Part shown: positions 1-64,000 of the stretch, piece by piece
Layout: each line of letters begins with the position of its first letter
Numbering within the stretch: the stretch's first letter is position 1
Assembly: GCA_021325655.1 (NCBI GenBank)
Contig: JAJPGT010000099.1
Location: 62,001-126,000, forward strand
DNA: 64,000 bases
Direction: 5' to 3'
From: Pseudomonadota bacterium
Lineage (GTDB): Bacteria > Chloroflexota > UBA6077 > JAJPGT01
The notes under the pieces: generated by a model
The model's database searches: none
Seen by the model: the letters and a program-made list of their open reading frames with translations, nothing else
What the model was told of the DNA's origin: nothing
Translations under genes and position numbers: made by a program

Positions 1-800
1 CGGGAGCGCAGGGTGGCGAAGTGCCACACCGCCGCGCCCCACTGCTGGACGGTGGAGTAGCGTACCCGGCTGCCCGGGCCACAGAACAGCTCCGCCACCG
101 CGCTCACCACCGGCTGGCCGAGTCGGGCCGGGGAGGTGAACTCCTCCACCAGCACCACCTCCGCCTGCTCCTCGGCGACCAGCAGCGTCCGCGGGAACAG
201 CCCCAGGTCCGGGGTGGCGATCGCCAGGACCGTCTGGAGTGGCAGCGCCACGCTGCGGCCACGTGGGACGTAGACGAACGCTCCGCCACTCCAGAACGCG
301 CCGTTGAGCGCGCTGAACTTCCCCTCGCCCGGGGGAACCACCGCGCCCAGTCGGTCGCGCACCAGCTCCGGGTACTCCCGCACCGCGGTATCCAGGTCGG
401 TCAGCAGCACGCCCTGGCGTGCCGCCTCGTCCGACAGCCCGCGGAAGAGCATCGCCGCGTCGCGCTGCACCAGCACTCCAGCCAGGTCGCGCGCCGCCCT
501 GGCCGCGGCGCGGAGGTCACGCGGGAGCGCCTCGGGCGACTCCACCAGACCGTTCGTGGCTGGCGCGGCCGGGGTGACGACCCGCAGATCCAGCCCGGCC
601 AGGCTCGTGCGCTTCCAGGCCTCGTCGCGCTGCGTCGGCATTGGCAGGCGGGTGTAGCTCTCCCAGGCTTCGAGGCGGAAGTCCCGCAGCCACTGCGGCT
701 CGTTCTTCTGTCGCACGAGGTCGAGCACTGCCTCGCGCGTGAGGCCCGCCTCGGCGACAGCCGCGCCGTCGCCGGCGGGCGCACGGGTGTGTGTAGTCAC
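1..800 (-). CDS. sufD: Fe-S cluster assembly protein SufD (3' truncated by window edge)
   Basis: Minus-strand reading from GTG at 800 gives VTTHTRAPAGDGAAVAEAGLTREAVLDLVRQKNEPQWLRDFRLEAWESYTRLPMP..., SufB/SufD family, directly downstream of sufB. Confidence 0.85.
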   Translation of the reverse strand, partial: MTTHTRAPAGDGAAVAEAGLTREAVLDLVRQKNEPQWLRDFRLEAWESYTRLPMPTQRDEAWKRTSLAGLDLRVVTPAAPATNGLVESPEALPRDLRAAARAARDLAGVLVQRDAAMLFRGLSDEAARQGVLLTDLDTAVREYPELVRDRLGAVVPPGEGKFSALNGAFWSGGAFVYVPRGRSVALPLQTVLAIATPDLGLFPRTLLVAEEQAEVVLVEEFTSPARLGQPVVSAVAELFCGPGSRVRYSTVQQWGAAVWHFATLRS

Positions 801-923
801 GCGCTTCTCCCAAAGACGGGGTGGCAGGCCCGGCCAGCCACCCCTGTCGTTGCAGTCTTCTGGTCGGGATTGCTCGGGATGAGCGCGCCGCGGCGCTCCC
901 CTCCCGAGCCCCATGCGCCCGGT

Positions 924-2316
<1,393 letters not shown>

Positions 2317-2327
<11 letters not shown>

Positions 2328-3123
2328 CGGTGGACACTCCCTTCACCAGCTCTCGCTCGGATTCGCTCGTTCGGTCTTCCTCCAGGAACGGGGTGTAGCC
2401 CTCGGCCTCCAGCCGATGCACTAGCTCCGCGCCGCCGCTCTGCACCACCCGGCCATTCACCAGCACGTGAACCACGTCGGGCTTGATGTAGTTCAGAATG
2501 CGCTGGTAGTGGGTGATGATGAGCACCGCCATGTTCGGATTGAGCATCGCGTTGACAGCCTCGGCCACCACCCGCAGCGCGTCGATGTCCAGCCCCGAGT
2601 CCGTCTCATCCATGATCGCCAGCTCTGGCTGGAGCAGCGCCATCTGAAGCATCTCGGCACGCTTTTTCTCCCCGCCCGAGAAGCCTTCGTTGGTGTAGCG
2701 CCCGGCGAACGAGGGGTCCATGCGCAGCAGCTCCATCTTGCTCCGGAGCTGCTTGCGGAACTCCATGGCGGACATCACCTCGCCGCGCGCGGCCTTTATT
2801 GCGGTGCGGAGGAAGTTGCCCAGCGTCACCCCTGGGATCGCCACCGGGTATTGGAACGCCAGGAACATTCCGAGCTTGGCCCGCTTGTCCGGGCTCAGGC
2901 GGGTGACGTCCTGCCCCTTGAACAGGATGCGCCCCTGCGTCACCACGTAGCGGGGATGGCCCAGTAGCGTGTTGGCCAGCGTGCTCTTGCCAGAGCCGTT
3001 CGGCCCCATCAGGGCGTGCACCTCGCCTCGGTTGACGGCCAGGCTCACCCCGCGCAGGATCGGCTTGCCATCGACGGACACGTGCAGGTCTTCGATCTGC
3101 AGCAGTGGCGTGGTCTCAGTCAT
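2317..3123 (-). CDS. sufC: Fe-S cluster assembly ATPase SufC
   Basis: 268 aa ABC ATPase, Walker [10 protein letters not shown], signature [25 protein letters not shown]. Confidence 0.97.
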
Positions 3124-3130
3124 CTCAGAG

Positions 3131-3604
3131 TTAGCAGCTCACCTTCTTCAGAGTTGCGGTCGGCAGCACCGGGAGCATGGTCCGCGAGCCTTCGCGCCCG
3201 TCCAGCAGGTCCTGCAGCGTGGTGGCGTCGAGCACCGCGTCGATGCTCTCCTTCACCCGCTGCCAGACCGCGCGGGACAGGCAGTCCGGCTCGCGCTGGC
3301 AGGAGCCCGTGGCGTAATCCTCCGCGGTGCACTCCACCGGGGCGATGGGGCCCTCCAGGGCACGTACCACTTCGCCAACGGTGATCTGGCTGGGAGCCCG
3401 AGTCAGGGTGTAGCCGCCATGCAGGCCGCGCACGCCGCCCACCAGGCCGGCCTTGCGCAGCTCCGCCACGAGCTGCTCCAGGTACGCGGCAGGCAGCCCC
3501 TCGACCCGCGCGATCTCGCTGAGCGCCAACGGACCACTGCCATACGCTTTGGCCAGCTCGGTCATGGCGCGGAGCCCGTAATGGGCACGGCTCGAGACCT
3601 TCAC
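3131..3604 (-). CDS. Rrf2 family transcriptional regulator (SufR/IscR-like)
   Basis: 157 aa, MKVSSRAHYGLRAMTELAKAY... winged helix typical of Rrf2, C-terminal Cys (VECTAEDYATGSCQREPDC), first gene of suf operon. Confidence 0.92.
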   Translation of the reverse strand: MKVSSRAHYGLRAMTELAKAYGSGPLALSEIARVEGLPAAYLEQLVAELRKAGLVGGVRGLHGGYTLTRAPSQITVGEVVRALEGPIAPVECTAEDYATGSCQREPDCLSRAVWQRVKESIDAVLDATTLQDLLDGREGSRTMLPVLPTATLKKVSC

Positions 3605-3640
3605 ACGCCCCTCCCCGAAAATCCTACCGTTTCACTCGGA

Positions 3641-3669
3641 ATTGTACACGGCCTCTGCCGGAGCGTCAA
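3641..3669 (-). promoter_or_regulatory. sigma70-type promoter of the suf operon
   Basis: Minus strand TTGACG (3669-3664), N17, TACAAT (3646-3641), about 37 nt before the Rrf2 ATG. Confidence 0.7.
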
Positions 3670-3771
3670 ACCCCTAGGGGCTCGGCCGCGATCTCAGCGG
3701 CAGCGGCACATGGCTTGCAGCTGGGCAGGTCCGCGGCGCCAGGCGCCGACGTTCGCTCGGGAGCTATCTGC

Positions 3772-4233
3772 ATGGACGCGATACAGTTCTTGAAGCAGGA
3801 GCACGAGGAGTTCAAGGCGAAGTTCCGCCAGCTCGAGCAGGCCAGCTCGCCCCAGGAGCAGCTGCGGCTCTGGAACACGATGAAGCCAGACCTCAAGCTG
3901 CACGAGCAGATGGAGACACGCTACCTATACGGCCCGATCGAGCAGGATGCCCGCGCCCGGGGCACGGTCCTAAGCCACTACGAGCAGGACCACCAGCAGG
4001 ACGTCAAGCAGGCAGACATGATGGTCCAGCAGATCGACAGCACCAATCCCTCAGATCCACAGTGGCTGTCGCTGGTCCTGCAGCTCCGCGATACGCTGCT
4101 CCAGCACATGCAGGAGGAGGAGACGCAGATCTGGCCAGAGATTCGCCAGGTCTGGGACCAGGGTCGGATCGACCAGGCCGGCCAGCAGATGCAGCAGATG
4201 CACCAGCAGCAGGCGGGCAGCCGCACGCCGTAA
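3772..4233 (+). CDS. Hemerythrin-like (HHE) domain protein
   Basis: MDAIQFLKQEHEEFKAKFRQLEQA...LHEQMETRYLYGPIE...HYEQDHQQ...LLQHMQEEETQIWP; HHE His/Glu pattern. Confidence 0.8.
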   Translation: MDAIQFLKQEHEEFKAKFRQLEQASSPQEQLRLWNTMKPDLKLHEQMETRYLYGPIEQDARARGTVLSHYEQDHQQDVKQADMMVQQIDSTNPSDPQWLSLVLQLRDTLLQHMQEEETQIWPEIRQVWDQGRIDQAGQQMQQMHQQQAGSRTP

Positions 4234-4262
4234 GCGCGTCGGGCGCTGCCACATCCCGTCCA

Positions 4263-4294
4263 GGCCCCTCTGCTCATCCCCGAGCAGAGGGGCC
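4263..4294 (+). terminator. Intrinsic-terminator-like hairpin
   Basis: Perfect 13-bp inverted repeat GGCCCCTCTGCTC-ATCCCC-GAGCAGAGGGGCC after the HHE gene. Confidence 0.55.
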
Positions 4295-4453
4295 AATCAC
4301 ATGTCACCCCCCATCGAGGTGTGAGCGCAGTCCAATGGATTAGTCCTGTTTTCAGGCGCGAGCGTCCCTCGCGGTCCACGCTCGAAGCCACCTTGGCGCG
4401 CTATACTCGGTCCCGCTCGCCCATTATGGGGGGCGACCAGGAGGAGCGCAGCG

Positions 4454-5560
4454 GTGGCGAAGCAGGATGTGACGCTGCACCGGATCATCGAGCGGCCCAT
4501 CCCGCTGGCCTACAACCCGGTGCAGCGCTTTTACCGCGGCGGGAAGCTGGTGCAGCGCTTCCGCGGGCTCCCCGAGCCCCGGGAGACGGATCGACCGGAG
4601 GACTGGGTGGGCTCCTGCACTCTGGCCTCGAACCGCGACGCCGAGGGGCGCGAGCAGGGTCTGAGCGAGGTGGCGCTGCCCGGGGTTGGACGGACCACAC
4701 TGCAGCAGCTCGTGGAGAGCTACCCGGAGGAGATGCTCGGAGCGGCGTTCCTGGCTCGCTGGGGTGCCACCACCGGACTGCTGGTGAAGCTGCTGAGCGC
4801 GGACCAGCGCCTGCCGGTCCACGCGCACCCGAGCCGTTCCTTCGCCGAGCAGCACCTGGGTTCCAGGTTTGGCAAGACCGAGGCGTGGATCGTCCTGGAG
4901 GCCGAGGGTAAGGGGGGCGAGCCGCCCTACGTGGGGCTCGGATTCTGCCAGCACGTGACGCCGCGCTGGTTCCGCGAGACAGTGCTGCGCCAGGACACGG
5001 AGATGCTCGTCGACGCCATCCACCGCTTCGAGGTGAAGCCGGGCGACGTATTCCTGGTGAGCGCGGGCCTGCCGCACTTCATCGGCCCGGGAGTGCTGGT
5101 CGCCGAGACCCAGGAGCCGACGGACTTCGGGGTGCTGGCGGAGTGGCAGCCGTTCCTGGCGCGGGAGGAGGATGCCCGCATGGGGTTGGACTGGGATACC
5201 GCCCTGGCGATGTTCGACTACACCCCGCGCGACTGGACGATCACCGCCGGCAAGACCCGCCAGCAGCCACGGCTGCTGCGCGAGCGCGGCGACACCCGCG
5301 AGTGGCGGCTGCTGGGGCCGGCGGCGGCGCCCTATTTCGGCGCGACCCGACTGGACGTGGCGGACGAGCTGGCGGTGGAGGATGGCCGCTTTTACGTAGG
5401 GATCGTAACCGCAGGCGAGGGGAGCATCGAGGGGGACTTTGGCCAGGAGCCAGTGAAGGCGGGCGACACCTTCGCCTGCGCCGCCGCGCTCGGGCACCGC
5501 TTCCGGGCCGGGCAGGCGCCGCTGCGGGTGATTCGCTGCCTGGGGCCGAGTCTGGAGTAG
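4454..5560 (+). CDS. manA: Class I mannose-6-phosphate isomerase-like
   Basis: 368 aa; LLVKLLSADQRLPVHAHPSRSFAEQHLGSRFGKTEAWIVLEAEG, FLVSAGLPHFIGPGVLVAETQEPTDF. Confidence 0.8.
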   Translation: MAKQDVTLHRIIERPIPLAYNPVQRFYRGGKLVQRFRGLPEPRETDRPEDWVGSCTLASNRDAEGREQGLSEVALPGVGRTTLQQLVESYPEEMLGAAFLARWGATTGLLVKLLSADQRLPVHAHPSRSFAEQHLGSRFGKTEAWIVLEAEGKGGEPPYVGLGFCQHVTPRWFRETVLRQDTEMLVDAIHRFEVKPGDVFLVSAGLPHFIGPGVLVAETQEPTDFGVLAEWQPFLAREEDARMGLDWDTALAMFDYTPRDWTITAGKTRQQPRLLRERGDTREWRLLGPAAAPYFGATRLDVADELAVEDGRFYVGIVTAGEGSIEGDFGQEPVKAGDTFACAAALGHRFRAGQAPLRVIRCLGPSLE

Positions 5561-5571
5561 GAGAGCGGACA

Positions 5572-7095
5572 ATGGCGACAGCCTGCCTGCTGGGGATCGA
5601 CGTCGGGACCACTGGCGCCAAGACAGCCCTGTTCGACCTGGAGGGTACTCCCCTCGCCTCAGTAACGGTCGAGTGGCCGCTGTATCACCCGCGCCCCGGC
5701 TGGGCCGAGCAGCGGCCCGAGGACTGGTGGCAGGGCACCTGCGAGTCGATCCGCCGGGCGCTTCAGCAGGCGGCGCTCCCCGCGGAGGCGGTGCACGGCA
5801 TTGGCCTGTCCGGCCAGATGCACGGGGCGGTGCTGCTGGACGCGCGCGGCGAGGTGCTCCGCCCGGCGATCATCTGGAGCGACCAGCGCACCGCTGCTCA
5901 GTGCGACTGGCTGAACCGGCACGTCGGGGCGGAGCGGCTGGCGCGCATCGCCCGCAACCCGGCGCTGACTGGCTTCACCGCGCCGAAGCTGCTCTGGACG
6001 CGCGACAACGAGCCGGAGCTCTGGCAGCGCATTTATACCGTGCTGCTCCCCAAGGACTACGTTCGCTACCGCCTGACCGGCGAGCTGGCGGCGGAAGTAT
6101 CCGACGCCGCCGGGACGCTGTTCCTCGACGTCGCCGCCCGCCGCTGGTCGGACGAACTGCTCGACGCGATGGGCATCCCGCGCAGTTGGATGCCGCCGCT
6201 GTACGAATCCGTGGACCTCGCCGGCCGGGTCACGTCGGAGGCCGCCAGCGCGACCGGCCTTGCCGCCGGCACCCCGGTCGCCGCGGGCGGGGCGGACAAC
6301 ACCTGCGGCGCGGTCGGCACCGGCATCGTCCGCGAGGGGATGGCGCTCAGCAGCCTCGGGACGAGCGGGATCATCTTCGCCCAGACCGACCGGGTTCAGA
6401 CGGATCCGGGCCAGCGCGTCCACACCTTCGCCCACTCTGTGCCCGGGCGCTGGTATCTGATGGCGGTCACCCAGGCCGCCGGCCTGTCGCTCCGCTGGCT
6501 GCGCGACCGACTTGGCTTCACCAGCGTCGACGGCCGCGATCCCTACGAGCTGATGCTGGCGCTGGCGGCGGACGTTCCGCCCGGCGCCGAAGGGCTGCTC
6601 TGGCTCCCCTATCTGCAGGGCGAACGGACCCCGCACCTGGACCCGTTTGCCCGGGGGGCGCTGCTCGGTCTCACCGCCCGCCACGACCGCCCCCATCTGA
6701 TCCGCGCCGTCCTGGAAGGGGTGGTGTACAGCCTGCGCGACGGGCTGGAGATCATCCGCGGGCTGGGGATCGACGTCCGCCAGGCGCGCGCCACCGGCGG
6801 CGGGGCCCGCTCGCGGCTCTGGCGGCAGATGCAGGCAGACGTGCTGCAGGTGGAGATCGTCAGCGTCAACGCCCAGGAAGGGCCGGCCTTCGGCGCCGCG
6901 CTGCTGGCCGGGGTGGCGACCGGAGCCTACCCCTCGGTCGAGGCTGCCTGCGACGCGACGATCCGCGAGGTCGAGCGGCTGGCGCCCAATCCCGAGCTGG
7001 CGCCGGTGTACGACCGCTACTATCAGGCGTACCGAGCCGCCTATCCGGCGCTACGCGAGCTGTCGCACACGCTGGCCCAGCTCGCCGCGCAGTAG
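5572..7095 (+). CDS. xylB: Xylulokinase (FGGY family)
   Basis: MATACLLGIDVGTTGAKTALFDLEGT..., GIGLSGQMHGAVLLD, ATGGGARSRLWRQMQADVL; ATG at 5572, not the ORF-track start 5143. Confidence 0.9.
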   Translation: MATACLLGIDVGTTGAKTALFDLEGTPLASVTVEWPLYHPRPGWAEQRPEDWWQGTCESIRRALQQAALPAEAVHGIGLSGQMHGAVLLDARGEVLRPAIIWSDQRTAAQCDWLNRHVGAERLARIARNPALTGFTAPKLLWTRDNEPELWQRIYTVLLPKDYVRYRLTGELAAEVSDAAGTLFLDVAARRWSDELLDAMGIPRSWMPPLYESVDLAGRVTSEAASATGLAAGTPVAAGGADNTCGAVGTGIVREGMALSSLGTSGIIFAQTDRVQTDPGQRVHTFAHSVPGRWYLMAVTQAAGLSLRWLRDRLGFTSVDGRDPYELMLALAADVPPGAEGLLWLPYLQGERTPHLDPFARGALLGLTARHDRPHLIRAVLEGVVYSLRDGLEIIRGLGIDVRQARATGGGARSRLWRQMQADVLQVEIVSVNAQEGPAFGAALLAGVATGAYPSVEAACDATIREVERLAPNPELAPVYDRYYQAYRAAYPALRELSHTLAQLAAQ

Positions 7096-7133
7096 TGCAC
7101 CGTCGGGCGACTGAAGATTCGGCCAGCGCGGCC

Positions 7134-7167
7134 GAACAGGTAATCGAGGCCCTCGTGATACCTGTTC
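7134..7167. terminator. Hairpin downstream of xylB
   Basis: GAACAGGTA (7134-7142) ... TACCTGTTC (7159-7167) with inner CGAG/CTCG. Confidence 0.4.
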
Positions 7168-7204
7168 AGTCCACGTCTCAGGACGCGCTCACGCCGTGGT
7201 CGCC

Positions 7205-8591
7205 ATGCGCTGCCTGAGCTGCCAGCACGACCGGCTGGAGCCGACCGCTGCCACCTGCCCCGGCTGTAGCGCGGACCTGCACCACGCCTTGCACGAGGCG
7301 CTTCCACCGGGAGCGCTGCTACGCGACGGCAGCTACCAGATCGAGTGCGCGATCGGGCGCGGGGGCTTCGGCCTCACCTACCGCGCCCGGCACCTGGCGC
7401 TGGATGCTCGGGTGGCGATCAAAGAGTACTACCCGGCCGACGAGGCCCGGCGGCAGCCGGAGAGTGGCACGATGTGGGTGCCCGAAGCACGCGCCGAGAC
7501 CTTCCAGCGCGGACTGGAGCGCTTCTCCCGCGAAGGGCAGATCCTCGCCCGGCTGACGCATCCCCATATCGTCCGGGTGACGGACCTGTTCCGCGAGCGC
7601 GGCACCGCATATCTGGTGATGGACTACCTGTCCGGGCGGACGCTCCGCCAGGAGCTGGAATCCACCCGCTCAGGCGCGCTCCCAGCCGAGCGGGTGGAGC
7701 GGCTGATCGGCGCGCTGGTCGACGCCTTGGCCGAGCTCCACGCCCGGCAGATCTACCACCTGGACATCAGCCCGGAGAACATTCTGCTGCTGGGCCAGGA
7801 CCGGCCGGTGCTGATCGACTTCGGCGCCGCCTGCCCCGGCGCCGGGATGACGCTCGGAGCGCGGTGGCTCCGTACCGACACCCTGTCCAGCGAGCTGCCT
7901 GCCGCGCGGGCGGGTGTCCGCCTGCGCGGCGCAGGGGAACCGCTCCGGGATCCTGATCGCCAACCGGGCTCAGGCGACCGTGGAGGAGACGCGCTGCGTG
8001 CAGAACAGCCTGGACGGGATCGCCTTCCGCGGGAGCGCTGGCGGCACCGCCCGGCGGAACCACTGTGCCAGCAATCAGCAGTACGGCATCATCGTCACGG
8101 ACCAGGCTCATCCGACGCTGGAGCACAACCGCTGCGAGGGGAACCAGCGCAGCGGCATCGCCTACTTCGGCGAGGCTGGCGGCGAGGCGGCGAGCAACAC
8201 CTGCCACGAGAACGAGCGCTCCGGCATCTCCCTCTCCGAGCATGCCAGCCCGGTCCTGGAGGATAACGACTGCCGCGCCAATGCGCTCAGCGGCAGCGCC
8301 TACTTCGGCAGCTCAGCCGGCAGCGCCCGCCAGAACCTGTACACACTGAACCAGGTCTTCGGGATCTTCGTCGGGGAGCGAGCCGGCCCGACGCTGGACG
8401 AGAACGCCTGTTGCGAGAACGCGCAGGACGGCCTCCGTTTCGACGACGAGGCCAGCGGGGCGGCGCGCCACAACGATTGCGCGGGTAACCAGCACTACGG
8501 CATCTCCGTCGGGGTCCTGGCCTCGCCCCAGCTCGATCAGAACCGCTGCGTCGGCAATCGCCTGTGCGACATGAAGGACGCCCAGCGGTAG
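7205..8591 (+). pseudogene. Disrupted zinc-ribbon / Ser-Thr kinase / right-handed beta-helix gene (frame change and missing kinase C-lobe)
   Basis: Kinase N-lobe and catalytic loop (GRGGFGLTYRARH, AIKEYYP, IYHLDISPENILL, VLIDFGAA) in frame 2 to about 7840, then homology ends; beta-helix repeats continue in frame 3 to 8591. Confidence 0.6.
7914..8591 (+). CDS. Right-handed parallel beta-helix repeat protein fragment
   Basis: Nine 23-aa repeats, e.g. GIIVTDQAHPTLEHNRCEGNQRS / GIAYFGEAGGEAASNTCHENERS; likely C-terminal part of the locus above. Confidence 0.6.
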   Translation: MSACAAQGNRSGILIANRAQATVEETRCVQNSLDGIAFRGSAGGTARRNHCASNQQYGIIVTDQAHPTLEHNRCEGNQRSGIAYFGEAGGEAASNTCHENERSGISLSEHASPVLEDNDCRANALSGSAYFGSSAGSARQNLYTLNQVFGIFVGERAGPTLDENACCENAQDGLRFDDEASGAARHNDCAGNQHYGISVGVLASPQLDQNRCVGNRLCDMKDAQR

Positions 8592-8597
8592 CGGCGC

Positions 8598-9035
8598 TTA
8601 CCCCAGCGCCTCGGCCGGGATCCGCTCGATCCCGAGCTGGCGTTGCAGTGCCAGGGTGTCGAACTCCACCCACACCTCGGCGATCCGGCCGTCCTGAACG
8701 CGGAACAGGCTGATTCCGCTCCAGGTGACCCGCTGGTCGGTCGCTGGAACGCCCAGATACTCCCCGCGGTGGGTGCCGGTGAAGGTGAAGCGGACCGCCA
8801 CCAGGTCCGCCTCGGCGATGACCGTGTCCAGGCAGCTCTCCAGGTCGGGGAAGGCCATACGGAAGTTGCTCAGCGTATAGCGGAAGCCAGCCGCGCCGTA
8901 GACCGGGCCAGGGGTGAACGGCTGGTGGAGCACGAAGTCGTCCGCCAGCAGCTCGTCGGCGGCGGTCGGGTTGCGCATGCTCAGGATGTCGTCGAAGAAG
9001 CGCCGGGCAAGGGCCTTGTTCTCAGCGAGGGTCAC
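8598..9035 (-). CDS. SnoaL-like / ester cyclase family protein (NTF2-like fold)
   Basis: 145 aa; NKALARRFFDDILSMRNPTAADELLADDFVLHQP...RFTFTGTHRGEYLGVPATDQRVTWSGISLFRVQDGRIAEVWVEFD. Confidence 0.85.
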   Translation of the reverse strand: MTLAENKALARRFFDDILSMRNPTAADELLADDFVLHQPFTPGPVYGAAGFRYTLSNFRMAFPDLESCLDTVIAEADLVAVRFTFTGTHRGEYLGVPATDQRVTWSGISLFRVQDGRIAEVWVEFDTLALQRQLGIERIPAEALG

Positions 9036-9089
9036 GGCAGTTCTCCATTGAACGTAGTCTCTCCTCGGCCGCTCGCGCGGCGCTCCGGG

Positions 9090-10382
9090 TCACGCGGTCA
9101 GCTCATCCAACACCCGCTCGGTGGCGTCCACCAGGGCATCAACCGTCCCCTCGTCCATCGGCGTGGAGATGCAGCCCATTCCGCGCGGGGCCAGCCAGAA
9201 GCCTTCAAGCAGCAGCCCCAGCATCAGCGCCCGCAGGTATGCCGCGTCGCCCCGCTGGACGGCGCGAGAATCGTGGATCGGCGCGCGGGTGGCGTGGATA
9301 TTGAACAGGGAGCCGATGCCGGTGACGCTAGCGGGCACGCCCCGCCGCTCGAACAGGTCGCCCAGCCCCATGCGGACGCGCTCCCCGAGCGCGTTGAGGC
9401 GCTGATAGACATCCGGGGTCAGCAGCTCCAGCGTCGCGATGCCGGCGGCGGTGCCGACCGGGTTGCCGTTGAAGGTGCCGCCGTGGGCGATGTAGCCCGA
9501 GCCGCGCCGCTGGTCCATCGCCGCCATCACCTCCTCACGGCCGCCCACCGCCGCGACCGGGAAGCCGCCGCCGATGATCTTGCCAAAGGTGGTCAGGTCT
9601 GGCTGGATCCCGTAGTACTCCTGCGCCCCGCCCGGGGCGATGCGGAAGCTGATGATCTCGTCGAAGATCAGCACCATGCCCCAGGCACGGGTCAGGTCGC
9701 GCAGCCGCTGCAGGAAGGCGCGGTCAGCCGGGATCACCCCGCCCGCCCCCTGGACGGGCTCGATGATCACAGCCGCCACCCGGTCCCGGTGCTGGGCCAG
9801 CAGCCGCTCCGTGCCGTCGGCGTCGTTGAACGGGAGGTCCAGCACCAGCGCCTTCACCTCGTCGGGAATGCCGACCCCCGCCGGGGAGGCCGCGTAGTCA
9901 TGGGTGCCGTGGTAGCCGCCCTCGAACTTGGCGACCAGCGGCCGGCCGGTCACGGCGCGCGCGCAGCGGAGTGCGAACATCGTCGCCTCCGTGCCTGAGT
10001 TGGTGAAACGAAGACGCTCCACCGCCGGCACCCGCGCTTTGATCAGCTCCGCCAGCCGCAGCTCGTTCTCGGTCGGCGCCGCGAACGCCGAGCCGCGCTC
10101 GGCGGCCCAGCGCACCGCCTCCACGACCACCGGATGGGCGTGGCCGAGGATGAGCGAGGTGTAGTTGTTCAGGAAATCGATGCGGGGCGTGCCGTCGAGA
10201 TCCCAGACCGTGGCGCCCTGGCCACGCTCGACGCAGGGGGGATAGGGATCGAAGAAGACGGTAGTGCGGGTAGTGCCGCCGGTGAGCGCCTGGACGGCGC
10301 GCTCGTGATACGCGCGGGACTTCGGCGTCGCCGCGAGGTAGCGGGCGACCAGACGATCGGCAAGGGTAGCGGTCACAGCCAT
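9090..10382 (-). CDS. Class III aminotransferase (glutamate-1-semialdehyde 2,1-aminomutase-like)
   Basis: VWDLDGTPRIDFLNNYTSLILGHAHP, FTNSGTEATMFALRCARAVTGRP, LIFDEIISFR, TTFGKIIGGGFPVAAVGG; ATG at 10382. Confidence 0.88.
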   Translation of the reverse strand: MAVTATLADRLVARYLAATPKSRAYHERAVQALTGGTTRTTVFFDPYPPCVERGQGATVWDLDGTPRIDFLNNYTSLILGHAHPVVVEAVRWAAERGSAFAAPTENELRLAELIKARVPAVERLRFTNSGTEATMFALRCARAVTGRPLVAKFEGGYHGTHDYAASPAGVGIPDEVKALVLDLPFNDADGTERLLAQHRDRVAAVIIEPVQGAGGVIPADRAFLQRLRDLTRAWGMVLIFDEIISFRIAPGGAQEYYGIQPDLTTFGKIIGGGFPVAAVGGREEVMAAMDQRRGSGYIAHGGTFNGNPVGTAAGIATLELLTPDVYQRLNALGERVRMGLGDLFERRGVPASVTGIGSLFNIHATRAPIHDSRAVQRGDAAYLRALMLGLLLEGFWLAPRGMGCISTPMDEGTVDALVDATERVLDELTA

Positions 10383-10538
10383 GCGTGTGCTCCCCGGGCA
10401 GAGCCCACCGGCCATTCTACTCCGCCGCTGTGAGTTCGGCTCAGCGGCACCGATGCCGGCGTGAAACGCGCCGCTAAGCCGGGCGCCGAGAGCCACCCGC
10501 CTGCCCGCGGCGCGGCCATTCCCGCACCAGGGATTAGG

Positions 10539-10567
10539 TTGACGGCCCCCCCTGTTGCTCGTACCAT
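10539..10567 (+). promoter_or_regulatory. sigma70-type promoter
   Basis: TTGACG (10539-10544), N17, TACCAT (10562-10567), about 60 nt before the NYN gene. Confidence 0.5.
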
Positions 10568-10627
10568 TGCGATGGCCTAACCGCAACCGGTCTACGCCGC
10601 AGGCAGTACACGTGGAGATGGTTTCTA

Positions 10628-11725
10628 GTGGCAAAGGTAATGCTATTCATCGACGGTACTTGGCTCTATTCAAACGTGCCGCGGTTGAGCGAAGCCTATG
10701 GACGCCCTGATTTTCGGGTCGATTTCGGCAAGCTTCCGTTCGTGCTGTCAGAGGCCGTCAGCCAGAGGCTCAACGGCACGGAGATCGACGTCGTTCGCAC
10801 GTACCTGTTCGGCAGCTATGCCTCGAATCATGACCCACGCGACGACGAAGCGGTTCAGCGGCGACGCGATTTCTTCGCGATGCTTAGCGAGGAGTATCAC
10901 TACGAGGTCGAGACCTACCCGATCAATTTCCGCGGCCGCCGCCTGAAGAAGAGCGACCGCGATCCTGAGGATACCTTCGAGCCACGAGAGAAGTGCGTTG
11001 ACATCGCCCTGGCCGCGTCGATGCTCTACTTCGCGGCGCTCCCCTCTGCCTACGACATCGCCATCGCTGTCGTTGGCGACCAGGACTTCAAGCCCGCGTT
11101 CCAGTACGTGCGCCGGCTGGGGAAGCGGGTCGCCATCGCGAGCATCAAGGGGAGCTGCGCGCCGGGGCTGTCCGACCCGCGGGAATCGGAGCGGGTGACG
11201 GACTTCGATATCATCTGGCTGGACGACCTGCTCCATCGGCTGGAGCTGAAGTACGAGCGGCATCAGCTTCAGTGCGAGTCGCCGACGCACCGGGGTCCGC
11301 GCGGGGTGTGGACGACGTTCCACCCGCGCAAGGGACAGAAGTTCTATTGCGACGCCTGCCGCCGCGACTTCAGCCGGCAGCGCCAGGAGCTGCAGCGCGA
11401 GTACAACGGCGTGGGCTACGACGGCGAGGTGGAGTATCCCTCGGAGGAGGAGACGCCCGTTGGCACCACACTGGGCGGCATCGTCAAGCGCCGGGTCGCG
11501 GACCGTGGCTTCGGCTTTATTGAAGCCGACGACGGCCGCGACTACTTCTTCCACATCAGCGACCTGCATCCGGGCCTGCACTTCGACGACATCCAGGAGG
11601 GGATGGAGGTCGACTTCGAGGTGAAAAAGCAGCCGAGCGCGGACCGCGCCGGGGCGGCGCAATCGGTGCGCCTGGCGATGGTCGAGCCGGACGAGGAAGC
11701 AGCCGAGCCGCCCGCGGACGAGTGA
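10628..11725 (+). CDS. NYN (LabA/DUF88-like) domain protein fused to Cys cluster and C-terminal cold-shock domain
   Basis: N-term VMLFIDGTWLYSN...AVVGDQDFKPAFQYVRRLGKRVAI (NYN acidic residues); middle CESPTH...FYCDACRRDF; C-term GGIVKRRVADRGFGFIEADDGRDYFFHISDL (CSD). Confidence 0.85.
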   Translation: MAKVMLFIDGTWLYSNVPRLSEAYGRPDFRVDFGKLPFVLSEAVSQRLNGTEIDVVRTYLFGSYASNHDPRDDEAVQRRRDFFAMLSEEYHYEVETYPINFRGRRLKKSDRDPEDTFEPREKCVDIALAASMLYFAALPSAYDIAIAVVGDQDFKPAFQYVRRLGKRVAIASIKGSCAPGLSDPRESERVTDFDIIWLDDLLHRLELKYERHQLQCESPTHRGPRGVWTTFHPRKGQKFYCDACRRDFSRQRQELQREYNGVGYDGEVEYPSEEETPVGTTLGGIVKRRVADRGFGFIEADDGRDYFFHISDLHPGLHFDDIQEGMEVDFEVKKQPSADRAGAAQSVRLAMVEPDEEAAEPPADE

Positions 11726-11770
11726 CGGCGCACGCCGCTGGCAGGAGGCGCGTTGCCGCGGAGACAGCAA

Positions 11771-11800
11771 GAACCGGCCCGAGGAGGCTCGGGCCGGTTC
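11771..11800. terminator. Bidirectional terminator hairpin
   Basis: Perfect 13-bp stem GAACCGGCCCGAG-GAGG-CTCGGGCCGGTTC between convergent genes. Confidence 0.7.
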
Positions 11801-11818
11801 CGCGGGAACAACGGATAC

Positions 11819-11920
11819 CTAACCGCCAGCGCGTCGCCGCTTGAAACGCTCGCGCTTGAGCCGCTTGCGATACTTATGGCGCGCGATCTTCCGGCGCCGC
11901 TTCTTGATGACCGAGCCCAT
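11819..11920 (-). CDS. AURKAIP1/COX24 domain microprotein (33 aa)
   Basis: Minus strand from ATG at 11920: MGSVIKKRRRKIARHKYRKRLKRERFKRRRAGG*; below ORF-track length cutoff. Confidence 0.85.
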   Translation of the reverse strand: MGSVIKKRRRKIARHKYRKRLKRERFKRRRAGG

Positions 11921-11947
11921 AGCGTCGGGAAGTGTAGCAGACCGGGA

Positions 11948-12910
11948 TCAACCGTCGGCAAGTGGCTGCTCGCGCCCCAGGCCCCGCGCGCGGGCCAGGT
12001 GGTAGACCCTGGCGGCCAGCGCGACATCCTCCACCGCCAGCCCCTGTGACTCGAACAGGGTGATCTGGCCGGCATCCGCCCGGCCGGGCCGGCGGCCGGC
12101 GATGACCTCGCCGATCTCGCCGACGCGTGCCCAGTCCAGTGCCCCGGCCTCGACGGCGGCGACGAGATCGCCCGACTCGAGCTGCGCGTCCTCGACAGAG
12201 TCGGCGAAGATCAGGTCGGCGCGCTGCACCGCCGCCACGTCGAGCTCGCGGCGGTTCGCCCAGTTCGAGCCGGCCGCGTTGACGTGCATCCCCGGTTCCA
12301 GCCACTCGCCCAGCAGCACTGGCTCCCGAGCGGTGGTGATCGTGGTCACGATGGCGGCGCCGCGCACCGCCTCCTCGGCTGTGGCGCAGGGGCGGATCGG
12401 CCGCCCCACCACGGGCGCCATCTCCCGGGCGAACGCCTCGCGGTGCGCGGCCGTTGGCGAGTAGACCCGGACGTCGCGGATGGGCCGCACCGCGCAGATC
12501 GCCTCAAGCTGGGCGCGCGCCTGCCAGCCGCTGCCCAGCAGCGCCAGGCTGTCGGCGTCTGGCCGCGCCAGGTACTTCGTCGCCACGCCGCTGGCCGCGC
12601 CGGTGCGCATCTGCCCCAGCCGATCGGCCTCCATGATCGCCAGCAGCCGCCCGTCCTCCCCGCTGAACAGCAGGACGACGAAGCGGGCGCCGCCGGGAAA
12701 GGTGGTGTAGCACTTGGCACCCAGCATCCCGGCCGCGCCGACGGCCCCGGCCATGGTGTGCAGGATGCCCTTCGGAGTCCGCACCCGCCGGCGCGGCTGA
12801 TTGCTGGCGGTGCCGTCTCCCAGCCCCCGCAGCGCTTCCTCGGCCGCTTCGAGCGCCAGGTCCATGCTGACGAGCTGGGTCACCTCCTGCTCGTCCAACA
12901 GCAGCGTCAT
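11948..12910 (-). CDS. Ornithine cyclodeaminase / mu-crystallin family protein
   Basis: MTLLLDEQEVTQLVSMDLALEAAEEAL...MRTGAASGVATKYLARPDADSLALLGSGWQARAQLEAI; ATG at 12910. Confidence 0.9.
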   Translation of the reverse strand: MTLLLDEQEVTQLVSMDLALEAAEEALRGLGDGTASNQPRRRVRTPKGILHTMAGAVGAAGMLGAKCYTTFPGGARFVVLLFSGEDGRLLAIMEADRLGQMRTGAASGVATKYLARPDADSLALLGSGWQARAQLEAICAVRPIRDVRVYSPTAAHREAFAREMAPVVGRPIRPCATAEEAVRGAAIVTTITTAREPVLLGEWLEPGMHVNAAGSNWANRRELDVAAVQRADLIFADSVEDAQLESGDLVAAVEAGALDWARVGEIGEVIAGRRPGRADAGQITLFESQGLAVEDVALAARVYHLARARGLGREQPLADG

Positions 12911-13086
12911 GGTTGTTTCCTCTCTTCCTGGTAGGTCGTCACAGCTCGTCACAATCCGATAACGCCCGCCCGAACTGCGCGTTTCGGGCGGCGCCAGGCG
13001 TAGCAGCGGCTCCACCGGGCGCGTATGCTAGCGCAAGCCGCCGCGCCATTCACCTCAGGCGGCAGCCTCAGACGAAGGACCTGGCT

Positions 13087-13704
13087 ATGTCCCGCCCTGC
13101 CTCCGCGCGCGCGCTGCCGGCCGTCCTGCTCGCCCTGGCGCTCGCCAGCGCCGGCTGCGGCCGTGGCGAGCGCGTCTCGGCGCGCCTGTCGATCCCTCAG
13201 CCGACGCCGGACCGCACGGTCGATGCCGTCGTCCGCGGGATTGTCACCCTCGCCCCACTGGTTGAAGCAACCCCGACCCCTGAGGCGGCAGTGGCCGCCG
13301 CGGCCGTCGCTCGGGTTCCGGCGCGTGAGCCCGCGAGCGAAGCGCCAGCGGTGGCGCCAGCGGTCCAGGCCGCCGCCCCTGCCGTCTCGGCGCCGCGGGC
13401 CGTGCCTACGGTCGCCAGAGCAGCGTCCACCCCCACGGCAGTCGCTGTACCGGCCCGGCCGACAGCGGCCCCGGCCACGCCGACCAGGGCCTCCGAGGTT
13501 GCGCGGCCAGCCGCCCAGCCGACCAGACCGGCGAACCCGGCGCAGAATCCGCCCGCCGCGGCGCCAGCGCAGTCGCAGGCGGGGACGCGTAAGGCGCGGC
13601 CGACGGCAACGCCGAACTCGACCACCGAGCTGACGGCCGCCTCCACGGATGGCTCCCCGCGCCCGGTTGGCAAGCCCTCGCCCACCGCGGCGAGGAACCC
13701 CTAG
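13087..13704 (+). CDS. Putative lipoprotein with Pro/Ala/Thr-rich low-complexity region
   Basis: MSRPASARALPAVLLALALASAGCGRGE lipobox-like signal, then PA-rich repeats. Confidence 0.6.
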   Translation: MSRPASARALPAVLLALALASAGCGRGERVSARLSIPQPTPDRTVDAVVRGIVTLAPLVEATPTPEAAVAAAAVARVPAREPASEAPAVAPAVQAAAPAVSAPRAVPTVARAASTPTAVAVPARPTAAPATPTRASEVARPAAQPTRPANPAQNPPAAAPAQSQAGTRKARPTATPNSTTELTAASTDGSPRPVGKPSPTAARNP

Positions 13705-14276
13705 CCTGGCAAGGCGTCCACTGCGGCGCGTGGCTCCCGCTCGCGCCAGGCAAGCAGGACTTCGACCGCCGCCTCCACATCGGGGACAGGCGTAAGCAGC
13801 GCCAGGTCGCTGTCGCGGAGCGGGAGCACCTGGCGCAGCGTCGCCAGGGCCTGGCGCCAGGCATCGCCGACGACCACGATCGGCTTGGGAGCGCTGGCGC
13901 CGAGCAGGACCAGGTTCCAGACCAGCGCCAGCTCGAGCAGGGTTCCCACGCCGCCGCGCAGTACCACGAAGGCGTCTCCCCGCAGCGTCAGGCGGTCCAG
14001 CCGGAGCAGCAAGTTGGTGGTGTTCTCCACCTCGTCCAGCCAGTCGTTGGGCGGCGTCGCGCCGAACAGGTCCACGGTGATTCCGATCGTCCGCCCGCCT
14101 GCCTCCTTGGCGCCGCGGCTGACTGCCTCCATTGTCCCGCTGTAGCCGCCGTTGCAGAGCACGAAGCCCTGCTCTGCCAGCAGGCGGCCCAGCCGGCGCG
14201 CCTGCTCGTAGTCGTCGCTGCCCTCGGCGGCGCGCGCTCCGCCGAAGATCGTGATCACGGGCGCCTGTCCTGTCAC
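13701..14276 (-). CDS. LOG / TIGR00725-like family protein (Rossmann, lysine-decarboxylase-like)
   Basis: VITIFGGARAAEGSDDYEQARRLGRLLAEQGFVLCNGGYSGTMEAVSRGAKEAGG...LRGGVGTLLELALVWNL; GTG at 14276. Confidence 0.85.
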   Translation of the reverse strand: MTGQAPVITIFGGARAAEGSDDYEQARRLGRLLAEQGFVLCNGGYSGTMEAVSRGAKEAGGRTIGITVDLFGATPPNDWLDEVENTTNLLLRLDRLTLRGDAFVVLRGGVGTLLELALVWNLVLLGASAPKPIVVVGDAWRQALATLRQVLPLRDSDLALLTPVPDVEAAVEVLLAWREREPRAAVDALPG

Positions 14277-14344
14277 ACTGGCTCCTTCGTCTGCTGGCGA
14301 AGCCGTTGCTGCCGCCACACGCCGCGTGGCTGCGGTGAGCGACG

Positions 14345-15601
14345 CTACAGCAGGGTACCACGCGCCGCGCTCGCCTTCCGCAGCAAGCGGGCCAGCCGGC
14401 GCTCCAGCTCCCGGCGAATCAGGCCCGCCGTCGGCTCGCGGCCTCGGAGCGCGCGCAGCTCCACGATCGCCAGCGCCTGCTGAACCAGATCTATCGCTTC
14501 CTGATAGTCGCGCTGGCGATGCTCGAAGTGCTTGGCCAGCTCCACCAGCGCCCCCACATCGTCGCCGTGGCCCAGGCGAGCCAGCTCGCGCCAACGCTCA
14601 ATGGCGAGCTGCGCCCGCCCGGCCCGTTTGTGCAGCGTCGCCAGCCGCGCCAGCAGCGTCGCCCGCGTAGCCGCCGGCGCCTCCAGCCGCAGCCCATACT
14701 CGAAGCACTCGACCGCCTGCCGGTCCCAGCCGGCCTCCTCGTAGAGGCGGCCCACAGCCAGCAGCTCCTCCGCGCTGCTCGCCGCGTCGAGCGGCCTCCC
14801 CAGGAGCTGGCCGAGCCGGGCGACCAGCGCAGCCAGGCTGAGCACGTCGTGCAGGTTGTGCCGGAACACCTGCCGCAGCGGAAGGCAGTCGCCGTGGCGC
14901 AGGTAGTTGAAGTACAGGCTGGGAATCGCCCAGCCCGGCACGTCGTCCTCTCGCCGGTGCCCGAGCACCCAGCGCTCCAGTGAGCCGAGGCTGCAGCTCT
15001 CCAGCCGCCCGCGCCAGAGGCGGCGGGCCGGATGGAGCAGGTCCAGGTGGGCCAGCGGCCGCAGGCGGGGGCGCGCTCGGAGCGCCAGCAGGTAGCGCGT
15101 CTCCAGCAGCGGCCAGTCGAACACTCGGCCATTGAACGTCACCAGTGTCCGAGCCGAGCTGCACAGCTCGTCCAGCGCGTGCAGCAGCGCCGGCTCCTCG
15201 GCGTAGTCGCGCATGAACACCTGGCGGACGACAAACGCCTCGCCCTCGAAGCGGCCTACGCCCACCAGGAACACGTAGGTGCCGGTCCCGCCGCTCAGCC
15301 CGGTGGTCTCGGTGTCCAGAAAGACGGACTCCCGCGGGTCGAGCCCGCGCACCTCCGGGTCGCGGGCCATGAGCGCGAGCGCCGCTGCCGGGGCCGCCAG
15401 GGCCTCGCCAAGACGGTGCGCGCCGTGGCGATGGTCTAGCGGGAAGACGCGCTCGCCAACGAAGCAGGAGCCGGCTGGCGTCTGATGGAGGGTCCCGTCT
15501 ACCAGATCGCCGATGTCGAGCCGGCGCCGCGGCAGCCGCGCGGGGGCGAGCCAGCTCACTGCGTCCACGTTCGCCGTCCAGCTTCTCCAGGCGCTCAGCA
15601 T
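14345..15601 (-). CDS. mrfB: MrfB/YprB-like DEDDh exonuclease (ribonuclease H-like) with C-terminal TPR-like region
   Basis: SVFLDTETTGLSGGTGTYVFLVGVGRFEG...TLVTFNGRVFDWPLLETRY...HLDLLHPARRLWRGRLESCSLGSLERWVLG...HNLHDVLSLAALVARL. Confidence 0.85.
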   Translation of the reverse strand: MLSAWRSWTANVDAVSWLAPARLPRRRLDIGDLVDGTLHQTPAGSCFVGERVFPLDHRHGAHRLGEALAAPAAALALMARDPEVRGLDPRESVFLDTETTGLSGGTGTYVFLVGVGRFEGEAFVVRQVFMRDYAEEPALLHALDELCSSARTLVTFNGRVFDWPLLETRYLLALRARPRLRPLAHLDLLHPARRLWRGRLESCSLGSLERWVLGHRREDDVPGWAIPSLYFNYLRHGDCLPLRQVFRHNLHDVLSLAALVARLGQLLGRPLDAASSAEELLAVGRLYEEAGWDRQAVECFEYGLRLEAPAATRATLLARLATLHKRAGRAQLAIERWRELARLGHGDDVGALVELAKHFEHRQRDYQEAIDLVQQALAIVELRALRGREPTAGLIRRELERRLARLLRKASAARGTLL

Positions 15602-15771
15602 GAGCGGGCTTGTGCGTGGCCAGTGTATACCAGGCTCCACGGGGCGGCTGACTTGGCCACGCCACCGCACTACCCGCGCGCCAGTCCTGAGGAGCGGGCT
15701 GGCGCGATTTCTGCTGCATCGGCTTGCGAGCGTGGCGGCCGCCGCGCAGCTCCGGAAAGGAAGCACAGACT

Positions 15772-16278
15772 ATGGATGTGTTCGAGGCGGTCCGCACCCT
15801 GCTCGCGGTGCGGAGCTACCAGGATCGGCCGGTGCCGGAGGAGGTCGTCCGCCGCATCGTCGAGGCCGGGCGGCTAACGGCCAGCTCGATGAACCTCCAG
15901 CCCTGGCACTTCATCGTGGTCCAGGACCGCGAGACGCTGCGCCAGCTTGGAGCCCTGGTGCAGACCGGGCCCTACATTGCCCAGGCGGCGCTGGCGATCG
16001 TGGTAGCGATCGAGCGGACGCGGTTCGCGGTGTCCGACGCGAGCCGCGCAGCCCAGTCCATGATGCTGACGGCGTGGGGTGACGGCGTTGGCTCCAACTG
16101 GGCTGGCTTCGGCGGGCTCGACGCCGTCAAGCCGTTGCTCGGCATCCCGGACGAGCTCGACGTGTGGGCGGTCCTCCCGTTCGGCTACCCGGCGCAGGCG
16201 GTGGGGAAGGGCCGGAAGCAGCGCAAACCACTGGGGCAGGTCGCCCACCGCGAGCGCTACGGCCAGCCCTTCCGGTAA
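15772..16278 (+). CDS. Nitroreductase family protein
   Basis: MDVFEAVRTLLAVRSYQDRPVPEEVVRRIVEAGRLTASSMNLQPWHFIVV. Confidence 0.93.
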   Translation: MDVFEAVRTLLAVRSYQDRPVPEEVVRRIVEAGRLTASSMNLQPWHFIVVQDRETLRQLGALVQTGPYIAQAALAIVVAIERTRFAVSDASRAAQSMMLTAWGDGVGSNWAGFGGLDAVKPLLGIPDELDVWAVLPFGYPAQAVGKGRKQRKPLGQVAHRERYGQPFR

Positions 16279-16331
16279 GGGACAGGCTCGGCTCCGAAGC
16301 GACCAGGCCCCGGCGCCGTTCGTGCGGATGA

Positions 16332-17600
16332 TCAGCAGCGCCAGGCGAGGAGCGGCACCAGCATCTCCTCCGGGTCGAGCGCGCCATGGTTTCCGAAGAA
16401 CAGCTTCGCCGGGCGGTCTGGCTTGGGCGCCAGGGTGAACTGCCAGTCGCCCCGGGCGACCACCAGCAGGTCACCCATCCGTCGCCGCGCCGCCTCGGAC
16501 GGCTCGCCCGGCCCGAACAGCCCTGCCGCGAGCGCCTGGGACGTGGGCACCAGGCAGGCCGCCTGGCCCCAGCACTGCTGCGCCGCCTCGCGCACCAGCT
16601 CCACCGCGCCGTCCCGGGCGTGTAGGTACAGCAGCCGCCGCTCACCGCTGGGCAGGGCAGCCAGCCGCCATTTCAGGCCGGGGCAGGTATCGGTGAACAG
16701 GGTGTTGGATGGAGGGGTGAAGACGTGGCCGTGGTCGGCGGTGAGCAGGAACAGCGTCCGCCCGGTGGGGCGGACGCGCGCCAGGACGCGTCCGAGCCAG
16801 AAGTCGACGGTGGCGATCTCCGCGGCGTGCTCGGCGCTTCGCGGCCCGAACAGGTGGGCGGCAGCGTCAACCCCCGCGTAGTAGACGTAGATGTAGCTTC
16901 GCGCCCCCGGCTGGCCGAGCGCCAGCAGCCGCTCCAGGTTAACCGCCAGGCCCGGGCCTGAGGAGTAGTCCACCTCCTGGGCGCCGTTGAACAGCATGCG
17001 GCTCAGCGCCGAGCCCCGGTACTCACGCGGGTTGACGATGAACGACGCCACCCCCGCCGCCGCCAGCCGCTGGTAGACGGTGGATACACCCAGGAACGCC
17101 ACCGGGTCGTGCCCGCCGTACTGCGGGTCCTGGTACGACGCGCCCGGAACGTCCACCGGCCCCCAGCGCGCCATCTCCGCCACCTGGCCGAACTCGGGCA
17201 GATACAGCGTCCAGCCCAGAATCCCATGCTGCGCCGGCGCGACCCCCGTATTGACCGAGGCCAGCGCGGACATCGTGGCCGAAGGGAAGACCGAGGTGAG
17301 CGTTGCCAGGGAGCCCTCGCCCTGGCACGCCTGGTCGATCAGGCGGGCGAGCGTCGGGGCATCCCCCGCCGCGATCGCGCGCTGGAGCTGCCCCATCCCG
17401 AGCCCATCCACCAGCATCAGCACAACGACTTCCACACCGTCGAGCAGCACGGGCGGGAGCGCCTCGGGGTCAAGCGGCGACAAGAGCCCCTCGTCGGGCG
17501 CGCCGAACAACCGGCAGAGCGTCGCCCCAAGGTTTGCCAGACTCCGGCCGGTGTACTCCGGGAACACGCTCTGCCCCGGGGCGGCGATCTCATCCTGCAT
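16332..17600 (-). CDS. Alkaline phosphatase family / nucleotide pyrophosphatase-phosphodiesterase-like protein
   Basis: VVVLMLVDGLGMGQL...LTSVFPSATMSALASVNTGVAPAQHGILGW...YYAGVDAAAHLFGP...FLLTADHGHV. Confidence 0.88.
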   Translation of the reverse strand: MQDEIAAPGQSVFPEYTGRSLANLGATLCRLFGAPDEGLLSPLDPEALPPVLLDGVEVVVLMLVDGLGMGQLQRAIAAGDAPTLARLIDQACQGEGSLATLTSVFPSATMSALASVNTGVAPAQHGILGWTLYLPEFGQVAEMARWGPVDVPGASYQDPQYGGHDPVAFLGVSTVYQRLAAAGVASFIVNPREYRGSALSRMLFNGAQEVDYSSGPGLAVNLERLLALGQPGARSYIYVYYAGVDAAAHLFGPRSAEHAAEIATVDFWLGRVLARVRPTGRTLFLLTADHGHVFTPPSNTLFTDTCPGLKWRLAALPSGERRLLYLHARDGAVELVREAAQQCWGQAACLVPTSQALAAGLFGPGEPSEAARRRMGDLLVVARGDWQFTLAPKPDRPAKLFFGNHGALDPEEMLVPLLAWRC

Positions 17601-17845
17601 ATCGTTGTCCTGGCGCTCTCTCCTGAAATGGTAGGCATCTGCCCAGCGATTGCCAACGCGGCCCGGCGCCCAGGAGCCACCCATCCCGGGCGACAGGACC
17701 TCTGTTCCAGGTACCTCGGCGGACGCGCGGCACGCTGCGCACTTGCCTCGGTGCCTGCCAGCAGCCTCCGCACAGCGCGGCTGCCAGCGCTGCGCTACAC
17801 TCTTGCCCAGACGGCCGCATCGTACCCCGGGAGGCCTCCACAGGC

Positions 17846-18994
17846 ATGAGCCATACCGCTCCCACCGCCCCGCCCCGCCTCGGCATCCTCGGTGGCGGGC
17901 AGCTCGGGCAGATGCTGACGCTGGCCGCGATCCCGCTCGGGCTCGAGGTGGCGATCTTCGAGCAATTCGCGGACAGCCCGGCGGCGCGGATCGCCGCCCA
18001 TGAGATTGTCGGCGCCTGGGCCGACCCGGCGGCGCAGGCCGCCTTCGTCCAGGTCAGCAACCTGGTCACGCTGGAGAGCGAGTTCGTCGAAGCCGACATC
18101 CTGCGGGCGCTCCAGCGGGCCGGGACCACTGTGCTGCCGCGGCCGGATACGGTGGGGCGGATCCAGGACAAGCTGATCCAGAAGCAGACGCTGCGCTGGA
18201 AGGGACTCCCCGTGCCGCCCTTCGCCGCGGCGGACAGTCCCGCCGACCTCGTGGCTGCTGGCGGCTGGCTTGGCTGGCCGCTCGTGCTCAAGGCGCGGCG
18301 GGGCGGTTACGACGGCAAGGGGAACGTGCTGGTGAATGGACCAGCGGAGGCCGAAGCTGCCTGCCGGGCGCTGGGATGGCCGGAGCGCCCGCTGATGGTG
18401 GAACAGCTCATCCCGTTTCAGGCCGAGCTGGCCGTCATGGTGGTGCGCGGCCGCGACGGCGAGTGCCGGGCCTATCCGGTGGCGGAGACCGTCCAGCGCG
18501 AGCACATCTGCCATCAGGTGATCGTCCCGGCGCGCCTGCCCGAGTCCGCCCGTGACGAGGCGACGCGGGTGGCGCTGGCAGCCGCGGAGGCGTTCGACGT
18601 GGTTGGGATGCTCGGGGTGGAGCTGTTCCTGCTGGAGGACGACACGATCCTGGTGAACGAGCTGGCTCCCCGGCCGCACAACAGCGGCCACTACACCATC
18701 GAGGCCTGCGAGACGTCACAGTTCGAGAACCACCTGCGCGCGGTGCTCGGCTGGCCGCTCGGCTCCCCCGCGCTGCTACGCCCCGCCGCGGCGATGGTGA
18801 ACCTGCTCGGCACCGGCGCGGCGGCGCCGCGTGGCCTGGAGCGCGCTCTGGCCGTGCCCGGCGCGCACGTCCACCTGTACGGCAAGCGGCCGTCGAAGCC
18901 CGGCCGGAAGATGGGCCACGTCACTGCGCTGGGAGACAGCCCCGAGGAGGCGCTCGCCCGGGCGCTGGCCGCGGCGGACACGCTGGAGGTGTAG
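17846..18994 (+). CDS. purK: 5-(carboxyamino)imidazole ribonucleotide synthase PurK
   Basis: [31 protein letters not shown]..., [51 protein letters not shown]. Confidence 0.96.
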
Positions 18995-18995
18995 C

Positions 18996-19508
18996 GTGCT
19001 GGCCGACCAGCCGCTAGTGGGAATCGCCATGGGCAGCGAATCGGACCTGCCAACACTGCGCCCCGCCGCCGAGATGCTGGAGCGGTTCGGGGTGCCGCAC
19101 GAGCTGCGGGTGCTCTCCGCCCACCGCACCCCGATCGAGATGGCCGCCTACGCCCAGCAGGCACACCAGCGGGGGCTGCTGGTCCTGATCGCCGGCGCGG
19201 GCGGAGCGGCACATCTACCCGGCATGCTCGCGGCCCACACCCCGCTGCCCGTCATCGGTGTCCCGGTGGCAACGGCGTCCGGGACGTTGGGCGGGCTGGA
19301 CGCGCTGCTGTCGATCGTCCAGATGCCGCGCGGCGTTCCGGTCGCCACGGTGGCGATCAACGGCGGAGCGAACGCCGGTATCCTGGCGGCGCAGATCGTC
19401 GCCGCCGCCTACCCGGCGCTGCGGGAGGTGCTCGCTGCCTACAAGGCCGAGTTGGCGGAGACCGCCCGCGCAATGGATCGCGCCCTCGTCAGCCGCGGCG
19501 CACCGTAG
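18996..19508 (+). CDS. purE: 5-(carboxyamino)imidazole ribonucleotide mutase PurE
   Basis: [39 protein letters not shown]...[29 protein letters not shown] start. Confidence 0.96.
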
Positions 19509-19573
19509 TGCGGGCGGGAACAGATCTGATCCCTGTCCGCGGCGTGAGGGTGCAGCGGCTGCGCTGGGCTCGG

Positions 19574-21904
19574 TCAGCCGACGCGTTGGACGAGCCCAGC
19601 GAGGAGCCGCTGCGCGGCCTCCTTCCCCAGCGGGCCCACCTCGTTGAGTGGGCCGGCACAGGAGGGGCAGCCGCTCTGGCAGGCGCAGTCGCGGGCGAGG
19701 TCGAGCGCCGCCTGGTACAGCTCCCGCCGCAGCGCGAACAGCCGCTCCGAGAAGCCGACACCCGCGGGAATCTTCTCATACAAGAACACCGTGGGCAGGC
19801 CGGTGAAGGGCGCGCGGATCTCCTGCACCACTCCCAGGTCGCGCGGGTCGCACATCAGGAACAGCGGCGCGACGCCCAGGAGCAGGTTCGCCAGCCCGCG
19901 CAGGCCGGATTGCAGCGCCTCGCGGCCGAGCGGGGCGGTGAGGCGCTCCGGCAGCGCCAGCCAGAACCCGTGGCTGTGGAAGCTCTCCTCTGGCAGGTGG
20001 ATCTTGCCCCAGCCCAGATTCTCGTGCGTGTCGAACTTGATCTTCTTGAAGATCGTCGCCAGGTAGCTCACCGCCACCTCGCCATGTGCTCCGGGCGTGT
20101 CGCCCCCGGGCGCCGCGTCGAACACGTCGAGCACCTTCAGGTCCACTGCCAGATTGGCGTCGGTGTAGTAGTCCACATCCACCCGGCGCACGTAGGCCTT
20201 CTTCTGCTCCCAGTCCAGCCGCTCCACCTGGTACTGCACCCCGCCGTGCAGGTAGATCGCCTCCTCGTGCAGCAGGGTGGGAACCGAAATGCGGTCCATC
20301 TCCCCGATCACCCGGGCGCCGTCGGTCTGGTCGACGATCACGAAGTTGTCGATGCTGGCGCTGCGCAGGCTGATCGCCTCGGCCGGGAACGACTCGCTCG
20401 ACCAGTGCCAGCGGCCACCGCTAGGGTGCAGCACTCCCTCCTGGGCCAGGTGCTCCAGCACCGCTCCCGTCGCCGCTGCGCCACCGAACGTGTCGCCACT
20501 GGCAAACGGCAGCTCGAACGCGGCGCACTTGACGTGATTGGCGAGAATGACCGCGTTGTCCGGGTTTACCAGGCCGCTTTCGGGCGAGCGGGAGAAGAAG
20601 TAATCGGGGTGGGTGACGATGAACTGGTCGAGCGGCGACGAGGTGGCGACCAGGATGGCGAGCGAGGCGCCGTCGCGCCGGCCCACTCGGCCCATCTGCT
20701 GCCAGGCGCTGGCGATGGAGCCCGGGTAGCCGCACAGCACCGCCGCCTCCAGCCCGCCGATGTCGATCCCGAGCTCGAGGGCGTTGGTGGCGACTACTCC
20801 CTGGATCGCCCCGCTGCGCAGGCCGCGCTCGATCTCCCGCCGCTCCAGCGGCAGGTAGCCGCCACGGTAGCCGCGGACCAGGTCGGCCGGGCGCTTGTCC
20901 TGCTGCATCGCCTCACGCAGGTAGCTTAGCAGCACTTCCACCACCAGCCGGCTGCGGGCGAACACGATCGTCTGCAGCCGCTCCCGCAGCAGCAGGCTGG
21001 CGAGGCGGCGGCTGGCAAGCAGGGAGCTCTGGCGGATGCCGAGCTGCCAGTTGACCACGGGCGGGTTGTAGAACAGGACGTGCTTTTCGCCACTCGGGGC
21101 GCCGCTGCGGTCCACCAGTACCACCTGCTCGTGGATGATCTGCTCCGCCAGCTCGGCCGGGTTCGCGATCGTTGCTGAGCAGCAGATGAAGCGCGGGTTG
21201 GAGCCGTACCACTGGCATAGACGACGCAGCCGGCGCAGGACGTTCGCCAGGTGGCTGCCGAAAACGCCGCGATACTGGTGGAGCTCGTCGACGACGACGT
21301 AGCGGAGATTTTCGAATAGCTTGACCCACTTGGTATGATGCGGGAGAATACCCGTATGGAGCATGTCCGGGTTGGTCACGACGATGTGGCCAGCAGCTCT
21401 GACCGCCCGGCGGGCGCTTGCTGAGGTGTCGCCGTCATAGGTGAACGTCTTGACATCGGCCCCGGTCGCCTCGACCAGCCCGTACAGTTCGGCCAGTTGA
21501 TCCTGCGCTAGCGCCTTGGTGGGAAACAGGTACAGCGCCCGCGCGGCGGGGTCCCGCAGGACCGCGTCGAGCACCGGCAGGTTGTAGCAGAGTGTCTTGC
21601 CCGAAGCGGTGGGAGTGACGACCGCCACGTGGCGGCCGGAGAGGGTATGCTCGATCGCCTCCGCCTGGTGGCTGTAGAGCCGGTGGATCCCCCGCGCCGC
21701 CAACGCCTGGCCGAGGTGCGGGTGCAGCGCCCGAGGAAGATCGGCATACTGCGCCGGGCGGGCGGGCAGGTGCCGGTGCGCGGTGATGCAGCCACGATGG
21801 TCGGGGGAGGCCAGCAGGTAGTCGACCAGCGCCGTGACGTCCACGCAGCCTCCGGTTGCTCTCCCAGCGGCTGACGCCGCTTCGCGTGCAGGGTCTGGCA
21901 GCAT
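19574..21904 (-). CDS. mrfA: DEAD/DEAH helicase with DUF1998, MrfA/YprA-like
   Basis: 776 aa; TPTASGKTLCYNLPVLDAVL, DELHQYRGVFGSHLANVLRRL, CSATIANPAELAE, MGRVGRRDGAS; C-terminal Cys motif CACQSGCPSCAG. Confidence 0.9.
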   Translation of the reverse strand: MLPDPAREAASAAGRATGGCVDVTALVDYLLASPDHRGCITAHRHLPARPAQYADLPRALHPHLGQALAARGIHRLYSHQAEAIEHTLSGRHVAVVTPTASGKTLCYNLPVLDAVLRDPAARALYLFPTKALAQDQLAELYGLVEATGADVKTFTYDGDTSASARRAVRAAGHIVVTNPDMLHTGILPHHTKWVKLFENLRYVVVDELHQYRGVFGSHLANVLRRLRRLCQWYGSNPRFICCSATIANPAELAEQIIHEQVVLVDRSGAPSGEKHVLFYNPPVVNWQLGIRQSSLLASRRLASLLLRERLQTIVFARSRLVVEVLLSYLREAMQQDKRPADLVRGYRGGYLPLERREIERGLRSGAIQGVVATNALELGIDIGGLEAAVLCGYPGSIASAWQQMGRVGRRDGASLAILVATSSPLDQFIVTHPDYFFSRSPESGLVNPDNAVILANHVKCAAFELPFASGDTFGGAAATGAVLEHLAQEGVLHPSGGRWHWSSESFPAEAISLRSASIDNFVIVDQTDGARVIGEMDRISVPTLLHEEAIYLHGGVQYQVERLDWEQKKAYVRRVDVDYYTDANLAVDLKVLDVFDAAPGGDTPGAHGEVAVSYLATIFKKIKFDTHENLGWGKIHLPEESFHSHGFWLALPERLTAPLGREALQSGLRGLANLLLGVAPLFLMCDPRDLGVVQEIRAPFTGLPTVFLYEKIPAGVGFSERLFALRRELYQAALDLARDCACQSGCPSCAGPLNEVGPLGKEAAQRLLAGLVQRVG

Positions 21905-22144
21905 CTGGGCACCCGACCCCGGTATCGGCCGCCTAGAACACCTGTGCGAGCGGCATGCTAGGCGCCGGGACAGGGCAGTGTCAACCGCCCCGCCGCAGCG
22001 GCCGGTTGCTCGGCGGTCGCGACCCGAGCTCCACGCGGTCTGACAGTCGAGCTGTCACAGGGGCTCTGTACCATCCAAGGCATTCCTAGTTCACATTCCC
22101 GATCCGCCCCAAGCGAGCAGCAACCAAGGAGGGGCGTTGGCCGT

Positions 22145-22915
22145 ATGCAGGAGCACCGGCGGGGTCCGAAATACCTGGCTGTGCGCGAGATGCTGCTCGA
22201 GCTGCTGGATGGCATGGTCTATCCGCCCGGATCGCAGCTCCCATCTGAAACCGAGCTGGCGGACCAGTTTCGCGTGAGTCGAGTCGTCGTGCGCGAAGCG
22301 CTCCGCTCTTTAGAGGACGAAGGGCGCGTCACTCGCCGCCACGGAACCGGCACGTTCGTGAACGCCGCCCTGCCCCAGCTACGTAGCCGGCTCGACCTGA
22401 ACGTCACGGTGAGCGAGATTATCCGCGCCAACGGCCGCCAGCCCGGGAATCGCCTGGTTGAGTGGGTGACCGCGCAAGCCGACCTGGTCACCGCGAACCG
22501 GCTGCGGATCTCCCGGGGGGCGCTGGTGGTGACGCTGCGCCGGGTACGGACTGCCGACGGGCACCCGGTGGTGTACTCGGAGGACACAGTCCCACAAGCC
22601 TTGCTGGGCGAGCTGGGCGAGGTGCAGTTGCGCGGCGGCTCGCTGTACGAGTTCCTGCAGCAGGAGCGGGGGCAGGTGCTGACCCACGCCCAGGCCCGGC
22701 TGCTGCCCACCCACGCGGGCCCCGACATTGGGCGGAAGCTCGGTGTGCCGGAGACGGCAATGCTGCTGCTGATCGAGCAGATCGATCTGAATCAGCACCA
22801 CGAGCCGATTCTTTACACCCGTCTGTACTTCCTGCACGGAGCGTTCGAATTCACCCTGCAACGACGGCGGGGCACCGTCGAGGAGCTGCAGCAGGCCATC
22901 GCGGAGCCCTGGTAG
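22145..22915 (+). CDS. GntR family regulator with UTRA domain
   Basis: PGSQLPSETELADQFRVSRVVVREALRSLEDEGRVTRRHGTGTFV plus UTRA-like C-terminus. Confidence 0.92.
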   Translation: MQEHRRGPKYLAVREMLLELLDGMVYPPGSQLPSETELADQFRVSRVVVREALRSLEDEGRVTRRHGTGTFVNAALPQLRSRLDLNVTVSEIIRANGRQPGNRLVEWVTAQADLVTANRLRISRGALVVTLRRVRTADGHPVVYSEDTVPQALLGELGEVQLRGGSLYEFLQQERGQVLTHAQARLLPTHAGPDIGRKLGVPETAMLLLIEQIDLNQHHEPILYTRLYFLHGAFEFTLQRRRGTVEELQQAIAEPW

Positions 22916-23113
22916 GCGACACCAGCGTCCCGCGGCCGGGGGAACGAGCGCGGCGCAGCAGAGGCGCGCCCCTGTCTGACGCGGGCGGCTGCAACTCGCC
23001 CCGCTTCGACGCGCCCCCTCTACAGGTTGGCGCGGGGCGGGCGAATCACTCCTTCAGCGTTGGCGCGTCCACTTCTGGACGCCCGACCCGAGTTCACCAC
23101 AGGGAACAGTACG

Positions 23114-25195
23114 GTGTCGCACGCGCGCCCACGCCGGCCAGTATCACATCGCTGGCTCTTCGACGCCGTGGCGGCCGGGACAGCCGCGGCCGCGCTGACC
23201 GCCGCCGCCATCGGCGTGATGGAGCTGGCCCCGGCCCTCGGATTTGCCTATCCCTTCGTCTTGCTCCCACTGCTGTTTGTCGGGCCGCTGGCCGCACGCC
23301 GACCGTCGCCGCCCGCCTGGCGAGTGGGCCTGGCCGGCCTGATCGCCGGAACGCTCGCCGCGGTGGCGGCGACCACCCTGCTTGCGGTCGCGGCGAGCTG
23401 GCTGGGTGACGGCAAGTTCGCCCTGATCGGGGCGGCGTCGGCTCCGCCGATGCCCGCGCTCCCGCGGCCCACGCTGGCCAGCTTCCTCAGTTGGCCGCAG
23501 CAGGACGTCCTGCTGCTGGAGCCGCCGCTAGCGGCGATTCTGGCGCTCCTGTATGGCCACCTGGTGGCCAGCCCGCACCGCGGGCTGCAGGGCTGGCTCC
23601 GCCAGGTCCTGGCGCGGGCCCGGGTCCCGGTGCGAACCAAGCTCGGGCTCGCGTTTATCCTCCTCGGGCTGCTGACGCTCGGCACCGCCTGGATGGGCTT
23701 CGGGGCGCTGGAGGACATCCACCTGCGCGGGCACTACCTGCAGCTCGTTGCCGACTGGCAGGGACACGTGGACGACCTCGGGCAGCTCCTGGCACAGACA
23801 GAAGCGATCAGCGCCCAGCCGCTGCCGGCCGACGTCCGCCAGGCACAGCTCGCGCCGCTCGTCGCGCGACGTGTGGAGCTGGTACGCCACCTGCGCGAAG
23901 CAACGAGCCATGACAAGGTAACAGTCTCCCCCTCGGCCGCGCTGGCGCTGGCGCAGCAGTACCGCCCGTTCGTGGACGCGCTAGAGGCGGCGATGGCACG
24001 CCACGCCGCGCTGGTGGGCCAGCTCGCACCAGGGGCGACGGCCACCGACAACGGCGCGCTGCTCGATGCCGAGCGGCAGGCGGAATCCGCGCTGCAGCGA
24101 CTCCAGTCGGCACTTCAGGACGATCTGAAGAACGACCTGGACGAGACCGACCTGGTGCACCATACCAACCTGATCGCGATCCTCGGGCTGGTGGCGCTGG
24201 CCGGGCTGCTCACGCTCGTCATCTCCGGCGCGATGGCCGACGCACTGACCGAGCCGCTCGCCGCCGCTGGCGTTCACCTGGGCCGGCTCGCTCGGGGCGA
24301 CTTCTCTGGCCGGCTCGCGGTGGCCAACGGCGACGAGCTAGGGCGACTATCCAGGGAGCTGAACCGCGTTACCGCCGAGCTGGACCGCCTGTACCAGGTG
24401 GAGCGCGCCGGGCGGACCGCAGCGGAGCAGCTTGCCGAGCGGGAGCGCAGCCTGGCCATGGCGAAGGAGTTCTGGGCCCACACGATCGTCCACGATCTGC
24501 GCGGCCCGCTCACGGTCATCGACGGCTTCGCCGAGCTGCTCGCGTGCGGGCGGCTGGGTGCGCTCAGTCCCGGGCAGCTCGACGCCGCCACCCACGTGCG
24601 GGAGGCAGCATCGCACCTCCTGGTGCTCGTCCAGGATATTCTCGACATCTTCCGGCTGGAGCAGTCGAGACTGCCGCTCGTGCTCCAGCCCCTTTCCTGC
24701 CGCGAGCTGCTGCGCCAGACAGCGGAGGCGACCGGCCAGCCGGGCCGGCGCCCGGTGGAGCTCGACGTACACGAGCCCGACCCGGCCCAGCCGCTCCTGG
24801 TGGAAGCGGACCAGCGCCTGCTGCTGCGGGCGCTGGAGAACCTGGTGCACAACGCCTTCAAGCACGCTGGCGAGCAGGCCCGGGTGGTGCTGTCGGCCCG
24901 GCCGGGGCCCGATGGGCTCGTGCTCTTCGCCGTGGACGACGACGGGCCGGGCATCCCGGCCGACCACCGGGCGCTCGTCTTCGAGCCATTCACCCAAGGG
25001 GTGGGGGCCCGCCAGGGCGCTGGTCTGGGACTTACCTTCTGTCGGCTGATGGCCGAGCGGCACGGGGGCCGGGTCTGGGCCGAAGCGAGCCCCCTGGGCG
25101 GGGCGCGCATCTGTCTCGCGCTGCCCGCCTCGCTCGCTCGCCCCACCAGGCCTGCGGAGCCCCCGGCGCTGGCGGTGGCGCCTGGTGGTCGCTAG
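23114..25195 (+). CDS. Membrane sensor histidine kinase (HAMP, HisKA, HATPase)
   Basis: N-terminal TM segments; H-box WAHTIVHDLRGPLTVIDGFAELL; N-box LENLVHNAFKHAG; VDDDGPGIPADH; GAGLGLTFCRLMAERHGGRVWA. Likely GTG start near 23114. Confidence 0.88.
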   Translation: MSHARPRRPVSHRWLFDAVAAGTAAAALTAAAIGVMELAPALGFAYPFVLLPLLFVGPLAARRPSPPAWRVGLAGLIAGTLAAVAATTLLAVAASWLGDGKFALIGAASAPPMPALPRPTLASFLSWPQQDVLLLEPPLAAILALLYGHLVASPHRGLQGWLRQVLARARVPVRTKLGLAFILLGLLTLGTAWMGFGALEDIHLRGHYLQLVADWQGHVDDLGQLLAQTEAISAQPLPADVRQAQLAPLVARRVELVRHLREATSHDKVTVSPSAALALAQQYRPFVDALEAAMARHAALVGQLAPGATATDNGALLDAERQAESALQRLQSALQDDLKNDLDETDLVHHTNLIAILGLVALAGLLTLVISGAMADALTEPLAAAGVHLGRLARGDFSGRLAVANGDELGRLSRELNRVTAELDRLYQVERAGRTAAEQLAERERSLAMAKEFWAHTIVHDLRGPLTVIDGFAELLACGRLGALSPGQLDAATHVREAASHLLVLVQDILDIFRLEQSRLPLVLQPLSCRELLRQTAEATGQPGRRPVELDVHEPDPAQPLLVEADQRLLLRALENLVHNAFKHAGEQARVVLSARPGPDGLVLFAVDDDGPGIPADHRALVFEPFTQGVGARQGAGLGLTFCRLMAERHGGRVWAEASPLGGARICLALPASLARPTRPAEPPALAVAPGGR

Positions 25196-25340
25196 CAGCC
25201 GGGCCGCGTTCCTGGGCGCCGCGGGTTTCGCCGCGTGGGAGCCGGCGGCCCGGAAGGGTGACTGCGATGGGGGCGAGGCGGTCCGTCGGGGCAGTACCGA
25301 TCTGCCCGGTCGTTCATTGCCTTCTGGCGAGCTGTTTGCT

Positions 25341-25955
25341 ATGCTCCCGGTTCACATGCTACCTGTTGCTGTTGCTGCCCTCGCGATTGGCGTGCTCGCC
25401 GGTTCGCTCCGGGGCGGCAGTCTCTCCCGCCTCCAGCTCCTGCGCGTCCGCCACGCCTGGCTGGTTGCGATCGCCTTCGGCGTCCAGGTGCTGCTGTTCG
25501 TCGGTCCGCTGGGCGTCTGGCTGGGCGACGGGGTGGCGCCGGTGCTGATGGCGACCAACCTGGCGCTGCTGCTCATGGTGGCGCTGAACCTGCACCTGCC
25601 CGGGCTCAAGCTTATTGGACTGGGGCTGGCGGCGAACACACTGGTCATGCTACTGAATGGTGGCTACATGCCCGTCTCCGAACCGGCGCTACGTGCAGCC
25701 GGACTGGACTGGCGGGTGGATCAGCTCGCGGCCCAGGGCCACAGCGACAAGTCGCGGTTGGTCGATGCGACCACCCGCCTGCCTGTGCTTGGGGACGTGA
25801 TTCCCGTGCCTCCGATCAACAAAGTGCTCAGTATCGGCGACCTGCTTGTCGCGGCCGGGGCGGCCTGGCTCCTGGCAGCAGGAATGACCCTCCGCTCATC
25901 CCCATCTCAAACGACACCAATGGCGGTGTCTACCAACGACGGGAGGTTCGTGTGA
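25341..25955 (+). CDS. DUF5317 family membrane protein
   Basis: MLPVHMLPVAVAALAIGVLAGSLRGGSLSRLQLLRVRHAWLVAIAFGVQVLLF...LMLLNGGYMPVS-like; true start could be ATG at 25356. Confidence 0.75.
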   Translation: MLPVHMLPVAVAALAIGVLAGSLRGGSLSRLQLLRVRHAWLVAIAFGVQVLLFVGPLGVWLGDGVAPVLMATNLALLLMVALNLHLPGLKLIGLGLAANTLVMLLNGGYMPVSEPALRAAGLDWRVDQLAAQGHSDKSRLVDATTRLPVLGDVIPVPPINKVLSIGDLLVAAGAAWLLAAGMTLRSSPSQTTPMAVSTNDGRFV

Positions 25956-26131
25956 CACTGGACGACCGATTGGTTCAGTGCCGTGAGTGCGGCGATAGCT
26001 TTGTGTTCAGCGCTGGCGAGCAAGAGCTGCTGGCAGTCCGTGGTGCGAGCGGGGCTCCGGCGCTCTGTCCCCGCTGCCGGCGGCCGAGCACGCTGGCAAA
26101 GAGTCAGGAGGAGTTCGGGCCGGGCGCGTGA
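25952..26131 (+). CDS. Zinc-ribbon microprotein (59 aa)
   Basis: VTLDDRLVQCRECGDSFVFSAGEQELLAVRGASGAPALCPRCRRPSTLAKSQEEFGPGA*; two CxxC motifs; 4-nt GTGA overlap with upstream stop; absent from ORF track. Confidence 0.75.
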   Translation: MTLDDRLVQCRECGDSFVFSAGEQELLAVRGASGAPALCPRCRRPSTLAKSQEEFGPGA

Positions 26132-26170
26132 GCGTCCGGCCGGTCCTCCAGCCGCCCGGCGTCGGGCGGC

Positions 26171-27553
26171 TCACCCCTGGGTGCCGGCGAGCACCTGCTC
26201 GCGCTGGTGCCGTGCCTCGTCGTAGTAGTCTGCCGCGGTCAGCCCGGTGCGCGCGCTGCGAACCAGCGCCAGGTCGTGCCGCAGCCGCGGCTCCAGGTCC
26301 CCGGCGCCCGCCTCACGGGCAAGGGCGACGGCCTGCACCGCGTAAGCCAGCGCGGTGCGCGGCTCCAGCCGGCTAACATCCTCCCAGTAGTAGGCGTCGC
26401 TCACCTGCATCGCCTGGCCGTAGTATTGCGCCGCCAGGAGCTTCAGCATCGCCGCCTCGTCTTCGGTCGTCAGCGGCCGGGCCGCGTGCTCGGCGAGAAA
26501 CGCGGCCGGAGCATCGCCGAGCAGCAGGCCAATCGACGCGTCACGCGCCCGCCAGAAATCCTTCAGCCGCCCCTCGGCCCGCTGCTCGCAGGCGGCATCC
26601 AGCGCCCGGCCGAGCCGATCCAGCGCCGCGCGCAGGGCGGACTTCCAGCTCGAATCGCCCTCCGTGCAGGGGCAGCCGGTGGACCAGCGCGCCACGCCGT
26701 GCAGACAGGACCACGAGGTGCGGTCTCGTACCTCGACGGTGTCCCGGGCTGGAAACAGCCGCAGGTAGTCCGCCGGCGTGGCGGGGTGGTAGCCGTGCAG
26801 TGGTGCTTCGTGCTCAAGCAGGAGCCGTAGCCAGTGCTCGCGCCCGCGCTGGTGGTGGCCGTACAGCTCGCCGTCGCTGGCGATCAGCAGCAGCCGCTCC
26901 TCCGCCCGCTGGCCGTCCCGCCGCTCCGCCAGCTTGATCTGCACAAAGCGCTTTGCGTCCTCCGTCGCCCATGGATCGAACGAGACGCTGCCTGAGAGCC
27001 AGGCGTCGAAGAACAGCACCGTAATCCAGCGCTGCTCGCTCGTCTGCACCCGGTAGGCACGCGTGGTGTCGATCCCGCTCTGGGTGGCCTGCCATGGCGC
27101 CAGGATGGTGTACTCGATCCCCGCCGCGGCCAGCACGTCCAGCGTCTCCAGGTCGGCGGCCGTTTCCGGGAGCCACATCCCGCGCGGCGCGCGGCCGAAG
27201 CGCCGCTGGAAGTCGACGATCCCCCAGTACACCTGGGTGCGCTTGTCCCGTAGTGGCGCCAGGGGCAGGATTGTGTGGTTGTACGCTTGCGCCATCGCGG
27301 TCTTGCGTCCCTGGCGGACGATCCCGCGATGGATCGCCCGAGCGTAGCGCTGGAGCCACCGTGCCAGCGTGGGGCCGAGGTCGAATGACAGGCGGGCGAA
27401 GTTGCCCAGCGCCACGTTCGGCCCGTAGCACTCGGCGGTAATGCGCTGGTTCCAGTCATGATAGGGCGCGGCGCTCGCCTCGCGCGGCACCCGCCCGGTG
27501 AATGGGTTCTCACGGGGCGGCTGGTAGAAGTGCCCGTGTACGATGAGCTGCAC
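26171..27553 (-). CDS. Glycoside hydrolase family 57 protein with DUF3536-like C-terminus
   Basis: VQLIVHGHFYQPPRENPFTG...YNHTILPLAPLRDKRTQVYWGIVDFQRRFGRAPRGMWLPETAADLETLDVLAAAGI. Confidence 0.85.
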   Translation of the reverse strand: MQLIVHGHFYQPPRENPFTGRVPREASAAPYHDWNQRITAECYGPNVALGNFARLSFDLGPTLARWLQRYARAIHRGIVRQGRKTAMAQAYNHTILPLAPLRDKRTQVYWGIVDFQRRFGRAPRGMWLPETAADLETLDVLAAAGIEYTILAPWQATQSGIDTTRAYRVQTSEQRWITVLFFDAWLSGSVSFDPWATEDAKRFVQIKLAERRDGQRAEERLLLIASDGELYGHHQRGREHWLRLLLEHEAPLHGYHPATPADYLRLFPARDTVEVRDRTSWSCLHGVARWSTGCPCTEGDSSWKSALRAALDRLGRALDAACEQRAEGRLKDFWRARDASIGLLLGDAPAAFLAEHAARPLTTEDEAAMLKLLAAQYYGQAMQVSDAYYWEDVSRLEPRTALAYAVQAVALAREAGAGDLEPRLRHDLALVRSARTGLTAADYYDEARHQREQVLAGTQG

Positions 27554-27811
27554 GCACCCCCCAGGCGACCGATGAGCAAGCTGGCCCGCGTCGCCGACTC
27601 CGCGCGTGGCCTTGCCCACGCGAGCCAGAGCGCCTGTCGGATGGACGAACCGACATGTCAGCGCACGCCCGGCCAGCTCGCAGAGGACGTACCGCCAATA
27701 CTTGAGTTCGGCTGGCTCACTCTAGCGCGTAGAGGCGCAACGGAGCCAGAAACAGCACAGCCCGATCGGGCAGGCCGAGCGGACCGTTTGGAGAGGGGCC
27801 TATCCCTCTGG

Positions 27812-29254
27812 TTAACGCGGCTCGCGGCTATGATAGTCTACGGCATCGGCATACAGCCGTTCGTACTGTTTGGCCGACGCCGTCCACGACAGGTCGCGCT
27901 GCATCCCCCGCCGTACCAGCCCCTGCCACACCTCGGGCTGCCGGAACACCTCGCTCGCCCGCAGGAGTGTCCGGCGCAGCGCCTCGGGGGTGTACTCTCG
28001 GAACACGAACCCGGTGCCGTGATCGCCACGCTCGTCGAGGTCCGCCACGGTATCGACCAGGCCGCCGGTGGCTCGGACCAGCGGCACGGTGCCGTAGCGT
28101 AGTGCGATGAGCTGGCCCAGCCCGCATGGCTCGAAGCGTGAGGGCATCAGGAACAGATCGGCGCCGGCGTAGATCCGCTCGGCCAGCGCGGCATCGAAGG
28201 TCAGGTACGCCGCGAAGCGGTCCGGGAAGCGCCGCGCCAGGTCCGCGAAGAACCGTTCGTAGCGCTCGTCACCGGTGCCGAGCAGGACCATCTGGAACGC
28301 GCCAGCGGCGAGTAGCTCCGGCAGCGCTGCCTGCACCAGGTCCAGCCCCTTCTGATCGAACAGCCGGCTGACCATCCCGACGAGCATCTCGTCCGGGACG
28401 ACCGGGAAACCGGCTTCGCGCTGGAGCGTGGCTTTGTCGACCGCCTTGCCGCTCAGGTCAGCGGCAGAATAGCGCGCAGCGATGCGCGTATCCGTCGCCG
28501 GGTCGAACACCTCGTAGTCGATCCCGTTGGTGATTCCGAACAGGCGGTCGCGGCGCGAGCGGAGCAGAGCATCCACTCCTTCGCCATACTCAGGCGTCAG
28601 GATCTCGCGTGCATAGGTCTCGCTGACGGTATTCACCGCGTCGGCATAGACCACCGCGAGCGCCAGGGTGCTGTGCAGGTCCACCCCGGCGCACGGCACC
28701 GCCACCACCTGCTGTGGAACGACGTCGAAGCGGCGTCGGAAATCCTCGTCAAACCAGCCCTGAAACGCCAGGTTGTGGATGGTGAATACGCTTGCGGCGT
28801 CGCCGAAGAACGGATCGTTGCGCAGGGTCAGGTGCAGCCAGGCCGGAATGATCGCGGTGTGCCAGTCGTGGGTATGAACCAGGTCGGGGCGCCAGCCAAG
28901 CGCCCGGACGCCCTCCAGCGCCGCCCGGGAGAAGAACACATAGCGGTCCAGGTCGTCCTGGTAGCCGTAGATGCGCTCACGGTTCAGCAGCCGCTCGTTG
29001 CCGACCAGATACAGGGGCACGTCGTGCAGATCGCCTTCGAACAGCTCGCAGCGCTCCGGGCCCCGGTCGGAGCGCGCCTCGAACACAAGACCGAGGCTCC
29101 GCACCACCGGGACAAGCCCGGCATGGCGCGGGAGCATCAGGCGGACATCGTGCCCAAGCGCCCGCAGGGCACGCGGGAGCCCGGCGGCGACGTCCGCCAG
29201 CCCGCCGACCTTCGCCAGCGGCGCAACCTCCGCCGCGACGAACAGCACTCTCAC
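27812..29254 (-). CDS. glgA: Glycogen synthase GlgA (GT5)
   Basis: MRVLFVAAEVAPLAKVGGLADVAAGLPRALRALGHDVRLMLP; VHTHDWHTAIIPAWL; SRFEPCGLGQLIALRYGTVPLVRATGGLVDTV. Confidence 0.95.
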   Translation of the reverse strand: MRVLFVAAEVAPLAKVGGLADVAAGLPRALRALGHDVRLMLPRHAGLVPVVRSLGLVFEARSDRGPERCELFEGDLHDVPLYLVGNERLLNRERIYGYQDDLDRYVFFSRAALEGVRALGWRPDLVHTHDWHTAIIPAWLHLTLRNDPFFGDAASVFTIHNLAFQGWFDEDFRRRFDVVPQQVVAVPCAGVDLHSTLALAVVYADAVNTVSETYAREILTPEYGEGVDALLRSRRDRLFGITNGIDYEVFDPATDTRIAARYSAADLSGKAVDKATLQREAGFPVVPDEMLVGMVSRLFDQKGLDLVQAALPELLAAGAFQMVLLGTGDERYERFFADLARRFPDRFAAYLTFDAALAERIYAGADLFLMPSRFEPCGLGQLIALRYGTVPLVRATGGLVDTVADLDERGDHGTGFVFREYTPEALRRTLLRASEVFRQPEVWQGLVRRGMQRDLSWTASAKQYERLYADAVDYHSREPR

Positions 29255-30936
29255 GCGCGCCCCTGGCGTGCCGCGAAGACCCGCGGGTCGACCGTTGGGA
29301 ACAGGTTGTCACGTTCGAACAGCTCTTCCGCCAGCTCGGCCGCGGCGGCGCCGTCCCGGCCGTTGACGAGCGCGTCGCGGCACGCCTCGAAGCGCTCGAC
29401 GTGCCCGAGGAAACGCTGCTCGGCGTACTCACGTGCCTGGCCGGTGGTCACCAGGAATGGCCAGTCGCTCGATTCGAGCAGCACCAGCTCGCGCGCCGCC
29501 TGGTCCAGCAGCAGGCGACGCGGCCCCTGCGTCTCGGTCACTCGGGCAACTAGCTCCTCCATGTCCCGCTCGGCGCGGTGAATGATCGGCCACATCCACT
29601 CAGTATCGACGTTCAGCCAGGTGAAGTGGTAGCCGCCGGCGCCCCACGACGACTCCGGTAGCGCGAGCACCTCCTCGGGCGGGTGGGTCCGGACGTACTC
29701 GCTGGCCGTGGTCAGCTCAACAATCGTGCTCCGGCTCAGCAGCCGCAGCACCTGCTTGATCCACTCGATGCCTTCGAACCACCAGTGGCCGAACAGCTCG
29801 GTGTCGTAGGCGGCGGCGATGATCCCGAACTTGCCGCTGCGGGCGTGGTAGCCGGCGGTTTCGTTCTCCACCAGGGTGCAGAAGTGCTCCGCCTGCTCGC
29901 GGATGCGGTACTCGGCCCATTCGGGGTGATAGTAGTCCTTATCCGCCAGATCGACGCGCGCTCCGGTGACTCGCCAGTATTGCAGCCCCGAAACCCCGTC
30001 CTTCTTGTGGAACTCGCGGTAGTCGAACGTGCCGGGGTAGCCATGCTCCGCCGACCAGACCTGCAACCCGGTACGATTGTTGCGGCCGATCACGGCAACC
30101 TGCGGAGTGGTCACCCAGTATGCCTGGTGGGTGGTACGCTCCGTCGGCTGGGCCTGCGCGGACACGGGGATCACGTAGCGGCGCACCACGTTGCCATACG
30201 GCCCGATCGCGTCGCCGGCCGCCTTCCCGACCGGGCGCCCGCCCTCGATCGTGTGCGTCTCAGCGAAGAACACCTCCAGGCCCAGACCTGCCAGGAAGTC
30301 CTCCAGCCCCGGACGCACCGGACCCCCTTCGTCGGGCTGATACGCCGGCCGGTAGGCGCACTCCGGGAGCCAGATGGCGCGCGGCTGGCGGCCGAAGTGA
30401 CGCTTGTAGGCGTCGACCCCGATGCGGAGCTGGCCATAGATCGACGAGTCGCGCGAGAGCAATGGGAGATAGCCGTGCGTTGCCGCGCTCGTGGCGATCT
30501 CTATTCGGCCGGCGTCCTGCAGTACCCGGAAGGCGCCGATCAGGTCGCGCTGAAAGCGGTTCTGGAAGGCGTCACGAACTCGGCCGTAGAAGTCGCGGTA
30601 GAACCCGGCCAGCGGCAGGCGCGGATCGTTCTGGTCGCGGAATCGCTTCTGGTCCGCCTCGGCGCGCTCGATCTTATCGACCAGGAAGTGATCGAAGTGG
30701 CCGAGGATCAGCGGGTCGGCGAGCTGCTCCGCCAGCACCGGCGTGATGCCGATCGTCAGCTTGTACAGCACCCCCTCGTCGGCCAGGTCATGCAGCGCCA
30801 TGAGCAGCGGCACGTAGGTCTCGGATGCCGCTTCGTGGATCCACTCCTCCCCGTGGGGCCAGCGGCCGGCCTGGCGGGCGTACGGCAGATGGCTGTGGAG
30901 CACAAAAGTGAAGGCGCCTTGCGCTGTAGTGGCCAT
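29251..30936 (-). CDS. GH57 1,4-alpha-glucan branching enzyme-like protein (DUF1957 type)
   Basis: GAFTFVLHSHLPYARQAGRWPHGEEWIHEAASETYVPLL...AIWLPECAYRP...YDTELFGHWWFEGIEWI. Confidence 0.88.
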   Translation of the reverse strand: MATTAQGAFTFVLHSHLPYARQAGRWPHGEEWIHEAASETYVPLLMALHDLADEGVLYKLTIGITPVLAEQLADPLILGHFDHFLVDKIERAEADQKRFRDQNDPRLPLAGFYRDFYGRVRDAFQNRFQRDLIGAFRVLQDAGRIEIATSAATHGYLPLLSRDSSIYGQLRIGVDAYKRHFGRQPRAIWLPECAYRPAYQPDEGGPVRPGLEDFLAGLGLEVFFAETHTIEGGRPVGKAAGDAIGPYGNVVRRYVIPVSAQAQPTERTTHQAYWVTTPQVAVIGRNNRTGLQVWSAEHGYPGTFDYREFHKKDGVSGLQYWRVTGARVDLADKDYYHPEWAEYRIREQAEHFCTLVENETAGYHARSGKFGIIAAAYDTELFGHWWFEGIEWIKQVLRLLSRSTIVELTTASEYVRTHPPEEVLALPESSWGAGGYHFTWLNVDTEWMWPIIHRAERDMEELVARVTETQGPRRLLLDQAARELVLLESSDWPFLVTTGQAREYAEQRFLGHVERFEACRDALVNGRDGAAAAELAEELFERDNLFPTVDPRVFAARQGRA

Positions 30937-30967
30937 GTCATCTCCAGCGAGTCGCAGCGACCCCGCG

Positions 30968-32338
30968 TCAGGTCACAAGCACAAAGGCGAGGTCGTTGAC
31001 GTTCGTATTCGTCGGCCCAGTAATGAGCAGGTCGCCCAGGCGGTCGAAGAACGGATAGGCATCGTTGTTGTCAAGCGCGAGGCGCGCGCTGCAACCGACC
31101 TCTTGCGCGCGAGCAAGGGTCGTGCCATCCGCGACGGCGCCGGCAGCGTCCGTTGGGCCGTCTGTGCCGTCCGTCGCCAGACAAGCGATCAGCGCGTTCG
31201 GGATCCCGGCGAGCGAGCACGCGGCGGCCAGCGCCATCTCCTGGTTACGCCCGCCCTTGCCGCCGCCGCGCACCGTGACCGTGGTCTCCCCGCCCAGCAC
31301 CAGGCAGGCCGGCAGGGATAGCGGATGCGCGCTGGCGCGCTCCTCCCGCGCCAGCGCCGCCAGCACCCGACCCACCTCGCGCGCCTCGCCCTCCAGGTAG
31401 GTCGTCAGTAGCAGCGCCTGGAACCCGTCCACCCGCGCCTGGCGCACCGCCGCCTGGGCCGCCTGCTCGTTGCTGGCCACGACCACGTTCTGCACCCGGG
31501 CCAGGGCTGGGTCACCGGGCTTGGGCGTGTCCGGCACCTCGCCCCGCAGCCCAGCCTGGAGCCGCTCCCGCACCGCGCGCGGCAGCTGATCGGCGAGCCG
31601 GAAGCGCTCGATCACCTCCCAGGCATCGGCGAAGGTGCTGGTGTCGGGAACCGTTGGGCCGGAGGCGATTACGTCCAGCGGGTTCCCGACGACATCGGAC
31701 AGCAGCAGCGCGACTACCCTGGCCGGCTGGGCGAGGCGCGCCAGTCCGCCGCCTTTGACCTGGTCAAGGTGCTTGCGAACCGTGTTGAGCTGATTGATCG
31801 TTGCCCCGGCGCGGAGCAACAGGTCGGTGAGCTGCTGCAGGTCAGGCAGCGTCAGCGGCTCGTAGGGCAGCGTCAGGAGCGCCGAGCCGCCGCCGGAGAT
31901 GACGCAGATCACCAGGTCGCGCGCGGTCGTGTCGGCGAGCAGCGCGGCGATCCGCCGCGTGCCGGCTACGCTGTCGGCATCGGGCAAGGGGTGCCCCGCT
32001 TCATGCAGGCAGGTCACGCGGGTAGGGCCGAGATAGCCCCGCTTGACGTTCACCGCCCCGGCGGTGAGGTGATCTCCCAGCACCCGCTCGACCGCGGCCG
32101 CCATCGGCGCCCCGGCCTTCCCGGCTCCAACCAGCAGCACCCGGTCGAACTGGGCCAGATCGTAGACCTGGTCGGCAACATGGAGCCGCTCACCGTCTCG
32201 GCGGAGCCAGCGCTCAACCGCGGCGGCCGGGTCGACCGCGTCGAGGGCCGCCGCCATGATCCGACACGCCGCCTCGCGAAGCGCGCGGGTTGGAACCTCA
32301 CGGATGAGACGTTCGCCAAAGCGCTGCTCTGGGCTCAT
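30968..32338 (-). CDS. Glycerate 2-kinase (DUF4147/GckA-TtuD type)
   Basis: VLLVGAGKAGAPMAAAVE...EAGHPLPDADSVAGTRRI...VISGGGSALLTLP...INQLNTVRKHLDQVKGGGLA...DGTDGPTDAAGAVADGTT. Confidence 0.92.
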   Translation of the reverse strand: MSPEQRFGERLIREVPTRALREAACRIMAAALDAVDPAAAVERWLRRDGERLHVADQVYDLAQFDRVLLVGAGKAGAPMAAAVERVLGDHLTAGAVNVKRGYLGPTRVTCLHEAGHPLPDADSVAGTRRIAALLADTTARDLVICVISGGGSALLTLPYEPLTLPDLQQLTDLLLRAGATINQLNTVRKHLDQVKGGGLARLAQPARVVALLLSDVVGNPLDVIASGPTVPDTSTFADAWEVIERFRLADQLPRAVRERLQAGLRGEVPDTPKPGDPALARVQNVVVASNEQAAQAAVRQARVDGFQALLLTTYLEGEAREVGRVLAALAREERASAHPLSLPACLVLGGETTVTVRGGGKGGRNQEMALAAACSLAGIPNALIACLATDGTDGPTDAAGAVADGTTLARAQEVGCSARLALDNNDAYPFFDRLGDLLITGPTNTNVNDLAFVLVT

Positions 32339-32596
32339 CGCGTCATTGTAGAGCGTTCCCAGGAAGGGTCGCCGCGCACGCGCTGATCTTCACCACCTGC
32401 CACTGCGTACCACCGTACGGAGCATGCAATGACGCTGGTACTGACCGAGCTGGCCGCGCCCGGGCCCTGCCCAGGCATTTGTGCTATGCTCCCTGGCCGT
32501 GTCCCCGTGCAGAGGGACGGGCCGCCTGGACCACGGCTCCCTGTCGCCATCTGGCAGGGACGCAGGAGCGGCCAGCGCCTGGAGGCGCTGTCGAAC

Positions 32597-33163
32597 GTGG
32601 ACTCGCTCTCAGATGACGAACTGCTGGCGGGCGTGCGCGACGGCGATCCGGCCGCCTTCGAGGCGTTCTACGACCGGCATCAGGGCACGGCCATGGCGCT
32701 CGCCTACCGGATACTCGGCGACCGCGGCGCGGCCGAGGACGTGGTACAGGAGAGCTTCCTGGCGGTCTGGCGTCGGGCCGGTACCTTCGAGCCGACGCGC
32801 GGCTCAGGCCGGAGCTGGCTGCTGGCGCTGGTGCACCATCGCGCCATCGACCGGCTGCGGCGACGGCGAGCCCAGCCGCTGGAGCACGAGCTGGAGGCCG
32901 CCGCGGAGCTGAGCGATCCCCGGCTGCCCGACGTCTTTGACGCCGCTTACCAGTCGTTGCGGCGCGACCGGATCCGGGCGGCGCTGGAGGTGCTGTCGTT
33001 GGAGCAGCGACAGACGATCGAGCTGGCCTACTTTGCCGGCCACACCCAGCAGGAGATCGCCACGGAGACCGGGGTTGCCCTGGGCACGGTGAAGAGCCGG
33101 ACTCGCCTGGCACTTACCCGCCTCAAGCAGATCCTCGATCGCGAACTGGCGGGCGCAACATGA
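32597..33163 (+). CDS. ECF-type RNA polymerase sigma factor
   Basis: GDPAAFEAFYDRHQGTAMALAYRILGDRGAAEDVVQESFLAVWR...LSLEQRQTIELAYFAGHTQQEIATETGVALGTVKSRTRLALTRLK; start uncertain (32429 or 32597). Confidence 0.92.
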   Translation: MDSLSDDELLAGVRDGDPAAFEAFYDRHQGTAMALAYRILGDRGAAEDVVQESFLAVWRRAGTFEPTRGSGRSWLLALVHHRAIDRLRRRRAQPLEHELEAAAELSDPRLPDVFDAAYQSLRRDRIRAALEVLSLEQRQTIELAYFAGHTQQEIATETGVALGTVKSRTRLALTRLKQILDRELAGAT

Positions 33164-33942
33164 TCGATCCCCACACCGACGAGCTCGAAGAGCTGGCCGC
33201 CGGCTATGCGCTCGGTGCGCTGACACCCGAGGACGAAGCCCGTTTCGTCCGCCACCTCGCTGGCTGCGAGACGTGCCACCGGCTGGCGCGCGACTACCAG
33301 TCGGTGGTCGGAGTGCTGGCGGAGAGCGTGGACGACCTGCCAGCCTCACCGCGCGTCAAGCAGCGCCTGATGGAGCAGATCGCCGCGGAGGGCCGGCACG
33401 GCTCCGCCGTCGGCTCGCCACCGCCCGCGCCCAGCCCCATCGCGCTAGACGAGCGCCGCCCCCAGCAGCGGCGGCCGCGCTGGAACCGGCTACTCCCACT
33501 CGCGGCGAGCCTCTTGCTGCTGCTAGGGCTGGCGGGCTGGAACGTGCAGCTCCAGCGCGAGCTAGAGAGCACCCGCGCGACCCAGGCTGCCCAGGAGCAG
33601 ATCCTGAACGCCCTGGCCAGTGGCGGCCGGGTCTGGGCGATGGAGGCGACACCCGAGTCGGGCGGCGGGGCCGGAGTAGTGGTCGAGGATCCGAAGACCG
33701 GCCAGCTTCTGATGCACGCCGACGGCCTGCCGCCGCTGCCGCAGGACAAGGCGTACGAGGCGTGGGTCCAGAAGAACGGAACGATGGTCCCGGCTGGCCT
33801 GACCAGCGCCGGCAGCCCAGGCGAGTTCATCCTGCAGCTCAACGCCAAGCTGGAGGAGATCCAGGCGGTCGCCCTCTCTCAGGAGCCGGCCCACGGTAGC
33901 CTCAGCCCCACCGGGCCGGTGGTGCTGATCCGCAAGCTGTAG
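33160..33942 (+). CDS. Anti-sigma factor (ZAS motif, RskA-type C-terminal domain)
   Basis: ARFVRHLAGCETCHRL (HxxxCxxC), single TM, GQLLMHADGLPPLPQDKAYEAWVQKNG; overlaps sigma stop by 4 nt. Confidence 0.9.
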   Translation: MIDPHTDELEELAAGYALGALTPEDEARFVRHLAGCETCHRLARDYQSVVGVLAESVDDLPASPRVKQRLMEQIAAEGRHGSAVGSPPPAPSPIALDERRPQQRRPRWNRLLPLAASLLLLLGLAGWNVQLQRELESTRATQAAQEQILNALASGGRVWAMEATPESGGGAGVVVEDPKTGQLLMHADGLPPLPQDKAYEAWVQKNGTMVPAGLTSAGSPGEFILQLNAKLEEIQAVALSQEPAHGSLSPTGPVVLIRKL

Positions 33943-33961
33943 CCGGCGCGGCGGCCAGCTC

Positions 33962-33985
33962 GCCGCCGCGTTGGAACGCGGCGGC
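33962..33985 (+). terminator. Hairpin after sigma/anti-sigma operon
   Basis: GCCGCCGCGTT-GG-AACGCGGCGGC 11-bp inverted repeat. Confidence 0.45.
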
Positions 33986-34045
33986 CGACCTCGCTACACT
34001 GTGCCCGCGTGTCCGGCGCCGGCACGCCGGTGGGAGGGAGCAACG

Positions 34046-34864
34046 ATGCGGCAGGGACTGGCCCTCATCGTCATTGCCAGCGTGGTCCTCGCGGGCTGTA
34101 GCTTACGCCGCGGCAGCGAGGAGGCGCCGACGCTTGCGCCAGCAGAGACCGTGGTCGCTGCTTCCACCACTCGGCAGCCGGTGTCGAGCCCCGCTGCGCC
34201 TACCGCCGCGCCTTCGCCCACTGCTGCGCCTACCGCCACCACGGCGGCCAAGGTGTTCGTGAAGATCACCAACACTGAAGGGCAGGGCGCCTACGTGCGC
34301 AGCGGCCCCTCCACCAGCTCCCCGGGGACCGTGTGGCCCGAGGGCACCATCCTGGAGGTCGTCGGCGACGACAAGCCGGGCGAGAACGGCACCTGGAAGA
34401 ACGTGAAGGCGCCAGATGGCACCGTGGGCTACACTTTCGCCGCCTACCTCACAGTGGCCCAGGGTGCCACCGCAGTGGCAACCGCGCCGGTGCCTGCCGC
34501 CCCGCCAACACCTGCTCCGGCCGCGACACCGGCCGCGGCGGCGCCCACCGCTGCTCCCGCTCCGGCGGCAGGGAAGCTCGAGCTGGTGGCGGTGGTGGAC
34601 AACGCCGTGATCTCCGGTTCGGAGCAGACGCTGCGGGTGAAGCTGACCCGGGGCGGCCAGGGGGTACAGGGCGCCTCCGTGACCTTCAGCGCCCATTACC
34701 GGGGGCAGAGCCGGAACTACACCATGCCGGCGACGAACGCCAACGGCGCCTCGTCGCTCACGTTCAACGTGGAAGGCGCGCACGGTCCGGTCCGCGTCGA
34801 GGTGACCGCGACCACGCCTCAGGGCGAGACGGCCAGCGCCAGCACCGGGTTCGAGGTGCGCTAA
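34046..34864 (+). CDS. SH3-like domain lipoprotein with Ig-like C-terminal domain
   Basis: MRQGLALIVIASVVLAGCSLRRG lipobox; ITNTEGQGAYVRSGPSTSSPGTVWPEGTILEVVGDD SH3_3-like; C-terminal VTFSAHYRG... Confidence 0.75.
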   Translation: MRQGLALIVIASVVLAGCSLRRGSEEAPTLAPAETVVAASTTRQPVSSPAAPTAAPSPTAAPTATTAAKVFVKITNTEGQGAYVRSGPSTSSPGTVWPEGTILEVVGDDKPGENGTWKNVKAPDGTVGYTFAAYLTVAQGATAVATAPVPAAPPTPAPAATPAAAAPTAAPAPAAGKLELVAVVDNAVISGSEQTLRVKLTRGGQGVQGASVTFSAHYRGQSRNYTMPATNANGASSLTFNVEGAHGPVRVEVTATTPQGETASASTGFEVR

Positions 34865-34881
34865 CGTTCCTGGTGCCAGCC

Positions 34882-34904
34882 GGGCGCCTGCTAGCAAGGC
34901 GCCC
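34882..34904. terminator. Bidirectional hairpin between convergent genes
   Basis: GGGCGCCT-GCTAGCA-AGGCGCCC. Confidence 0.5.
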
Positions 34905-34910
34905 CTCCGC

Positions 34911-35555
34911 TCACATCCCGAACAGCATGTAGAACAGGTAGCCGGCGGCCTCGCGCGCCGCCTGGTGCAGCTCCGCCAGCGGATTGTGCGCGTACGGGCT
35001 GTCGCGGTCCGGCGCGGGCTCCGCCTCCAGGCCGAGATCGCGCGCCATGCGCAGGGAGCGCTTCATGTGATACGGCTCGCTCACCAGCAGCGCCCGGCTC
35101 AGCCGAAGCTCACGCATCCGGGCTGCGGCGGCCTCGAGACTGGCGTACGTGTTCTCGCCGGTCGGCACCGCGAGCACGCGGCTGCTGGGCAGGCCCTGCG
35201 TTCGCAGATAGCGAGCGCCCACGTCCGCCTCGGCCTGGGTATCGCCCCAGGCCTGGCCGCCGGTGACCAGCACCCAGCGCACCCGCCCCGCCTGCCACAA
35301 CCGCGCCGCGTGATCGAGCCGCGCCTGGAACACCGGAGAGGGCCTTCCGTTCCACTGCGCCGCTCCGAGCACGATCGCCGCGTCGGCAGGCCCGCTGCTG
35401 TCGCGCTGCCCAACCCGGTACACGTCGACCAGCACGCTGGCATAGGTCCCCAGCAGCGCCAGTGGGATTGCGCCCAGCAGCGCCCAGCGCGCCCGGGATC
35501 CCAGGCGCCACAGACCTCGCTCCCCGGCGGATCGCCGGGACTCCTGGCTCAGCAC
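34911..35555 (-). CDS. YdcF/SanA family (DUF218) protein
   Basis: DAAIVLGAAQWNGRPSPVFQARLDHAARLWQAGRVRWVLVTGGQ...ENTYASLEAAAARMRELRLSRALLVSEPYHMKRS. Confidence 0.9.
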   Translation of the reverse strand: MLSQESRRSAGERGLWRLGSRARWALLGAIPLALLGTYASVLVDVYRVGQRDSSGPADAAIVLGAAQWNGRPSPVFQARLDHAARLWQAGRVRWVLVTGGQAWGDTQAEADVGARYLRTQGLPSSRVLAVPTGENTYASLEAAAARMRELRLSRALLVSEPYHMKRSLRMARDLGLEAEPAPDRDSPYAHNPLAELHQAAREAAGYLFYMLFGM

Positions 35556-35763
35556 TCGTCGCGCTCCATCCGCTGCTTCATTCGGCCCATCTGCTTACCC
35601 TGCTCGGACCGACCAGCGAGCGACACGGTGCGCAAGCGGCATGCCCGGAACGATCCAGACCGCGGGTTGCGTCAGCGATCCCGGCCTCCGCGGCGAAGCC
35701 GAACCCCTCGCTCCGGCGGGCGGGGCTGCGGTTCTGGCAGGCTGCGCGCGGCCCGCGCACCCA

Positions 35764-37047
35764 CTAGCGGGACTCGACCTCCACCGTCCCGCCGCTCGGG
35801 ATCCAGCGACCGTTGCGCAGCGCCGTCTCGAAGTCCCGCTCCTGCACATCCGAGCCGATCTTCACATTGCGCCCCAGGTGCAGCCCACTTGGGATGCGCG
35901 AGTCCTTCCCGACAATGGAGATCCCGGTGGTAAGGTTTTTCGGCTCCTTCTGGTTCGGCGTCAGGTCGTCGCCCTCACCCAGCACGCAATCGTGGCCGAC
36001 AACGACGTTCTTGTCCAGGATCACCCGATCCAACTGGCTGCGCGGCCCCACGATGCAGTCTGGGAACAGGATGGAGTCCCGCACAACCGCCCCCTCGGCA
36101 ACGTAGACCCCCGGCGAGAGCACGGAGTGGATCACCGTGCCGTTGATGATGCAGCCGTGGGAAATAAGGCTGCAGTGGACCTCGGCACGTTCGGTCAGCC
36201 GCGCCGGCGGCCGCTCCTCACTCTTGGTGTGGATCACCCACTCCCCGTCATAAAGATCCAGGTCCGGCGGCTCGTTGAGCAGCCCCATGTTCGCCTGCCA
36301 GTAGGAGTGGATCGTCCCAACGTCCTGCCAGTAGCCGCGGAAATGGTAGGCGTAGACTCGGTCCAGCTCCACCATGCGTGGGATGACGTCGCGGCCGAAG
36401 TCGCGGCTACTGCCAGGCATGCGCGCGTCCTCGCGCAACCGCCGATACAGCACGTCGCGCTCGAAGACATAGATACCCATCGAGATCAGGTTGCTACGCG
36501 GCTTGGGCGGCTTCTCCTCAAATTGCACTACCCGACTGTCCTCGTCGGTAATCATGGTCCCGAACCGATGCGCCTCTTCCCAGGGGACCTCCATCACTGC
36601 CACGGTGCAGTCGGCCTTGTTCGCCTCGTGAAAGGCGATCATCTCCGTGTAGTCCTGCTTGTAGACGTGGTCCCCGGAGAGCACCAGCATCAGGTCCATG
36701 CGCCAGTCGCTCAGGAAGGGAATATTCTGGTACACCGCGTCGGCAGTGCCACGGTACCAGTCAGACTCGCGCCGCCCAACGTAGGGCTGGAGCAGCCGCA
36801 CCCCGCCCTTCATGCGATCCAGGTCCCAGGGGCGTCCAATGCCAATGTGGTCGTTCAGTGAGTGCGGGCGGTACTGGGTGAGCACCGCGACGTAGTAGAT
36901 GCCGGAGTTGACACAGTTCGACAGAGGGAAGTCGATGATACGGTACTTTCCACCGAACGGGACTGCCGGCTTGGCGCGCTTCGCCGCCAGCACCGAGAGC
37001 CGCTCACCCTGCCCACCCGCGAGTATGACGGCAACGACGTTCCGCAT
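35764..37047 (-). CDS. glgC: Glucose-1-phosphate adenylyltransferase GlgC
   Basis: [67 protein letters not shown]. Confidence 0.97.
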
Positions 37048-37053
37048 GGCGCC

Positions 37054-38052
37054 TCACCCCACCACAACATAGGCCAGGTATACCAGGTATAGCGCCCCAC
37101 CCAGCAGCAGGAGCCGCGGCGTTAGCCGTTTCCGGGCGACGATGCTCGCATAGACGATCGCGCTGGAGAGCAGCGCAATCAGCGCGCTGGCAAGCGCGGG
37201 CGGGGTGAGCACCCACTCGGTGAGCAGCAGGCCGACCGCCACGGGAATGCAGCTCTGGAACACCATCGCCCCGGTGATGTTGCCAAGCGCCAGCGTGTCC
37301 TTGCTGTTGCGGACCCAGAGCACACTGTTGAACTTCTCCGGGAGCTCGGTTGCCAGCGGGGCGAGGACCAGCGAGAGCAGCAACGGTGGGACGTGGAGCT
37401 GAGTGGAGAGTGCCTCCAGGTTGGAGACGAACATCTCCGCGCCGCCGACCAGCAGCCCCAGCGAGAAGAGCGTCTGGAGCAAAATCCGCAGGAGCGGCGG
37501 ATTGTGCCGGCCCGGGGCGAAGCGCAGCGGCGCAAGGTGGGTTCCCCCCATCGTCTCTTCCTCGGCGCGCAGGGTCCGCCAGACGTAGTACGCGTACAGG
37601 GCGAGCAGCCCGCAGCCAACGAGGATCTTGAGTAGTCGCAGCGGGAGGAAGCTGGACACGATCGCCGCGCCGTAGACCACCAGGAAGAAGCGCAGGTCCC
37701 GCTCCAGCAGGAGTGGGTTGACCCGCATCGCGGTAGTGCGTCGGCCGCCCGCGCTGAAGAGAAAGATCGCCAGCCCAGTGATGAAGAAGGCGGCGGTGCT
37801 GAGCATGAACGGCGCGCCCACGATCGCCCCGATGCCGATCTCCTGCCCGGCGGCGTCGCCCAGCGCGACAATCGCGATCAGGGGCAGGATCGTCTCGGGG
37901 AGCGCAGTGCCGACGGCGGCCAGGATGCTGCCCACCGATCCCTCGCTCAGGTCCAGCTTCTTTCCCAGCCATTCGACACTGTTGGTGAACAGCTCTGCGG
38001 CGGCCAGGATAATCGCCATCCCCACCACCAGCAGCGCGATGTGCACGACCAC
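37054..38052 (-). CDS. CaCA-family sodium/calcium antiporter-like membrane protein
   Basis: [44 protein letters not shown]; second repeat [14 protein letters not shown]...[19 protein letters not shown]. Confidence 0.88.
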
Positions 38053-38121
38053 CGATCTCGTACCCCCGACCCGTCGAGGATTCTAGCAAAGGCCCACTGG
38101 CGTCCGGCGGGCGGCAGACGG

Positions 38122-39255
38122 CTACAGGAACTCGAGCGCGACGCTGTACACGTGGCGGTACAGCAGCGCCGCCTGTTCGGCGAGGGTGGGCAATGGCACC
38201 GGTCTATCGGGCAGTACGTGGCTGAACAGGTTGAACTCCGTGGAGCGCACCAGGGTGCCTGGCGGCGCGGCGGCTGCCAGCTCGCGTGACTGCGTATACG
38301 GAATGTAGTGATCTCCGACGTCGTGCATCACATAGAGCCTGGCGCGGAGCGCGGCGATGTTGCTGCTCGGCGAGATCGCTCGCAGGCGAGCGCGCAGTGC
38401 CAGCGGAAGCGCGTCCACGAGCCGGCCCACCTCGTCCCGCGGCACCCTGAGCAGGAGCCGTGCCGCCGCCGCGCCGGCTGGACTGAGCGTGCCGAGGTCC
38501 AGGCGCTCCGGACTGGAGCCCTCGAGGAACGCGGCGCTGAGCGCGGCGCGGTCGCCCGGATCCGGCAAGGACTCGATCACCTGGAGCGCGAGCACGGAGC
38601 GGGTGAGCGGATCCGCCTCCCAGCGCTCCTGGTGGCCGTCCACCTCGATGCTGGAACTGACGACATCGATCAGGAACGCCTCGGCGTCGTAGTAGGAGCC
38701 GAATGTGTTGACGAAGCCCGCGAGGTCCCGCAGCGGCGCGTGCTCCAGCGTGACCAGCTCCAGCGAGCCACCGACGGAGAAGCCGACGAAGCCCAGTCGC
38801 GCGGCATCGACGTAGGGCTGCTGGCGCAGGTACAGAAAGCTCTGCTCGATCCCCTGCTCGACTGCCGGATCGAGCCGGCCGGCGTCCAGATTCGTATCTT
38901 CAGGGATCATTACCACCGCGCCGGCCCGCGCCATCCCGTCGGCGAAGCGCACCAACGCCGGGTGGCGCTTCGGAAACGGCTTGACGCCGAGCAGTAGCAC
39001 GAAGCCGCCGTGGCGACCTTCAGCCGCCGGGCGGTAGACGTCCGCCTCGACGTGGCCGCCCGGGTAGTCGAATGCGACGGTGTCGCGGATCGGATTCGGC
39101 GTGGCCAGCGTCAGCGGCCGAACGGGCGAGCTCGGGAACAGATCCGGCAGCAGCAGCAGGGTACGCAGCGCGACGCTCCCACCATGGGTGAGCGCCAGCG
39201 CGGAGGCTGCCAGGAGGAGCGCGAGCGCGACGGCCAGGCAGCCAGAGCGCCACAC
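38122..39255 (-). CDS. Alpha/beta hydrolase family protein, membrane-anchored
   Basis: N-terminal hydrophobic segment; LGFVGFSVGGSLELVTLEHAP nucleophile elbow; VMHDVGDHYIPY. Confidence 0.8.
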   Translation of the reverse strand: MWRSGCLAVALALLLAASALALTHGGSVALRTLLLLPDLFPSSPVRPLTLATPNPIRDTVAFDYPGGHVEADVYRPAAEGRHGGFVLLLGVKPFPKRHPALVRFADGMARAGAVVMIPEDTNLDAGRLDPAVEQGIEQSFLYLRQQPYVDAARLGFVGFSVGGSLELVTLEHAPLRDLAGFVNTFGSYYDAEAFLIDVVSSSIEVDGHQERWEADPLTRSVLALQVIESLPDPGDRAALSAAFLEGSSPERLDLGTLSPAGAAAARLLLRVPRDEVGRLVDALPLALRARLRAISPSSNIAALRARLYVMHDVGDHYIPYTQSRELAAAAPPGTLVRSTEFNLFSHVLPDRPVPLPTLAEQAALLYRHVYSVALEFL

Positions 39256-39271
39256 CGCCCGGCCGCCGCGG

Positions 39272-40492
39272 CTAGGGGAGCCGCTCCCAGCGGTGCGCGG
39301 TGCTGTCGAACACTCCCAGCAGTTGTGGCCGTGCCTCGCGCAGCCCGCCAATCACCGCGGTATTGGCCCGCGTGGCGAAGCTCTGCACCCGGAACCCCAT
39401 GATGACTGTGTCACCCACCTCGGCGCGGCGACCATTGGGCTCCAGCACCCCGTGGTAGTCGAGGAACCCCTCGCCGCCCGTCTCGCGCGGGCCAGTTCCA
39501 ACGAACGGGACGCGGTTCTCGAACACAGCGTCCGGGTCGTCGCCCACCATCGCGGTGCGGACCCAGCCCGGCGGGGCCCACTGGCGATCGTCGATGAAGT
39601 GCCCACCACCATAGGTGTACGCGTAGGGACCGAGCGTGTGCGCCACCTCGGTCAGGTACACGTAGCTCGGCCGCTCCGGCAGGTCCTCCACGAGGTGCAG
39701 CGGCGAGGTGCCCAGGAAGCCGTGGCCCGGCTCGACGTGCGTGGCCCCCAGCCGGGCGAACGTGTCCAGCGTAATCGTGGAGGTGTTGCCCGGGGTGTTG
39801 ATCTGGGTGACCTCGAAGCCCATGGAGCGCAGCAGGTCGGCGGCGCGCAGTGCGGAGGCGAAGTTCGGGGTCGGCTCCACCGCCCGCCGCTCGACTTTGT
39901 AGTAGACCGCCGGGAAGGTGCTGACCCCAACCAGCCGTACCCCTGGCAGCGCGGCGATCTGCCGGGCGGCTCCAGCCAGCTCGTCCAGGTGAATCCCTGC
40001 CTCCATGCCAGCCAGGAAGACGTCGTTGTCGCCACGCACGCGCACCAGCAGGTCCTGCACCAGCCCCAGGCGCTGCGCCACCGCCGACACCTGCTCCGCC
40101 TTGCGCACGGTATGCACGGTCATCACCTCGGGGCGCATGCGGAGCACCGATTCCAGCTCGCCCACGGGGATCTGAACCAGATTGCCGACGTGGCCGAGGA
40201 GCACCCCGGCGCGAAACAGCATCCGGGCGCAGTCCAGGTCGACCGAGACGGTCTGCGGGACACCGGGATCGACGATGGAGCGCACCACCAGCGGATTACG
40301 CGAGATCTGCTTGGTCATGAAGTAGAGCTTCAGGCCCAGGCTCCGCGCCCGCGCCTTGATCTGCTGCGCGTTGTCCACGATGGTGTCCAGGTCGAACACC
40401 ACCGTGTTGGGCGGGATCTGGCCGGCGCGGTGGAGCGCCACCGTGGCGCGAACCAGCTCCGGGTTCCGTCGGGCGATCAGGTCCAGGAACAT
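39272..40492 (-). CDS. YhfX-like PLP-dependent (alanine racemase N-terminal fold) enzyme
   Basis: PNTVVFDLDTIVDNAQQIKARARSLGLKLYFMTKQISRNPLVVRSIVDPG; ATG at 40492. Confidence 0.85.
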   Translation of the reverse strand: MFLDLIARRNPELVRATVALHRAGQIPPNTVVFDLDTIVDNAQQIKARARSLGLKLYFMTKQISRNPLVVRSIVDPGVPQTVSVDLDCARMLFRAGVLLGHVGNLVQIPVGELESVLRMRPEVMTVHTVRKAEQVSAVAQRLGLVQDLLVRVRGDNDVFLAGMEAGIHLDELAGAARQIAALPGVRLVGVSTFPAVYYKVERRAVEPTPNFASALRAADLLRSMGFEVTQINTPGNTSTITLDTFARLGATHVEPGHGFLGTSPLHLVEDLPERPSYVYLTEVAHTLGPYAYTYGGGHFIDDRQWAPPGWVRTAMVGDDPDAVFENRVPFVGTGPRETGGEGFLDYHGVLEPNGRRAEVGDTVIMGFRVQSFATRANTAVIGGLREARPQLLGVFDSTAHRWERLP

Positions 40493-40527
40493 ACCAGCCT
40501 CCTGGGTCGCGCTGCGCCGGGGAGGGG

Positions 40528-41697
40528 TCAGGCTCCGAAGCGAGCGGCGATCTCGGCGTATAGCTCCACCGCGCGGACGACCTCGTCGAGCGGCACCCAC
40601 TCGTCGGCCGTGTGCGCCTGGTCGATGCTGCCCGGCCCGAGCACCACACAGGGGATGCCGCCCTGCTTCCAGAGCCAGCTCGCGTCGGTCCCGTAAGGCA
40701 CCCCGGCCGGCTCAGCCCGGCCAACCACCGCCTGGCAGGCTGCCAGCGTCGCCTGCACGATCGCCGAGTCCAGCCCGGCCTCCATCCCGGGGCTCAAGAG
40801 AAACACCCGGTCTACCTCGGCGCGCACGCCCGGCCGCTGGCGCCGCAGCTCCGCCAGCGCGGCGCGGTAGCTGTCCAGCACCGCCTCCGGCTCCTCGGTC
40901 GGCAGGACCCGCCGGTCGATCTCCAGATACGCCTCGTGCGGAACGATGTTGATCTGCACCCCCCCGTAGATGCGGGCGAGACACTGCGTGGCCGGGCCGC
41001 ACAGCGGATGGCGGAGCTGGGCCAGCCGCGGCTCGACCGTCTCCTTCAGAAAGCGGATCACCTCCGCCATCTGCTCGATCGCGTTGTCGCCCAGCTCCGG
41101 GCGGGACGAGTGCCCGCTCCGCCCGGTCGTCTTGATCCGAAAGCGGGCCACCCCCTTGTGGGCGACGATCGGCCTCAGGGACGACGGCTCGGCGACGACG
41201 GCGCCATCGGCCCGGCCACCCGTAGTGGCGAAATAGCTGGCGCCCTTGCCATCCACCTCCTCACCCATCGAGCCCAGGAACAGCACATCGCAGGGGAGCG
41301 CCCGGGCGCGCGGGGCGAGCAGCTCCAGCGCGCCGAGCATTGCCGCGAGCCCGCCCTTGGTGTCGCACGCGCCGCGGCCGTACAGGCGGTCGCCCTCGAG
41401 CCGCGGCTCCAGCCCGTGGGGCATGTTGACCAGCGTCACTGTATCCAGGTGCGCCTCGAGCAGCAGGGTATGGCGGGAGCCGCCCCCGCGCAACCGCGCC
41501 AGCACGTTCGGCCGCCCCGGCTCCACCTCCTGGAGGGTGGTCTCCAGCCCGAGGCCGCGACAGAGATCGGCGACGTAGCGGGCGATCGGCCCCTCGCCCA
41601 CCGTCGCGCCCTCCAGCGCCGGGTTGACGCTGTCGATGCGAATCAGGTCCGACAAGAGTGCCAGGATCCGCTGTCGGTCCGCATGAACGCGCTCCAC
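40528..41697 (-). CDS. M20 family metallopeptidase (ArgE/DapE-like)
   Basis: LLLEAHLDTVTL, YGRGACDTKGGLAAMLGAL, GSMGEEVDGKGASY; start GTG around 41697. Confidence 0.92.
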   Translation of the reverse strand: MERVHADRQRILALLSDLIRIDSVNPALEGATVGEGPIARYVADLCRGLGLETTLQEVEPGRPNVLARLRGGGSRHTLLLEAHLDTVTLVNMPHGLEPRLEGDRLYGRGACDTKGGLAAMLGALELLAPRARALPCDVLFLGSMGEEVDGKGASYFATTGGRADGAVVAEPSSLRPIVAHKGVARFRIKTTGRSGHSSRPELGDNAIEQMAEVIRFLKETVEPRLAQLRHPLCGPATQCLARIYGGVQINIVPHEAYLEIDRRVLPTEEPEAVLDSYRAALAELRRQRPGVRAEVDRVFLLSPGMEAGLDSAIVQATLAACQAVVGRAEPAGVPYGTDASWLWKQGGIPCVVLGPGSIDQAHTADEWVPLDEVVRAVELYAEIAARFGA

Positions 41698-41945
41698 GTG
41701 CTCCTCTCCCGAATGCCCCCACCCCAGAGCACCGCCTCCGGGTAGGCCTGCTCGTCGCTCATCGTACTGGAGTGTCGCGCGGCACTGCACGGACGGGGGC
41801 GGCGGCGCGGAGCCGGGCAGCAGTGTGATTGAATGAAAAATTGTGACACTTTTGTGATGTTAGTCAGAGTGCACAAATAGCCAGGTTGTGCTATGAGGGT
41901 AAGTTACCCAATCCGTGGGAGCCCAGGCGGTGGAGGAGGCCAGCG

Positions 41946-42233
41946 ATGCCACTCTATGAGTTCCGATGTGGAACGTGCGGCTCGTTCCAGGAATGGCGTC
42001 CCATGAGCGAGTTCGACCGCCCTGCCTACTGTCCTCACTGCCAGGCCGGCGCCAAACGCGTCATCACGGCTCCCCTGGTCTACACCACCACGCCGTCGTA
42101 CCGGAAAGCGCGTTACCTGGAAGAGAAGAGCGCCCACGAGCCGGAGGTGGTGGTGCGGCAGCCTCCTCGCCAGGAGCAGCCAACCCGTCCCAAGCCCGTC
42201 GTGAGCCGCCATCCCTGGGCGGTCAGCAGCTAG
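41946..42233 (+). CDS. FmdB family zinc-ribbon protein
   Basis: MPLYEFRCGTCGSFQEWRPMSEFDRPAYCPHCQAGAKRVITAP. Confidence 0.9.
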   Translation: MPLYEFRCGTCGSFQEWRPMSEFDRPAYCPHCQAGAKRVITAPLVYTTTPSYRKARYLEEKSAHEPEVVVRQPPRQEQPTRPKPVVSRHPWAVSS

Positions 42234-42534
42234 TCAGCCTCGGCTCCCGCCCGCAGCGATGCTGTCATCCGTGTGAGCGGGCAACCGAGCCCATGCTTAG
42301 AGGAGTGTCCCCATCGAGTGTGTTCTCTCGTCCCCTCCCCCAACGATCACAACGATGGGGGGCCATAGCGGCGCGGCTACTGCGCCTCGCATGGGAAGCC
42401 TACCCCAGAAGAAACCCTGCGCCCTTCCCAGGAGGTCGAGCGGCAAGAAGGGAGGTGAGGCGGCACTTCAGAGCTGTCGGAGGTGAGGTAAGGCAGTGAA
42501 GTAGTGTTGGACGACTTCAGCAGGAGGTTCAGTC

Positions 42535-43785
42535 ATGCCACCAACGACCGTCTTCAGCGTTGATCAGAGCAAGTCGATGCGTGACCAGGCCGTGCCTGGG
42601 CACAATCGCTGGCACCCGGACATTCCCGCTGTTGCCTCGGTCAAGCCCGGCCAGGACTTCCGGGTAGAGTGCCGCGAGTGGACGGACGCGCAGCTCAAGA
42701 ACAGCGACAGCGCGAACGACGTCCGCGATGCGGACCTCACCGTTGCGCACATGCTGAGCGGTCCGATCGAGGTTGAGGGCGCCGAGCCAGGGGATCTCCT
42801 CATGGTCGAGATCCTCGACCTGGGTCCCTGCCTCCCGCCCCAGGACAAGGGCGACGCCCCGGGGCAGGGCTGGGGCTACACGGGCATTTTTGCGAAGGTC
42901 AACGGTGGCGGGTTCCTGACCGATTACTTCCCCGATGCGTACAAAGCGATCTGGGACTTCCACGGCATCGATGCCACCTCGCGCCACATTCCGGGCGTCC
43001 GCTACGCCGGGATCACCCACCCCGGGCTCTTCGGCACCGCCCCGTCGGCCGAGCTACTGGCGAAGTGGAACAAGCGCGAGCAGGAGCTGATCAACCAGAA
43101 TCCGAACCGTGTCCCGCCACTGGCGCTTCCACCCGAGCCGCGGGGGGTCCTGGCGGGGAAGCTCACCGGCGCTGCGCTGGAAAAGGTTGCACGGGAAGGT
43201 GCACGCACCGTGCCCTGCCGCGAGAACGGCGGCAACCACGACATCAAGAATTTCACTCGTGGCGCCAAGGTGTACTACCCCGTGTGGGTCCCCGGGGCGA
43301 AGTTCTCCGGTGGAGACCTGCACTTCTCTCAGGGTGACGGGGAGATCACCTTCTGCGGCGCGATCGAGATTGGCGGGTACATCGACTTCGGGGTGGAGCT
43401 GATCAAAGATGGTATGAACAAGTATGGTCAGATGTCCAACCCCATCTTCTTCCCCGGGCCGGTGGAGCCGAAGTACTCGACGTATCTCTCGTTCATCGGC
43501 TTCTCGGTGGAGGACGATCGGCAGTACTACATGGATGCGACCGTGGCGTACCGGCGTGCCTGCCTGAACGCGATCGAGTATTTGAAGAAGTTCGGCTACT
43601 CGGGCGAGCAGGCGTACCTGCTGCTGGGGTCGGCCCCGGTCGAAGGTCGGATCAGCGGGATCGTCGATATTCCCAACGCCTGCTGCACCCTGTATCTGCC
43701 GACCGAGATTTTCGACTTCGACATCCGCCCGAACGCCCAGGGACCGACGATGGCGAATCGCGGCTCCGCGGCGAAGACCTCCTAG
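42535..43785 (+). CDS. fmdA: Formamidase (acetamidase/formamidase family)
   Basis: 416 aa; VDQSKSMRDQAVPGHNRWHPDIPAVASVKPGQDFRVECREWTDAQLKNSDSANDVRD; ENGGNHDIKNFTRGAKVYYPVWVPGAKFSGGDLHFSQGDGEITFCGAIE. Confidence 0.95.
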   Translation: MPPTTVFSVDQSKSMRDQAVPGHNRWHPDIPAVASVKPGQDFRVECREWTDAQLKNSDSANDVRDADLTVAHMLSGPIEVEGAEPGDLLMVEILDLGPCLPPQDKGDAPGQGWGYTGIFAKVNGGGFLTDYFPDAYKAIWDFHGIDATSRHIPGVRYAGITHPGLFGTAPSAELLAKWNKREQELINQNPNRVPPLALPPEPRGVLAGKLTGAALEKVAREGARTVPCRENGGNHDIKNFTRGAKVYYPVWVPGAKFSGGDLHFSQGDGEITFCGAIEIGGYIDFGVELIKDGMNKYGQMSNPIFFPGPVEPKYSTYLSFIGFSVEDDRQYYMDATVAYRRACLNAIEYLKKFGYSGEQAYLLLGSAPVEGRISGIVDIPNACCTLYLPTEIFDFDIRPNAQGPTMANRGSAAKTS

Positions 43786-43793
43786 GAGAGATT

Positions 43794-43823
43794 GCCCCCT
43801 GGGAGCGGCCGCTCCCAGGGGGC
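43794..43823. terminator. 30-nt perfect palindrome after formamidase
   Basis: GCCCCCTGGGAGCGGCCGCTCCCAGGGGGC, self-complementary along its full length. Confidence 0.55.
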
Positions 43824-43881
43824 GCGATCCACGGGCGGCCTCGCGTCCCGCTGCCATCCTGCCACTGGAGGTGTGTGCCTG

Positions 43882-44391
43882 ATGGCCGGTCCAGTCCTGC
43901 TGTACGTTGGCGCAGTGCTCTGTCTCAACGCGCTCTGGATCCTCGGATACATCCAGGACCGCGAGATCGCGATTATCGACATCTTCGCTGGTGGGGTCGG
44001 GGTGGTCGCCTCGGTCCTGTCCTTCGTGAAAGGGGATCCGGCCAGTATCGAGTTTGGCGGCTACGTGCTTCTGTTCGCCTTCACCTACCTCTGGGTGGCC
44101 TACAATCGCTTTACGAAAGCCGATGGGCGCGGCCTGGGCTGGTTCTGCCTGTTCGTCGCGATCACCGCGATTCCGGTGGGGCTGACCGTCCTGTCCGGTT
44201 CTCAGGGCAAGCTCTGGCCTGTCTGGCTCGGCTTGAACTGGCTCGCCTGGGCCGTACTCTGGTTCCTGTACTGGGTGCTGCTGGCGCTCGGTCGACCGAT
44301 CGCCCGGCTCGCGGCCTGGGTGACCCTCATCGAAGGGATTGTCACCGCCTGGATTCCCGGCTATCTTCTGCTCTCCGGCCGGATTGGCTGA
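43882..44391 (+). CDS. AmiS/UreI family amide/urea channel-like protein
   Basis: MAGPVLLYVGAVLCLNALWILGYIQDREIAIIDIFAGGVGVVASVLSFVKGD...; 6 hydrophobic segments. Confidence 0.88.
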   Translation: MAGPVLLYVGAVLCLNALWILGYIQDREIAIIDIFAGGVGVVASVLSFVKGDPASIEFGGYVLLFAFTYLWVAYNRFTKADGRGLGWFCLFVAITAIPVGLTVLSGSQGKLWPVWLGLNWLAWAVLWFLYWVLLALGRPIARLAAWVTLIEGIVTAWIPGYLLLSGRIG

Positions 44392-44529
44392 AGCGCGGGC
44401 TCGAACCGCAGCCGGGCCGGCTCGGGCTTGCGCACGCCGCGGACCTGTGGCAGCAGCGCCCCGGCGAAGCCCCGCCAATGACGGACACCCCCGTGGCCCC
44501 CGGGACGAGACGCCGACCGTCTGGGGGCC

Positions 44530-44573
44530 GCGGGGCACCCCAGCGGGTCGAAGGACCCGCTGGGGTGCCCCGC
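44530..44573 (+). terminator. 20-bp stem-loop between amiS and fluC1
   Basis: GCGGGGCACCCCAGCGGGTC-GAAG-GACCCGCTGGGGTGCCCCGC. Confidence 0.6.
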
Positions 44574-44600
44574 CATGCGGCGTGTGGGAGGGATGAGATC

Positions 44601-44981
44601 GTGCTCGATCAGCCCTGGCTGCTGATCGCGGTTGGCGGGATCCTCGGCGCCAACGCCCGCTACCTGGTCAGCGTCTGGGCGGCGCGCCGGCTCGGCGTGG
44701 CGTTTCCCTATGGCACCCTCATCGCCAACGTCAGCGGAAGCATCCTGCTCGGCTTCGTCGTCACCGTTACGCCCCGGCTGCTCGCCTGGGGCACCGACAC
44801 GCGCCTGTTCGCGGCCACGGGCTTCCTGGGAGCGTACACCACGTTCTCGACCTTCGCATTCGAGTCCACTGCGCTTCTGCGGCAGCGGACGTACCTGCGA
44901 GCAGCCGCCAACCTGGCTTTGACCGTGCTGCTGGGCGTCCTCGGCGCGTGGCTAGGAACCCTGGCCGCCGACCTGATATGA
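44601..44981 (+). CDS. fluC: Fluoride channel FluC/CrcB (first copy)
   Basis: GGILGANARYLVSVWAARRLGVAFPYGTLIANVSGSILLGF...GFLGAYTTFSTFAFES. Confidence 0.92.
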   Translation: MLDQPWLLIAVGGILGANARYLVSVWAARRLGVAFPYGTLIANVSGSILLGFVVTVTPRLLAWGTDTRLFAATGFLGAYTTFSTFAFESTALLRQRTYLRAAANLALTVLLGVLGAWLGTLAADLI

Positions 44982-45529
44982 AGCGGATAGGCCAACAGCC
45001 TGAGCAAGCGGGTAGCGCAGCGATGACAGCAGAGTCGGAGACGCAGACATCCGGAGAGACCGCCGCCGGAGAGACTGTCGCGGCGCACGCCGAACCGGGC
45101 CCTGCACCCTCACCCAGCCGCGTGCTGAGCCGAAGCCAGCACTGGCTCAGCACGGCGGCGCCGTACCTTGCCATCAGCCTGGGCGGCGCCCTCGGCGCAA
45201 ACGCCCGCTACCTGGTCGGAATCTGGGGCGTAGCGCAGTGGGGCGCCGACTTCCCGTACGCCACGCTGCTGATCAACGTCACCGGCAGCTTCATCCTCGC
45301 CTTCTACCTGACGCTGGTGACCGAGCGGTTCACCGGGCGCGTCACCACCCGGCTCTTCGTCACAACGGGCTTCTGCGGCGCCTATACCACGCTGTCCACT
45401 TTCAGCGTCGAAACCCTCCAGCTCCTGGCAACGGGGCAGGTTGGGGCCGCGCTGGCGTACGTGGCGGCAAGCCTGGTTCTTGGACTGCTCGCGGTTGGCC
45501 TCGGGATCGGCGCGGCACGCGCGCTGTAG
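44978..45529 (+). CDS. fluC: Fluoride channel FluC/CrcB (second copy, N-terminal extension)
   Basis: GGALGANARYLVGIWGVAQWGADFPYATLLINVTGSFILAF...GFCGAYTTLSTFSVET; ATGA overlap with first copy. Confidence 0.92.
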   Translation: MKRIGQQPEQAGSAAMTAESETQTSGETAAGETVAAHAEPGPAPSPSRVLSRSQHWLSTAAPYLAISLGGALGANARYLVGIWGVAQWGADFPYATLLINVTGSFILAFYLTLVTERFTGRVTTRLFVTTGFCGAYTTLSTFSVETLQLLATGQVGAALAYVAASLVLGLLAVGLGIGAARAL

Positions 45530-45566
45530 CATACAAGCGGTCGAGGCACCTCGACCGGAGTGAGCG

Positions 45567-46865
45567 ATGTACAGGAGAGAGCAGGCCCTACGCGTCCACG
45601 TCTACTTCGACGAGGACGATACCTGGCATGGCCGGCCGCTCCAGGCCGCCCTGCTGGAGCGGCTCATCCACGCCGGTTGTCTGGGCGCGACGGTCCTCCG
45701 TGGCGTCGCCGGGTTCGGCCCTACGGGCGAAGTCCACCTGGGTGGCATCGAAGTGCTTGCCGCTGAACTGCCGCTGGTGCTGCAATGGGTGGATCACCCG
45801 GAACGCGTCGAGCGCCTGCTGCCCGAGCTGCTCGAGATGATCGGCGACCGGCTGGTGACAATCGAGCCTGTCGAGGTTGCGCACTACCCCAGGCAAGAGC
45901 CACACCAGGTGTCGGGCGAGCGGCGGGTCGCGGAGGTCATCACCCGAAACCCGGTTGCCGTATCCCCCGCCACCCCGCTGTCCGAGCTGGTCCGCCTGCT
46001 GGTCGGCCGGGAATATCGCGCCCTGCCGGTGGTGGATGCAGACCAGCACGTGGTCGGAATCGTGACCAGCAGCGATCTGGTCGAACGCGGCGGAGCGCCG
46101 CTCCGGCTCGAGCTGCTGGGCGCCCTCTCGCCGGACGCTCTGGCCACGGAGCTGCAAGCGCTGGAAGCCGCCGGACGCAGCGCGGCCGATGTGATGACGC
46201 GCGAGGTCGTGACCGTGCAGCCGGAGACCGACCTGGCCACCGCCGCTCATCTCATGGTCACCCGGGGACTCAAGCGCATGCCGGTGGTGGACGCGGAGGG
46301 CCGCCTGGTCGGGATGCTGAGTCGGTTCGATATCCTGCGCTCCCTCGTCGACGGTGCTCCGCACCCCGCCCCGGAGCCCGCTGGACCTGCTGCACCGGCC
46401 TCCGCGCGGGTCGCCGCCGTGATGTCGCGTGACGTCGCCCGGGTAGGCCCCGATGCACCGCTGCCAGAGCTCCTGGACGCGGTGGTGGCCAGCCCGCTGA
46501 ACTGCGCGGTGGTGACCGATAGCGCTGGCCGACCGCTGGGGCTGGTGACCGATGCGGAGCTGCTGCGCCGCCTTAGCCCGGCAGACCAGCCGAGCGCGGC
46601 CCGGGTGCTGATGAGCAAGCTGCCCTTCGTCCATCAGACGCCCGAGGCGCAGGCGCGTCTCCGCCAAGCCACTGGTAGCTGCGCCCGCGACCTCATGATC
46701 GCCCCGGTGGCCACCGTCTCGGAAGACGAGCCGGTGCGGAGCGCGGCGCGGCGGATGCTTGAGGCCCGCCCCCCGATTAAGCTCATGCCCGTCGTCGACG
46801 CGGACGGACGGCTGGTCGGCCTGGTGGACCGCGAGGCGCTGCTGCGGGCCATCCTGCTCGGCTAA
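45567..46865 (+). CDS. DUF190 (PII-like) domain fused to four CBS motifs
   Basis: N-term LRVHVYFDEDDTWHGRPLQAALLERLIHAGCLGATVLRGVAGFGPTG (DUF190); CBS motifs begin VAEVITRNPVAVSP, AADVMTREVVTVQP, VAAVMSRDVARVGP, ARDLMIAPVATVSE. Confidence 0.88.
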   Translation: MYRREQALRVHVYFDEDDTWHGRPLQAALLERLIHAGCLGATVLRGVAGFGPTGEVHLGGIEVLAAELPLVLQWVDHPERVERLLPELLEMIGDRLVTIEPVEVAHYPRQEPHQVSGERRVAEVITRNPVAVSPATPLSELVRLLVGREYRALPVVDADQHVVGIVTSSDLVERGGAPLRLELLGALSPDALATELQALEAAGRSAADVMTREVVTVQPETDLATAAHLMVTRGLKRMPVVDAEGRLVGMLSRFDILRSLVDGAPHPAPEPAGPAAPASARVAAVMSRDVARVGPDAPLPELLDAVVASPLNCAVVTDSAGRPLGLVTDAELLRRLSPADQPSAARVLMSKLPFVHQTPEAQARLRQATGSCARDLMIAPVATVSEDEPVRSAARRMLEARPPIKLMPVVDADGRLVGLVDREALLRAILLG

Positions 46866-47275
46866 CCAGAAGTGTGCAGCGCAGAGCACGAACTCCCGCT
46901 CCAGGCAGGGGAGCAGGAGCTGCCAGCCGGGCGCTGGCGGAGCCAGTTGTTGGGCACAAATGAGATCCGCGCCGAAGAGCTGAGGGGTCGCAGCAAATAT
47001 TCAGTGCTAGACAACTGACGAGGAGGACACTGATCGGCCCGAGCGAGCGCATCCATGACGCGCAGCCCCGATGTCACCCCAAGGCCCCCGATGCGAGCGT
47101 GGAGCGCGTGCGCGCGCTCGCTGGCATCGTCGCGCTCACTGGTCCCGCCCCCTCCAAGAGCTTCCTAGGCTGCGATGAGGATGAGAGAGGGGATGGAGCG
47201 TGACGCGCGCAACTGAGCACGCAGCGGCGGACAGGCCCTGAGCGCCTCTTGCGCTCGGACAGGCTCGCGCCACCG

Positions 47276-48223
47276 TTACTCCGACCGGCGTCGGTCAGCG
47301 GCGAGCCGGTGGAGCAGCTCCGCGTCGCGCTCCGCCAGCGCCGCCTGGAGCCGATCAGTGGGCCAGGGGTAGAAGCCGGCGCTGGTCTTCGCCCCGTACT
47401 GCCCCTGCGCCACCCGCTCGGCCAGCAGCGGTGGGGGAGTCGGTGTGGTGTCCAGCGTCGGGAAGATAACGCGGGCGATCGCGGCCCAGACGTCCAGTCC
47501 GGCCAGGTCGGCGATGGCGAAGGGGCCGAAGACGGCCAGCCGGCGGCCGAAGCCGAGGCGAACGATGGCATCGACGCTCTCCACATCGGCCACACCCTGC
47601 TCGACCAGCGCCAGCGCCTCCCGCAGCAGCGCTGCCTGGAGCCGATTGGCGACAAAGCCCACCACCTCGCGCTTCACCAGCGCCGGGGTTTTGCCGATCC
47701 GGCGCAGCAGCGCCGCCGTCGCGTCTGCCGTCGCCTGGCTGGTCTCGCGCCCCAGGACAATCTCGACCACCGGGATGAGGTGGGGCGGGTTGAAGTAGTG
47801 GGCGACCAGCACCCGGTCCGGGCGGCTCGTCGCCGCGCCTAGCTCCGACGGCGGCAAGCTGGAGGTGTTGCTGGCGAAGATCGTTCCCGGCGGGCAGAGC
47901 CGGTCCAGCTCCCGATATAGCTGCTGCTTGAGCGCCAGGTCTTCCGATACTGCCTCCACCAGGTACTCCGCATCCGCACAGGTCGCGGCGAGATCCGCGG
48001 TCGGGTGCAGCCGCGCCAGGCCAGCCTCGAGGTCCGGCGCGGCGACCAGTCCGATCTGGACCAGCGGCGCCGCCGTCTGCCGGGCCCGATCACGCAGGTC
48101 GGCCAGTGCCTCCGCGCGGGTGTCATACACCCGGACCTCGAAGCCGTTGAGCGCGAACTCCAGGGCGATCGCGTGGCCCATCAGCCCCGCGCCGACGACG
48201 GTGATGCGCTGCGTGCGCTGCAT
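47276..48223 (-). CDS. 3-hydroxyacyl-CoA dehydrogenase family protein
   Basis: [29 protein letters not shown]...[41 protein letters not shown]. Confidence 0.9.
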
Positions 48224-48325
48224 CTGGCTTGTGCCTCCTTACCTGCGGTGGCGCGGGACGCGGACACGGACTGCGTCCCCGGCGACTAGAATGGTAGGCG
48301 TTGAGGCACGGCGAAGGAGAGGCAG

Positions 48326-49366
48326 ATGGGTGCGGGGGACCGGCCGCTGCTGGCACTGACGATGGGCGACCCGGCCGGCGTCGGGCCGGAGATCATCGCC
48401 AAGGCAGTGGCGGACCCGGAGGTGGGGGCGCTTTGTCGGCCGCTGACCATCGCCGACGCCGGGGTGATGCGTGCCGCCGTCGAGATCACCGGCGCGCCGC
48501 TGCGCGTGGTCGCGGTGGACGAGCCGGAGCAGGCGCGGTTCGAGCCAGGCACGCTCGTGGTGCTGGACCTGCGCAACGTGGACCTTTCGACGCTGCGGCG
48601 TGGGGTGGTCGCCGCAGCGGCGGGCAAGGCGGCCATCGAGGCGATCTGGCGCGCGGCGGAGCTGGCACTGGCCGGGCGGGTGGATGCCATCGTCACCGCG
48701 CCGATTCACAAAGAGGCGGCCAAGCTGGCCGGGATGGGCTTCCCCGGCCACACCGAGGCGCTCACGTACCTGAGCGGGCTCCCGCCCGGCAGCGAGGCGA
48801 TGATGCTCGCCTCCGAGCGGCTGAGGATCGCCCACGTCACCACGCACCGCCCGCTGGCGAGCGTCGCCGCGGCGCTGACCACTGAGCAGATCGCCCACAT
48901 CGCCCGGCTGGCGGCCGAGGCGGCGCGGCTGATGGGTGCTCCACGGGCCAGGGTGGCGATTGCCGGACTCAATCCGCACGCCGGTGAGCACGGGCTGTTC
49001 GGCGACGAGGAGGAGCGGATCATCCGGCCGGCGGTGGAGCAGCTCCGGGCCGAGGGGCTCGATGCCGAGGGGCCGTTCCCGCCGGACACCGTGTTCCACC
49101 GTGCCTACGAGGGCGAGTTCGACGCGGTGGTGGCGATGTACCACGACCAGGGGCACATCCCGATGAAGATGGTCGCCTTCGACGAGGGGGTGAACGTGAC
49201 CCTGGGCCTGCCGATCATCCGCACCTCGGTGGACCATGGCACCGCCTTCGACATCGCCGGCACCGGCAAGGCGCGCGCGGTGAACATGGTCGCGGCGATC
49301 CGCATGGCGGCGCGGATGGCCCGCACTCGCGCTGAACTGCAGGCGGCCCAGCCACCCCGGCGCTGA
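48326..49366 (+). CDS. pdxA: PdxA family 4-hydroxythreonine-4-phosphate dehydrogenase (PdxA2 candidate)
   Basis: LALTMGDPAGVGPEIIAKAVADP...VTAPIHKEAAKLAGMGFPGHTEALTYLSG...IAGLNPHAGEHGLFGDEEE...YHDQGHIPMKM. Confidence 0.95.
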   Translation: MGAGDRPLLALTMGDPAGVGPEIIAKAVADPEVGALCRPLTIADAGVMRAAVEITGAPLRVVAVDEPEQARFEPGTLVVLDLRNVDLSTLRRGVVAAAAGKAAIEAIWRAAELALAGRVDAIVTAPIHKEAAKLAGMGFPGHTEALTYLSGLPPGSEAMMLASERLRIAHVTTHRPLASVAAALTTEQIAHIARLAAEAARLMGAPRARVAIAGLNPHAGEHGLFGDEEERIIRPAVEQLRAEGLDAEGPFPPDTVFHRAYEGEFDAVVAMYHDQGHIPMKMVAFDEGVNVTLGLPIIRTSVDHGTAFDIAGTGKARAVNMVAAIRMAARMARTRAELQAAQPPRR

Positions 49367-49394
49367 GCCGAACGACACCCGCCGGCAGCAGCCG

Positions 49395-50609
49395 ATGTCC
49401 ACCCTGCTTGGGATTCTAGCCGACGACCTGACCGGCGCCTGCGACAGCGCCGCGCCATTCCACGCCCGGGGGCTCCGCACCGTCGTGGCGCTCCGCGGCC
49501 AGTGGACCTGGCCCGAGGACGCCGCGGTGGTGGCGCTGGACACCGACTCGCGGGCGCTCGCCCCAGAGGAGGCCGCGACGCGGGTGCGCGCCGCGGGGGA
49601 GGCCTTGCTCCGCGCAGGGGTGCGCGACTGGTTCAAGAAGGTCGATTCCACCCTGCGGGGCAACGTGGGCGCGGAGATCGAGGCAGCGCTGGCGATCCGT
49701 GGGGCGCGACTCGCGCTGTTGGCGCCCAGCTTTCCGGCCAACGAGCGCCACGTGCGCGAGGGCATCCTCTCCGTCGGCGCGGGGACCTCGGCCACCACCG
49801 TGGATGCGCAGGCGCTCCTCAGCGGCCAGCTCAGCCGTCCGCCGACGCTGGTTGGACTCGGCCAGGTCGAGCGCGGCCCGGCGGGTCTGGCGGAGATGCT
49901 GCGGCCACTGCTCGACGGACCGCCCACGGTCGCCCTGGTGGATGCTACCAGCGACGCGCACCTGCGTGCGATCGCCCAGGCCGGGCGGCTCCTGGGCGAT
50001 CGCTGCCTGCTGGCCGGCTCGGGCGGCCTGTCGGCGGCGCTGGCAGAGCAGGCGCCGCTCGGGCCGCGATACGAGCCGGCGCCGAGCCCGGGTCCGGTGC
50101 TGGTCCTGATCGGGACACTCCACCCCCGCACCCGCGGCCAGCTCTCGGTCGCCGCGGAACGTCTGGGAGTCCCTCCGCTGGAGATTCCCACCGGGCCCGA
50201 CGCCCGCTCGGATGCTGTTCAGCCGGTGCTGGCCTCCGTCCGGGAGACGCTACGCCAGCGCGGCGTCGCGCTGCTCACTACCGCGGCTGAGAGGCCCGAG
50301 CCGGCGGACGACGCCCGAGCCGCCGAGCGGCTGGCGCAGGCAGCACTCCCGCTGCTCCGCGAAGACGCGGTCGCAGGCGTGGTCGCGAGCGGTGGCGACA
50401 CCGTCGCCGCGCTCTGCCGCGCGCTCGGCGCCGGTCTGCTGGAGCTGGGCGACGAGGTGCTGGTCGGCATGCCGCAGGCGCGGCTGCTCGGCGGCCTGCG
50501 GCCCGGGCTTCCGCTGGTGACGAAATCCGGTGGCTTCGGGCCGCCCGACGCACTGGTCCAGGCGGTTCGCGCCCTGCAGCCAACGCCCTGGCGGGAGCCG
50601 TCGCGGTAA
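49395..50609 (+). CDS. Four-carbon acid sugar kinase family protein (DUF1537)
   Basis: LLGILADDLTGACDSAAPFHARGLRTVVAL...WFKKVDSTLRGNVGAEIEAAL...LVTKSGGFGPPDAL. Confidence 0.92.
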   Translation: MSTLLGILADDLTGACDSAAPFHARGLRTVVALRGQWTWPEDAAVVALDTDSRALAPEEAATRVRAAGEALLRAGVRDWFKKVDSTLRGNVGAEIEAALAIRGARLALLAPSFPANERHVREGILSVGAGTSATTVDAQALLSGQLSRPPTLVGLGQVERGPAGLAEMLRPLLDGPPTVALVDATSDAHLRAIAQAGRLLGDRCLLAGSGGLSAALAEQAPLGPRYEPAPSPGPVLVLIGTLHPRTRGQLSVAAERLGVPPLEIPTGPDARSDAVQPVLASVRETLRQRGVALLTTAAERPEPADDARAAERLAQAALPLLREDAVAGVVASGGDTVAALCRALGAGLLELGDEVLVGMPQARLLGGLRPGLPLVTKSGGFGPPDALVQAVRALQPTPWREPSR

Positions 50610-50625
50610 GCGCCGCCGCGCCGAC

Positions 50626-52989
50626 CTACGGCACATGCGGCAGGGCGCGCAGCACCATCTCGAGCTGGCAGCGGGGGGCGCTGGAAGGGGTATTGGGATA
50701 ACAGGAGCCACTGCCATCGCCCCGCGGGCCGTAGGAGGTCAGGCCGCGCCCGTTGTCGTAATAGATGGCGCTGCGCGTCAGCGGGCTCTCGGCCGACCAG
50801 GCGCCGACACCGGCGACGATCGGAAAGCTGAGGACGAAACGAAGCTGGTGGAGCTCCTGGTTCAGCCGGGCCTGCTCGTCGCCGGCGGCATACAGCCCGG
50901 AGACCGAACGGGTGGTGCCGAGCTCTTCGACCAGCACCGGCAGCCGCCGGCCGCTGGGGCAATCGCTGTTGACGATGTTCTGCAGATCCCAGTCGATCGG
51001 CATATCCCCCCCGCGCCCTGGCCCAACCCAGTCATAGGTGTGCAGGGTGTAGGCGTCGAACGGCAGCTCGCAGTAGAGCGCGCGCGCCACCGGTGACACC
51101 TCCTGCCAGGGGTCCAGGTGGTTCGCGCCCATGGTCCCGGGGAGCATCGGGGTGAGCGGATCGATCGCCCGCATCTCCGCGCTCATCTGGCGCAGAAAGT
51201 CGAGGATCAGCGGCGGGTTCGTGGGGGTGTGCAGCTCGTTACCCACCTCCCAGGCGGCGATGACGTCCGTCGCCCCACTGTCACGCACGGTGCGCATCAG
51301 ATCCGTGGCAAAGCCGAGGTACGCCCCGCGCCAGTCCTGGGTGTAGAAGGGCATCAGGAGCTGGTAGAAGCCGTCCACCAGACCGAAGTTGCCCTGGGGC
51401 TCTGCCGGGACCGGCTGGTAGTTGCTCACCAGCGCGACGATGAGGCGCAGGCCGGCTGCCCGCAGGTCCGGGGCGATCTGGACGATCCGGGCACCCACCT
51501 GCTTGCCGTCCCAGGGCTTGTACGTAATCGGATCGGTGGGGAAGACGCGGATCACGCCTGCGTTCATCCACTGCGCGTAGCGAATGTCCTCTCGGATGTC
51601 GTTCACATCGTCGTGGAACAGCATTGCCGGCATATTGAGCAGCAGGAACTTGCCGCCCAGCACGTCGCGCCCCTGGAAGTGGATCGCGTCCGGCGAGGTC
51701 CCCAGCGCGGAGGTGGCGCTGGCCTGCCCCCCCCGCGTGATCGGCTGGATGCGCTCGACCGCCACCGGCACGTCGCTGACAATCGCAGCCCCGCTGGGCC
51801 GATCCGAGCCGCCGTCGGCGAGCGGCAGCGTCGCGATGGCGTGCGCCGCGATGGTGGCCGGGAAGCTCGGGGCATCTCCATGCTCGTCGAGCGGCCGGAT
51901 CTGGAGGTGCGCCACGCTGGCGTTGGGATTCTCCACCCGGAGCAGCGCCGGCTGCGCTCCTCCCGCCACGCCCTCGGCAAACAGCCAGGTCCAGCCAAGG
52001 TCTGGCGCGGCCGGGTGCACGATCTCGGTTCCGTCGTCCTGCTGCCGGCTCTGCTCCACGACCACGCCGGCGCTCGCCTGGAGCTGGACAGCGTAGTCGC
52101 CGGGCTGCGCGGGCAATGGGACATCCAGCGGCGCGCCCGGCTTCGCCGTCAGATCCAGCCGCTGCACCGGCCCCCAGGAGGCCAGAAGGTCAACCGTCAG
52201 GTGAACCGGGTCGCTGGCGGGGTTCAGGACGGTGAGATGGGCCGGGCCGGCACCCACCGCGGCCGCCGGGGCGTACCAGAGCTTGGACGCCTTGGTCGCT
52301 CCGGGCAGGGCGTCGCTCCCAGCCTCGCTGGTTGCGCTGACCCGCTCCACTACCACCGGCTGCGTTGCATCCACCCGGGCGCTGGTGGCCGTGCCACTGC
52401 CCGCCCCGGCTGGATCGAGGCTCACCCGGGCGCGCGGAGCGACCGTGGCCGACTGCTTCGCCTGCGTTCCATCCGCCAGGGTGTACGCCACCGAGAGCGT
52501 CGCCACGCTGTCGCCCGGGTTGAACACCACCAGGCGGCCTGTCCCCACCGCGCTCTGCAGGCGGGCAAACCACCAGGTCTGCGCCGGCGCGGTGGCCGCG
52601 GCGGACGAGGCGGTAGCGTTGTGGAAGATCGAGCGCTCGACCACGAGCGGCTGGTCGGCTTCGACCAGCACTGCGAATGCCGCTCGGGGGACGAGCGGGT
52701 TGGCGTATACGCCGCGCCGCGTCCCGGGCGCCAGCGCCAGCGGGGTGACGACGGGCGCTCCGCCATCCGGATAGAACGTCAGCCGGGCCGTCGCCGGGGC
52801 GCGTCCCGGGTTGGCCAGCAGCAGCCAGGTCTCGTCGGGAGCAGCGGAAGAGCCATAGGCGAGCGCCAGCTTCCAGGGCAGCGGGAGGTCAGGAGCCGGG
52901 CTGGCTGAGGTGGCAGGTGCGGCGCTCACCAGAAGCGCGCACAGCATCAGCAGCGCGAGGAGGCGCTTGAGCAGATGGGGGCGTGGCAT
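50626..52989 (-). CDS. Secreted clan GH-A glycoside hydrolase-like protein with four N-terminal beta repeats
   Basis: Signal peptide MPRPHLLKRLLALLMLCALLVSAAPATSA; four ~85-aa repeats mostly ending PVVVER-like; TIM-barrel motifs AAWEVGNELHTP and PVLVEELGTTRS. Confidence 0.75.
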   Translation of the reverse strand: MPRPHLLKRLLALLMLCALLVSAAPATSASPAPDLPLPWKLALAYGSSAAPDETWLLLANPGRAPATARLTFYPDGGAPVVTPLALAPGTRRGVYANPLVPRAAFAVLVEADQPLVVERSIFHNATASSAAATAPAQTWWFARLQSAVGTGRLVVFNPGDSVATLSVAYTLADGTQAKQSATVAPRARVSLDPAGAGSGTATSARVDATQPVVVERVSATSEAGSDALPGATKASKLWYAPAAAVGAGPAHLTVLNPASDPVHLTVDLLASWGPVQRLDLTAKPGAPLDVPLPAQPGDYAVQLQASAGVVVEQSRQQDDGTEIVHPAAPDLGWTWLFAEGVAGGAQPALLRVENPNASVAHLQIRPLDEHGDAPSFPATIAAHAIATLPLADGGSDRPSGAAIVSDVPVAVERIQPITRGGQASATSALGTSPDAIHFQGRDVLGGKFLLLNMPAMLFHDDVNDIREDIRYAQWMNAGVIRVFPTDPITYKPWDGKQVGARIVQIAPDLRAAGLRLIVALVSNYQPVPAEPQGNFGLVDGFYQLLMPFYTQDWRGAYLGFATDLMRTVRDSGATDVIAAWEVGNELHTPTNPPLILDFLRQMSAEMRAIDPLTPMLPGTMGANHLDPWQEVSPVARALYCELPFDAYTLHTYDWVGPGRGGDMPIDWDLQNIVNSDCPSGRRLPVLVEELGTTRSVSGLYAAGDEQARLNQELHQLRFVLSFPIVAGVGAWSAESPLTRSAIYYDNGRGLTSYGPRGDGSGSCYPNTPSSAPRCQLEMVLRALPHVP

Positions 52990-53028
52990 GAGGTCCAGGG
53001 GCACTCTATCGGGGCCGCCGGCCGGCTG

Positions 53029-53961
53029 TCAAACCCGGCGCGCGGACCGCGCTCCGCTGGTCGCCAGCAGCGACACCGCCGCGGTCACCGCCAGGATCAG
53101 TCCGATCAGTCCCAGCGAAAGCCAGACCGGGACGCTGACCAGGTCCGCGGTGAGCATCTTCGCCCCGGCCAGCACCAGGATGGCCCCGAGCCCAACCTTC
53201 AGATAGACGAAACGGTTCATGAGCCCGGCCAGCAGGAAGTACATCGCCTGCAGCCCCAGGATAGCGAAGGCGTTGGAGGTGAAGACGAGGAACGGGTCGC
53301 TCGTCACCGCGAAGACGGCGGGGATGGAATCGACCGCGAACACGATGTCCGTTGTCCCGATCACCACCAGCACCGCGAGCAGCGGCGTGGCCACGCGCCG
53401 GCCGGCCTCGGCCACCAGCAGCCGGGCGCCGTGGTATTTCGTGCTGACCGGCAGCACCCGGCGCAGCAGCCCCAAAGCCGGGTTGTGCGCCGGATCAACC
53501 TCGCCGCCCCGCTCGAGCGCCATCCTGATACCGGTGATGACCAGGAAGGCGCCGAACAGATAGATGACCCAGTGGAACCGCTCCAGCAGCGCGGCTCCGA
53601 CCAGGATGAAGATCGCCCGGAAGACGATCGCTCCCAGCACACCCCAGAACAGGGCCCGGTGCTGGAGCGCGGCCGGGACGGCAAAGGCCTGGAAGATCAG
53701 CGCGAAGACGAAGATATTGTCAACCGACAGGCTCTTCTCGATCAGGTAGCCGGCCAGGTACGCGCCCGCGGCGTCGGTCCCCTGCCAGAGCCAGACGAGC
53801 CCGCCGAACAGCAGTCCGAGCACCACCCAGAGGACGCTCCAGGCCGCGGCTTCGCGCAGCGACACCGCGTGCGCCTCCGCGTGGAACACCAACAGGTCCA
53901 GCGCCAGGACAACCAGGAGACCGCCAACGAACGCGGCCCACACCCACCACTCCACAGCCAT
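53029..53961 (-). CDS. TerC family integral membrane protein (Alx-like)
   Basis: MAVEWWVWAAFVGGLLVVLALDLLVFHAEAHAVSLREAAAWSVLWV...GYLIEKSLSVDNIFVFALIFQAFAVP...IGTTDIVFAVDSIPAVFAVTSDPFLVFTSNAFAILGLQAMYFLLAG. Confidence 0.96.
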   Translation of the reverse strand: MAVEWWVWAAFVGGLLVVLALDLLVFHAEAHAVSLREAAAWSVLWVVLGLLFGGLVWLWQGTDAAGAYLAGYLIEKSLSVDNIFVFALIFQAFAVPAALQHRALFWGVLGAIVFRAIFILVGAALLERFHWVIYLFGAFLVITGIRMALERGGEVDPAHNPALGLLRRVLPVSTKYHGARLLVAEAGRRVATPLLAVLVVIGTTDIVFAVDSIPAVFAVTSDPFLVFTSNAFAILGLQAMYFLLAGLMNRFVYLKVGLGAILVLAGAKMLTADLVSVPVWLSLGLIGLILAVTAAVSLLATSGARSARRV

Positions 53962-53998
53962 GAAAAAACTCCGGCTCAATGCCCGTTGGGCGATCTTG

Positions 53999-54088
53999 CC
54001 GAAGGTCTCTCCTGACCGGGAGCGGTGGCGCCGCCGGGCCTCACGGCCGTGCTGACGACGACGCCGTCTACGGGATACTCCCCCTCGG
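53999..54088 (-). ncRNA. yybP-ykoY (manganese) riboswitch
   Basis: Minus strand CCGAGGGGGAGUAUCCCGUAGACGGCGUCGUCGUCAGCACGGCCGUGAGGCCCGGCGGCGCCACCGCUCCCGGUCAGGAGAGACCUUCGG; P1 CCGAGGG/CCUUCGG closes it; GGGGAGUA and GAGACCUU hallmarks; 37 nt before terC ATG. Confidence 0.87.
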
Positions 54089-54195
54089 ACCGTTGTCAGT
54101 ATACCAGGCCCAGTGGCCGGAATGTCCGCCGCTCTGCCCATCGGCCGTTTGTCGCCCCGCCGGGCACGCCTGCCGTATACTGAGGGCGCGTGGCT

Positions 54196-54459
54196 GTGCT
54201 AGACGGGGAGCTAGCGGTGCCCTGAACCCGCAACCCGCTATAGCGGGGTTGAAATCCTTCCCGAGGCCAGGCGCTGTTTGGTCAGGTCTGCGTTAAGTGG
54301 CGTCGATGGTCTGGTCCTGCGCGGCGGTGGTCTGCGAACCCCGCCAGGTCTGGAAGGAAGCAACGGTAAGCAGTCTCCACCGGGTGCCGCAGGGGAGCCG
54401 GGCCGGAGCAGGCTGGCGCAGGGCCGCGAGGAACGCCTAGGTCGACGGAAGGTGCACGG
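54196..54459 (+). ncRNA. ffs: Signal recognition particle RNA, large (Bacillus-type, with Alu domain)
   Basis: GTGCTAGACGGGGAGCTAGCGGTGCCCTG...AACCCGCTATAGCGGGGTTGAA...CCGCCAGGTCTGGAAGGAAGCAACGGTAAGCAG...GGTGCCGCAGGG...GACGGAAGGTGCACGG; matches the B. subtilis scRNA layout from memory; ends pair GTGC/GCAC. Confidence 0.93.
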
Positions 54460-55348
54460 CCACGCGATCTCTCCCCCGCGTGCCGAGCGCGCTCCTGAGA
54501 GTGCGCCGGCGACACTCGATCCCAGCCATCCCGTCGCGCTCCTGCGGGCCCTCGGGCTACGCGCCCGCAAGGGGCTGTCACAGTCGTTCCTCGTCGATCC
54601 CGCCATTGCCCGCGCCGCGGCCGCCGCGGCGGAGCTCACTCCGGCCGACACCGTCGTCGAGCCGGGCCCGGGCCTGGGGCTGCTCACCCGAGAGCTGGTC
54701 AAGCGCGCCGGCCGGGTCATTGCGGTCGAGCTCGACCCTGCGCTGGCCACGGCGCTACCCCGGATCGTCCCGGCCGAGAACCTGGAGGTGGTCCAGGGAG
54801 ACATCCTTCAGTTCGACCCCGCTGCCTACAACCTGGAGCGCTACCTGCTGGTGTCGAACCTGCCGTATCAGATCACCTCACCCGTCCTCACTCGCTTCCT
54901 GGTGGACGTGCCCCCACCCGTCCGCATGGTGCTGATGCTCCAGCGAGAGGTCGCGGAGAAGCTGCTGGCGCGCCCGGGCTCGTTCAGCTTTCTTTCGGTG
55001 CAGACCCAGCTCCTGGCGACCGCGCGGCTCGTCCGCCACGTTCCCCCGGGCGCCTTCTCTCCCCGCCCACGGGTGCTGTCCACCCTGGTGCGCCTGGACA
55101 CCCGCCCGGCAGCAGCGGTGCCGGGCGGCGACGTGCGCGCCTTCCTGGCCTTCGTCCGGGCTGGCTTCGCCCAGCCCCGCAAGCAGTTGCGCAACTCGCT
55201 CGCCCAGGGCCTGAACGAGCCGCCGGCCCGGGTCGATGCCCTTCTGGCGGCAACGGCGATCCCGCCCACCCGCCGCCCGCAGGAGCTCACGCTCGACGAC
55301 TGGCGCTTCCTGTACGCTGCTTACCTCGCCCGACGCCCCGCGTCATGA
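54452..55348 (+). CDS. rsmA: 16S rRNA (adenine1518/1519-N6)-dimethyltransferase RsmA/KsgA
   Basis: LRALGLRARKGLSQSFLVDPAIARAAAAAAELTPADTVVEPGPGLGLLTRELVKRAGRVIAVELD; VSNLPYQITSPVL. ORF-track start 54278 lies inside SRP RNA; GTG 54452 is the only nearby plausible start. Confidence 0.93.
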   Translation: MHGHAISPPRAERAPESAPATLDPSHPVALLRALGLRARKGLSQSFLVDPAIARAAAAAAELTPADTVVEPGPGLGLLTRELVKRAGRVIAVELDPALATALPRIVPAENLEVVQGDILQFDPAAYNLERYLLVSNLPYQITSPVLTRFLVDVPPPVRMVLMLQREVAEKLLARPGSFSFLSVQTQLLATARLVRHVPPGAFSPRPRVLSTLVRLDTRPAAAVPGGDVRAFLAFVRAGFAQPRKQLRNSLAQGLNEPPARVDALLAATAIPPTRRPQELTLDDWRFLYAAYLARRPAS

Positions 55349-56235
55349 GCGTCCGCATCCTGGCTCCGGCGAAGATCAACCTGGTGCTGGAGGTGCTCGG
55401 CCGGCGGGCGGACGGCTTCCATGAGCTGGCCAGCGTGGTCCATACGGTCGGCCTCTGTGACGAGCTGGAGCTCGAACCGGCCGACGACGTTCAGGTGCGG
55501 CTTGTTGGCGCCGAGGTAGCACCCGAGCAGGATCTCATCCGCCGGGCGGCGCTGGCCTTGCGCCAGGCGCTGGGCCTGTCCCTGGGCGCGCGGATCGCCT
55601 GTGTCAAGCGCATCCCGGTGGCCTCTGGCCTGGGTGGGGGCAGCAGCGACGCGGCCGCCACCCTGCGCGGGCTCGCGCGGCTGTGGAACGTCGAGGCCGA
55701 GGCGGCGATCAGCCGCCTGGCGCCTCAGCTTGGCTCCGACGTCCCGCTGTTCCTCTGTCCCGGCGCGGCGCTGGTGCAGGGGCATGGCGACCGCATCACC
55801 CCGCTGCCGGCAGTGCAGCGCGGCTGGGCGGTGCTTGTGCCACTGGCAGCGGGCCTCGCCCGCAAGACCGAGCGCCTCTTTGCCCAGCTCGATCCCGCGC
55901 AGTACAGCACTGGGGCGCGCGCCCAAGCCCTGGCCACCGCACTGCGCCAGGGCAGCTTCCCACCCGACGAGGCGCTGGGCAACGTCTTCGAGCCGCTGGC
56001 ACGCGCGCTCTATCCGGGCCTGGCGGCGTTGCAGGATGGGCTCCGCGTGAGGACCGGCGTCCGGTTTCACCTGTCAGGCGCGGGCCCGAGCCTATTCGCC
56101 CTGTGCACCAGCGAGGCCGAGGCCGCGGCGCTCGCCTGCGCCGCCCGGGCGCTCGCCCCGTCGGTGTGCCCGGTGCGCCTGGTTGGGGCAGCCGCGCGCG
56201 TAGAAGTCGCCGAGCACGGTACAATCCTTGCGTGA
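55345..56235 (+). CDS. ispE: 4-diphosphocytidyl-2-C-methyl-D-erythritol kinase IspE
   Basis: VRILAPAKINLVLEVLGRRADGFHELASVVHTV...IPVASGLGGGSSDAAATLRGL...SGAGPSLFAL; ATGA overlap with rsmA. Confidence 0.96.
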   Translation: MSVRILAPAKINLVLEVLGRRADGFHELASVVHTVGLCDELELEPADDVQVRLVGAEVAPEQDLIRRAALALRQALGLSLGARIACVKRIPVASGLGGGSSDAAATLRGLARLWNVEAEAAISRLAPQLGSDVPLFLCPGAALVQGHGDRITPLPAVQRGWAVLVPLAAGLARKTERLFAQLDPAQYSTGARAQALATALRQGSFPPDEALGNVFEPLARALYPGLAALQDGLRVRTGVRFHLSGAGPSLFALCTSEAEAAALACAARALAPSVCPVRLVGAAARVEVAEHGTILA

Positions 56236-56313
56236 CTCCTCTCGGCCCGGCAGGAGCCGCGGCCCGGTGTGCGCCGGCGAGGTACACGCACCGGCGTCAA
56301 AGTGGAGACGACA

Positions 56314-56538
56314 ATGGCTGAAGGTGTAATTGTCCGGCTTATTCGGGACCGTGGCTTTGGCTTCATCCGAACCGAGCCAGAGGGTGAGGAGATCTTTTTC
56401 CACGCCACCGCGGTGGCTGATGGTCGATTCGACACGCTGCAAGAGGGGCAGCGGGTACAATTCGATCGGGTTCGCGATCCGCGTGGCCGGGGGATGCGCG
56501 CCGAAAACGTGCGGCTGGTGGCGAACGCCACTCGCTAG
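56314..56538 (+). CDS. Cold shock domain protein
   Basis: MAEGVIVRLIRDRGFGFIRTEPEGEEIFFHATAVADGRFDTLQEGQRVQFDRV. Confidence 0.92.
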   Translation: MAEGVIVRLIRDRGFGFIRTEPEGEEIFFHATAVADGRFDTLQEGQRVQFDRVRDPRGRGMRAENVRLVANATR

Positions 56539-56595
56539 CTCGACGACGGCCCGGTGACAGGCACTGGCCGCCCTGTTACCAATAGGGGCGGAAGG

Positions 56596-56625
56596 TTGAC
56601 AGCCGTTTTCGGGCTTGAGTAGTAT
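56596..56625 (+). promoter_or_regulatory. sigma70-type promoter of tRNA-Gln
   Basis: TTGACA (56596-56601), N18, TAGTAT (56620-56625), 21 nt before the tRNA 5' end. Confidence 0.65.
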
Positions 56626-56646
56626 CGACGGCGGGCGTCATTCTGT

Positions 56647-56720
56647 TGGCGAGTGGTGTAGCGGTAACACAGGGGACTTTGGATCCTCTATCCCAGGTTC
56701 GAATCCTGGCTCGCCAGCCA
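56647..56720 (+). tRNA. tRNA-Gln(TTG), CCA encoded
   Basis: TGGCGAG...CTTTGGA anticodon loop...GGTTCGAATCC...CTCGCCA G CCA; 7-bp acceptor. Confidence 0.95.
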
Positions 56721-56757
56721 GGTGGGAACGCGGCGGGCAGCCCTGCACTCAATTCGC

Positions 56758-58194
56758 ATGACACAAACAAACGCCACGGAGCCTCCTAGTCGTCACAGCG
56801 GCGTCATTGTCCTCGCCGCCGGGCAGGGCTCCCGAATGCGCTCCCGCACTCCCAAGGTCCTGCAGCCCCTTGCCGGCCAGCCCTTGCTCTGCCACGTGCT
56901 GGCCGCCACCGCTGGCCTGTCGCCGCACGCCACGGTCGTCGTGCTTGGCCACGCCTCCGACCAGGTACGTGCTGTCATTCCGTCCGGGGTCACTGTTGCC
57001 CTCCAGAACGAGCCGCTTGGCACCGGGCACGCGGCGCGATGCGGGCTGGCAGCGCTGCCGGCCTCGGTGGACCAGGTGCTCGTCGTCTACGGCGACACCG
57101 CGTTGGTACGGGCTGAGACACTCCGGTCGGTGCTCGCCGCCCTGGCGGAGGCGCCGGTGACGCTGCTGACCGCGCGTCTGGCCGAGCCGCGCGGCTACGG
57201 CCGAGTAATCCGCGACGCCGCGGGGTGGGTACGCCAGTTGATCGAAGAGGCGGAGCTGAAGCCGGAGCAGCGGAGCCTGGACGAAGTGGTTGGCGGGGTC
57301 CTGGCGTTCGACGCCGCCTGGCTCTCCGAGCGGCTGCCGCTCCTGGCGCCCCATCCGAACGGCGAGTACTACCTCACCGACCTGGTCAAGCGCGCGACCG
57401 ATGAGGGGACGCCAGCACGAGCGGTGGCGGCCGACGACCCGACCGAGGCGATCGGGATCAACGATCGGCTGCAGTTGGCGCAGGCACACGAGGTGATCTA
57501 CAGCCGCGTTCGCCGCCGACTCCTGCTGGAGGTGGGCGTGTCGATGCCACAGCCGGCGAGCGTGTTCGTGGAGCCGGGGGTCGCGGTCGGCCCGGATACG
57601 GTGCTGCTCCCCAACACCCACCTGCGGGGGACGACGCAGGTGGGTAGCGGCTGCGTCATCGGCCCGAGCACAGAGCTGGTCGACACCCAGGTAGGAGACG
57701 ACTGCCGGATTAGCTGGTCGGTGCTGGAGCAGGCGGTTGTCCGTGACGACGTCCAGATCGGCCCGTTCTGCCACCTCCGCCCGGGCACGCTCCTGGAGAG
57801 CGGAGTACGGCTGGGGAACTTTGTCGAAGTGAAGAACAGCCGGGTTGGCGAGGCGACCCATGCCGGCCACTTCTCCTACATCGGCGATGCCGAGCTGGGG
57901 CGGCGGGTGAACGTGGGCGCGGGAACCGTGACCTGCAACTTTGATGGGGTGAGCAAGCATCGAACAATCGTCGGCGACGACGTCTTTATCGGCAGCGACA
58001 CGATGCTGGTCGCACCGGTGCAGCTCGGGGCCCACGCCCGGACGGGCGCAGGCTCTGTCGTGACCCACGACGTGAAAGACGGCCAGCTCGTCGTCGGTGT
58101 ACCCGCCCGGCCAGTGCCCGGGCGATCGCCGCGCCAGTCCTCAGCGGAAGAGTCCAGCGAGGCCGGCGTGGCACGTGAGCTCCGTAGTGAGTAA
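56758..58194 (+). CDS. glmU: Bifunctional N-acetylglucosamine-1-phosphate uridyltransferase/acetyltransferase GlmU
   Basis: VIVLAAGQGSRMRSRTPKVLQPLAGQPLLCHVL; left-handed beta-helix C-term FVEVKNSRVGEATHAGHFSYIGDAELGRRVNVGAGTVTCNFDGVSKHRTIVGD. Confidence 0.95.
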   Translation: MTQTNATEPPSRHSGVIVLAAGQGSRMRSRTPKVLQPLAGQPLLCHVLAATAGLSPHATVVVLGHASDQVRAVIPSGVTVALQNEPLGTGHAARCGLAALPASVDQVLVVYGDTALVRAETLRSVLAALAEAPVTLLTARLAEPRGYGRVIRDAAGWVRQLIEEAELKPEQRSLDEVVGGVLAFDAAWLSERLPLLAPHPNGEYYLTDLVKRATDEGTPARAVAADDPTEAIGINDRLQLAQAHEVIYSRVRRRLLLEVGVSMPQPASVFVEPGVAVGPDTVLLPNTHLRGTTQVGSGCVIGPSTELVDTQVGDDCRISWSVLEQAVVRDDVQIGPFCHLRPGTLLESGVRLGNFVEVKNSRVGEATHAGHFSYIGDAELGRRVNVGAGTVTCNFDGVSKHRTIVGDDVFIGSDTMLVAPVQLGAHARTGAGSVVTHDVKDGQLVVGVPARPVPGRSPRQSSAEESSEAGVARELRSE

Positions 58195-59464
58195 TCAGCT
58201 TCTTTTCCTCGCGCTGTTGTACCTCATCGGGGCGCTGGGCTCCGGCTTCTCGGTCGCGTCCCAGGCGGCCCTCCACCACATCAACCGGGCCCGGCTCCGC
58301 CAACTGGTCGATCAGGGCGAGTCCCGCTCGCAGGCCGTGCTCCGGATTCTGGAAGAGCCCAATCTGCTCGTCTCCGGCGTGGCGCTCGCCGGGACAATCA
58401 GTATGGTTGTCGCGACGCTCGCCGCCGCCAGCCTGGTCCAGGAGCTGTGGAGCAGCGGCCCGGCGCTGGCGGCGGTGGTTGCTGTCCTGCTGTTCGTCCT
58501 GGCGCTGATGATCCAGGTCGCCACGCGGACGCTGGCGATGCACTACCCGGAGGCCTGGGCGCTGCGCCTGGGCGGGCCGCTGCATGCGCTGGTGCGCGCG
58601 CTCTGGCCCGTGCTGGCGCCCTTGCTAGCGGTGGAGCGCTGGCTGCTGCGCGCAGTAGGACTCCCCGCTGCTGCCGGGGCGCCGGCCGCGGCCGAAGACG
58701 AGCTACGGCTGCTGGTGCAGGAAGAGAACGGGGTGTTCGAGAAAGATGAGCGCGAGATGATCCAGGGCATCTTCGAGATGAGCGACCGGCCGGTGCGCGA
58801 AGTGATGGTCCCGCGCATCGACGTGACCGCGCTCCCCCTGGAAAGCACCGTGCGCGAGGCGACAGACCTGGCGATCGACAGCGGCTTTTCGCGGCTGCCA
58901 GTGTACCAGGAGAACCTAGACAACATCGTCGGGATCCTCGTCGTCAAAGACCTCCTCGCCGAGCTGCGGGCCGGGCGGATGGACGCGCCGGTGCGGCCGC
59001 TGGTCCGCCCGGCCTACTACGTGCCCGAGACCAAGAAAATCGACGAGCTGCTCGACGAGATGCAGGAGCGGCACGTCCAGATGGCCATCGTGGTGGATGA
59101 ATACGGTGGCACCGCCGGCATCATCACCCTGGAGGACCTGGTCGAGGAGATCGTCGGCGAGATCCAGGACGAGTACGACACCGAGGAAGCGCTGTACGAG
59201 CGGATCAACGAGCATGAGGCGATCTTCGACGCCCGCGCCAGCATCCACGACGTCAACGACATCATGGAGCTGCACCTGGCCGACGACGAGTTCGACACCC
59301 TCGGCGGGCTGGTGTACGACCGCCTCGGCAAGGTCCCCGTTCCCGGCGACGAGGTCCGCGTCGACGGCTGCATCGTCTCGGTGCTGTCGACCCACGGCCG
59401 GCGCATCGCCAAGGTGCGGATCCGGACCGGCGTGAACGAGCCGCCAGTCTCGCCGGCCGCCTGA
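58175..59464 (+). CDS. CNNM/CorC-type (hemolysin family) transporter-like protein with CBS pair
   Basis: DUF21 N-term, [76 protein letters not shown]. Confidence 0.93.
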
Positions 59465-59622
59465 TGGACGCCCGGAGCGATTGGCCGGCGGCGCCCGACG
59501 CTTGCGATACTTCCGGGTCGGGGCAGTGGACCGCGGTGAGCCGAGCACAGATCATTTTCTACCTGCTCGCGCTGCTGGTGGTGCTGAGCATGGTGCTGGC
59601 GGTGCTCCCTCACCCACGATGA
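59464..59622 (+). CDS. Single-pass membrane microprotein (52 aa)
   Basis: [55 protein letters not shown] overlaps upstream TGA by 1 nt and its TGA overlaps the next ATG (ATGA); absent from ORF track. Confidence 0.6.
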
Positions 59623-60029
59623 CTACTCGACGCGAGCGCCTCTCTACCTACCGGGCGCTCCGGCGCCGGCCGCATCTTGAGGCGGACCGCTTCGCCTCGC
59701 TGGTGGCGCAGGTGCTGGCCGAGCTCCCGCCCCCATTCCGCGACCGGGTAGACAACGTCGCGATCGTCGTGGAGGAGCGCCCATCGGCAGCGCTGCTGCG
59801 GCAGATGGGGCTGGGACCGGAGCAGACGCTGCTAGGGCTGTACCAGGGCATCCCGCTACACGCTCGAGGCAGCGGCTACACGCTCGTTCCCCCAGACCGC
59901 ATCACTCTGTTTCGCGAGCCGATCCTGGCCCGCTGCCGCAGCGAGGCGCAGGTGCGGGAGGAGGTGCGGGCGACGCTGCTGCACGAGCTCGGCCACTACT
60001 TCGGCCTGGGCGACCAGGACCTGCGCTGA
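59619..60029 (+). CDS. Metallopeptidase family protein (zincin-like, HExxH)
   Basis: [53 protein letters not shown]...[19 protein letters not shown]. Confidence 0.9.
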
Positions 60030-60097
60030 TCTCCCCCGGCCAGGCGGATGGCGCGCGCCTGCTATCCTCTGATCCGAGAGAGGCTTCCGGGCGCGCC

Positions 60098-60859
60098 GTG
60101 GACATCGACATCATCACTCTGTTTCCCGGCATGTTCGCCGGCCCGTTCGATGAAAGCATCATCGCCCGGGCCCGGCAGCGCGGGCTGGTCGTCATCCGGC
60201 TCGTCAACCTGCGCGAGTTCGGCCTGGGCCGCCACAAGGTGGTGGACGACACCCCGTTCGGTGGCGGCCCGGGCATGGTCATGCGCCCGGAGCCGCTGGC
60301 GGCGGCGATCGAGTCTGTACGGCGACCGGACTCGCGGGTGATCCTCATGACCCCCCAGGGCCAGCTCTTCCGCCAGCCGGTCGCCCGCCGGCTGGCACAG
60401 CTCCCGCACCTCGTGCTCGTCTGCGGTCGGTACGAAGGAGTGGACGAGCGGGTGCTTACCCTGGTAGACGAGGAGCTGTCCATCGGTGACTACGTGCTCA
60501 CCGGCGGTGAGCTGCCGGCCATGGTGGTCGTCGACGCCGTGGTTCGGCTGCTGCCAGGGGCGCTAGGAGCAGAAGAATCGGCCGAGCAGGAGTCGCATGG
60601 CGAGGAGGGGCTGCTGGACTGGCCCCACTACACCCGCCCGCGTGAGTTCCGTGGCCTGACTGTACCGGAGATCCTGCTTTCCGGCGATCACGCCCGGATC
60701 GCCGCCTGGCGGCGGGCGCAGGCGCTGGAGCGAACGCGCACTCGCCGGCCGGACCTACTGGAGCGCCGTCCGCAGCAGCCAGCCGGCCCGGAGCGTGCTG
60801 CCCCGCCGGCGAGCGACGGACAGCCGGGCAGCAGCAGCCCAGACTCGGACGGGGGCTAG
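60098..60859 (+). CDS. trmD: tRNA (guanine37-N1)-methyltransferase TrmD
   Basis: [23 protein letters not shown]...[18 protein letters not shown]...[12 protein letters not shown]...[24 protein letters not shown]. Confidence 0.96.
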
Positions 60860-60900
60860 GAGTGTGCAGGAGCCGCGTGGTATACTGCGATGGCTCTGAC

Positions 60901-60983
60901 GGAGGGGTGTCAGAGTGGTTTATTGAGGCGGTCTTGAAAACCGTTGGCCGCAAGGCCCGGGGGTTCGAATCCCTCCCCCTCCG
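60901..60983 (+). tRNA. tRNA-Ser(TGA), CCA not encoded
   Basis: GGAGGGG...CTTGAAA anticodon loop, variable arm GGCCGCAAGGCC, GGGGGTTCGAATCCCTC, CCCCTCC G followed by CCG. Confidence 0.93.
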
Positions 60984-61003
60984 CCGCGTTTCCAACCGAA
61001 TCG

Positions 61004-61096
61004 GGAGGAGTCGCATAGTGGTCTAGTGCGGCCGCCTGCTAAGCGGTTGTCCGGGGTTTTCCTGGACCGAGGGTTCGAATCCCTCCTCCTCCGCCA
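61004..61096 (+). tRNA. tRNA-Ser(GCT), CCA encoded
   Basis: GGAGGAG...CTGCTAA anticodon loop, long variable arm GTCCGGGGTTTTCCTGGAC, GAGGGTTCGAATCCCTC, CTCCTCC G CCA. Confidence 0.94.
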
Positions 61097-61103
61097 CGGT
61101 TCC

Positions 61104-61131
61104 ACGGCCCCTGCCTGGAGGCAGGGGCCGT
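61104..61131 (+). terminator. Terminator-like hairpin after tRNA-Ser pair
   Basis: ACGGCCCCTGCC-TGGA-GGCAGGGGCCGT, 12-bp stem. Confidence 0.65.
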
Positions 61132-61246
61132 CTGCTGTCCACGGCCTCCCGCAGCCGCTCCTCCTGGGCGCCCACACAGCGGGCGGCGGGCCCCCTGGAC
61201 CAGGGGGCGCGGCGGGTATAATCGCCCTGACCTAGTGGAGGGCGCG

Positions 61247-62182
61247 ATGAATCTCAGCCGGTATTACGGCATCTTTACCCCGACGATCACCCCGCTGGAC
61301 GCTGAGGAGCGCGTCGACGCCGGGTCTACCCGACGCCTGGTGGAATACCTAGTGGACAGCGGGGTGCACGGCATCTGGACGATGGGCACCACCGGCGAGT
61401 TCCCCGCCCTCGACGCGAAGCAGCGGGCGGCGGCGATCGAGGCGACGGTGGATGCCGTGCGCGGCCGCGTGCCAGTGATCGCCAATGTCGGCGATGGCGG
61501 GACGAAGCTGGCCATTGAGCACGGCCGGGTGGCACAGCGGCTGGGGGTGGATGCTATCGCCGCGACCCCGACCTACTACTACAACCATACGCAGGACGAG
61601 ATGTTGGCGCACTACCGCGCCATTCGTGATGCGGTGGACCTGCCCCTGTTCATCTACAACTTCCCGCAGATGGTGAAGCTCAAGCTGGACGTACCCACCG
61701 TGGTCACGCTCGCTCAGGAGGGGGTGGTCCACGGAATCAAGGACAGCCAGAACGACCTGCAGTGGTTCCGGGCACTGATGACGGCGACGCGGGAGCGCGG
61801 GATCGACTTCCGCGGCTTCCTGGGAACCCGAACCTTGATCGACGCCGGTCTGGTCGTCGGTGGCCACGGGGCGATCCCCTCCGTCTCGAACATCGTCCCC
61901 CACCTGTGCGTGGACATGTACCAGGCGGCGACGCGCGGCGACTTCACCCGTGCCGGCCAGCTCCAGGACCTGATCATTCGCTACGACAACCTCTCCTCGG
62001 CGGTCTCCACCGGCTCGCAGAACGCCGCGGTGATCGGGATGCTGAAGACGGTGCTGGTGGCGCGCGGGATTATCGCGACCAGCCACCTGACGCGGCCGCT
62101 GCGGCCGATCACATCGGAAGAGGCGGCGCGGATCGAGGAGCGGCTGCGGGCACTGCCCGCTGATGTTCCGGTCGCTGCCTAG
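61247..62182 (+). CDS. Dihydrodipicolinate synthase family protein
   Basis: YYGIFTPTITPLDAEERVDAGSTRRLVEYLVDSGVHGIWTMGTTGEFPALDAKQRAAAIEATVDAVRGRVPVIANVGD; LFIYNFPQM; GIKDSQND; preceded by TATAAT at 61217. Confidence 0.9.
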   Translation: MNLSRYYGIFTPTITPLDAEERVDAGSTRRLVEYLVDSGVHGIWTMGTTGEFPALDAKQRAAAIEATVDAVRGRVPVIANVGDGGTKLAIEHGRVAQRLGVDAIAATPTYYYNHTQDEMLAHYRAIRDAVDLPLFIYNFPQMVKLKLDVPTVVTLAQEGVVHGIKDSQNDLQWFRALMTATRERGIDFRGFLGTRTLIDAGLVVGGHGAIPSVSNIVPHLCVDMYQAATRGDFTRAGQLQDLIIRYDNLSSAVSTGSQNAAVIGMLKTVLVARGIIATSHLTRPLRPITSEEAARIEERLRALPADVPVAA

Positions 62183-62327
62183 TGGCCAGCGCGAGCCTGA
62201 TGGGGTCGGCGCTCGCTCTGCTTTCCCAGAGCTGAGGGGCGGAGGCGCTCCGTCCGAGCGTCTCTCGTGGCGCGGGCGCTGGCCGGGGTACGCGCCCACC
62301 GGGCGCAGACTGCAGGGAGGGAGTTAG

Positions 62328-63920
62328 GTGCTCGATCTGCTGTTCCGCCGGGTGCAGGTGTTCGACGGCAGTGGCGGCGAGCCGTTCGTCGCCGACGTGG
62401 GCGTCCAGGGCGAGCGGATCGCGCTGGTCGGAGCGGACGGGCGCGAGCCGGCAGCGCGGCGGATCGACGCGGACGGTCTGGCGCTCGCGCCCGGCTTCAT
62501 CGACATGCACTCGCACGCCGACCTCACGCTGCCCGCGTTCCCGCAGGCGCGGAACTCCGTCCAGCAGGGCGTGACAACGGAAGTGGTGGGCAACTGCGGC
62601 TTCTCGGCCGCGCCGGTGGTGGAGGAGCGCGCCGAGGAGCTGCGCCGCTTCGTCCATGGGCTCGGCCCCTACCTGGACTGGTCGTGGCGGTCGTTCGGCG
62701 ACTACCTGGACACGCTGGACCAGCGCCAGCCGGCCAACAATATTGTGGCGCTGGTGGGGCACAGCGCGCTGCGGCTGGCGGTGCTGGGCCTGGACAACCG
62801 CCCGGCCCGAGCGGACGAGCTCGAGCGTATGGCCGGGCTGCTGCGCCAGGCGCTGGCGGAGGGCGCCTGGGGGATGTCCAGCGGGCTAGTGTATCCACCC
62901 AGCGCCTTCGCCGGGACCGACGAGCTGGTGGCGCTGGGCAGGGTGCTGGCAGAGCGCGACGCGCTCTATTTCAGCCACATCCGGGGCGAGGGCGAGACCC
63001 TGCTGGAAGCGCTCCGCGAAGCCGCGACTATCGGGGAGCAGGCCGGCATCCGGGTGCAGGTCTCGCACCTGAAGGCCTCCGGACGCCCGGCCTGGGGCAG
63101 CATGCCGGCGGCGCTCGCCCAGCTCGAAGCGGCGCGGGCGCGGGGCGTGCGGCTCCACGCCGACGCCTATCCCTACACCGCCGGCTCGACCTACTTGAGC
63201 CAGCTTCTACCCACCTGGGCGTACGACGGCGGGATCGAGGCACTCCTCGGCCGGCTGCGCTCGCCAGACCAGCGGCAGCAGTTGCGCGCGGCGATGGAGC
63301 GCGGCGATCCCGCGACGATCCACCGCCAGGTCGAGTTCGACCGGGTGCTGCTGACCGCGACGGTCCACGAGCGGAACCGCCGCTGGGAAGGGAAAACCCT
63401 GGCTAGCGCCGCCCGGGCGGCGGACCAGGACCCGTACGACTTCCTGTTCGACCTGCTGGCCGACGAGCAGGCCGGCACCGTGATGATCATCTTCCTGATG
63501 CACGAGGACGACGTCCGGCGCGCGCTCTCCTGGCCGCACACCGCGATCGGCTCGGACCTGCTCGGTGTCTTCAGCGACAGCGCGCGGGTGCATCCACGCG
63601 CCTACGGCACGTTCGTTCGGGTGCTCGGCCATTACGCCCGCGACGAAGGGCTCTTCCCTTTGGCGGAGGCGATTCGGAAGATGACCGGCCTGCCCGCCGA
63701 GATTCTCGGGCTGCGCGACCGCGGCCGGGTACAGCCAGGCCTGGTCGCGGACCTGGCGGTGTTCGACCCAGCCCGGGTGATCGACCGCGCCACCTACGAG
63801 CAGCCGACGCTGGCGCCCGCCGGCGTCGAGTTCGTGGTGGTGAACGGACAACTCGCGCTGGACAGCGGCCGCCTCACCGGTCTCCGAGCCGGCCGAACGC
63901 TCCGCGCCCCATGGACCTGA
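62328..63920 (+). CDS. N-acyl-D-amino-acid deacylase family amidohydrolase
   Basis: LALAPGFIDMHSHADLTLPAFPQARNSVQQGVTTEVVGNCGFSAAPV; GMSSGLVYPPSAFAGTDELVAL; VQVSHLKASG; DADAYPYTAGSTYL-like. Confidence 0.92.
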   Translation: MLDLLFRRVQVFDGSGGEPFVADVGVQGERIALVGADGREPAARRIDADGLALAPGFIDMHSHADLTLPAFPQARNSVQQGVTTEVVGNCGFSAAPVVEERAEELRRFVHGLGPYLDWSWRSFGDYLDTLDQRQPANNIVALVGHSALRLAVLGLDNRPARADELERMAGLLRQALAEGAWGMSSGLVYPPSAFAGTDELVALGRVLAERDALYFSHIRGEGETLLEALREAATIGEQAGIRVQVSHLKASGRPAWGSMPAALAQLEAARARGVRLHADAYPYTAGSTYLSQLLPTWAYDGGIEALLGRLRSPDQRQQLRAAMERGDPATIHRQVEFDRVLLTATVHERNRRWEGKTLASAARAADQDPYDFLFDLLADEQAGTVMIIFLMHEDDVRRALSWPHTAIGSDLLGVFSDSARVHPRAYGTFVRVLGHYARDEGLFPLAEAIRKMTGLPAEILGLRDRGRVQPGLVADLAVFDPARVIDRATYEQPTLAPAGVEFVVVNGQLALDSGRLTGLRAGRTLRAPWT

Positions 63921-64000
63921 GCGCGCGCCAGGAGCGGCGGAGGCGTTCGGCCCGGAGCTGCTCGTAGGTGGCCCGGCACTGCTCGTAGCGGGCGCGGAGC
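63874..64000 (-). CDS. Partial C-terminus of an unidentified ORF running off the window
   Basis: Minus strand LRARYEQCRATYEQLRAERLRRSWRALRSMGRGAFGRLGDR*; overlaps the 3' end of the deacylase. Confidence 0.3.
   Translation of the reverse strand, partial: LRARYEQCRATYEQLRAERLRRSWRALRSMGRGAFGRLGDR

Follow-up and report, generated by a model that had tools for sequence, protein, structure and literature searches.

How is the terC/alx gene of a poorly studied Chloroflexota lineage regulated, and does its leader encode a metal-sensing RNA? In the 64,000-nt stretch of DNA that was analyzed (the window), a 90-nt element occupies positions 54088-53999 of the minus strand, and the ATG of terC/alx at 53961 lies 37 nt further downstream. 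The original prediction described this element as closed by CCGAGGG/CCUUCGG, and these strands indeed pair at 54088-54082 and 54005-53999, through six Watson-Crick pairs and one G-U pair. Judged by sequence comparison, the element is a genuine, ordinary yybP-ykoY (Mn2+) family aptamer in a compact form that lacks helix P2. The comparison supports the aptamer identity, the covariation of the helices, the nucleotides of the metal site, the target gene, and a leader-specific pairing of the switch strand. Taken as a whole, the reading that a P2-less yybP-ykoY Mn2+ riboswitch controls terC/alx as an ON switch is very probably correct; the family identity appears secure on these comparative data, and we infer Mn2+ as the ligand, the ON direction, and the translational level. 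Such an element would give terC/alx of this lineage a regulator and a probable role in Mn efflux.

Architecture of the predicted aptamer

The features of the locus are listed in Table 1. Both conserved words of yybP-ykoY aptamers lie where they had been placed, GGGGAGUA at 54083-54076 and GAGACC at 54009-54004. They contribute to internal loop L1, in which GGAGUA faces GAGA and the cross-helix adenosine A54079 is the equivalent of A10, which makes an A-minor contact in the solved structures (PMC6754395). In those structures, A10 of L1 docks on P3.1, and the Mn site comprises G9, U39, C40, A41, U44, and C45, with N7 of A41 binding Mn2+ (PMC9190785, PMC6754395). Loop L3 of the element has GUCA at 54056-54053, including U-C-A at 54055-54053, and GUCA recurs in nearly all relatives. 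Hence L1 (GGGGAGUA/GAGA) and L3 (GUCA) carry the nucleotides that form the Mn site in the solved structures. P1.2 takes the forms UCC/GGA, UCUC/GAGA, UCUU/AAGA, and CCCC/GGGG in relatives.

Table 1. Features of the terC/alx leader and gene (SD, Shine-Dalgarno sequence)
Feature	Position	Strand	Basis or remark
P1.1 5' strand CCGAGGG	54082..54088	-	Direct reading; helix covaries in 25 P2-less members
GGGGAGUA, two P1.1 G residues plus L1 5' side	54076..54083	-	Invariant in alignments A1-A4
P1.2 5' strand UCC	54073..54075	-	Pairs with 54012-54010; covaries
7-nt linker CGUAGAC at the P2 position	54066..54072	-	Direct reading
P3.1 5' strand GGCGUCGUC	54057..54065	-	Nine pairs with 54035-54027; covaries
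L3 GUCAGCAC	54049..54056	-	A54053 is the counterpart of Mn-coordinating A41/A48 (PMC9190785, PMC6754395)
P3.2 hairpin GGCC-GUGA-GGCC	54037..54048	-	Fold and covariation
P3.1 3' strand GGCGGCGCC	54027..54035	-	Fold and covariation
P4 hairpin ACCG-CUCC-CGGU	54015..54026	-	Fold and covariation
P1.2 3' strand GGA (54012-54010), then GAGACC (54009-54004; L1 3' side and P1.1 top)	54004..54012	-	GAGACC invariant in A1-A3
Switch strand CCUUCGGC	53998..54005	-	Predicted alternative partners: 54088-54082 (Mn-bound) or 53975-53969 (SD hairpin)
Anti-switch strand GCCGGAG, holding SD GGAG (53972-53969)	53969..53975	-	Paired in predicted minimum-energy fold
GCCCAACGGGC, apical part of SD-sequestering hairpin	53981..53991	-	Direct reading and fold
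U6 run, SD-to-AUG spacer and possible terminator tail	53963..53968	-	Direct reading
terC/alx gene, 310 aa, ATG start at 53961	53029..53961	-	PF03741, 174.1 bits; TIGR03718, 400.6 bits
Probable extended -10 promoter element TGGTATACT; TATACT at 54103-54098	54098..54106	-	Direct reading

The canonical P2 helix and four-way junction were not found in the element, where a 7-nt linker alone stands in their place; with no P2 hairpin at 54066-54072, the junction would be three-way. Linkers of about 2 to 7 nt likewise replace P2 in same-order relatives, distant Chloroflexota, Vibrio terC, and E. coli alx, as read from their sequences, and a review assigns a three-way junction to the Streptococcus mgtA aptamer, also a yybP-ykoY member (PMC9495176). 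This topology thus has precedents. Helix P2 is not universal in the family: judging from its sequence, the alx leader of E. coli, a validated member, has none.

Covariance models and covariation

The fold of the bare 90-mer was unremarkable relative to shuffles (z, -0.58); thus, the evidence for the element is comparative, not thermodynamic. Relatives were gathered in two ways, through the TerC protein and through a gene-independent pattern searched in 400 genomes of the phylum. The pattern gave 66 forward matches versus 25 in the reversed control, which indicates that a minority of its matches are due to chance. Two covariance models were built, both with the window sequence excluded. R1 was trained on nine P2-less elements, of which four came from same-order genomes; R2 was trained on 27 P2-containing elements, namely E. 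coli mntP and 26 elements from 25 Chloroflexota genomes other than that of the window. On the window, R1 scored 71.1 bits (E, 2.3e-13 genome-wide). R2 gave 52.2 bits, with E at 7.5e-11 for a genome of 5.2 Mb, in which its second-best match reached 13.7 bits. These E-values are rough owing to the short calibration. As the R2 training set was picked by core words, agreement in those words is partly built in, and the extra weight of R2 comes from the helices and their order. The class assignment made originally is thus borne out by two models that never saw the sequence. Moreover, R1 and R2 recover E. coli alx (37.9 and 22.3 bits, respectively) and the Vibrio terC leaders.

Among the 25 P2-less members, compensatory changes were present in 26 of 28 pairs, which none of 500 shuffles equaled, and 92% of cells were paired, versus 30 to 50% with the partner slid; both results come from an alignment that was fitted to the structure. 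Covariation was found for each of helices P1.1, P1.2, P3.1, P3.2, and P4. In one relative (G022b), for instance, an A-U pair takes the place of G-C at the upper end of P1.1, and an identical element is present in another genome of the same phylum (G378). Elsewhere in the phylum, elements that were found without regard to genes precede TerC/Alx, P-type ATPase, CaCA-like, YjbE-like, and MneA/GDT1-like genes, as read from their translations, which is the set expected of an Mn2+ regulon.

Relation to known Mn2+ leaders

With the yybP-ykoY aptamers (RF00080; crystal structures of L. lactis yoaB and X. oryzae yebN), the element shares GGGGAGUA with GAGA/AAGA in L1, GUCA in L3, helices P1.1, P1.2, P3.1, P3.2, and P4, the use of P1.1 as the switch helix, and an Mn exporter-type gene downstream. 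It differs from them in its missing P2 and three-way rather than four-way junction, and in that RF00080 is silent on it. E. coli alx resembles it in the TerC/Alx family gene, in the absence of P2 (a 2-nt linker joins P1.2 and P3 in alx), and in being missed by RF00080, whereas alx has a long P4, a longer leader, other downstream structures, and a reported pH response (PMC9603457). The Vibrio terC leaders likewise lack P2, precede a TerC/Alx gene, and are recovered by both models, but their helices are AT-rich, P1.2 is GUCA/UGAC, and the expression platform is different. In V. parahaemolyticus, Mn induction has been reported for a terC gene whose leader is a predicted yybP-ykoY element (PMC13274385). 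E. coli mntP, a reported translational Mn ON switch (PMC9603457), shares the core; however, it has P2 and regulates an MntP-family exporter.

Rfam model RF00080 overlooks P2-less leaders

The check originally proposed, a search with RF00080, was negative for the element: the model matched nothing in the window, found nothing in the 300-nt region even with E allowed up to 10, and left the element unreported in a genome-wide search, so that the 45-bit gathering threshold was not reached. RF00080 searches of relatives were negative as well. This outcome cannot refute the element, since the model also fails on E. coli alx. In the controls, E. coli alx (L068) went unreported and E. coli mntP (L069) scored 41.6 bits, below the threshold, although both leaders are reported to be Mn2+ responsive (PMC9603457). 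The RF00080 null is therefore uninformative, and its threshold is not a biological class boundary. The printed RF00080 alignment holds pairs for P2, P3, and P4 only, in a model of 177 positions. Altogether, the negative result reflects the model itself and does not count against the element. Across the 400 Chloroflexota genomes, RF00080 (Rfam 15) exceeded its cutoff in one, in contrast to the simple pattern, which yielded tens of convincing gene-linked elements, and the P2-less model, which yielded 21 strong matches in 18 genomes. Rfam-based counts of the Mn2+ riboswitch are thus probably underestimates, above all for the P2-less form.

The terC/alx gene, its start, and its promoter

The downstream gene matches TIGR03718 over residues 4-301 with 400.6 bits against a cutoff of 246.4, which places it in the TerC/Alx family, and an Mn homeostasis gene therefore follows the element. 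Together with the PF03741 match of 174.1 bits, this confirms the TerC-family target that had been named. The proposed start at ATG 53961 also holds, as the N terminus aligns with those of relatives and GGAG (53972-53969) and ATG (53961-53959) are in place. The window start was set by this N-terminal match; the automatic choice was wrong for the window, G020, L005, and others. Translation through the aptamer from 54141 was rejected, with the aptamer and a -10-like box both lying downstream of that start codon. Transcription is expected to start near 54090-54094, just 5' of P1.1, and TATACT, TATGCT, TAGACT, and TAGGCT boxes lie at a similar distance 5' of the aptamer in most P2-less relatives, as judged by eye. 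A transcript positioned by this TA box would begin just before P1.1, which would exclude translation from 54141. A sigma-70 consensus scan returned no promoter.

Two neighbors were also noted. Divergent from the terC leader is a bacterial large SRP RNA (54194-54459, plus strand; 181.5 bits); a TATACT box of its own lies within the short upstream region common to both. On the terC strand, 24 nt past the gene, lies a 792-aa open reading frame (50626-53004, minus strand) that may be cotranscribed and for which DUF5719 is the sole Pfam match.

Expression platform

It had been proposed that the GCCCAACGGGC hairpin and the T6 run constitute the expression platform. Both are present, but the hairpin is merely the apical part of a larger one: the functional pairing would be that of CUUCGGC (54004-53998) with GCCGGAG (53975-53969), with T6 serving as a spacer and, if it acts as a terminator tail at all, doing so only in second place. 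In the known aptamers, Mn2+ stabilizes P1.1 and thereby blocks a competing downstream hairpin (PMC6754395). Here, at high Mn2+ the metal would join L1 and L3 and stabilize P1.1 (CCGAGGG/CCUUCGG), leaving the SD GGAG free so that the exporter could be translated; at low Mn2+, CUUCGGC of the P1.1 3' strand would pair with GCCGGAG and hide the ribosome-binding site. Mn2+-dependent release of the SD would be the most likely means of terC/alx control, and, given the aptamer, regulation probably takes place at the translational level.

The predicted minimum-energy fold of the leader contains the SD hairpin, and the SD is virtually always paired in it; when the aptamer is imposed on the fold, the SD is partly freed (modeled unpaired probability, 0.12-0.61). 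Within the same transcript, enforcing the aptamer costs about 12 kcal/mol relative to the SD hairpin (-49.0 versus -61.0); accordingly, switching would need metal binding together with cotranscriptional kinetics. SD-containing equivalents of the partner strand occur in relatives. In a comparison of 21 P2-less leaders, the switch strand prefers its own leader over permuted leaders (0/5,000), a figure that is no strict probability given that the sequences are related; in most of these leaders the partner carries the SD a few nucleotides 5' of the start. For the window alone, its own switch-strand duplex was not stronger than cross pairings (a fraction of 0.47 of which were as strong). Since it is indistinguishable from them, the platform rests on the group.

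Alternative explanations

With the same aptamer, Mn2+ might instead prevent an intrinsic terminator formed by the GCCGGAG hairpin and U6, either alone or along with SD masking, as in L. lactis yoaB. The U6 run lies directly 3' of the 7-bp GC-rich base of this hairpin, and three to five U residues follow the equivalent SD strand in G168, G025, G300, G027, and G281. On the other hand, the run sits between the SD and AUG, and G022a, G019, G378b, and G378c keep the SD pairing although they lack the run; moreover, a terminator scan reported none, with a loop limit that excludes this hairpin. We regard a terminator as doubtful but credible. Transcriptional and translational control are not mutually exclusive, and it appears rather unlikely, though conceivable, that one hairpin in this Chloroflexota group acts as both SD mask and intrinsic terminator, with its U tract inside the SD-to-AUG spacer. 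If so, a compact P2-less Mn2+ riboswitch would govern transcription and translation via one switch strand.

Two further readings concern the sensor itself. The leader could be structured and share the ancestry of the family yet have acquired a changed ligand, such as Ca2+ or another metal, given that the P2-less form alters the junction and that the Streptococcus mgtA aptamer, according to a review (PMC9495176), can form with either Ca2+ or Mn2+. However, the element keeps the adenosine that coordinates Mn and the entire L1/L3 core, P2-less E. coli alx responds to Mn2+ (PMC9603457), and the regulated gene belongs to the TerC/Alx family; a changed ligand is highly improbable. Alternatively, a GC-rich leader might contain short words that look conserved and so resemble an aptamer by chance, with no riboswitch present. 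The missing RF00080 match, a bare 90-mer fold no better than shuffles, and the chance yield of the loose pattern (25 reversed versus 66 forward in 400 genomes) would be in keeping with this, but genome-wide E-values of 1e-10 to 1e-13 from models lacking the window sequence, the helix covariation, and the conservation before terC in relatives reduce its probability to a negligible level, and these comparative data rule chance resemblance out.

Other Mn-type leaders

Same-order genomes (L127, L129, L130, L131, and L134) carry a distinct leader that matches RF00080, with AUCAACA in L3 (GUCAACA in L131) and CAGCCAGACC; the genes downstream look MneA/GDT1-like by reading. A search of the window's own genome for a GDT1/MneA-type second Mn exporter gene found none. 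In L077, two leaders of the Mn2+ aptamer type lie about 1.2 kb apart, each followed by a TerC-like open reading frame.
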